From an archaeon (GTDB taxonomy: Archaea; Nanobdellota; Nanobdellia; Woesearchaeales; GW2011-AR9): a DNA stretch of 32,771 nucleotides. Shown here piece by piece: positions 1-32,771 of the stretch (position 1 is the stretch's first letter; each line of letters opens with the position of its first letter). The stretch is from contig JAHFQW010000002.1 of assembly GCA_023259115.1 (NCBI GenBank), forward strand, positions 39,370-72,140, read 5' to 3'. The position numbers and the translations under genes were made by a program. The notes beneath the pieces were generated by a model, which was given only the letters and a program-made list of their open reading frames with translations, did not search any database and was not told where the DNA came from.

Positions 1-1021
1 GTAAATGGAGAAAAACGGTATTCTCATAGAGCTGTCCGATGTGTTCGCTGAATCTAAAACTAACTGTATTTTTGAGCCCAGAATCAATACAATATACTTT
101 CTTGGGGTTGACTTCTTGTTCTTTTAAAGAATAAGAAAATTTATTCATCAGAAAAATCAAATAAGATTCTTGTATATAATAAGAATACCTCTCTACACTA
201 TCCAAACTGATTCCCAGAAATCGCTGGATGTTTCTAAATGATGCTAAGGCGGAAATATTACTAAGATAAAATTTAGTGAGGCTTTTTAACTTATCGATTT
301 TTTTTATTTTATGTCGCTGGGCTACATCTTTAGTAATAATATCATCAACATATGCTGCCAGCAAGCTATCTTTTTCCTGCTGAAGAACAACCAAAGGCAG
401 GCCACCATATTCTAAATATTCTTGTAGGAACCGTTTAATTTTAATCTTCTGTGAGATCAAATCTAATTTTGAGGAGATACGTACTCCTTTAAACTCCAAA
501 AATTCTGTAAAATTGAGTGGAAATACCATTATGTCTACATGTCTTCCCGTTAATACTGTGGCGAACTCTTGACTCAATAATTTTGCGGAAGAACCAGAGA
601 CAAACACCAAAGCTTCATTCTTTTCGTGTAAAGCCCTGACAAATTTTTCCCATCCGGGAACTAGTTGGATCTCGTCCAAAAAGAGAGAGCATTTTCCTTT
701 AACAGGCTTTATTTGTTCAAGGTATACTTCATAGAGGCGCTGAAGAAAATTCAGGTTTAATTCATCCACAAATCGCGGTTCTTCAAAGTTAACATACAGA
801 CAATTTTTTGGATCTTCTCCCTGTTGAATGAGCTGTTTAATGTACTGTTTCATCAGGGTGGACTTACCGGTTCTACGTGCACCAGTTATCACGATAATTT
901 GTTGCGTTTTGGCAAACCTAGTCATTACTTCCAAATATTTTTTTCTGCTGATTCCTGTTTCTTGTTCTTGAGTCCAGAAATTCCATCTGTTCAAGACTTC
1001 GATAAGCTGATCTGGTTGCAT
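1..1021 (-). CDS. AAA_14/DUF4143 family ATPase, 3' end cut by window
   Basis: About 340 codons are open from ATG 1021 down to the window edge, so the C-terminus is missing. The protein has a P-loop GARRTGKST at residues 47-55, a Walker B segment LFLDEIQ near 113-119, and a GSS sensor-like stretch near 143. The last visible residues, GQLYENTVFLHL, match the G-x-L-x-E-N-x-V region of DUF4143, the domain C-terminal to AAA_14. Such two-domain ATPases are scattered widely in archaea and bacteria; their role is poorly known and they turn up with mobile or defence genes. The start is supported by a TATA-like box (1042-1050) about 25 bp upstream, which would give a leaderless mRNA. Family call is firm, function unknown. 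Confidence 0.85.
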   Translation of the reverse strand, partial: MQPDQLIEVLNRWNFWTQEQETGISRKKYLEVMTRFAKTQQIIVITGARRTGKSTLMKQYIKQLIQQGEDPKNCLYVNFEEPRFVDELNLNFLQRLYEVYLEQIKPVKGKCSLFLDEIQLVPGWEKFVRALHEKNEALVFVSGSSAKLLSQEFATVLTGRHVDIMVFPLNFTEFLEFKGVRISSKLDLISQKIKIKRFLQEYLEYGGLPLVVLQQEKDSLLAAYVDDIITKDVAQRHKIKKIDKLKSLTKFYLSNISALASFRNIQRFLGISLDSVERYSYYIQESYLIFLMNKFSYSLKEQEVNPKKVYCIDSGLKNTVSFRFSEHIGQLYENTVFLHL

Positions 1022-1041
1022 AAATGGGTGAAAACGAGAGG

Positions 1042-1084
1042 TATTTAAAAGTCTATCGGTCAGAATATCGATAAAGTGACCGAT
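1042..1084 (-). promoter_or_regulatory. TATA box plus inverted-repeat operator for the ATPase gene
   Basis: On the minus strand TTTTAAATA (1042-1050) lies about 25 bp before ATG 1021, the normal distance from TATA to transcription start in archaea. Just upstream is a perfect 8-bp inverted repeat, ATCGGTCA at 1055-1062 and TGACCGAT at 1077-1084, with a small TATCGATA palindrome (1066-1073) in the spacer. The placement fits a regulator-binding site. Operator function is inference. Confidence 0.5.
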
Positions 1085-1310
1085 GGAGAATTACAGAAGT
1101 CTTTCTTGAGTTGGGGTAAGAAGTTTTTTAAAATGATTGAGGTGGTGATTACGTGCTATAATTAAATGTTTTCAATTGATTGTTACTTTGAAGTAATAAA
1201 TAATGGGAACATTTAAATAGTAGTGGCACTTTTGAGATATATCTTGGTTGAAATCTAAGATTTCGGCAGAGTAAAAGATATAAAAAAGAGTAAATTAAGA
1301 GGATTATACT

Positions 1311-1973
1311 ATGACCTTAGAAAACGTTACTGGGAACTTATTGGAGTACAAGAAATTAAAGCTAGGCACATTTCAGCATGCTGACCAGCTTACGACTGAG
1401 CGAAGAACCAACATTGAATTAAGAAATCAATGGTTTTATACTGCTGATGGAGAATTATATACTGTTCAAAAAGAAAACGTTGTGTGGGCAATTACACGAG
1501 AACCGCAAAATCTTGTTTTAGAAAACATCGACGACGCATATCGGCAACTTACCGAAAAAGAAAACTATTTTCCGAATGCCGAAGCTGCTCAATCTTCTGT
1601 AGACCATAAAGATAGTGTTGTTGTTGATTTGAAAGGATTAAATCTTGTGAAAGACAATGATCTATATGGGCATTTTGTGGTTGGTCCTAAAGTGGTAAAT
1701 GAATTAAATTCTGAGCAAAGAAAAGTCGCTCAACGAATTTATGGGCCTGATGAAGAAAATTTTGGCTTGAATATGGAAATGTTTGCAGGGGCAGGAAAAA
1801 CTCCCCACGTTTACGTGTTACTACCTGAGTATGTAAAAAGCACGTTGGGAAGTAATAATAGAACATTTCTTGGGCGGGCGTCTTGGTTGAACTATTTCTA
1901 CGGCGGCTCTGATTTCAATGCTGATGGCCGTGGCGTCTACGATGACAACCGTCTGCGTGGGGTACGTCGCTAG
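1311..1973 (+). CDS. Hypothetical protein with Gly/Asn/Arg/aromatic-rich C-terminus
   Basis: I do not recognise a family. The 220-residue protein is hydrophilic with no signal peptide or membrane segment. Residues 1-150 are mixed charged. The last 32 residues are unlike the rest: LGRASWLNYF at 187-196, then a Gly/Ser/Asp/Asn-rich stretch, then RLRGVRR at the very end. Such W/N/G/R-rich ends ending in a 'RGVR'-like strand recall C-termini of formylglycine-generating-enzyme/C-type-lectin-fold proteins, but the rest of that fold is not visible and I would not assign it. A ribosome site AGAGG (1298-1302) sits 8 nt before the ATG; possible TATA boxes are at 1211-1220 and 1277-1286. The gene is monocistronic, divergent from the ATPase and convergent with the antitoxin. 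Confidence 0.65.
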   Translation: MTLENVTGNLLEYKKLKLGTFQHADQLTTERRTNIELRNQWFYTADGELYTVQKENVVWAITREPQNLVLENIDDAYRQLTEKENYFPNAEAAQSSVDHKDSVVVDLKGLNLVKDNDLYGHFVVGPKVVNELNSEQRKVAQRIYGPDEENFGLNMEMFAGAGKTPHVYVLLPEYVKSTLGSNNRTFLGRASWLNYFYGGSDFNADGRGVYDDNRLRGVRR

Positions 1974-2001
1974 TCATTACGTTTTTTTTGATTATTTTTC
2001 T

Positions 2002-2319
2002 TTATATTTTAAGTATTTTTGTAGTGTTCTCTAGATTTCTTTCCATTTCGGTTAGGTTTTCAGGAGGAGGTACGATGTTTTTAGCAGTCACGTATTCTAT
2101 CATTTGCCAGATGGTTACTTTTGCTTTTTGTGCGGCTTCTTCAATGGATAATTCTCCTTGTTGATATCCTTGGGCGGCTTTTTGAATTTGATATTCTCTG
2201 ATATGTTCTAAAATCATCTTTCGCAGGAGTGAAGCTCTATCTACATATTCTTGTTTTGAAATGCTTTCTAGTTCCTGGACTGATTCTTTAGGGAGTCTTG
2301 TGGTCACAATTTGGCTCAT
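2002..2319 (-). CDS. RHH-UPF0175 antitoxin
   Basis: The 105-residue protein begins with a ribbon-helix-helix strand and helices (SQIVTTRLPKESVQELESIS..., residues 1-45), which should bind operator DNA as a dimer. It continues with a UPF0175 segment near 50-90 (QQGELSIEEAAQKAKVTIW, then a helix ending in ..VTAKNI), the region expected to hold the toxin. UPF0175 proteins are known partners of DUF3368 PIN toxins. The start overlaps the end of the PIN gene by 4 bp (2316-2319, ATGA type), so the two are translationally coupled. Gene order is toxin first, antitoxin second, the reverse of the usual arrangement. The role as antitoxin is family knowledge plus context. Confidence 0.85.
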   Translation of the reverse strand: MSQIVTTRLPKESVQELESISKQEYVDRASLLRKMILEHIREYQIQKAAQGYQQGELSIEEAAQKAKVTIWQMIEYVTAKNIVPPPENLTEMERNLENTTKILKI

Positions 2320-2825
2320 AGTTTTTCCTTTTTTAGTTTACTTAACAGGAACGCGATGCGTTGTTCTGTTGTCCCGCCTACGGCTTTTAGTTGCACTAAT
2401 TTTTCTAATATTACTTGTTCTGTATAGTATTTCTTTTTTAACCCGATTAAAAGCAGTTCATCAGATCTGATGAGCTTTGTTATTCCTCTTCGTATGAATT
2501 TTTTGTATGCGGTTAAATCTGATGTGATGATGATACAGTCATATTTTTTGATTATAATGGAGAGGCTTGCTTCACCATACCCTTTGAAATAAATATATTC
2601 TTCTTGTAATTCTTGTTTAGTTGTGGTGATAATTCTGTATTTTTTGTTTTGAGTGAAGCTTTTCTCTAATATATACGCATCTGCTTTCCCTTCTTTTTTT
2701 CCTTCGGCAATTTCTTTTAAGATAGGGTCTGTGACATAAATTGTGTTAAATGTCCTTTCGAGCAGCTCAAGCAATCCCGCCTTTGCATAATAAATGAACG
2801 TGCAACAGTCAGGGGCGCAATCCAT
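2316..2825 (-). CDS. PIN-domain (DUF3368-like) toxin ribonuclease
   Basis: The protein has 169 residues. PIN nucleases cut RNA with a cluster of acidic residues holding Mg2+; here the candidates are D6 (in DCCTFIYYAKAG, matching the family's D-x-x-x-x-I-x-x-A-K-x-G), E38, E85 (GYGEASLS, matching GExExI) and D103 (IIITSD). Spacing fits a complete DUF3368-type PIN domain, with a C-terminal helical tail of about 45 residues. A TATA-like box at 2846-2855 lies about 25 bp before the ATG, so the mRNA is probably leaderless. The antitoxin follows with a 4-bp overlap. I see no inactivating change. Confidence 0.85.
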   Translation of the reverse strand: MDCAPDCCTFIYYAKAGLLELLERTFNTIYVTDPILKEIAEGKKEGKADAYILEKSFTQNKKYRIITTTKQELQEEYIYFKGYGEASLSIIIKKYDCIIITSDLTAYKKFIRRGITKLIRSDELLLIGLKKKYYTEQVILEKLVQLKAVGGTTEQRIAFLLSKLKKEKL

Positions 2826-2845
2826 ATGCTTAAGAATACAACCAT

Positions 2846-2874
2846 ATATTTAAACTTTTTGTTTGTATACAAAC
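2846..2874 (-). promoter_or_regulatory. TA operon promoter with 14-bp palindromic operator
   Basis: Reading the minus strand, a perfect 14-bp palindrome GTTTGTATACAAAC (2861-2874) is followed by the TATA-like TTTAAATATA (2846-2855) and, about 25 bp later, the ATG of the toxin. RHH antitoxins repress their own operons at short palindromes, so this is the obvious candidate site for the product of 2002-2319. The palindrome is seen directly; the binding is inferred. Confidence 0.6.
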
Positions 2875-2905
2875 GGATATGTCTGGTTAGGTGAGGTTAT
2901 GTTTT

Positions 2906-4348
2906 TCACGGACACATCTCTTTTAATTTCTGTAATGTCTCTTGAGGGTTCTTGACCGCAATACAATCTACAATTCTGGTTGCGGGGTAGTCGTTGCCAC
3001 CAGGATGTAATTTGTCTCCAAAGAAGAGAACTTGATTGACTAAGTAGTTGTTGTGGTTGAGGAATTGGCGGATGCCCCATTCTTTGTTTAAGCCTTTTCG
3101 GGTTATGTCCAGGGAGGTTGTGCCGCCGATTTTGATGTCGTATTTGGTTTCATCAAGCTGTTGAGTGAGAAAAGTTATCCATTCTAACCGTTTTTTGCCG
3201 TTGGGATCGTATTGGGCTTTGATTTCGGAGGGAGCATGGCGGCCGATGGCGGAGAGAGTGATTTGTGATTCGCGATCTTGCAGTTGATCTTCTTTTGTGG
3301 TGTGTGATTGGATGTTGTAGTGTGTGATGAGGTGATTGAGGGCAGTTGTGATTTCGTGTTTTTCTTTTTGGGTGAAAGTGTGGGTGTAGATGACTGTTGG
3401 TTGGTTGTGCTGGATGTGGACGTATTGTGTTCCGGTGGTGCCTAGAAGATGATGGGGTTGGGTTATTCTTGATGAGAGCATTTGTTGGAGGTCAATATTT
3501 TTGGTGCCGCTGATAAATGCGAATTGATAGCCGTGTTGGATCATGTGATTGATTTGATTTGCCATGGGTTGGCTGATTTGTTGACAACTGTTGCAGATGG
3601 TGTCGTCTACATCGGCGATGATGATGTTTTTTTCTTTGAGGTTGATGTAGGGTTGGAAGTGTTCGTTGGCGTGGTAGTATTTTTCGAGGGTGTCAGTGGG
3701 GAACCATTGGCCGGGGTGGATATATGCCGTGATTTGGTTTTGCGGAGCGAGGAATTCAAAGCAATCTTTTTCAATTGAGGATTTTTCTTTTGGGAGAATG
3801 TTGAGTGCTTGGGGGTTGATGATGAATGCGCCGGCATTGATGAGATTAGAGGGGGCGAGATGTCTCGGAGGTTTTTCGATGAATTGGATTATTTTGTTTT
3901 GGTCTAATTTTGCGACACCAAAGTTTTCGACATCTTCACGATGGGTGAGGGCCATGGTGATTTGAGTGTGTGATGATTGATGGAGATTGTGCATTTCTGT
4001 CCAATTTATGTCCATGAGGTTGTCTCCCCATGCAAGATAGAATGGTTCATTTTGTGGGAGAGTTGAGGCGGCGAATTTAACAGCACCACCGGTGCCAAGG
4101 GGTTGGTCTTCATAGATGTAGGTGAGATGTACTCCTAGTTGCGAGCCGTCTTGGAAGTATTCTTTGATTTGATCTGCTTTATAGCCTATGGAGAGGATGA
4201 TATTGTTGATATTATGTTGGGCGAGATTTTCAATGATGTGCTGCATGGTGGGTTTATTTTTGATTGGAAGAAGAGGTTTTGGGGTGTGGTCTGTTAGGGG
4301 TCTGAGGCGAGTGCCAAGACCGCCAACGAGGATGATAGCTGTATTCAT
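2906..4348 (-). CDS. Fusion: mannose-1-phosphate guanylyltransferase-like + PMM2-type phosphomannomutase
   Basis: One 480-residue frame carries two enzymes. Residues 1-232 are an NTP_transferase domain: GGLGTRLRPLT (9-19), PKP (23-25), WGDN metal site (107-110), EKP (158-160), NAGAF (171-175). It resembles GMPPB-type GDP-mannose pyrophosphorylases, though the sugar and nucleotide cannot be proved from sequence. Residues about 240-480 are a HAD-IIB phosphomannomutase of the eukaryotic PMM2 type: nucleophile/acid motif DVDDT (246-250), IGR (368-370), IGG...SLD (408-414), and FFGDKLHPGGND (442-453), which closely follows human PMM2 FFGDKTMPGGND. Together they would turn mannose-6-phosphate into GDP-mannose in one polypeptide. 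A TATA-like TTTAAAAAC at about 4372-4382 lies upstream. The gene diverges from the 5S rRNA gene. Confidence 0.88.
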   Translation of the reverse strand: MNTAIILVGGLGTRLRPLTDHTPKPLLPIKNKPTMQHIIENLAQHNINNIILSIGYKADQIKEYFQDGSQLGVHLTYIYEDQPLGTGGAVKFAASTLPQNEPFYLAWGDNLMDINWTEMHNLHQSSHTQITMALTHREDVENFGVAKLDQNKIIQFIEKPPRHLAPSNLINAGAFIINPQALNILPKEKSSIEKDCFEFLAPQNQITAYIHPGQWFPTDTLEKYYHANEHFQPYINLKEKNIIIADVDDTICNSCQQISQPMANQINHMIQHGYQFAFISGTKNIDLQQMLSSRITQPHHLLGTTGTQYVHIQHNQPTVIYTHTFTQKEKHEITTALNHLITHYNIQSHTTKEDQLQDRESQITLSAIGRHAPSEIKAQYDPNGKKRLEWITFLTQQLDETKYDIKIGGTTSLDITRKGLNKEWGIRQFLNHNNYLVNQVLFFGDKLHPGGNDYPATRIVDCIAVKNPQETLQKLKEMCP

Positions 4349-4435
4349 ATTGATGAAGGGGACTTTTTACTTGTTTTTAAATAGTTATGAAAGAGGATTC
4401 TCTAGAAGTAATTTTACTCTTTTTGGAGAGAAATC

Positions 4436-4443
4436 TTTATAAA
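4436..4443 (+). promoter_or_regulatory. TATA box of the 5S rRNA gene
   Basis: TTTATAAA (in the context CTTTATAAAG) is centred 24.5 bp before the first base of the 5S terminal stem, the canonical archaeal TATA-to-start distance. It implies that the 5S gene is transcribed independently and that its 5' end may be the primary transcript end. Confidence 0.75.
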
Positions 4444-4463
4444 GGGGTGCTTGGAGTATGATT

Positions 4464-4577
4464 ATTGGACGGCCATAGGGGTGTGGTTCACCCGTTCCCG
4501 TTTCGAACACGGAAGTTAAGAACGCCTCCGTATCGGTGAGTACTGCATTACGTGGAAAAACCGGTAAGCTGTCCAAT
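4464..4577 (+). rRNA. 5S ribosomal RNA
   Basis: The terminal stem ATTGGAC (4464-4470) pairs with GTCCAAT (4571-4577). Inside are the universal 5S blocks: GGCCATAGGGGTG at the helix I/II start, the loop region CCCGTTCCCGTTTCGAACAC with GGAAGTTAAG (helix III and loop C), and GGTGAGTACTGCATTACGTGG of the helix IV/V domain. Length is about 114 nt, at the short end for archaea. No 16S, 23S or tRNA gene lies nearby, so this 5S gene is unlinked from an rRNA operon. It has its own TATA box and is followed by a T-rich tract. Confidence 0.93.
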
Positions 4578-4603
4578 TATTTTTCTAATAATCTTTTTGA
4601 TGA
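4578..4603 (+). terminator. T-rich terminator after 5S rRNA
   Basis: Right after the 5S stem comes a tract with TATTTTTCT and ATCTTTTTG. Archaeal RNA polymerase stops at such U-runs. The tract overlaps the 3' end of the convergent CofE-like gene (4585-5346). Confidence 0.5.
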
Positions 4604-5346
4604 CTACTCTTTTCTCTTTTTTTCCAATGAGCCGTTTGGAGTAGAGGAGAATAGAGGTCATCTTCTAGATTGATTTTGAGTTGTTGAAGCTCTTCATCAG
4701 TGGGGTTGCGATTTTGGAATTGACAAAAAGGTATTTCGGTGATTATGGCAAGAGGGGTTTGTTCATTTCCTTCGCCCATGACCACAACGGCAGCTGCGGC
4801 GAGTCCGTCCATGATATTTGCTTTGGTCATATTCATAGTGCGGCCAAAAATATCGGGTTGTCCTATGTAATTGTTGAGAGCGTGGAAGCCGCTATGAGCA
4901 ATGGCAATTCCAGTTGTGCCCCAACGCAGGGGAGTGGTTTTACTATCCGTTATGATTACTCCGATATGATTGAGTTTAAAGCGGGAGATGAGATGTTTTC
5001 GTATATGATTGGCAGTTTGCTGCGGGTCTTTGGGCCAGAGAACGTAGTATCCATTTGCATTTGATTCGTCAATACCAGCAGAGGGAATTAATGTGTTATT
5101 TTTGATGGTGAGGGTGACGTGATATTTGTTTTGTTGTGAGGGGATGTAATAATCTGATTGTTGCTGGATTAATGTTTCTTTTTCTACACTGTTTTTGGAT
5201 ACAATTGAGTTTTCACAGAGAGCTACTATTTTTGAGGTGATAACAAGGATTGATTTTTCGGTGAGGAGAGGCAGGGTGTTGTTTAGAATAGTAAATAGAT
5301 GGTTATTGGGAATGATTTTTTCTGTTTTAATTGATGTGATATTCAT
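4585..5346 (-). CDS. CofE-like F420-0:gamma-glutamyl ligase family protein
   Basis: The protein has 253 residues. It carries the signature stretches of CofE, which adds gamma-linked glutamate to F420-0 using GTP: VITSKIVAL (35-43), GIDESN (91-96), GVIITDS (129-135), GTTGIAI (143-149), FGR (167-169) and MGEGNEQTP (190-198). Length matches stand-alone CofE. No other F420 gene (cofC, cofD, cofG/H) is present here, and DPANN-type genomes often lack F420, so the true acceptor may be another molecule. The upstream gene, 38 bp away on the same strand, encodes a likely NlpC/P60-fold hydrolase, which hints at making and cutting an amide or gamma-glutamyl bond. Fold call is firm; substrate unknown. Confidence 0.85.
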   Translation of the reverse strand: MNITSIKTEKIIPNNHLFTILNNTLPLLTEKSILVITSKIVALCENSIVSKNSVEKETLIQQQSDYYIPSQQNKYHVTLTIKNNTLIPSAGIDESNANGYYVLWPKDPQQTANHIRKHLISRFKLNHIGVIITDSKTTPLRWGTTGIAIAHSGFHALNNYIGQPDIFGRTMNMTKANIMDGLAAAAVVVMGEGNEQTPLAIITEIPFCQFQNRNPTDEELQQLKINLEDDLYSPLLQTAHWKKREKSSHQKDY

Positions 5347-5384
5347 GGTTTTATTGAGGTTTATTGACTTACTTTATTTTTATT

Positions 5385-5900
5385 TTATTGCTGTTGTTTG
5401 AGGCGAAGGTGTTTATACACTTGTTGGTAGCAGGAGTATTTTTGTAATTCTGCTGTTGACCATAGTTGTATGCCACCGTTTTGGAATGGGGTGGAATGTA
5501 TCACTAGTGGTTCTCCTAATTGATTGCAGTCTGCGGTGCACATTACAAGATGAAGACGAGGATGTTCAAGTACATTTAAGATTTTACTTTGTGTTGTGTA
5601 CTCTTGCTCGATTCTTTTTATTTTATCACTCAGTCCAACGCGTCCAAGAACCAAAATATCGCCAAGCGTTCTTGGTTCCTCTTGGGATAGATTTCTAAAG
5701 TAATTTTGGTCATAGGCAAGTTCAAAACACATCAAGGAAGAAGGTAGTTTTATGTCAAATAAGTCATTTATTAGAAGATGAATCAGCGCACCGCAGTTTA
5801 GACCTGATTCTTTTGCGTCTTCCCAAGAGTTTATTTTATCTGGTCCGTTTTTGTATTCATATTTAATATTTCTTTTTATGATGTAATCTAGATTTGTCAT
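5385..5900 (-). CDS. Putative NlpC/P60-like cysteine hydrolase
   Basis: The 171-residue protein shows an NlpC/P60 layout: a cysteine at the start of a helix (LNCGALIHLLINDLF, C36), a PRTLGDILVLGR strand (76-87) equivalent to the family's 'L-x-x-G-D-L-V-F-F', then LHLVMCTA with H117, then PLVIHST with H135, matching 'HVGIY...IHA'. A Cys-His-His triad is therefore plausible. There is no signal peptide, so it may act in the cytoplasm or leave by another route. Canonical members cut peptide links involving D-gamma-glutamyl residues in murein; an archaeon lacks murein, so the substrate is open. It is the first gene of a two-gene unit with the CofE-like ligase. The match is by motif only. Confidence 0.6.
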   Translation of the reverse strand: MTNLDYIIKRNIKYEYKNGPDKINSWEDAKESGLNCGALIHLLINDLFDIKLPSSLMCFELAYDQNYFRNLSQEEPRTLGDILVLGRVGLSDKIKRIEQEYTTQSKILNVLEHPRLHLVMCTADCNQLGEPLVIHSTPFQNGGIQLWSTAELQKYSCYQQVYKHLRLKQQQ

Positions 5901-6000
5901 TGTTTTATTTAACAGGTTGATGTTATGAGAAATGTTTATTAGGCTTATGAAATCGTACTTTAGAATATTCTTCTCTATTTTGTTCTATTCTTCCACAACC

Positions 6001-6009
6001 CTTTTAAAG
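6001..6009 (+). promoter_or_regulatory. Promoter of the plus-strand glycan gene run
   Basis: CTTTTAAAG is TATA-like and would start transcription near 6030. A ribosome site AAGGTG (6034-6039) then lies 5 nt before ATG 6045, giving a short leader. This decides in favour of ATG 6045 over the upstream GTG 6039. Confidence 0.5.
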
Positions 6010-6044
6010 CGTTTTCTTTTGGTTTTTAATATGAAGGTGTGGTT

Positions 6045-6788
6045 ATGAACGTGATTATTTTAGCGGCAGGGTATGCGACAAGATTATACCCGTTAACACT
6101 TGATACGCCTAAACCGTTGTTGAAAGTGGGGGGCAAGGCTATCTTGGAGCATATTTTGGATAAAGTAGAGGAAGTGAAGACTGTTTCAGAGGTTTTTGTT
6201 ATAACAAATGATAAATTTTATTCTCATTTTATGGATTGGAAGAAGAGTTATGGGGGAGCGTTGGCGGTGAGTGTTTTGAATGATGAGACGTTGAGCAATG
6301 AAGATCGATTGGGCGCAGTGGGAGATATTGATTTTGTGCTGCAAACACAGAAAATTGATGATGATGTGCTGGTGATTGCAGGAGATAATCTGTTTGGTTT
6401 TTCGTTGAAGCGGTTTGTTGATTTTTTTAGATTGGAGAAGAGTTCTGTTGTGGCTTTGCGTGATTTGGAAGATGTTGAGAAAGTGCGTAAGACATTTGGT
6501 GTGGCGTTGTTGGATGGGACAAGAATTGTTGATTTTGAAGAAAAACCGGTAGTGCCAAAGAGTACACTTGCGAGTACGGCGTGCTATTTGTTTTCTCGCG
6601 GGGATTTACAGATGATTCCGCAATTACGACGGGAGGGTAAGGCAGATAATTCGGGTGATTTAGTTACGTGGTTGGTTAATCATAGTTGTGTGCGAGGATT
6701 TGTGTTTAGTGAACATTGGTTTGATGTAGGCACGATAGGATTGTTAGAACAAGCTGATGAAATGTATCGGAGAGGAATAATTCTATGA
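6045..6788 (+). CDS. Sugar-1-phosphate nucleotidyltransferase
   Basis: The 247-residue protein is a single NTP_transferase domain. It has AAGYATRLYPLT (7-18), PKP (22-24), a metal-binding AGDN segment (LVIAGDNLFG) and a sugar-binding EEKP. It lacks the C-terminal extension of bifunctional GlmU-type enzymes. The overall look is close to glucose-1-phosphate thymidylyl/uridylyltransferases of archaea. It overlaps by 4 bp with the UDP-glucose dehydrogenase gene, so its natural job is probably to make the UDP-glucose that enzyme oxidises. The start is set by the AAGGTG ribosome site. Activity class is sure; nucleotide and sugar are inferred from the neighbour. Confidence 0.87.
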   Translation: MNVIILAAGYATRLYPLTLDTPKPLLKVGGKAILEHILDKVEEVKTVSEVFVITNDKFYSHFMDWKKSYGGALAVSVLNDETLSNEDRLGAVGDIDFVLQTQKIDDDVLVIAGDNLFGFSLKRFVDFFRLEKSSVVALRDLEDVEKVRKTFGVALLDGTRIVDFEEKPVVPKSTLASTACYLFSRGDLQMIPQLRREGKADNSGDLVTWLVNHSCVRGFVFSEHWFDVGTIGLLEQADEMYRRGIIL

Positions 6789-8164
6789 AAATTAGTATAT
6801 TTGGAACGGGATATGTGGGATTAGTTACAGGAGCGTCATTAGCTAGTTTAGGACATGAGGTGTTATGTGTTGATGTGGATGAGGCGAAGATTATGATGTT
6901 GAATGAGGGGAAGATGCCGTTTTTTGAACCGGGATTGCAGGAGTTGGTGGAATTGAATAGGTCAAAGAGACGGTTGCAATTTACAACACATATTGAGGAA
7001 GGGGTGAGGTTTGGTGAAGTGGTATTTAATTGTGTGGGCACACCTGAGAATGAGGACGGGTCTTGTGATTTGACATATGTGTTTTCGGTTGCAGAAATGG
7101 TGGGCAGATATGCGACGGGGTATAAAGTGTTGATCAATAAGAGTACGGTGCCGCCGGGAACGGCGAATCGATGCATGGAATTAATTCGCTCGCTTAATTC
7201 TGGAGTGGTTATTGATGTGGTGTCAAATCCGGAGTTTTTGAAGCAAGGAAATGCGGTGTATGATTTTAATCATCCGGATAAAATTGTGGTTGGTGCAAAA
7301 ACATCTGAGGCGTTTCATATGCTACAAAAAGTGTATCATGGTTTGCTTAAGATGTATATGCCCTTATTGGAAACAGATTGGGAGACGGCAGAGATGATCA
7401 AGTATGCCAATAATTCTTTTTTGGCGATGAAAATTAGTTTTATTAATGAGATGGCTAATATTTGTGATCGAGTGGGTGCGGATGTTACGATTGTGGCGAA
7501 AGCGATAGGGATGGATTCACGAATTGGACCTAAATTTTTAAATGCAGGGATTGGCTATGGTGGAAGTTGTTTTCGAAAAGATGTACGAGCGTTGATTGAT
7601 ACGGCTCGCAGTACGGGATATAGAGCATACTTATTAGAGGAGACGGAGAGGTTAAATGAGCGGCAAAAGAAAATGTTAGTGCCACAGATTCTAGAGGCAC
7701 TTAGAAAAGTGGAGGGTGATACTGTTACGTTATGGGGGTTGAGTTTTAAACCAAAGACGAGTGATTTACGGGGTGCGAGCGCGCTTGTGTTAATGGAGGA
7801 GTTGCTTTGCGCGGGGGTCGGTGTTAAAGTGTATGACCCTATTTCTGTTGAGGATACACGACGATTATTTGGAGAGCGAGTTGGTTTGATGTATTGTACT
7901 TCTCTTACGGACTCAGTTAGAGAGAGTAATGTTATTGTGCTTGTGACAGAGTGGGATGAGTTTCGTAATGTTAATTTTGCAGAGTTAGGTGAGTTGATGA
8001 AGACACGTATTTTATTTGATGGGCGAAATATTTATGATGCGCAGCAAGTGCAAGAAGGCGGATTTACGTATTATGGTTTAGGGAGAAGTTCGTTTGGGCG
8101 GGAAGAGAATAGTTTCGAGGAGAAAAATATTGGAAAGAAGAGTCTTAATAAGAAGGTGAGTTGA
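6785..8164 (+). CDS. ugd: UDP-glucose 6-dehydrogenase
   Basis: The enzyme oxidises UDP-glucose to UDP-glucuronate with two NAD+. In 459 residues it has the N-terminal Rossmann motif GTGYVG (7-12), the central segment NPEFLKQG (148-155), the substrate-site EMIKYANNSF region with K206, the catalytic cysteine C262 in GYGGSCFRKD, and a C-terminal Rossmann domain with LWGLSFKPKTSDLR. The last 35 residues or so are polar and Lys-rich and go beyond the usual end of the family. It is translationally coupled to the upstream nucleotidyltransferase (ATGA overlap) and is followed 4 bp later by a glycosyltransferase. UDP-glucuronate would feed the surface glycan. Confidence 0.93.
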   Translation: MKISIFGTGYVGLVTGASLASLGHEVLCVDVDEAKIMMLNEGKMPFFEPGLQELVELNRSKRRLQFTTHIEEGVRFGEVVFNCVGTPENEDGSCDLTYVFSVAEMVGRYATGYKVLINKSTVPPGTANRCMELIRSLNSGVVIDVVSNPEFLKQGNAVYDFNHPDKIVVGAKTSEAFHMLQKVYHGLLKMYMPLLETDWETAEMIKYANNSFLAMKISFINEMANICDRVGADVTIVAKAIGMDSRIGPKFLNAGIGYGGSCFRKDVRALIDTARSTGYRAYLLEETERLNERQKKMLVPQILEALRKVEGDTVTLWGLSFKPKTSDLRGASALVLMEELLCAGVGVKVYDPISVEDTRRLFGERVGLMYCTSLTDSVRESNVIVLVTEWDEFRNVNFAELGELMKTRILFDGRNIYDAQQVQEGGFTYYGLGRSSFGREENSFEEKNIGKKSLNKKVS

Positions 8165-8168
8165 GAGA

Positions 8169-9092
8169 ATGCGAGAAGCGGCTGATAATCGTTTTGGGAG
8201 TGTTGATATATCTATTATTATTATTTGCGACAAGATACGACAACCTCAATTAGATCGATTGTTGTATAGTATGCACAGTTCGCTTGAGAAGTATAATACA
8301 GAAGTGTTGTTATTGCAAGAATCGGATGTAGCGTTGTCTGAGCCGGAGCTGCCCGTTGATGTGCGATATTTTACGATTCCGGCGAAGAAGGGGATTCCTT
8401 TTAATCGAAATAAAGGGATAGAATATGCTTTGGGAAAACTTATTGTGTTTATTGATGATGATTGCTGGGTGCAGGAAAAATGGCTGCAGGGGTTGATTGA
8501 GCCGTTGATTAAAGATGAGAAGTTGATGGCGGTGACAAGCGGGACAAGAATTCCCCCGTCTAATTTCATTGGTGATTGTGTTTCAGCGTTAGGGTTTCCT
8601 GGCGGGGGATCGTTAGGATTTGAGAAGGTGTGGCGAGTGAGTTCTGAGGGATTTACTAATCATTTAGCCGTGGGTAATTGCGCACTGCGACGAGAAGTTT
8701 TTGATTCAGTTGGGATGTTTGATGAGAAGATGAGGTTTGGGGCGGAAGATGCGGAGTTGTCTGTGCGATTGGAGAAGGCAGGAATTCCCATATACTATGC
8801 ACGAGAGGGATTTGCGTATCATGAAGCCAGAACGACATGGCGGGGGTTTGTTGATTGGCAGCTTAGGCGAGGGAGAGCCAATTATCATTTTAAACAAAAA
8901 GTGGGTTCTGTTGGGGGGTTTGTGAAGTTGAGGTTGTGGAGTGCGAAGAATATTTTTGTGGCAAATATTTTGAATTGGAAGGTGCTCTTTATTTTCTTTT
9001 TTTTAGGAGCGAGTTTTGTATTGCAGCAGCGAGGGTATTGGATTGAGAAGAAGCGGGTGGAAGATGAAGCGAGTAAAAGAAGAAGTGGGTAA
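8169..9092 (+). CDS. Family 2 glycosyltransferase
   Basis: The 307-residue protein has a GT2 (GT-A fold) domain. The metal-binding motif is IDDD (95-98), the acceptor/catalytic region GAEDAELSVRL is near 190-200, and a basic amphipathic stretch (DWQLRRGRANYHF) follows. A single hydrophobic segment near 263-285 (ILNWKVLFIFFFLGASFVL) probably ties the C-terminus to the membrane, with the short basic tail after it. The ribosome site GGTGA lies inside the end of the dehydrogenase gene, 9 nt before this ATG. Sugar donor and acceptor cannot be told. Confidence 0.87.
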   Translation: MREAADNRFGSVDISIIIICDKIRQPQLDRLLYSMHSSLEKYNTEVLLLQESDVALSEPELPVDVRYFTIPAKKGIPFNRNKGIEYALGKLIVFIDDDCWVQEKWLQGLIEPLIKDEKLMAVTSGTRIPPSNFIGDCVSALGFPGGGSLGFEKVWRVSSEGFTNHLAVGNCALRREVFDSVGMFDEKMRFGAEDAELSVRLEKAGIPIYYAREGFAYHEARTTWRGFVDWQLRRGRANYHFKQKVGSVGGFVKLRLWSAKNIFVANILNWKVLFIFFFLGASFVLQQRGYWIEKKRVEDEASKRRSG

Positions 9093-9095
9093 AAG

Positions 9096-10001
9096 ATGAA
9101 GCACGAATATAGTGTAGATAGTGATATTTTAATTAGTGTGATTATTCCAACGTATAATGAGCAGAGATATATTGAGCAGTGTTTAACTTCGGTATTTGCA
9201 CAAGAGGGAAGTGAGAAGTTTGAAGTGATTGTGGTGGATAGTTCTACTGATAGCACGAGGTCTATTATTTGTGAAAAATTTCCCCAAGTTCGGGTGATTC
9301 ATCGAGATGAGCAGATGTATCCGGGGGACGCGCGTAATAGGGCTGTTCATGTGGCTAGAGGGAAGATTATTTCTTTTTTAGATGGGCATTGTTTGGCTGA
9401 TGGGCGATGGTTGGAGTATGGGTTGCGAGCAATGAGGGAGTCAGGCTGTTTGATTGTGGGGGGAGCACTGCGTAATGCGAATGCAGGTAATTTGGTGAGT
9501 GTTGCGGATTTTATTTTAGCGTTTAATGAGTTTGCAGAAGGAATGCCCTCGCGACAGGTGAAATTTATGCCTAGTTGTAATTTGTTTTGCACCAAAGAGG
9601 TATTTGAAGAAATTGGAGGGTTTGATGGAACTTTGCGTGCAGGTGAGGATACGATGTTTTGTCATAGGGCTGTGCAAAAAGAGTTTAGGTTGTATTTTGA
9701 TGCGCGAGTTGTGGTGAATCGTTTTAATCGGGACGTATTTGGCGCATTTATGCGACATCATTATAATTTTGGGAGATATTCGGCACAGGTGCGTAAAGAG
9801 GTTCGGTTGCCAGGAAGCGTGTTTGCACGGTTTCCGCTTTTGGCATTGGTTGTACCAGTGGTTAGGTCAGGGCGAATTTTTTGGAGGTTGCTGCGTTGGA
9901 ACAGACGATTACTAGGATATTTTTTATTGACATCTTCGTTAGTGTTTTTGGGAATTAGTGGGTGGAGCTGGGGATTTATGAGAGAGGCGTTTAGAAGATA
10001 A
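9096..10001 (+). CDS. Family 2 glycosyltransferase, membrane-anchored
   Basis: The 301-residue GT2 protein opens with SVIIPTYNEQRYI (14-26) and VVDSSTDST (47-54). The usual DxD reads DGH (96-98), a recognised variant. GEDTMFCHRA supplies the ED motif. The C-terminus has a hydrophobic segment around 222-240 and another near 275-295. It starts 4 bp after the previous glycosyltransferase and surely belongs to the same transcript; the two probably add consecutive sugars. Donor unknown. Confidence 0.87.
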   Translation: MKHEYSVDSDILISVIIPTYNEQRYIEQCLTSVFAQEGSEKFEVIVVDSSTDSTRSIICEKFPQVRVIHRDEQMYPGDARNRAVHVARGKIISFLDGHCLADGRWLEYGLRAMRESGCLIVGGALRNANAGNLVSVADFILAFNEFAEGMPSRQVKFMPSCNLFCTKEVFEEIGGFDGTLRAGEDTMFCHRAVQKEFRLYFDARVVVNRFNRDVFGAFMRHHYNFGRYSAQVRKEVRLPGSVFARFPLLALVVPVVRSGRIFWRLLRWNRRLLGYFLLTSSLVFLGISGWSWGFMREAFRR

Positions 10002-10078
10002 ATGAGATTATTCAAAGTCCTCTTTAGAAGATAGTTGAATAGTTTACTTTTCTGTCATCTGAACATAAAATCAAAAGG

Positions 10079-10087
10079 TTTTTATAC
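10079..10087 (+). promoter_or_regulatory. TATA box of the radical SAM gene
   Basis: TTTTTATAC is centred about 25-26 bp before ATG 10109. The 107-bp gap after the glycosyltransferase and this spacing suggest a separate, leaderless transcript. Confidence 0.5.
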
Positions 10088-10108
10088 TCGTTTTCGGGAG
10101 TTTATAGT

Positions 10109-11278
10109 ATGAGGCGTTCTTATCTTAAGTTGTGGAAGTACTATTTTGTGCGAAAGCCACAGACGCCAATTCAGCTAATTCATTTTGTGACGTCAAAGTG
10201 CAATGCGAAGTGCGGGCATTGTTTTTACTGGAAGAATTTGAATACGAAAGGGGAGTTGTCACTGGAAGAGATTGAGAAATTGACAAAGCATTTACCTGAT
10301 TTAGTTATTCTTAATATTAGTGGAGGAGAGCCGTTTATTCGGGCAGATTTTGCAGAAGTGATTAAGACGTATTACCGTAATACAACGGTGAAAGAGGTTT
10401 CTGTTCCAACAAATGGGACATTTACGGAGAAGACGATACGTGATTGTACAGATATATTACAGAGTTGTCCAGATTTAGATTTGAATATTGTATTATCTTT
10501 GGATGGAATTCAACCGATTCATGATGAAATTCGACAAGTGAAAGATTGTTTTCAAACAGCGGTTAAGACGTTTCGAGAGTTGAAAGAGCTGCAGAAGAGG
10601 TATCCGCATTTGCAAGTGTCGGTGGTGTCTACGTTGACGTCGCTTAATCAAGATACACTGGAGGAGTTCCATGGCTATGTGAAGAAAGAATTGAAGCCGG
10701 ACGTGTTGTCTTTGAATATTATTCGTGGGGAAGCGAAGAAGATGGATTTGTTTGGGGTTAATTTGAATAATTATAAGAAATTTTATGAGTTGGAAAAGCG
10801 CTCAAGTAAGAAGGGGTGGAAAACGTATTTACGTGATTTGATGAATAAGATGAGAATGGATGTGATTATTAAGAATGTGGAGCGTAAAGAGTTTGTGCTG
10901 CCATGTACTGCAGGAACGTTACTTGGCGTGATGTATGAGAAAGGTGATGTGTATCCGTGCGAGTTATTGAATGCGAAGCGATTAGGGAATGTACGAGAAT
11001 ATGATTATGATTTTACAAAACTTTGGAAATCGCAGAGAGCAGAGAAAACTGCGGCATTTATTAAAGATACAAAGTGCTATTGCACGCATGAATGTTTCTT
11101 ACGATTTAATCTGATGTATCATCCGGGATATGTTGCGAAGAGTGTGGTGAAGAGCGCTTTGGGGATGACTGATTTGAAGATTCGAAAAGATTCGGGAAAA
11201 GGAGATCATGGTTTGGAGTTAATGGGGATTGGGGCAGAGAGAGGAGTACGAGAGATTCAATCGGAAACAAAGAGTTGA
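10109..11278 (+). CDS. Radical SAM/SPASM-like protein
   Basis: The 389-residue protein has the radical SAM cluster motif CNAKCGHC (C31, C35, C38), the SAM-binding glycine-rich NISGGEPF, and a late VPTNG strand. The C-terminal part carries further cysteines (VLPCTAG, VYPCELL, KCYCTHECF) of the kind that bind auxiliary Fe-S clusters in SPASM/Twitch proteins. This family includes peptide-modifying enzymes and sugar- or lipid-modifying enzymes. Its place between glycosyltransferases and a flippase suggests an action on a sugar or lipid carrier, but no substrate peptide gene is visible and the function is open. Confidence 0.88.
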   Translation: MRRSYLKLWKYYFVRKPQTPIQLIHFVTSKCNAKCGHCFYWKNLNTKGELSLEEIEKLTKHLPDLVILNISGGEPFIRADFAEVIKTYYRNTTVKEVSVPTNGTFTEKTIRDCTDILQSCPDLDLNIVLSLDGIQPIHDEIRQVKDCFQTAVKTFRELKELQKRYPHLQVSVVSTLTSLNQDTLEEFHGYVKKELKPDVLSLNIIRGEAKKMDLFGVNLNNYKKFYELEKRSSKKGWKTYLRDLMNKMRMDVIIKNVERKEFVLPCTAGTLLGVMYEKGDVYPCELLNAKRLGNVREYDYDFTKLWKSQRAEKTAAFIKDTKCYCTHECFLRFNLMYHPGYVAKSVVKSALGMTDLKIRKDSGKGDHGLELMGIGAERGVREIQSETKS

Positions 11279-11321
11279 AGGCTTTTGCTTATTTTTTTAA
11301 GAGAATAATAAGGGATAATTT

Positions 11322-12794
11322 ATGCGGCAATCGGTAAGTAAAGGTTTTGTGTACATGATGAGTACAGAGTTAGTGGTCATGATTTCTAATTATTTGATTC
11401 ATATTGGGTTAGCGCGGTATTTAGGGGCTGAAGATTATGGGTTATTTGGGGTATTGATGTCAATGTATTTGATCAACCGGGCGTTTTTGAATACCGGACT
11501 GCCACGGACGGTGACAAAGTTTATCTCTGAGTCAAATGTTTTAACGCATACTTTTTATTCTAAAGTGTTGAAGTTACAAATCTTTTCGGCGGTAGGGTTT
11601 GCGTTGTTGTATGTTATTTTAGCTTCTTCTATTGCCTCTTGGTTGCATGATAGTTCGCTTACAGGTATGATTATGTTTTTGGGTGTTATGGTGATTCCTC
11701 TTTCTCTTTTGGCGTTGTTTACCAGCGGGTATATGAATGGTTTACGGGTGTTTCGTGAACAGGCGATTATTAGTTTTTCGCAACCTATTTTCCGGGTTAT
11801 TCTCGTGTTTCTTTTTGTGTTTTTAGGTTGGGGTATTTTTGGAGCGTTGATGGGGTATTTTTTAGCGCTGGTTTTGTGTTTAATCTTGTTTTTTATTATT
11901 TGGAAAAATCCGGTGGTTAAATCTGATACTTTCATTGAAGAGAGAGGACTAGTGAAAAAAGTGTTGTTATTTTCTTTGCCAATTACGTTTACGGCTTTAG
12001 CGGCAACGTCGATTCGAAATATTAATGTACTTTTTATCAAGTCAATACTTCATGATAATACTTTGGCGGGGTTGTATACTGCGGCAACAACTTTATCTAA
12101 TATCCCCTTTCTCTTATTTATGTATCTTCCTTTTGTTCTATTGCCCTCGGTTTCAAGAGCGGTGGCGCAGCAGAATCACGTTCTAATACAAAAGTATATT
12201 AAATTGTCTTTACGCTGGTTATTATTATTAATGTTGCCGGTGATTGCACTTATGGCGGCAACTTCAACAGATTTATTGAAAATGTTTTATTCTTCCACTT
12301 ATATTGGAGCGGCGTCTACGCTGAGTTTGCTTGTAGTGAGTGTGACGTTTTTGGTTATTTTTGGAACGTTAGGCTCTATTATTACGGGAAGTGGGAAACC
12401 AACGGTGGAGATGTGTTTGACCTGGTTATCATTTTTGCTAATGGTTATTCTTAATTATTATTTTATTCCCCACTATGGCATTGTTGGGGGTGCAATTTCT
12501 TCTCTCATTGCAACGTGTTTAGCCATGGTGATGGGGGGGTTCTATGTATATCGAAAATGGGGTGTGCTGGTTGATGCTGTTTCTACGGTGAAGATTGTTA
12601 TTGTATCCGGATTGGTGTATTATTTAGCGTGGTTGTGGCACTTTGCGGGATTCTATTTGGTTTTTACGTACGGGTTGTGGGGATTATTTTATGTTTTTGT
12701 TTTGTGGCTATTGCGAGAGATACGAAAAGAAGATTGGGAAGTTGTGGGTAGATTATTTCGCAAACGGTCTTTGGCGGAGTATGAGAAGAATTGA
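11322..12794 (+). CDS. Wzx-like oligosaccharide flippase (MOP superfamily)
   Basis: The 490-residue, very hydrophobic protein has about 14 predicted membrane helices and the N-terminal pattern of polysaccharide transporters (LIHIGLARYLGAEDYGLFG, near 25-43). Such proteins flip lipid-linked glycans across the membrane. Length is normal. A TATA-like TTTTTTTAAG at 11292-11301 is about 25 bp before the ATG, and AAGGGAT before the ATG could serve as a ribosome site. It closes the first plus-strand glycan run. Confidence 0.87.
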   Translation: MRQSVSKGFVYMMSTELVVMISNYLIHIGLARYLGAEDYGLFGVLMSMYLINRAFLNTGLPRTVTKFISESNVLTHTFYSKVLKLQIFSAVGFALLYVILASSIASWLHDSSLTGMIMFLGVMVIPLSLLALFTSGYMNGLRVFREQAIISFSQPIFRVILVFLFVFLGWGIFGALMGYFLALVLCLILFFIIWKNPVVKSDTFIEERGLVKKVLLFSLPITFTALAATSIRNINVLFIKSILHDNTLAGLYTAATTLSNIPFLLFMYLPFVLLPSVSRAVAQQNHVLIQKYIKLSLRWLLLLMLPVIALMAATSTDLLKMFYSSTYIGAASTLSLLVVSVTFLVIFGTLGSIITGSGKPTVEMCLTWLSFLLMVILNYYFIPHYGIVGGAISSLIATCLAMVMGGFYVYRKWGVLVDAVSTVKIVIVSGLVYYLAWLWHFAGFYLVFTYGLWGLFYVFVLWLLREIRKEDWEVVGRLFRKRSLAEYEKN

Positions 12795-12815
12795 CAATAG
12801 TTTCGAAAACTATTT
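12795..12815. repeat. Short perfect hairpin after the flippase gene
   Basis: AATAGTTT and AAACTATT, separated by CGA, form an 8-bp stem just after the flippase stop codon. It may end that transcript or simply be AT-rich symmetry. The start of the next promoter (CTATTTAAAC) touches it. Confidence 0.4.
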
Positions 12816-12871
12816 AAACTATTCTTTAAAATTAGGAATCATTGAGGAGTTTTCCTTAAAGAGGTATAAAA

Positions 12872-13951
12872 ATGATACAAAAGTGGGCATCTGTGTTTTG
12901 TGATCCAGATAGTGGTGAGTCTCTTGAACTGGTTGTCAAGCAAAAAGAAAGTGACGATGTCATTGAAGGGCATTTTCGTTCTCGGAGTGGTAAAATTTGG
13001 CCTATTATAAATGGGGTGCCGCGTTTTGTTCCGGAAAATTTCTATGGTCAAAAAAAGCAAACAGTACAATCATTCTCCGCAAAGTGGACTAATTGGGAAG
13101 AAACCGCTGGTCGGCAGTTAGGACAAACAGAAGGAGAAGCTGCAGATCTTTCAGAGCAGCTAGGGCATCTTTTTGGTCTTCGAGGCGCTGCGCAAGTTGA
13201 GAGCAAGATTTTTAAATCGGGAACTCGTATTTTAGATGCTGGCTGCGGCATTGGCTGGGCAGAAGAGTTATTTAATCATAATCAAAGTTGTGAGCGTTTT
13301 GCTCTTGATATCTCTCAATCAGTTGATGTGGCACGTGTTCGCACTAAAATGATTCCCAATGTTTGTGTTCTTCAAGGGGATATTTTACATCTTCCTTTTA
13401 ACGGCCCAACGTTTGATGCAATTTTTTCTTCAGGAGTTATTCATCACACAGGAGATGCACGTCAAGCTTTTGCCAAGTTAGCTAGTACACTTAAGCCAGG
13501 GGGAATTATAGGTATTTATGTTTATGCTGTTAAACCTCTTTTGCGAGAAATGTCGGATATTGAGATTCGCAAGAAGACAACGGCTATGACTTACCAAGAG
13601 GTGTATGAATTTTCAGATCAAATTTCGCGTCTTGGCCAGGCATTTTCTAAAATCAAAGGTCGAATCGTCATTGAAAAAGATATTCCACTTCTGGGAATAG
13701 AAAAAGGAAAATATAAGCTACAGAAGTTTATGTATGATTATTTTATCCATTGCTGGTGGAACGAGAAGAGGGGCTTAGGGTTTGCTAATCTCAATAATGT
13801 TGATTGGTGGCATCCAACGTTTGCGAGCCATCAAACACGTGAAGAAATATTGGAATGGTTTGCCGAAAATGGTATTGAACTTAATAAGTTTTTGAAGCCA
13901 AAAGGCTGGGAGACGTCTGGTTATTTTATCAGTGGTCGAAAACCTCTCTAA
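12872..13951 (+). CDS. Class I SAM methyltransferase with Trm112-like N-terminus
   Basis: The protein has 359 residues. Residues 1-60 resemble the small Trm112-like ribbon often fused to methyltransferases (a late INGVPRFVP is typical), but the usual paired cysteines are absent. The Rossmann methyltransferase core has motif I LDAGCGIG (121-128), a later VLQGDILHLPF and FSSGVIHHT, typical of SAM-binding Methyltransf_11-type enzymes. A further 110 residues at the C-terminus are of unknown role. Ribosome site GAGGT (12861-12865) is 6 nt before the ATG. It opens the stretch of genes without the plus-strand G excess. A sugar or lipid acceptor is likely from context only. Confidence 0.85.
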   Translation: MIQKWASVFCDPDSGESLELVVKQKESDDVIEGHFRSRSGKIWPIINGVPRFVPENFYGQKKQTVQSFSAKWTNWEETAGRQLGQTEGEAADLSEQLGHLFGLRGAAQVESKIFKSGTRILDAGCGIGWAEELFNHNQSCERFALDISQSVDVARVRTKMIPNVCVLQGDILHLPFNGPTFDAIFSSGVIHHTGDARQAFAKLASTLKPGGIIGIYVYAVKPLLREMSDIEIRKKTTAMTYQEVYEFSDQISRLGQAFSKIKGRIVIEKDIPLLGIEKGKYKLQKFMYDYFIHCWWNEKRGLGFANLNNVDWWHPTFASHQTREEILEWFAENGIELNKFLKPKGWETSGYFISGRKPL

Positions 13952-13967
13952 ACTTTGTGCTAAAAAT

Positions 13968-13975
13968 GTTTATAC
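13968..13975 (+). promoter_or_regulatory. TATA box of the CDP-alcohol phosphatidyltransferase-like gene
   Basis: GTTTATAC is centred about 27 bp before ATG 13999, predicting a leaderless or nearly leaderless mRNA. Confidence 0.5.
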
Positions 13976-13998
13976 GTTTTTTAATTTGATTACTCAAA

Positions 13999-14727
13999 AT
14001 GAAAAATATTCCTCCCATTAAAGTATTAAGAGAAAGAATGCATGATCCAACAAGACCAATTTCAGGTATGAATAAGTTAGAAGTGGATTTTGCGGTTTAT
14101 ATCACTAAATTTTTTTTGTATACCCCATTGAAACCGATGCAGGTGATGTTTCTGTGGTTTATCCTCCAGATTGTGAGCTGTATTATTATTGCGCATGGCG
14201 GCTATTGGTATATTTTAGGAGGTGTTTTACTTTATCAATTGAGCGCAATTTTAGATAATGTTGATGGTCAGATGGCACGTTTTTATGGAGAGCAAAGTGT
14301 GCTCGCAATGTATGTTGATCAAATTTATCATTGGATTAATTATCCTCTTCTTTTTTTGGCACTTGGGTATGCAACTGATGTTATATGGTTAGGCATTGCC
14401 AATGCGGTCATTTTTGTATATACCAAGTTGTTTGTGTTTAATCCCAGCATTTATAATCTGAAAAATGAGCGAGTTGAGGGTGTCCTAAAAGGAATATATT
14501 GGAGTCCACGTAAGGAAGGCCAAAAAACAATTCTCATGAAAATATACGATTTATTTAGGCTAAACCTCTTGCTCAATGTTTTGTTTTTTGGTGTTTTGTT
14601 TAATATTGTAGTGGTTACGCTCTATATTTACATGGGGGTATTTGTGGGCGAATTTTTTCGAAAGTTTCTCTATACTATTTCCCAATTCCAGAAAGTAGAT
14701 CAAGAATTGTATGGAAAAAAGAAATAA
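13999..14727 (+). CDS. CDP-alcohol phosphatidyltransferase-like protein with altered active site
   Basis: These membrane enzymes join CDP-alcohols to a second alcohol to make phosphodiesters such as archaeal phospholipids. The 242-residue protein has several membrane helices and most of the CDP-OH-P signature D-x2-D-G-x2-A-R-x8-G-x3-D-x3-D: D86, D89, G90, A93, R94 and D107 are present. The glycine is A103 and the last aspartate, the proposed general base, is H111. A weak or changed activity, or a different acceptor, must be considered. It follows the methyltransferase by 47 bp with its own TATA box and is convergent with NAD synthetase. Composition resembles its neighbours in the 12.8-20.4 kb block. 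Confidence 0.82.
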   Translation: MKNIPPIKVLRERMHDPTRPISGMNKLEVDFAVYITKFFLYTPLKPMQVMFLWFILQIVSCIIIAHGGYWYILGGVLLYQLSAILDNVDGQMARFYGEQSVLAMYVDQIYHWINYPLLFLALGYATDVIWLGIANAVIFVYTKLFVFNPSIYNLKNERVEGVLKGIYWSPRKEGQKTILMKIYDLFRLNLLLNVLFFGVLFNIVVVTLYIYMGVFVGEFFRKFLYTISQFQKVDQELYGKKK

Positions 14728-14785
14728 ATTGTAATGGTTACATCATTTTTCAAAGAGCTGATAGTTTTTTAATGGATAAATTATC

Positions 14786-16747
14786 TCATACCATTCTCTT
14801 ATATTTCACAAGAGATAATATTTCTTTTCTTAATTCTTTGTACTTCTGTGTCAACATAAATGGGAACTGGCTTTCTCTGATATCATACCCGTAGGATGAT
14901 TTACTTACAACGATGATAGGCGGTGCCTGTATTCTTTTGAAAACATTCTGTTGGATTCTTCTGGAAAAGTCTTCTAAGTCTTCCACAAATATGCTGGGAT
15001 TGTCTATCTCCCATCTTTGTACTAATTCTGTAGAAATACCTAAATTCTGTTCTAATGTGCCTTCAAGATACCATTGGGCAATGTCTTCCATTGTTTTTTT
15101 ATTATAATCAGCATAAGCTTCGATAAGAGCATCATGATACCCCCATCTAAATGGGTCTATCTGTTTCTCTTTGAGCTCTGCGGTTGGGGGCAACTTAAAC
15201 CTAAACAATTTATCAGGGAAGAGGATTTCTGGAATTACTTCTTTTTGAAATATTTCGTTATTAAGATATCTTGCCATCTCAAAAACTTCTGACTTTGTGA
15301 GATCGCCAATTGGTGCTATAACGCCACCAACATCTCCATATAACGTAGCATATCCCGTGGCTATTTCTATTTTATTGCCATTATTAGTGAACAATGCGCC
15401 TTCTTGTGAGGCAAGATTAGAGAGTATAGTAGTTCCTCTTATTTTGGCTTGAATGTTCTCAGCTACTAGCGGGCTTATTTTTTTATTGGTGCTATGTTTG
15501 CCAATGATTTTTTCATTTAATTCTACTTGGTCTGTGATGGGAATTGTAATAAAAGGAATACCTAAAGCTCTTGCGACGTGATTTGCAACGTCTTTAGTCT
15601 TTTGAGTGTTATATTGAGTTGGCATATTAATCCCTGTTACTTTATCTCTGCCAACTGCTTGCACAACTAATGCTGCAACTAAAGAACTATCTACTCCTCC
15701 ACTAAGTCCGATGATACATTTTGGATGTTGGGATGAGCCAATTATATTTTTTATATGTTTTATTCCAGTTATAATTGCGTCATACTTTTGGGCTATTTTT
15801 TCTTTTTCAATTCTCTCAATGGGAGGATTATTATATATTTTATCATCAACAATGATCAACTCTTCTGCATATGGTGCTCGACTAAATAATACGGGCAAAC
15901 CCTCGGGTGAATATACAGTGGTTCCACCATCAAAAGTAATTACATTCTTGCCATTATTTTGGGCGCCAACGCAATTTACATATAAAAAAGGTACAAAACT
16001 GCTTCCACCACATTTTTTAATAAATTGTATTCTTCTATCACGTGCTTTATTTTTACCATAGGTCCAGGGGGAGGCGGAGAGGTTTATAATCAATTTTGCG
16101 CCATTATCGGTGAGCATTTTAGTAGTATTTAGTACTTCTCCATTATATCTGTAATCTTCACACCACAAATCTTCACACAGTTCAAAGCCGATAGGAACTT
16201 TAATACCTTTGATATCAATTAAATAAGGCTGTAATAAATCTTTTATGTTTGCATTAAAATCTTCCGCAATATCTTTCAGGGAAAAAAAATACCTCTTATC
16301 ATCAAAAAAGCGATAGTTGGGCAGTAAGTTTTTTGGTTGAATTCCTGGTGGCAGTAGACCATGCTCTTGTAATCTTGGTGCAGGTTTTCCATTTTGTATA
16401 ATGTAGGTTGCATTGTACTTTCTGATTCTTCCGTCTTGATTGGGGTGGGTGGATGAGTTATTTATTCGGTTATTTATCTCTTCTTTTGAATCACCATATA
16501 CATTGCCAAAAGCTATAGCGATTCCATTACTTGCATCTACTATTTGATGATTATAACTCATTAAATCGAATACAATATGGTTTTTATTCCAATCATCTCC
16601 GATAAAGTAACCACCAATACACATTTCGGGAAAAACAATTAAGTCTACTTTTTTTTCCTTGGCATTTTCAATGCAAGAAAGAATCTTAGTTATATTTATG
16701 TCTGGTCTTCCAGCTATCACTTCCATCTGGGCAAGGGCAATTTTCAT
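14786..16747 (-). CDS. nadE: Glutamine-dependent NAD+ synthetase
   Basis: This enzyme makes NAD+ from deamido-NAD+, ATP and glutamine. From ATG 16747 it has 653 residues. The N-terminal nitrilase-type glutaminase has the Glu-Lys-Cys triad candidates E41 (VFPEMCIGGY), K139 and C191 (GFELCEDLW). The C-terminal synthetase has the PP-loop SGGVDSS (349-355) and TGYATLYGD. Both halves look intact. The frame is open 29 codons further up, but MKIALAQMEV is where the family begins, and TATA-like GTTAAAAATAAAC (about 16765-16778) lies 25 bp before it. It is a housekeeping enzyme sitting inside a sugar cluster, in the block lacking the G excess. Confidence 0.93.
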   Translation of the reverse strand: MKIALAQMEVIAGRPDINITKILSCIENAKEKKVDLIVFPEMCIGGYFIGDDWNKNHIVFDLMSYNHQIVDASNGIAIAFGNVYGDSKEEINNRINNSSTHPNQDGRIRKYNATYIIQNGKPAPRLQEHGLLPPGIQPKNLLPNYRFFDDKRYFFSLKDIAEDFNANIKDLLQPYLIDIKGIKVPIGFELCEDLWCEDYRYNGEVLNTTKMLTDNGAKLIINLSASPWTYGKNKARDRRIQFIKKCGGSSFVPFLYVNCVGAQNNGKNVITFDGGTTVYSPEGLPVLFSRAPYAEELIIVDDKIYNNPPIERIEKEKIAQKYDAIITGIKHIKNIIGSSQHPKCIIGLSGGVDSSLVAALVVQAVGRDKVTGINMPTQYNTQKTKDVANHVARALGIPFITIPITDQVELNEKIIGKHSTNKKISPLVAENIQAKIRGTTILSNLASQEGALFTNNGNKIEIATGYATLYGDVGGVIAPIGDLTKSEVFEMARYLNNEIFQKEVIPEILFPDKLFRFKLPPTAELKEKQIDPFRWGYHDALIEAYADYNKKTMEDIAQWYLEGTLEQNLGISTELVQRWEIDNPSIFVEDLEDFSRRIQQNVFKRIQAPPIIVVSKSSYGYDIRESQFPFMLTQKYKELRKEILSLVKYKRMV

Positions 16748-16911
16748 CAAACTTAAATTATTAGGTTTATTTTTAACTTTATCTGTTCTTAGGTTCATTT
16801 CTGAACTATTTTGAAATACAGAACAGATGACCAAAAGCTTTATTAATCGTTTTGGTTTTGGAAATCAGATAATATTGGGTCAAAAAAAGTGTATTTTAAT
16901 GGGTGAAACTT

Positions 16912-18213
16912 ATGAAAATGGGAATTAGTAATGATTTATTGAATGGGACGAAAAAAATAGGAGTTTGGGGTATAGGTTATATAGGAATTACCAATGTTAT
17001 TCATTTTTCTGAGAGTGGAGTAAAGTCTATCTGCTTTGATATAAGCAAAAATGTTGTTGAAGATATTAATCAAGGAATCGTGAGGATACCTAATTTAGAG
17101 AGCTGGATGGGGCAGCAACTCCGGCCTTTTGTAGATAGAGGACTCATAAAAGCGACAACCGATTTTAATGAATTAAAAGATTGTCCGATTCACTTTATTG
17201 CGGTTCCAACGGAGAAAGATGAAAAACCGTGGCTTGATGCAATAAAAGATGTGCTCAAGAAAATAAAATCATTTGGCGATAACCGGCTCATTGTCATTGA
17301 ATCTACGTTAACTCCAGGTACGGTTGATACGTTAACCATAGAATTAGATTTAAAGAATCCTATTGCCATAGCACCAAGAAGGGACTGGTTTCAGTCTCCG
17401 GAAATGAATTTAAGGAACCTTCCTCGTGTTTTTGGTGTGAATAACGTTGAATATACTGAAGAATTCAAAAATGTTTTGTCAATTGTTTGTAATACTTTAT
17501 TGGTGGCGTCAAATCACAAAGTTGCTGAGATGGTTAAATCGGTTGAGAATAGTCTGCTACATGTACCAGTTGCGTATGCTATGGAAGTTGCCAGAGCATA
17601 TCCTAATATTAACATTTCTGAAGTTTTTGATTTAGCTAGTACGCATTGGAGGATACCCAAATATAATATTACATTTGGCACGGGAGGTTATTGTATTCCT
17701 CTGTCAACGCAGTATGTGATTGCGGGCGCAGAAAAACCACAAGAATTAAAAATAGCTAAAGGGGCTATAGAATCAGATCAATATCAACCAAAATATGTCT
17801 CCAAACATATTAAAGGAAAAAATATTGGAATATTGGGAATTTGTTATAAAGGGGATCTTAAAGTTTGTATCTTAAGTCCTTCGTTGAAAATTGTTGATGA
17901 ATTGCATAATAATAATTCAGGTGGTTTTGCTATCAAGATATTTGATCCTTATTATTCTACTGATGAAATTAAAAAGATAGCACGTTGCGACTCTTTTACA
18001 TTTCCAGAGGATTTAGAACATTTTTCAACGATTATATTAGGGCCAACACATAAGTTATTTAAGCAGATAACTCGAGAGGAAATAAAGAAGTATATAAAAC
18101 CGGGCACAAGAATACTTGATAGTCAAGGATGCTGGGGGAACCATCGTCAACAATTCATTGAATTGGGTATTGAATACATGAGAGTTGGTGATGGATCAGG
18201 GCATTGGAATTGA
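16912..18213 (+). CDS. UDP-GlcNAc/ManNAc 6-dehydrogenase-like enzyme
   Basis: The 433-residue protein belongs to the UDP-glucose/GDP-mannose dehydrogenase family. It has GIGYIG (20-25), an ESTLTPGT segment (130-137), MVKSVENS with K209 and N213, and the catalytic cysteine C261 in GTGGYCIPL, closest to the GGHCIP form of N-acetylhexosamine dehydrogenases (WecC/WbpA). The usual CPER near mid-protein reads APRRDWF (155-160), so it is a divergent member. Ribosome site GGGTGA (16901-16906) lies 6 nt before ATG 16912; a GTG at 16903 is less likely. It would provide the uronic-acid step for the diacetamido-sugar genes on the other strand. Confidence 0.82.
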   Translation: MKMGISNDLLNGTKKIGVWGIGYIGITNVIHFSESGVKSICFDISKNVVEDINQGIVRIPNLESWMGQQLRPFVDRGLIKATTDFNELKDCPIHFIAVPTEKDEKPWLDAIKDVLKKIKSFGDNRLIVIESTLTPGTVDTLTIELDLKNPIAIAPRRDWFQSPEMNLRNLPRVFGVNNVEYTEEFKNVLSIVCNTLLVASNHKVAEMVKSVENSLLHVPVAYAMEVARAYPNINISEVFDLASTHWRIPKYNITFGTGGYCIPLSTQYVIAGAEKPQELKIAKGAIESDQYQPKYVSKHIKGKNIGILGICYKGDLKVCILSPSLKIVDELHNNNSGGFAIKIFDPYYSTDEIKKIARCDSFTFPEDLEHFSTIILGPTHKLFKQITREEIKKYIKPGTRILDSQGCWGNHRQQFIELGIEYMRVGDGSGHWN

Positions 18214-18236
18214 ATGAACTAAATTAAAAATAAAAT

Positions 18237-19145
18237 ATGATCAAGAAATACTTCGTAATTGCATATAAAAAAGGGCATCGTTTTCTAACTAGTAGAGGGA
18301 TACGACCCTATTTTTTACGTTTTCTCAATAAAAAACTGATTCAATATCTTAAGTCAGATACGGTGCAGATGAATGGACATACATTTTATCTTGATTCAGT
18401 GGATTCTCTACGACTTTCAACTCGGGGAGAGTATGAATCTTTCATTACTGAACTCTTTGCCAAAGAAGTAAAAGAGGGCGATATTGTTATTGATATTGGC
18501 GCAAATATAGGTTGCCATACTCTTGCTTTAGCTAAGTTAGTGGGGGAAAAAGGAAAAGTTTATGCGTTTGAGCCTCATCCAGAAACTTTTGCTCTGCTCA
18601 AAAAGAACATAGAAGAGAATGGGTATACGAATGTTATTGCAGAACAGAAAGCCATTTCTTGTAAACCGGGTGTAATTAAGTTGTATTTAGCTAAGAAGAA
18701 TAGAACGACAACACATTCTATTGTCAAAAATCAATATACACAAGATAGCTTTTTTGAAGTTGAGGCCGTCGCGTTGGATGATTATTTTAAACAAAGAAAA
18801 GAGTCTGTAGTCAATTTTATAAAATTGGATGTGGAGGGAGCAGAACATCATGTAATACTGGGCATGCGTAAACTTATTCAAAAAAATAAGATTCTTAAGA
18901 TGATTACGGAATTTAGCCCAATTCGTTTGCAGCTACTGGGCATAAAACCAGAAGAACATCTCGCATTGCTTGGGGAAGTGGGGTTTAATTTGAGGACTAT
19001 CAATTCTGAACAAAGGATACTTGAAGACTTCGATCCTAAAAAAGTACATACTTATCTCACCAATAAATATAGAAACTCAACGTGTATGGATATTTTCTGT
19101 TATAAAGAAGTACCTCCTAAAAATATTAGAAACATACTGTTATAG
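18237..19145 (+). CDS. FkbM-family SAM methyltransferase
   Basis: The 302-residue protein has the FkbM layout: GDIVIDIGANIGCHTLALA (81-99) as motif I, YAFEPHPETF, then INFIKLDVEGAE-type motif (NFIKLDVEGAEHHVI) and a C-terminal domain. FkbM enzymes O-methylate sugars or related compounds. The gene lies 23 bp after the 6-dehydrogenase and has no clear ribosome site. A sugar O-methylation of the surface glycan is the likely role. Confidence 0.88.
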   Translation: MIKKYFVIAYKKGHRFLTSRGIRPYFLRFLNKKLIQYLKSDTVQMNGHTFYLDSVDSLRLSTRGEYESFITELFAKEVKEGDIVIDIGANIGCHTLALAKLVGEKGKVYAFEPHPETFALLKKNIEENGYTNVIAEQKAISCKPGVIKLYLAKKNRTTTHSIVKNQYTQDSFFEVEAVALDDYFKQRKESVVNFIKLDVEGAEHHVILGMRKLIQKNKILKMITEFSPIRLQLLGIKPEEHLALLGEVGFNLRTINSEQRILEDFDPKKVHTYLTNKYRNSTCMDIFCYKEVPPKNIRNILL

Positions 19146-19190
19146 ATAATTCTGTGGATTATAATACTTTTTGTACCTAATTATCTAATA

Positions 19191-19231
19191 AGACAATTCT
19201 AAATAATTGTCATAAAGTAATAGAATTGTCT
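19191..19231. terminator. Nested inverted repeat between convergent genes
   Basis: AGACAATTCTA (19191-19201) and TAGAATTGTCT (19221-19231) form a perfect 11-bp inverted repeat, with a second overlapping pairing ACAATT/AATTGT inside. It lies between the converging FkbM and epimerase genes and could mark the 3' ends of both transcripts. Confidence 0.45.
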
Positions 19232-19239
19232 ATATTAAC

Positions 19240-20349
19240 TTATTCTTGCTTGTTTGGGGCAATGGTCTTATTCTTAAAATCATGCTGAATTATTTCAACC
19301 ATTTTTTGAGCGGTGTTACCATCTCCAAAAGGACTGATCCAATCTCTTTTACTTTCCATCATTATTTTAATAGATTTGAGTATCTTTGATGGTTTGGTTC
19401 CAGCAATGATATTTGCACCAATTTCTACTGTCTCTGGCCGTTCGGTGTTGTCCCTTAAAGTGACACAGGGAGTTCTTAAGATGCATGCTTCTTCCTGAAC
19501 GCCGCCTGAATCAGTCAAAACTACTTTAGCATCTTTAATTAATTGTAAGAATTCAAAATAGTCCAGTGGATCACTTAAAATCACTCCTGTGGGAATTTTT
19601 AGTTTAAATTCGGCTATTCTCTTTTTCGTTCGTGGGTGTATGGGATAAAATAGAGTTTCTCCATATTTCTGATACACTTTTTCCAACGATTTGAGCAACT
19701 TTTGCAGTCTTTCTTTATTATCAGTGTTTTCTGCTCGATGGATAGTTATCAAGAAATATTCTTGTTTTTGCAGAGAATGTTTAGGGAGGTAATCTATTTT
19801 TTTTATGTCTTTAAGATGTTCTAGAACGGCATCCGCTACGGTATTTCCAACTATATGAATTTTTTGAGGAGATACGCCTTCATATATTAGATGTTTTTCT
19901 TGAGTTTTGGTTGGGGCGAAAAGATAATCAGAGAGATGATCAGTAAGAATGCGATTGATTTCTTCAGGCATAGTGCTATCAAAACTTCTTAAACCTGCTT
20001 CTACATGAGCGATTTTAATTCCCAATTGAGATGCGGCGAGAGCACCACCTAGCACGGTGTTCGTGTCTCCTGCAACCATGACGCAATCTGGTTTTTCTTT
20101 TTCTAGAATCTCTTTAATTTTTGTGAGCATTAACGCGATCTGTTTTCCTTGCGTATCAGAGCCAACATGAAGATTATAATGTGGCAGCGGCAAATCCAAA
20201 GATTGGAAAAAAACATCATTCATATTAGGAGAATAGTGCTGGTTTGTATGGATTATGAGGTAATCTAATTTTTGTTCATGTAATTGATGGATAATACTCC
20301 ACATTTTAATTATTTCTGGTCTGGTTCCTAACATAATAGCTATTTTCAT
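19240..20349 (-). CDS. wecB: UDP-N-acetylglucosamine 2-epimerase (first copy)
   Basis: The 369-residue enzyme has LGTRPEIIK (7-15), GDTNT (94-98), HVEAGLRSF (115-123), MPEEINR (127-133), HRAEN and a late DSGGVQEEA, the full set for non-hydrolysing UDP-GlcNAc 2-epimerases. These convert UDP-GlcNAc to UDP-ManNAc, or UDP-GlcNAc3NAcA to UDP-ManNAc3NAcA (WbpI). Which of the two epimerases here does which cannot be read from sequence. This copy lacks the base skew of the minus-strand cluster that follows, so it probably has a different history from the second copy. Confidence 0.9.
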   Translation of the reverse strand: MKIAIMLGTRPEIIKMWSIIHQLHEQKLDYLIIHTNQHYSPNMNDVFFQSLDLPLPHYNLHVGSDTQGKQIALMLTKIKEILEKEKPDCVMVAGDTNTVLGGALAASQLGIKIAHVEAGLRSFDSTMPEEINRILTDHLSDYLFAPTKTQEKHLIYEGVSPQKIHIVGNTVADAVLEHLKDIKKIDYLPKHSLQKQEYFLITIHRAENTDNKERLQKLLKSLEKVYQKYGETLFYPIHPRTKKRIAEFKLKIPTGVILSDPLDYFEFLQLIKDAKVVLTDSGGVQEEACILRTPCVTLRDNTERPETVEIGANIIAGTKPSKILKSIKIMMESKRDWISPFGDGNTAQKMVEIIQHDFKNKTIAPNKQE

Positions 20350-20424
20350 AGTATTTTTATATTTAGCATCTGTTTTTAAATTATTCGGATTTTGGGATTT
20401 TAATTATTAGGTGATTTTAATACG

Positions 20425-21342
20425 TTACTTTCTTACCATATCAGCGAGAAAGCCAAATAGAATGATTTGTAGTCCACTTAGGATTAAGAGCATACTGAGA
20501 ATGGTTGAGGGGTATCTGCCAACGTAACCGAGGATGAAAAAGCGGTAGATAAGCCAGATACCGATGGCAGTGCCTGTTACAAGAAATGTAATTCCTATGC
20601 GTCCAAAGAAAGCGAGGGGCTCATAGTCGCGATAAATACGAAATATGTTGATCCATGCTTTGATGGCGTATTGCAGAGGGTTTTTAAATAAACGACTGTC
20701 TCTAGTTTTTCTGGCGACAATGGGAATTTCAGTTATTTTGAAGCCTTGTTTTGCGGCTTTAATGATTTGTTCTTGAGTATAGGTGAATGTGTTGATGTAA
20801 TTAATGTCTCTGGCAACTTCTGCGGTGAATGCGCGATAACCGGTTGTGGAGTCAGTTATTTTGACTTTGGTTAATGAGGTTAGTACTTTGGAGAAGGCGA
20901 TGTTGCCTAGGCGTTTGAGTAGGGGCATTTTTTCGATTTTGCCTTGGAAGCGTGAGCCGAGGACTAGATCATATCCTTCACGGACTTTTTCAATGAGTTG
21001 GGGTATGTGTTGGGGGTGATATTGTCCATCGGCATCAGTGTGGATAATGATTTCTGCTCCTAGTTCGAGGCAGGCACGCATTTCTCGGCGAAACGTTTCA
21101 GCAAGACCCATGTTGCGTTTGTTGGAGATGACAATGGCACCTTGGGATTGCGCAGCTTCGATGGTGAGGTCTTTTGATCCATCATTGAGAACGAGGATTT
21201 GATAGTTGTAAGAATGTTGGGACATGACTTGTTTTATTTCGTGCAGGACATAGGGGAGAGTTTTTTCTTCGTTGTAGGCGGGAATGGAGATGATTATCTT
21301 TGGTACTTTTTTGTTTGGTGAGGAGGGAATATTTTTTTTCAT
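20425..21342 (-). CDS. Family 2 glycosyltransferase, polyprenyl-phosphate type, two C-terminal TM helices
   Basis: The 305-residue protein starts with a GT2 domain (IISIPAYNEEKTL 17-29; NDGSKD 53-58; DADGQYHP 103-110; LGSRF; STTGYRAF) and ends with two membrane helices around 245-268 and 278-300. This is the layout of Dol-P-Man/GtrB-like enzymes that put a sugar on a polyprenyl phosphate at the inner membrane face. A 399-bp gap rich in hairpins separates it from the upstream oxidoreductase. Donor is not predictable; given the cluster, a hexose or acetamido sugar is possible. Confidence 0.87.
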   Translation of the reverse strand: MKKNIPSSPNKKVPKIIISIPAYNEEKTLPYVLHEIKQVMSQHSYNYQILVLNDGSKDLTIEAAQSQGAIVISNKRNMGLAETFRREMRACLELGAEIIIHTDADGQYHPQHIPQLIEKVREGYDLVLGSRFQGKIEKMPLLKRLGNIAFSKVLTSLTKVKITDSTTGYRAFTAEVARDINYINTFTYTQEQIIKAAKQGFKITEIPIVARKTRDSRLFKNPLQYAIKAWINIFRIYRDYEPLAFFGRIGITFLVTGTAIGIWLIYRFFILGYVGRYPSTILSMLLILSGLQIILFGFLADMVRK

Positions 21343-21399
21343 TTTTTTTGAATATTTATTCTACTTTTTATTTGTATTTTTTCTAATTCTTATGATATA

Positions 21400-21552
21400 T
21401 AGTAATGGTGAATAATTATCGAATTTGAGCTACTCCGTTCGTGATAATGTCACTAGCGTTCCTCAAGTCACTGACGTTCGTGACTTGCTTATCAGCAAGT
21501 AATGTTGCTGATGCAACACTTTGCTGAAGCAAAGCTTTGTTCACCATTACTA
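21400..21552. repeat. Structured element 1: 13-bp closing stem around three hairpins
   Basis: TAGTAATGGTGAA (21400-21412) pairs perfectly with TTCACCATTACTA (21540-21552). Inside lie ATTATC/GATAAT (21415-21420, 21443-21448); an 8-bp hairpin CAAGTCAC, loop TGACGTTC, GTGACTTG (21464-21487); an 8-bp hairpin ATCAGCAA/TTGCTGAT (21491-21512); and CTTTGC/GCAAAG (21519-21534). A 13-mer GTCACTAGCGTTC (21449-21461) is found again at 22843-22855. No open frame explains the conservation of arms. It lies in the 399-bp gap between the oxidoreductase and the GT2 gene. Confidence 0.85.
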
Positions 21553-21558
21553 ATACAA

Positions 21559-21731
21559 GAAAATGAGTAATGACTCATTTTCCACAAGACAAAACAGCGA
21601 TTTTGTCTGTGCACAAATAGGATAGTTTTCCTATTTTGTGTGTACAGAAATGTGATAGCTTTCACATTTCTTGTAAGTAAATGTGTGAATTAATATTCGA
21701 ATAGTTAACACATTTTCTATAACATGGTTAT
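21559..21731. repeat. Array of five or six tandem hairpins
   Basis: Back to back are: GAAAATGAGT/ACTCATTTTC with loop AATG (21559-21582, 10 bp); CAC-A-AGACAAAA with TTTTGTCT-GTG (21583-21611, 11 bp, one bulge); CACA-AATAGGA with TCCTATT-T-TGTG and loop TAGTTT (21612-21640); TACA-GAAATGTGA with TCACATTTC-T-TGTA and loop TAGCTT (21643-21674); AAATGTGT/ACACATTT (21679-21715) around GAAT/ATTC; and ATAAC/GTTAT (21719-21731). The third and fourth have the same architecture (4 bp, bulged T, 7-9 bp, loop TAGYTT) but different stem sequence. Confidence 0.85.
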
Positions 21732-21741
21732 TTAAATTTCT

Positions 21742-22752
21742 CTATAAGTTGATTATCTTGTTTTCTTTGGCTGATTTTAAAAGGTTATTGGCGATTCTGA
21801 GGCTGTTGAGGGCGGCTTCGCCAGTGACAAGGGGAGATTTATTCTCTTGGATGCAGGTGAGAAAATGTTCAATTTCTTGCTGGAGCGGTTCTTTTTTTTG
21901 CACGATTATTTTTTTCATTTCTCCTTCGGTGACGCTTTCCCAGTTGTCAGAGGTGAAAGAGTTGTTTTGGTAGAAAAATAGTTCTTGATCAAGATAATTG
22001 ACGTGGAACATGCCTTTTTTACCGAAAATCTGCAATTGGCGGATTTTTGTGGGAGAGAGGTAATTGATGTTGAGGGTGGCATGAATGCCATTTTTATAGG
22101 TAATTAGGCTTGTGACGGCGTCTTCATGGGTGGGATGTAATTTCTGCTGGGTTTGGGCATAGATTTGCGCGGGTTCTGATTCTATGAGGTAGTTGATGAT
22201 GTCAATGTCGTGTACGGAGAGATCGATGATGACGCCGACGTCGGTGATTCTTGTTGGGAAAGGGCCGACGCGTTCAATATTTATTTTGTAGATTTCCCCC
22301 AGATCGTTTTTTGCAAGTCGTTCTTTTAATGCGGTGATGGCGGTATTAAATCGTTCAATGTGGCCAATCATTAAGAGGACTTTGTTTTGTTTTGCACATG
22401 CGATGATTTCCTGTGCTTCTGGTTGAGTTGAGGCGATGGGTTTTTCTAAGAGAATATGTTTTTTTTGGGTGAGGCAGTAGAGCGCGACTTCTTTATGTAA
22501 ACTGGTGGGTACGGCAATTGAGATTGCGTCAATTTGTTCTTTTTCGATCATTTCTTGGTAGTTGGTGTAGTGAGGTATGTTATATTTTTTGCCCATTTTT
22601 TCGGCGTTAGGGGCGTAGTTGTCTGAGATGGCGATGAGTTGGGCGTTATCAGAGTGAAAGTAAATTCTTGCGTGGTTTTGCCCCATGGAGCCGACACCGA
22701 TGACAGCGACTCTTAAAGGAGAAGTGCTTTTTTTTCCAATTTCTGTGGTCAT
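21742..22752 (-). CDS. Gfo/Idh/MocA oxidoreductase, UDP-GlcNAc 3-dehydrogenase type
   Basis: The 336-residue protein has a Rossmann motif VIGVGSMG (17-24), the family's EKP (103-105) and a substrate domain with RVGPFPTRITDVGVIIDLSVHDID-type sequence (from about 170), which is typical of GnnA-like UDP-N-acetylglucosamine 3-dehydrogenases. WbpB is the related enzyme acting on the uronic acid. The 3-keto product is the substrate for the aminotransferase encoded just upstream in the same direction. Hairpin-rich gaps flank this gene on both sides. Confidence 0.87.
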   Translation of the reverse strand: MTTEIGKKSTSPLRVAVIGVGSMGQNHARIYFHSDNAQLIAISDNYAPNAEKMGKKYNIPHYTNYQEMIEKEQIDAISIAVPTSLHKEVALYCLTQKKHILLEKPIASTQPEAQEIIACAKQNKVLLMIGHIERFNTAITALKERLAKNDLGEIYKINIERVGPFPTRITDVGVIIDLSVHDIDIINYLIESEPAQIYAQTQQKLHPTHEDAVTSLITYKNGIHATLNINYLSPTKIRQLQIFGKKGMFHVNYLDQELFFYQNNSFTSDNWESVTEGEMKKIIVQKKEPLQQEIEHFLTCIQENKSPLVTGEAALNSLRIANNLLKSAKENKIINL

Positions 22753-22821
22753 ATTTTTTTATCTTTTTTATTTTTATTTATTCTTCTTTTTTTATTTTTT
22801 GATGAATAATTGTTATGTTAA

Positions 22822-22897
22822 TAGTAAATCTCATTAATTCAAGTCACTAGCGTTCGTGACTTGAACAGCAAGTATTGAACAATTGTGAGATTTGCTA
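22822..22897. repeat. Structured element 2: 12-bp closing stem around a 10-bp hairpin
   Basis: TAGTAAATCTCA (22822-22833) pairs with TGAGATTTGCTA (22886-22897) with one G-T pair. Inside, TTCAAGTCAC and GTGACTTGAA flank loop TAGCGTTC (22838-22865), a 10-bp perfect stem. The hairpin is nearly the same as the one in element 1, and GTCACTAGCGTTC recurs there exactly. It lies between the aminotransferase and the oxidoreductase genes. Confidence 0.85.
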
Positions 22898-22899
22898 GA

Positions 22900-22946
22900 A
22901 TAGTAAATCACAACTAAAATGTTCAAATATCATTGTGATTTACTAT
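22900..22946. repeat. Structured element 3: 14-bp perfect hairpin overlapping a gene end
   Basis: ATAGTAAATCACAA (22900-22913) and TTGTGATTTACTAT (22933-22946) are perfectly complementary, with a 19-nt loop. The right arm encodes the last codons (YSKSQ) and touches the stop of the aminotransferase gene. The ATAGTAA end is shared with elements 1 and 2. It could end the aminotransferase mRNA. Confidence 0.85.
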
Positions 22947-24045
22947 AAGATTGATTTGCTTGTTGGATGCAGGAGATAATGGTGTTGAGGTCTTCTGTTG
23001 TGAGGGATGGATGGATGGGGAGCGAGAGTACTTCTTTGGCAATTTTTTCAGCGATAGGGTATGATTGTGAGTTATATATTGGATAGGCGTTTTGTTTGTG
23101 AATGGGTACGGGATAAAAAATGGCGTTGCCGATGTGGTGTTGGTTGAGGATTTGGGAGAGTTGGTCACGATTCTTTGGGAATGGTTTTGTGATGCGGATG
23201 GTGTATTGATGAAAAATGTGGCCTGGGGTGATAGTTGGAGGTATGATGCCGGGGATAGTTTGTAATTTTTCGGTGAGATATATGGCGTTTTGTTGACGTT
23301 TATTATTGAATGTTGATATTTTTTTGAGTTGTTCGATACCAATGGCGGCGGCAATGTCAGTCATGCGGTAGTTGTAGCCAAGATGATCGTGATAATATCT
23401 TGTGGTTGAGCCGTGGGTGATGAGTTTGCGAGCTTTATTTGCTATGTGTTCGTCATTTGTGACAATGATGCCTCCTTCGCCGGTGGTGATATTTTTTGTT
23501 GGATAGAATGAGAAACAGGCGGTGTGTTGTGAGCCGACTTTTTTGGTTTCGTGAAGAGAGGTGATATACTCTGCGCCATGGGCTTGGCAGGCGTCTTCGA
23601 TGATGATGAGGTTATGTTTGTTGGCAATGTTGCTGATGGTTTGCATGTCGCAGGCTTGGCCATAGAGATGAACGGGCATGATAGCTTTGGTTTTTGTTGT
23701 AATGGCGGCTTCAATGAGACGGGGGTTGAGGTTGAATGTTGTTTGATCTATATCAACAAAAATAGGTATGGCACCAGTCATGGCGATGGTGTTGGCGGTG
23801 GCGATGAATGAAAAAGGAGATGTGATGACTTCGTCACCTGAGCCAATGTTGTGCGCGAGAAGTGCGGCGTGTAGCGCGGTTGTGCCATTAGAAGTAGCAA
23901 TGGCGTGGGATGTCCCGATGAATTGAGCGAAGGCTTGCTCGAATTCTTTGACTTTTGGGCCTTGGGCGAGCATGCCGGAGGCTAGCACATGCAATACCGC
24001 TTGTTTTTCTTCTTCGCCAATTAAAGGTTTTGCTATGGGAATCAT
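22930..24045 (-). CDS. DegT/DnrJ/EryC1 family sugar aminotransferase (WbpE/GnnB-like)
   Basis: The 371-residue PLP enzyme transfers an amino group to a keto-sugar nucleotide. It shows ATSNGTTALHAAL (50-62), EDACQAHGA (150-158) and the PLP-binding lysine K184 in CFSFYPTKN, followed by GEGG. Length is normal. The neighbours, a 3-dehydrogenase and a WbpD-like acetyltransferase, point to making the 3-amino group of UDP-GlcNAc3N or its uronic acid. TATA box TTTATAAA on the minus strand (24069-24076) lies about 27 bp before the ATG, so this gene probably has its own leaderless mRNA. Confidence 0.9.
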   Translation of the reverse strand: MIPIAKPLIGEEEKQAVLHVLASGMLAQGPKVKEFEQAFAQFIGTSHAIATSNGTTALHAALLAHNIGSGDEVITSPFSFIATANTIAMTGAIPIFVDIDQTTFNLNPRLIEAAITTKTKAIMPVHLYGQACDMQTISNIANKHNLIIIEDACQAHGAEYITSLHETKKVGSQHTACFSFYPTKNITTGEGGIIVTNDEHIANKARKLITHGSTTRYYHDHLGYNYRMTDIAAAIGIEQLKKISTFNNKRQQNAIYLTEKLQTIPGIIPPTITPGHIFHQYTIRITKPFPKNRDQLSQILNQHHIGNAIFYPVPIHKQNAYPIYNSQSYPIAEKIAKEVLSLPIHPSLTTEDLNTIISCIQQANQSYSKSQ

Positions 24046-24068
24046 TTTTGGGAAGGGGAGAAAAATGG

Positions 24069-24076
24069 TTTATAAA
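24069..24076 (-). promoter_or_regulatory. TATA box of the aminotransferase gene
   Basis: TTTATAAA in the context CCTTTATAAACC, centred 27 bp before ATG 24045. The same core is seen before the second epimerase gene and the 5S gene. Confidence 0.6.
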
Positions 24077-24123
24077 GGTTGGGGAAGAGTGATACTACGT
24101 AATTTAGTGGTGAAGGATAGTGA

Positions 24124-24672
24124 TTATTGGCTTGAGCATTTTGTACAGTTTTCACCTGGTTTTTGAGTGGGTTGTAATTTATTGCCACATTTGCACACAA
24201 CGCCAGTGATTTTTGCAGGGTTGCCGTAGGCGAGAGCGTAGTTTGGAATGTCTTTTGTGACAATGGAGCCGGCGCCAATCAATGCAAATGTACCGATAGT
24301 GATATTTGGGAGGATGATGGTTCCAGCTCCTAGAGATGCACCGTGTTTGATGATGATTTTTCCCTCGATCCAGTCGGTATCAGTTTTGAGGGTGCCGTTA
24401 GGGTTGATTGCTCGAGGGTAGGTGTCGTTGGTGAGAATGCAATGTGGACCGATGAATACGCCGTCTTCAATGGTTGTGCCGTGGTAAATGGAGGTGTTGT
24501 TTTGAATTTTGCAGTTATTTCCGATGATGACGCTTTTGTCTATGTAGACATTTTTACCAATGATGCAATTTGCACCAATTATTGCTTGTTCACGAATTTG
24601 GGCTTGGTGCCAGATGGAAGTGTTTTGTCCAATATTGGCTTGGGGTGAGACGTCGGAGGTTGGGTGGATCAT
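24124..24672 (-). CDS. WbpD-like sugar N-acetyltransferase (left-handed beta-helix)
   Basis: The 182-residue protein consists of hexapeptide repeats (IGANCIIGKNVYIDKSVIIG and so on, about 10-150) that fold as a left-handed beta-helix and work as a trimer with acetyl-CoA. The segment GPHCILTNDTYPRA (75-88) is the hallmark of WbpD-type enzymes acting on UDP-GlcNAc3N(A). A zinc-ribbon-like tail (C160, C162, C176, C179) ends the protein. It lies between the epimerase (43 bp upstream) and the aminotransferase, matching its place in the pathway. Confidence 0.9.
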   Translation of the reverse strand: MIHPTSDVSPQANIGQNTSIWHQAQIREQAIIGANCIIGKNVYIDKSVIIGNNCKIQNNTSIYHGTTIEDGVFIGPHCILTNDTYPRAINPNGTLKTDTDWIEGKIIIKHGASLGAGTIILPNITIGTFALIGAGSIVTKDIPNYALAYGNPAKITGVVCKCGNKLQPTQKPGENCTKCSSQ

Positions 24673-24690
24673 TTTTTTGGCTTATTTTTT

Positions 24691-24722
24691 TTATGTGTTT
24701 TATTTTTTATGTGTCTTATTTT
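24691..24722. repeat. Tandem pair of a 16-bp unit
   Basis: TTATGTGTTTTATTTT (24691-24706) is followed directly by TTATGTGTCTTATTTT (24707-24722), one difference. The second unit covers the stop of the epimerase gene; the pair fills the gap before the acetyltransferase and, on the minus strand, is A-rich enough to act as a weak TATA region. Confidence 0.6.
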
Positions 24723-25825
24723 CTTTCTTGCTTTGTTTTCTCTTGCTTTATATCTTTAATGATTTGGAGTATGGTTTGACTTACGTTTTGAGGGTAATTA
24801 CAGGGCAGGTTTTTTATTCTTTCTAATTCTTGTGGTTTGTTGAGCAGTGTTTCTACGATGGGGAGAATGGTTTTGAGGGTTGTTCCCGCGAGGATATTTT
24901 TTCCTTGTTCTACTAAACGAGTCCATTCGGTTTCGTTTCTGAGGATGATACAGGGTTTATTGAACACAAGTGCTTCTTCTTGTATGCCACCGCTATCGGA
25001 GAGGCAGAATTGACAATTAGCGAGTAGAGAGAGAAAGGTGAGATAGGGTTGAGGAGGGATTATTTTTATGTTAGGGTTGAGTTGAATGTTATATTTTTTG
25101 AGAGCATTTTTTGTTCGAGGATGGAGGGGGAATACGAGGGTTGTTTGAGGGGCGAGGGTATTGAGTGTGTTGATGAGTTGGTTGAGTGAGGGTTCATTAT
25201 TGGTGTTTTCAGCGCGATGGAGGGTGACGAGAAGATATTGATTTGCTTTTATGTTGAGTTCTGAGAGAATGGTTTGATTGATGAATTGTGTATTACGTTC
25301 TACAGTGTCAAATGCGGTGCTGCCTAGAAGGAAAACATTTTTGGTGATGTTTTCGTTTTTGAGATTCTGTAGACTTTGTTTATCAGGTGCAATGAGGTAG
25401 GTGGCGAGGTGGTCGGCGATGATGCGGTTGATTTCTTCAGGCATATTTTTGTTGAAGGAACGACAGCCGGCTTCGATGTGCATTAGGGGAATATGGAGTT
25501 TTGCGGCGGCGATAGAGACGGCAGGGGCGGTATTGGTATCACCTTGTACGATGACTAGATGGGGAGATTCTGTGAGTAGGATTTGTTCTGTTTGTTCGAG
25601 GATTTGAGCGGTTTGTTTTGCGGGGCTTTGTGATCCGATGTGGAAGTTATATTTTGGTTTTTGTAATTGGAGTTGTTGGAAGAAGATTTCATCCATCTCA
25701 GGGTTATAGTGTTGGCCGGTGTGGATAAGAATGTGTTCTATGGAGGGGTCGTTGTCAAGCAGAGGGAGAAGTGAGGAGAGTTTAGTAATTTCAGGGCGGG
25801 TGCCAAGAAAGGTGCAGATTTTCAT
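24716..25825 (-). CDS. UDP-N-acetylglucosamine 2-epimerase (second copy; possible WbpI role)
   Basis: The 369-residue enzyme has LGTRPEITK (7-15), GDTNT (95-99), HIEAGCRSF (116-124, Cys where the first copy has Leu), MPEEINR (128-134), HRAEN and DSGGIQEEA. It is the same length as the copy at 19,240 but clearly a distinct paralogue. Sitting first in the run with a WbpD-like acetyltransferase, a 3-aminotransferase and a 3-dehydrogenase, it is the better candidate for making UDP-ManNAc3NAcA. A TATA box (25850-25857) lies about 28 bp before the ATG. Confidence 0.9.
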   Translation of the reverse strand: MKICTFLGTRPEITKLSSLLPLLDNDPSIEHILIHTGQHYNPEMDEIFFQQLQLQKPKYNFHIGSQSPAKQTAQILEQTEQILLTESPHLVIVQGDTNTAPAVSIAAAKLHIPLMHIEAGCRSFNKNMPEEINRIIADHLATYLIAPDKQSLQNLKNENITKNVFLLGSTAFDTVERNTQFINQTILSELNIKANQYLLVTLHRAENTNNEPSLNQLINTLNTLAPQTTLVFPLHPRTKNALKKYNIQLNPNIKIIPPQPYLTFLSLLANCQFCLSDSGGIQEEALVFNKPCIILRNETEWTRLVEQGKNILAGTTLKTILPIVETLLNKPQELERIKNLPCNYPQNVSQTILQIIKDIKQEKTKQERK

Positions 25826-25849
25826 GTGGATTGATTTGCGTGAAAGAGG

Positions 25850-25857
25850 TTTATAAA
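25850..25857 (-). promoter_or_regulatory. TATA box of the second epimerase gene
   Basis: TTTATAAA in the context TCTTTATAAACC, about 28 bp before ATG 25825, giving a leader of only a few bases. It probably starts the run that includes the acetyltransferase gene. Confidence 0.6.
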
Positions 25858-25918
25858 GATAGTGAAAGTTAAGATGAGAGTTGAGGATACGATCTGAATC
25901 AATGAAAAGAAGGGTAGT

Positions 25919-25960
25919 TTATTGAATGCCCCGTAGCTTTGCGATGGGGATTTTTACTTC
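25919..25960 (+). repeat. 42-bp dispersed repeat, copy A
   Basis: Starts TTATTGAATGCCCC, has core GTAGCTTTGCGAT, ends GGGGATTTTTACTTC. It matches 31008-31051 with four substitutions and two single-base gaps. CCCCGTAGC and GCGATGGGG fold into a short hairpin with loop TTT and one mismatch. Its right end overlaps the last codons of the GT2 gene at 25,954. Confidence 0.75.
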
Positions 25961-26694
25961 TTTTTGAACTTGCCGGTTAGGCGCATCCAGAATACTTTTG
26001 CAACGAATTTGGCGTGGCTTTTGATGACTAAGAAGAGTTTCATTTTGGATTGACCATATTTTCTGACATGAAGGGTTGCGGGTTGTTCTTTGATAGTGTA
26101 GCCTTGCAGGAGGGAGTAGATGAGAATTTCGGCGGTTGCAAGAAAGTTGTTTGATTCAAAGGCGATGTTTTTTACGATGTGTTTTTTGTGTGCGCGAAAT
26201 AATGCGGTGAAGGTGTAGATGTGTGCACCAGTCAATTGGCGATAGATCCAGGAGATGGATTTACTGAGAGCGAGACGGTATGAGGGGATGTTTTCGACTT
26301 TACCCAGAGGGTGGTAGGGTGAGATGGTGACAATATCGGTGTGTGGGTCTAGGAGATTGAGGAGATTATATATCTCGTGTACATCGTAGGTGCAATCGCT
26401 GTCCATGGTGATGATAATGTCGCCTGTGGCGGCGTGGAAGCCGGTGCGAATGGCGGCACCAAGATTTTGATTGGTTTGATGGGTAATGATTTTGCAGTAG
26501 GCTTGGGGAAAGTGCTGCTGGAGAAGAGAAGAGGTGTTGTCGGTTGAGCCATCGTTGATGAAGAGTAATTCAAGTTGATAGCTGTTTTGTAATTGGTTGA
26601 GGAGAGGGGATAATTTTTCTTGGAGTTGAGGGATGCCGTCGGCTTCGTTGTAGCAGGGAATGATGAGGGATAACGGGATTTTTTGCGGAGACAT
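25954..26694 (-). CDS. Family 2 glycosyltransferase (Dol-P-sugar synthase-like)
   Basis: The 246-residue protein is one GT2 domain: LSLIIPCYNEADGI (8-21), INDGSTDNT (46-54), DSDCTYD (98-104), and a basic C-terminus (KSHAKFVAKVFWMRLTGKFKKK-like) without a clear membrane helix. It ends 24 bp after the UPF0104 gene and must be co-transcribed with it. In haloarchaeal AglD a similar GT2 domain is joined to a membrane region, so the pair here may be a split form. The Lys-rich end is coded inside repeat copy A. Confidence 0.87.
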   Translation of the reverse strand: MSPQKIPLSLIIPCYNEADGIPQLQEKLSPLLNQLQNSYQLELLFINDGSTDNTSSLLQQHFPQAYCKIITHQTNQNLGAAIRTGFHAATGDIIITMDSDCTYDVHEIYNLLNLLDPHTDIVTISPYHPLGKVENIPSYRLALSKSISWIYRQLTGAHIYTFTALFRAHKKHIVKNIAFESNNFLATAEILIYSLLQGYTIKEQPATLHVRKYGQSKMKLFLVIKSHAKFVAKVFWMRLTGKFKKK

Positions 26695-26717
26695 TTTTTT
26701 ATTTTTGTGTTGGTGTT

Positions 26718-27770
26718 TTAAAATACTTCTGGTTGTTTTTGAGGCATGGCAGAGGGGTTGTTTTCTTGCGGATTAGATGAAGCATTGTTGTTCTTATTTT
26801 TTTTGAAGTATCCCCAATGAATTAAGAGGTATGAGCCAACTAAAATGATGATATAATAGGAGACGGTGCGATCGAGGAGTACGGCGCTTTTTGCAAGTGT
26901 TGGGAGGGTTGCGGGGATGAGTGCAATGAGTATGGCGGAGGTTGAGAATTCGGTTACTCCGAGGCCGCCGGGAATGGCGGAGAGGACACCAAGAAGGATG
27001 CCAGCGGAGAAGGTTGTTGCGAGTATGGCTATGGTTACGGGTATGCCAAATGCTGTTGTGATGAAATAGAATCGCACGATTTCAAGGCCGTTGGTGATGA
27101 ATGAGAGGATGGCTATACTGATGATTGTGCCATGGGAGCGGAAGATGATGAAGCTCTCAATGATATGTTCGAGAAATTCGGATATTTTTGTTTTGAATTT
27201 GAGAGGCAGGGGGGAGAGGTGGATGATTTTTTTGAATATTGCTGAGAGGGGTTTTGGGAAGATAATGGTTAAGATGATGCAGAGGCAGATGAGAGAGATG
27301 AAGATGATGACCAGTTTTAGGCTGATGATGGTTTGCGGGGGAATGAGAAGTAGTCCGATGATGAGGAAGATGAGAAAACATAACAAGTCGATGGCGCGTT
27401 CGATGACAAGAGCGGAAAATGATTTGGCTATGGGGATATCGTATTCGGTTTTATACATGAATGGACGAGCAAGTTCAACACGGCCGGGAAGAAAACTTCC
27501 TGCGGCAATTCCTGCGAGGACTGATTGAAATGAAAATCCCAGCGGAGTCTTGAGATGGGTGATTTTATGAATCAGGGTGCGCCAGCGGTAGGCTTTGACA
27601 AATACGGCGAGGAAGGCGAGGAAGGTGGTGAAGAGGATTAAGAGAATAGGGTGTGAGAGGAGTGAGTAACTTTTGATGATTTCTGCGGGGTGAATGGTGA
27701 AGATGAATATTATTAAGACGATGAGGCCAAGAAAGAGGAGACTGTGTTTGAATATTTTTTGGGTGGTCAT
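26718..27770 (-). CDS. UPF0104/lysylphosphatidylglycerol synthase-like membrane protein
   Basis: The 350-residue protein has about eight membrane helices. The segment FQSVLAGIAAGSFLPGRVELARPF (about 81-104) and a late GGLGVTEF are typical of the UPF0104 (LPG_synthase_TM) family. No lysyl-transferase domain is present. In archaea such domains occur with or fused to Dol-P-sugar glycosyltransferases, and a flippase-like role has been proposed. The adjoining gene is just such a GT2. It diverges from the GT-C gene at 27,868. Confidence 0.85.
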   Translation of the reverse strand: MTTQKIFKHSLLFLGLIVLIIFIFTIHPAEIIKSYSLLSHPILLILFTTFLAFLAVFVKAYRWRTLIHKITHLKTPLGFSFQSVLAGIAAGSFLPGRVELARPFMYKTEYDIPIAKSFSALVIERAIDLLCFLIFLIIGLLLIPPQTIISLKLVIIFISLICLCIILTIIFPKPLSAIFKKIIHLSPLPLKFKTKISEFLEHIIESFIIFRSHGTIISIAILSFITNGLEIVRFYFITTAFGIPVTIAILATTFSAGILLGVLSAIPGGLGVTEFSTSAILIALIPATLPTLAKSAVLLDRTVSYYIIILVGSYLLIHWGYFKKNKNNNASSNPQENNPSAMPQKQPEVF

Positions 27771-27836
27771 GTGGATTCGATTTTAATTGGCGGGTGTATA
27801 TATGTTTTGTGGAAATGAGTAATGGTCTTTAATAAT

Positions 27837-27846
27837 CTTTATATAG
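27837..27846 (+). promoter_or_regulatory. TATA box of the GT-C gene
   Basis: CTTTATATAG is centred 26 bp before ATG 27868, giving a leaderless mRNA and favouring that ATG over an in-frame TTG at 27853. Confidence 0.6.
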
Positions 27847-27867
27847 CCTGTTTTGTGGAGAATTTTT

Positions 27868-29403
27868 ATGAAGAAAGTAGTGCTCTTTGGACTGATTTTG
27901 GTCTTGCTATTAGCTTTAGGTTTACGTCTTTATGGTCTTTCGAGGGAGAGTTATTGGAATGATGAGGCTTTTTCTGTGCATCACGCGGGGCAGAAGAGTG
28001 TGTCTGAGGTGAATATGTTTGTGTCGCAGACGGAGGCGGTGCCAAGCGGGTATTATATTTTATTACATTATTGGATGAAGTTATTTGGGAATTCAGAAGT
28101 GGCGACGCGTCTGCTTTCGGTGGTGTTTGGGTCAGTATCGGTGTTGGTGTTGTTTCTGATTGTTCAACGATTATTTGATGCGAATGTGGCGTTGTTGTCT
28201 AGTTTTTTTATGGCAATATCGATGCTGGAGGTGTTATATTCTCAGGAAGCGCGGGTGTATATCTTATTTACATTTTTAGTGTTGTTGAGTGTGTATTTTT
28301 TTGTGCGCATTTACCAGAATCGGGGGATGTTATGGGGCAGAGGAAAGTGGTGGTATTTGGGCTATTTTGTTTCGTTGGTATTGGCGTTGTATGTTAATTA
28401 TGTGGGGTTGTTTGTGATATTTTTGTTTTCTTTACTGTTGTTTTTTTATCGTGAAGAGGCGGCTGATTTTTCGATGCGGATGTGGATATTGCATGGGTTT
28501 TTGTTGGTTTGTTTTGTTGGTTTATTGCCAATGTTATTGCGGCAATTTGGCACGTTAAATGGGGGGTTGACGCATGCGTTAGTGTCAAAGAAGTTGCCGG
28601 CATTTCTAGCATCGTTGGGGTTAGTGTTTTACACGTTGCCGTTTATTTTTTTTATTTTGCTTGGTGTTTTTGTTTTTTTGTTTCGAGAGAGATGGCAGAG
28701 ATGGTTTTGCCGTGAGGAGTATGATTATATGTTTTTAGGTTTGTTGCTCGTATTTGGGGCGGGGTATTTGTATTTGTGTTTCAAGCCGCTTCTGATTTTA
28801 GGATTGCCGCTCGTTCGTACACCGATCGTACAATCTTATTTTTTGATTCGGCATTTGTTTTTTTTAGCACCACTGGTGTATGTGTATTTAGGTTATCGGA
28901 TTTTGCTTTTGCGTTCAAAGAGGTGGATGGGGATAGCGGTAGTTTTTTTGATTTTGGTGAATGTGGTGGCGCTAGGAGTGTACTATCATAGCACAACGAA
29001 GCCGCAGTGGCGAGAGGTGGTGGAGGAGATTGAGAGTAAGAGTGCGGGAGAGCCGTTGGTGTTATTGGATAAAGGGGGGTTTTCTAATGAGTTTTTGTTG
29101 ACGTATTATTTTCATCATAGTTTTTCGCTTGTGAAGTTGAGCTGGTCGGAAGATGATAGGGTGTTACATCAAGTGGATGAGGAGAAATTGTGGGATACGC
29201 TGCAAGCAAGGGGAGATTTTTGGCTGGTGTTATCAAAGAATCCGCGTACAGGTGATTATTATCAGAAACTACTTGATGAGTATTTTGTACGGGATTATTC
29301 TGGAGATTTTTTTGAGATTACGTTATATCATTATGTTGCTGCGGCGGGTTCATTACATTCTACGGCTGTTGATACTTCGCGAAAAGTTTATAATACGACT
29401 TGA
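27868..29403 (+). CDS. GT-C family glycosyltransferase (PMT/ArnT/GT39-like)
   Basis: The 511-residue, polytopic membrane protein has the GT-C catalytic pair in the first outer loop, YWNDEAFS with D32 and E33, just after the first membrane helix. About 11-12 helices follow, then a soluble C-terminal part of some 110 residues facing outside. Such enzymes use Dol-P-Man or a similar lipid-linked sugar to glycosylate proteins or lipid-linked glycans on the outer face. The next gene encodes the likely donor maker (DPM-like). The leaderless start fits the TATA box. Confidence 0.87.
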   Translation: MKKVVLFGLILVLLLALGLRLYGLSRESYWNDEAFSVHHAGQKSVSEVNMFVSQTEAVPSGYYILLHYWMKLFGNSEVATRLLSVVFGSVSVLVLFLIVQRLFDANVALLSSFFMAISMLEVLYSQEARVYILFTFLVLLSVYFFVRIYQNRGMLWGRGKWWYLGYFVSLVLALYVNYVGLFVIFLFSLLLFFYREEAADFSMRMWILHGFLLVCFVGLLPMLLRQFGTLNGGLTHALVSKKLPAFLASLGLVFYTLPFIFFILLGVFVFLFRERWQRWFCREEYDYMFLGLLLVFGAGYLYLCFKPLLILGLPLVRTPIVQSYFLIRHLFFLAPLVYVYLGYRILLLRSKRWMGIAVVFLILVNVVALGVYYHSTTKPQWREVVEEIESKSAGEPLVLLDKGGFSNEFLLTYYFHHSFSLVKLSWSEDDRVLHQVDEEKLWDTLQARGDFWLVLSKNPRTGDYYQKLLDEYFVRDYSGDFFEITLYHYVAAAGSLHSTAVDTSRKVYNTT

Positions 29404-29423
29404 AAGAGGATGAGAGGTTGAAA

Positions 29424-30164
29424 ATGGCACAAATAATTGATTTGAGTGTTGTGACGATTACATATAATGAGCGAGAGAATATTGTGTTATTTATCGAGGA
29501 AGTGAATAGGGTTTTTTCTGCTATGAATATTGTTGGAGAAATTGTGGTTGTTGATGATAGTTCTCCGGATGGAACGGCGGAAGTTGTGCGGGGGTTGAGG
29601 CAGAAATATTTGCATACTCATTTAATTGTGCGGGCGGGAAAATTAGGAATTGCGAGTGCGTATAAGACGGGAGTGGATGCGGCGGTTGGTCGGGTTGTGG
29701 CGTTACTTGATGCGGATTTGAGTCATCCACCCGAGGCGTTAGCAGAGATGTATCGTTTGGCGCTGGAGGATAGGGTAGTGTTTGGGTCAAGATATTTAGG
29801 GGATACGTTATTTGAGACGGATGTTGCGCATAAGATTGGGACGAAATTGTTGAATGTGTGGATTCGCTGTTGGTTAGATACGGGTATTAAAGATCATACA
29901 CTGGGGTATTTGGTGGTGAGGCGGGAGAATTTGCAGAATATTATTACCTATGGGGGCGAGAGAGGATTTGTGCCGTTTGCACGGGTGTTGTATGGGTTGA
30001 GTATTGCAGGAATTGGGAAGAAGTTAGGGTTGATGATGCAAGAAGTTCGAGCACCGTATGCGAAGCGGGTGCATGGTGATACAAAGATCCCATTTCTAAA
30101 GGGATTAAGAATTGTATTGAGTGATATGATTTATACCGTGAAGATATGGTGGAGTTTGAAATAA
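29424..30164 (+). CDS. Dolichol-phosphate mannosyltransferase-like GT2
   Basis: The 246-residue soluble GT2 has TITYNERENI (11-20), VVVDDSSPDGT (41-51), GKLGIASAYKTG (72-83) and DADLSHPP (96-103), the classic set of DPM1-type Dol-P-Man synthases. No membrane helix is seen, as in the short DPM class. The start is ATG 29424 with GAGAGG (29412-29417) upstream; a TTG at 29400 overlapping the GT-C stop is less likely. It would use GDP-mannose, which the fused enzyme at 2,906 can supply, and feed the GT-C enzyme just upstream. Confidence 0.89.
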   Translation: MAQIIDLSVVTITYNERENIVLFIEEVNRVFSAMNIVGEIVVVDDSSPDGTAEVVRGLRQKYLHTHLIVRAGKLGIASAYKTGVDAAVGRVVALLDADLSHPPEALAEMYRLALEDRVVFGSRYLGDTLFETDVAHKIGTKLLNVWIRCWLDTGIKDHTLGYLVVRRENLQNIITYGGERGFVPFARVLYGLSIAGIGKKLGLMMQEVRAPYAKRVHGDTKIPFLKGLRIVLSDMIYTVKIWWSLK

Positions 30165-30176
30165 TTTGTGTATACG

Positions 30177-30905
30177 ATGGCTACGGTTACGGATTTCTAT
30201 AATGAACAGTGGGGCAGTTCTGAGGGGATTGCTCAGTATAATAGAATTTTGTTGATGCTCTCACTGGCAATTGAGTGTTCTTATAGGTATGTAGGAGATG
30301 TGCGTGGGAAAAGAGTGTTGGATTTGGGATGCGGGTTTGGACAACAAACATTTTATTTTGCACAACGAGGGGCGGAAGTTTGGGCGGTGGATATTTCTTT
30401 AGAATGTTTGGAGTATATTACCACAGAGGCGGATAGACAACATATTAAAAGAATTAGGGTTGTTGCGAAGAGTGCGGAGTCGTTGGATTTTGCAGAGCAG
30501 AGTTTTGATGTGATTTATATCAATTCGCTGTTGATGCATGTGGATGCGATGACTGTTCTGCAGGATTGTTATCGATTGTTGGCTCCAAGTGGGAAGGTGG
30601 TTGTGATTGAGCCGATGAAGTATAATGTGATGATGCTTGTGCGATTATTTTCTTCGTATCGCAAGATGAAACCAAAGTATATGACGTTTCGCAGATTTGA
30701 GAAGTGTGGGAAATATTTTTCTAGTGTTAGGCATTCGGAGTTTTATTTTTTTTCACTGTTGAGTTTGCCGCTGTTTTATGTGTTCTCTGCGGAGAATGCG
30801 GGGCGGGTGTCAAGAGTGCTTGAGAGAGTTGATCGAGGGGTGTTTTTTGTTTTTCCGTTTTTGCGTAAGTTGAGTTGGGCGAGTGTGTGGGAGTTTGGGA
30901 AGTAG
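30177..30905 (+). CDS. Class I SAM methyltransferase
   Basis: The 242-residue protein has motif I VLDLGCGFG (47-55), an acidic VDIS after strand 2, FDVIYINSLLMHV, and a hydrophobic C-terminal part with FFSLLSLPLFYVF. That layout is common in sugar or lipid methyltransferases of glycan clusters. It begins 12 bp after the DPM-like gene and is in the same transcript. No clear ribosome site; GTG 30168 is an alternative start. Substrate unknown. Confidence 0.83.
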   Translation: MATVTDFYNEQWGSSEGIAQYNRILLMLSLAIECSYRYVGDVRGKRVLDLGCGFGQQTFYFAQRGAEVWAVDISLECLEYITTEADRQHIKRIRVVAKSAESLDFAEQSFDVIYINSLLMHVDAMTVLQDCYRLLAPSGKVVVIEPMKYNVMMLVRLFSSYRKMKPKYMTFRRFEKCGKYFSSVRHSEFYFFSLLSLPLFYVFSAENAGRVSRVLERVDRGVFFVFPFLRKLSWASVWEFGK

Positions 30906-30940
30906 AGGGTTATTTTTCTAGTTCTACTCTTTTTATTCAA

Positions 30941-30988
30941 TGAAAATGGGTCTAATACCCACAGCTTGCTGTGACGACCACATTTTCA
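30941..30988. repeat. Two-level hairpin
   Basis: TGAAAATG (30941-30948) pairs with CATTTTCA (30981-30988), then GGTC (30949-30952) with GACC (30976-30979), and inside CACAGC and GCTGTG (30960-30973) close on a TT loop. It follows the methyltransferase stop by 35 bp, so it may end that transcript, and it precedes the hairpin at 30,992. Confidence 0.75.
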
Positions 30989-30991
30989 AGA

Positions 30992-31051
30992 GTAAAAATC
31001 CCTCGTCTTATTAAATGCCCTGCAGCTTTGCGATTGGGATTTTTTACTTTC
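30992..31051 (+). repeat. Hairpin holding 42-bp dispersed repeat, copy B
   Basis: GTAAAAATCCC (30992-31002) pairs with GGGATTTTTTAC (31036-31047), one extra T. The loop and right arm (31008-31051) are a second copy of the repeat at 25,919: starts TTATTAAATGCCCT, core GCAGCTTTGCGAT, end GGGATTTTTTAC. The sequence lies just before the TATA box of the next gene (31060-31069). Confidence 0.75.
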
Positions 31052-31059
31052 ATAGAAAG

Positions 31060-31069
31060 CTTTATATTA
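31060..31069 (+). promoter_or_regulatory. TATA box of the last methyltransferase gene
   Basis: CTTTATATTA is centred about 26 bp before ATG 31091, giving a leaderless mRNA. This decides for ATG 31091; reading from 30971 would put both hairpins into protein. Confidence 0.6.
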
Positions 31070-31090
31070 TTCCCTAGAAAAAAAGAGGGT

Positions 31091-31816
31091 ATGACAATAC
31101 AATTTAGTTGTCCGACTTGTTTGAAGGAGTTGGATGAGGGTTTGAAGTGTGCTAGTTGCAAAGTTTCTTATTCGTTTAAAGAGGGGATGTATAAGTTTGT
31201 GGAAGAGAAAGATACTCATACGTGGGATACGTATTGGAAGCGAATTCCGGTATATGATACCGTGCTTGATTTTTTACGTAAGATTATGAATTTGCAGTTG
31301 CGACGATATTTGAAGAAGTTTTTGCCGGTGTCTGGGGTGGCGTTGGAACCAGGGGGAGGTTCGGCGTATGTGTCGGCTCTCTTGGCAGAACAAGGGTTTA
31401 GTTCTTATGCGCTGGATTATGCGTCTGCGCCATTGATGCTTGCACAAAAGCAGCTGCAGAGTAGGGCGGTGTTAGTGCAAGGAGATATGTTTCATATGCC
31501 GTTTAGTGAAGGGGTATTTGATTTGACGTTTAATAATAGTACTCTTGAGCATTTATCGAATCCGCTTGATGCGTTGAATGAGATGAAGCGTGTGACTCGT
31601 AAGGGAGGATATGTGTTTGTGGGTGTGCCGTTTACGTATGGGCCGCTGTGTGTGTATAAGTTGAAAAAGAGCAGTTTCAAAGGGGCGTGGGATGGGACGA
31701 CGTATGATCGCGCAGGTTTGAAGAAGTTGTTTTCGGATGCGGGGCTTGAGATTGTGGGTTCACGTACGTTCTTTTTCAGTTGTTTTGTTGGGGTTATGGG
31801 AAGGAAAGTGGATTAA
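31091..31816 (+). CDS. SAM methyltransferase with N-terminal zinc ribbon
   Basis: From ATG 31091 the protein has 241 residues. A small ribbon with C7, C10, C20 and C23 (CPTC, CASC) is followed by a Methyltransf_11-like core: VALEPGGGSAYVSALL (a variant of the E/DxGxGxG motif I), ALDYA, VQGDMFHMPF, FNNSTLEHL and GGYVFVGVPF. Ribbon-plus-methyltransferase proteins are common in archaeal and bacterial glycan loci. The substrate is unknown. Its promoter overlaps a dispersed hairpin repeat. Confidence 0.85.
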   Translation: MTIQFSCPTCLKELDEGLKCASCKVSYSFKEGMYKFVEEKDTHTWDTYWKRIPVYDTVLDFLRKIMNLQLRRYLKKFLPVSGVALEPGGGSAYVSALLAEQGFSSYALDYASAPLMLAQKQLQSRAVLVQGDMFHMPFSEGVFDLTFNNSTLEHLSNPLDALNEMKRVTRKGGYVFVGVPFTYGPLCVYKLKKSSFKGAWDGTTYDRAGLKKLFSDAGLEIVGSRTFFFSCFVGVMGRKVD

Positions 31817-31856
31817 ACATATATTCTACAAAATATATTTTAGAGAATGAAAAAAA

Positions 31857-31868
31857 ATATTTAAATAG
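31857..31868 (+). promoter_or_regulatory. Likely TATA box of the lipoprotein gene
   Basis: ATATTTAAATAG would start transcription near 31888, giving a leader of about 48 nt with GGCGGTG (31923-31929) as ribosome site. A second TATA-like TTTTATAC at 31911 is too close to the ATG to be useful. Confidence 0.45.
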
Positions 31869-31935
31869 AGAGATTATTCTATCTAATGAAATAGGGTGAG
31901 TTTATTCTATTTTATACAAAAAGGCGGTGTTATTT

Positions 31936-32771
31936 ATGAAGGATTATAGACTATTATTGTTGGTTGGGTTATTATCGTTGTTGGTTATTGTTGCAGGCTG
32001 CGGCAAAGGAGTGAATGCGGGGCATGCCACTTTTATCCCAACGGTGAATGGAAATAGTTGTGTTGCAGGTGCGTGGTATTATCAAGAGGGTACGAAGTTA
32101 CAAGGGCCCTTTAATGGCTGTACAGAATATACAAGTGCTGGAAAACCATGGTGTGCGATAACAACAAAATCTATCAATAACAAGAAGGTGTATGTTTCTG
32201 GTGGTAAAGCGGGAATAGATTGGGATTATTGTGCGAAAGAACAATCTGGCCCAGTTTCGTGTCCAGGTGGAACAAAGTGTGATGGTACATCGGTGACGGG
32301 AACGGATGGTCAAGTGGTGTGTGGCACTGATTTACAAAGTTGGAAGTGTACTTCTGGTGGCTGGAAAGGTCAAAAAGATAAATGTGTTTGTGAATCTACT
32401 AACTTAAAAATTGGCACAAATTGTGTTGATTCCGATAAAGGAAAAGACTATAAAACTCAAGGAGTAATGACGGCGGATCCTGTGATTAATAACGCGGGAA
32501 AGAAATTTACGGATGTTTGTGCAAATAGTGGTATGCTCCAAAGTCAGGGTGGTGATATTGATCCTGATACATGGATTTCAGTTAGTGGTAAACAATACCA
32601 ATGGTGGGAGATTACCGCCGCAAAATCTTTGGGTAAAGATGAATCAAATGATCTGATTGAAGGTAGTTGTGATCAAAACAATGTGCCCACGCTTGAAATT
32701 GTCAATTGCCAAGAGGCATTGAAAAGTGATTTGGCGTATTGTAAAAATGGGGCATGTGTGTTAAAAACAGG
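31936..32771 (+). CDS. Cys-rich lipoprotein, 3' end cut by window
   Basis: 278 codons are visible and the frame is still open at the edge. Residues 1-21 form a signal peptide with a lipobox VAGC (C22), so the mature protein is probably lipid-anchored outside. Residues 42-99 hold four cysteines (C42, C62, C73, C99) in a pattern C..GxWYYxxG..GC...PWC...WDYC that recalls fibronectin type II modules. Further Cys-rich stretches follow (SCPGGTKCDG, WKCTSGGWKGQKDKCVC, TNCVDSD). Ribosome site GGTG is 6 nt before the ATG. It could be a surface protein that gets glycosylated by the enzymes encoded upstream. Lipoprotein call is good; the FN2-like match is by eye. Confidence 0.8.
   Translation, partial: MKDYRLLLLVGLLSLLVIVAGCGKGVNAGHATFIPTVNGNSCVAGAWYYQEGTKLQGPFNGCTEYTSAGKPWCAITTKSINNKKVYVSGGKAGIDWDYCAKEQSGPVSCPGGTKCDGTSVTGTDGQVVCGTDLQSWKCTSGGWKGQKDKCVCESTNLKIGTNCVDSDKGKDYKTQGVMTADPVINNAGKKFTDVCANSGMLQSQGGDIDPDTWISVSGKQYQWWEITAAKSLGKDESNDLIEGSCDQNNVPTLEIVNCQEALKSDLAYCKNGACVLKT

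Follow-up and report, generated by a model that had tools for sequence, protein, structure and literature searches.

We consider it likely that the gene at positions 4585 to 5346 (minus strand) of an archaeal contig encodes a FolC2-type folate:gamma-glutamate ligase, derived from Patescibacteria (CPR), and that the small protein encoded just upstream is independent of it. The window, by which we mean the whole stretch of DNA analysed (32,771 nucleotides; G000:C48:39370-72140), belongs to a genome of 1.57 Mb in 54 contigs with an estimated completeness of 96%. Within it, the ligase gene (253 aa; named FolC2-like, or TIGR04132-like, from Pfam, NCBIfam, a tree and an alignment with solved CofE) follows, after a 38-bp gap (5347 to 5384), a gene on the same strand for a 171-aa NlpC/P60-like protein (5385 to 5900; named from profile comparison and one relative). 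The ligase gene converges with a 5S rRNA gene (4465 to 4577, plus strand) that lies 7 bp from its stop codon, outside the pair. Since a thermosome gene (514 bits against a cut-off of 450, partial sequence) about 11 kb from the ligase and a type II methionine aminopeptidase gene about 5 kb from it are on the same contig, the ligase gene sits in archaeal DNA.

To judge by its sequence, the protein is a CofE-superfamily gamma-glutamyl ligase, as an earlier note on this DNA had recognised, matching Pfam F420_ligase (PF01996) at E 2.3e-38 and 132 bits (cut-off 25). It carries the conserved motifs AGIDESNA (with D93) and ITDSKTTPLRWG (with D134), and the two aspartates, which we take to be metal ligands, align with the equivalent residues of solved archaeal CofE (E 3e-17). 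Its top NCBIfam model was TIGR04132, "putative folate metabolism gamma-glutamate ligase", matched over 241 of 241 positions at 305 bits, short of the curated cut-off of 350. The CofE models gave 104 to 122 bits against cut-offs of 181 to 304 (TIGR01916: 121 bits, below its cut-off of 180.65). TIGR04132 was likewise the best model for all seven bacterial relatives scanned (301, 301, 299, 210, 326, 284 and 223 bits, with 95 to 139 bits for TIGR01916), and because none of the seven reaches 350 either, that cut-off seems to exclude the whole branch rather than this protein in particular.

These scores bear on whether the enzyme could instead be a true CofE that acts on F420-0 salvaged from other cells, a reading that the CofE fold, the two conserved aspartates, the PF01996 score and the match to solved CofE would all allow. 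We regard it as very unlikely, however, given the deficit against the CofE models relative to TIGR04132, the DHFR-like and ThyA genes that adjoin its relatives (see below), and a search of the host genome that found no F420-type CofD, the marker by which we judged F420 synthesis. The sole CofD-family gene (L092:5667-6641, on G000:C42) scored 322 bits for YvcK (TIGR01826, cut-off 196) versus 24 bits for CofD (TIGR01819, cut-off 257), so its PF01933 match was rejected as an F420 CofD. The statement in the earlier note that other F420 genes are lacking is thus borne out for the CofD marker alone, and an orphan CofE serving F420 was rejected on the model scores together with the absent F420-type CofD. 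That a PF01933 search reports YvcK as CofD is a trap for F420 pathway calls more generally.

The host genome does hold enzymes that use folate. A serine hydroxymethyltransferase (SHMT) gene lies about 92 kb from the ligase on the same contig, where 5-formyl-tetrahydrofolate (5-formyl-THF) cyclo-ligase (157 bits, cut-off 85), SHMT and FolD stand in a row (L091:4704-11431; G000:C48:134703-141430), with a formyltransferase gene divergent from them (PF00551, 46 bits, cut-off 26). The row is followed by NeuB-like and PseF-like genes, both under their NCBIfam cut-offs, so that the folate one-carbon supply adjoins surface-sugar genes and perhaps serves N-formyl sugars. FolC (TIGR01499) was not found in the 96% complete host genome, and neither ThyA nor DHFR was matched there, whereas 21 and 20 of 40 sample genomes, respectively, had matches. 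The typical CPR partners of the ligase gene are thus missing here, although at this completeness any one absence may be a gap in the assembly. From this gene content we infer that THF carries one-carbon and formyl units in this cell and does not serve thymidylate synthesis via ThyA, the formyl groups going perhaps to N-formylated surface sugars. In several relatives the genes for ThyA, DHFR and SHMT adjoin one another (e.g., G007:C3:300325-302871); of these three the host has SHMT alone. Of 39 other relatives, 14 had an SHMT that scored above its cut-off and none of these 14 had the ligase, which means that the ligase is not indispensable wherever SHMT is present. PMC5994134 describes C1 metabolism based on folate for some Woesearchaeota.

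Because the sub-family (TIGR04132/FolC2) is already known for folate and the genome holds enzymes that depend on it, the simplest product would be a known one, gamma-glutamyl tetrahydrofolate; the undescribed product that the earlier note had envisaged is not supported. We infer substrate, direction of transfer and mechanism as follows. The ligase would be a CofE-fold enzyme standing in place of FolC; by analogy with CofE, GTP and divalent metal would activate the terminal carboxylate of the acceptor, to which L-glutamate would then be joined. Tetrahydrofolate would serve as the acceptor, or dihydropteroate should the cell make its own folate, and the glutamate tail would allow the cofactor to be retained and to be bound by SHMT, FolD, 5-formyl-THF cyclo-ligase and the formyltransferase. 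The small protein would act independently as a rare NlpC/P60-like thiol hydrolase. For CofE itself, PMC10861534 describes a reaction that involves GTP, a pair of Mn ions and an acyl-phosphate.

To evaluate where the ligase came from, we surveyed its family across related and distant genomes. Among 96 relatives (same genus, family and order) it occurred in the host genome only, and in a phylum-wide sample it occurred in 2 of 371 genomes. The second case (L003) is more CofE-like (174 bits for TIGR01916 versus 130 for TIGR04132) and lacks the small protein in the stretch examined. In that genome (G118, same class), the ligase, just under the CofE cut-off, overlaps a membrane-protein-like ORF and a radical SAM protein gene (L003:779-3128), a trio that is apparently an operon. 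A profile scan of genome_contigs, with a two-row alignment (A1) that included the CofE-like L003 protein as the query, returned 443 relatives. The best 80 of these were nearly all Patescibacteria by record title, the others being three records from proteobacteria, one each from Opitutia and TM6, and some from unnamed bacteria, with a top identity of 57-58% in the best segment. No ligase relatives were found in viral_contigs, and the 29 plasmid records with relatives reached at most 34.2% identity in the 20 matches listed, several of them annotated as CofE. In a tree of 82 rows the window ligase fell among the CPR rows, with deep forks poorly resolved and its residue composition flagged by the tree program as unusual. 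The 80 relatives were picked by similarity and close kin of the host genome may be missing, so a CPR donor is suggested rather than identified; acquisition from a bacterium of the Patescibacteria is nonetheless the most likely origin.

The bacterial loci also speak to function, since they reveal what the ligase gene keeps for company. We scanned the 122 nearest ORFs of 100-600 aa around the bacterial ligase genes (60 upstream, 62 downstream; L035 and L046 were left out, their match having no overlapping gene call, and a contig edge cuts some loci short) and found RibD_C in 19, DHFR in 18, thymidylate synthase in 5 and Pterin_bind in 2, making folate genes commoner beside the CPR ligase than any other family. 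NlpC/P60 was absent from the best 25 of the 103 families among these ORFs. In 21 of 80 loci an iterative profile search placed a DHFR/RibD-like ORF no more than 1 kb from the ligase, and in 24 it found one anywhere in the DNA examined. The association is uneven, with no folate gene beside the ligase in the near CPR relatives L004, L019 and L006 and, in L010, a DHFR-like ORF that is encoded on the opposite strand. In the window itself, no folate gene clusters with the ligase, which lies outside any folate operon. An AbiEii-type nucleotidyltransferase gene (L019:5348-6001) is directly upstream of one close CPR relative of the ligase.

It is the surroundings in the window, rich in nucleotide-sugar and glycosyltransferase-like genes (most of them named by eye), that suggest a different acceptor, for example a surface peptide or else a sugar-linked acid belonging to the polysaccharide cluster. 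We think this very unlikely: the polysaccharide genes run opposite to the ligase pair, starting at 6039, and the CPR ligase family keeps company with folate genes above any other. One ORF of the window (2906 to 4348) joins a sugar-nucleotidyltransferase domain to a HAD/phosphomannomutase-like domain.

Turning to the small protein, conventional searches returned little. There was no match in Pfam (at E 1, PF00877 included) or NCBIfam, no relatives were found in PDB, plasmids, phages or viral_contigs, nor by a pattern search of genome_contigs, and a lone weak hit in PHROGs covered 31 residues (E 0.0087). A weak match in L006 (E 0.64) was dismissed as chance, the ORF being one that we recognise as dCTP-deaminase-like. 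Searching 35 ligase-bearing genomes from among the 80 bacterial loci yielded a single relative, in the CPR genome G415 (L094:1471-1938; BLASTP E 1e-21, 29% identity over 160 columns), which keeps Cys36, His117 and His135 as well as the LPSSL, GD and H-x-TP motifs, and itself has no PF00877 match at E 10. This relative adjoins radC and an Ig-like-domain gene rather than the ligase of G415. Across 379 Patescibacteria genomes the family was present in G415 and in none of the other 378, and among the 96 relatives of the host it was present in the host genome only. The conservation in G415 weighs heavily against the small ORF being a decayed or chance frame that encodes no enzyme, an idea that the lack of a family match and the occurrence in only one other genome could favour but that we find extremely improbable.

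With these two sequences we built a profile and compared it with NlpC/P60 proteins (hhalign, local mode), obtaining a probability of 61% (E 8e-5, score 34.9) against a profile of three E. coli NlpC/P60 proteins and of 78% (E 2e-5, score 40.0) when two more proteins were added. In the alignment, candidate nucleophile Cys36 (GLNCGALIH; codon 5793 to 5795, minus strand), candidate catalytic His117 (RLHLVMC; codon 5550 to 5552, minus strand) and the candidate third residue His135 (LVIHSTP; codon 5496 to 5498, minus strand) fell on the NlpC/P60 catalytic residues. None of 200 column shuffles per profile scored as high (best 20.5 and 21.8, versus 34.9 and 40.0), nor did any of 122 neighbour proteins used as controls (best 22.2); single NlpC proteins scored 14 to 30, three of the five above all controls and two not. 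Because the relative keeps the Cys-His-His set and the profile match exceeds the controls, this layout is not a chance resemblance, and the NlpC/P60-like arrangement that the earlier note had seen 38 bp upstream of the ligase is real, if very divergent. A papain-like fold is possible, with support only from the remote profile comparison; a single-sequence structure model came out at a mean pLDDT of 34, too low to be of use. As no signal peptide or membrane helix was evident by eye, the protein would be placed in the cytosol, and going by sequence features it is probably an intracellular thiol hydrolase, rare and NlpC/P60-like. The host's only PF00877 match, a weak NLPC_P60 hit under the cut-off (E 1.2e-4; G000:C47:18504-18665, L105), lies in a different protein, and similar weak matches occur in several relatives. 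A literature search for NlpC/P60 with archaea and DPANN found no report.

Whether the two genes form a unit is a separate question. Cleavage at gamma-glutamyl residues is common among NlpC/P60 enzymes, and one can picture a maker and a cutter: the ligase would attach gamma-glutamates to tetrahydrofolate, and its neighbour would trim them as an analogue of gamma-glutamyl hydrolase. The 38-bp gap on one strand makes co-transcription possible, the Cys-His-His set is conserved in NlpC/P60 register, and both proteins may be cytosolic. Distribution argues the other way. Two profiles detected no NlpC-like ORF at any of the 80 loci with a bacterial ligase gene, and in the 35 ligase-bearing genomes the small protein has a single relative, which sits by radC and the Ig-like-domain gene. 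Among the genomes examined, the two genes are adjacent in the host alone, so there is probably no matched maker and cutter, and this reading is highly doubtful. A conserved maker-cutter pair is rejected on the same counts (1 of 96 relatives for each gene, 0 of 80 ligase loci), and the conserved neighbourhood that the earlier note proposed as its own check did not appear (each family in 1 of 96 relatives; the ligase family in 2 of 371 phylum genomes, the second lacking the small protein in the stretch examined; no NlpC-like ORF at 80 bacterial loci). Its suggestion that the pair makes and cuts one amide bond is not supported.

We also compared base composition. The ligase gave a third-codon G:C count of 19:79 and the small gene one of 17:36 (P 0.11 between them), against 141:1169 for eight genes on the minus strand of the window with strong skew (P 0.013 for the ligase, 4e-5 for the small gene); as those eight were selected for that skew, the P values give no more than a hint that both genes arrived after the core genes. 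The counts neither show nor exclude an origin of the two in one event, and scans for promoters and terminators gave nothing above shuffles. Over positions 1311 to 31816 the window has a very strong plus-strand GC skew (third-codon values of about +0.8 in plus-strand genes and -0.8 in minus-strand genes), which is weak at 1311 to 2825 and in the block at 12872 to 20349; these may be later imports.

We therefore keep the small protein apart from the ligase, to which no link was shown, and the maker-cutter idea has little support. A folate-tail hydrolase role for it is possible, the 38-bp gap being the sole evidence, and a two-gene archaeal folate-tail module, with a FolC2 enzyme to attach gamma-glutamates and an NlpC/P60-like thiol hydrolase to take them off, is highly improbable. 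If such a module did exist, it would set cofactor retention in a cell with a folate formyl and one-carbon carrier and without DHFR or ThyA, and its hydrolase would be unlike the known gamma-glutamyl hydrolase. On the preferred reading of a CPR-derived FolC2-type ligase and an independent small protein, the significance is of another sort. A CPR-type FolC2 on an archaeal contig, with the sampled relatives lacking it, would be a bacterial folate-retention gene moved into an archaeon; a likely annotation error is corrected, such genes being easily called F420 ligase; and with the small protein comes a rare and divergent NlpC/P60-like family, of which two members have been found to date.

Setting these proteins against known systems, the closest precedent for the ligase is CT611 (FolC2, COG1478) of Chlamydia, which lies beside folate genes and complements an E. 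coli folC mutant, in a bacterium without other cof genes (both from PMC1971073). COG1478 is tabulated as CofE or CT611 (tetrahydrofolate synthesis) in PMC5041015. No report of FolC2 from DPANN came up in the literature searched, though this does not prove that none exists. A word search of PMC11974145, a CPR paper whose abstract mentions folate, found none of folC, folylpolyglutamate, polyglutam or cofE. The window ligase resembles FolC2/CT611 as a CofE-superfamily enzyme in a genome with folate enzymes in which FolC and F420-type CofD were not found; it differs in its archaeal host, in standing outside a folate operon and under the curated cut-off, in a genome where DHFR and ThyA were not found, and in having a function that is predicted from sequence. 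With CofE (Archaeoglobus 2phn; 7uld) it shares PF01996 and the AGIDxSN and IITD motifs with their two aspartates, but it has TTPLRWG where solved CofE has the NGRCFRRG stretch, scores far under the CofE cut-offs and comes from a genome without F420-type CofD. Like the E. coli NlpC/P60 peptidases MepS, NlpC and MepH, the small protein has the cysteine, the histidine and the third-residue histidine in register, together with GD and IH motifs; unlike them, it has NCGA for DCSG, extra residues before the first histidine, no Pfam match and no visible signal peptide. Taken together, the sequence comparisons lead us to place the ligase in the known FolC2-like group, as a new member that an archaeon acquired by horizontal transfer.
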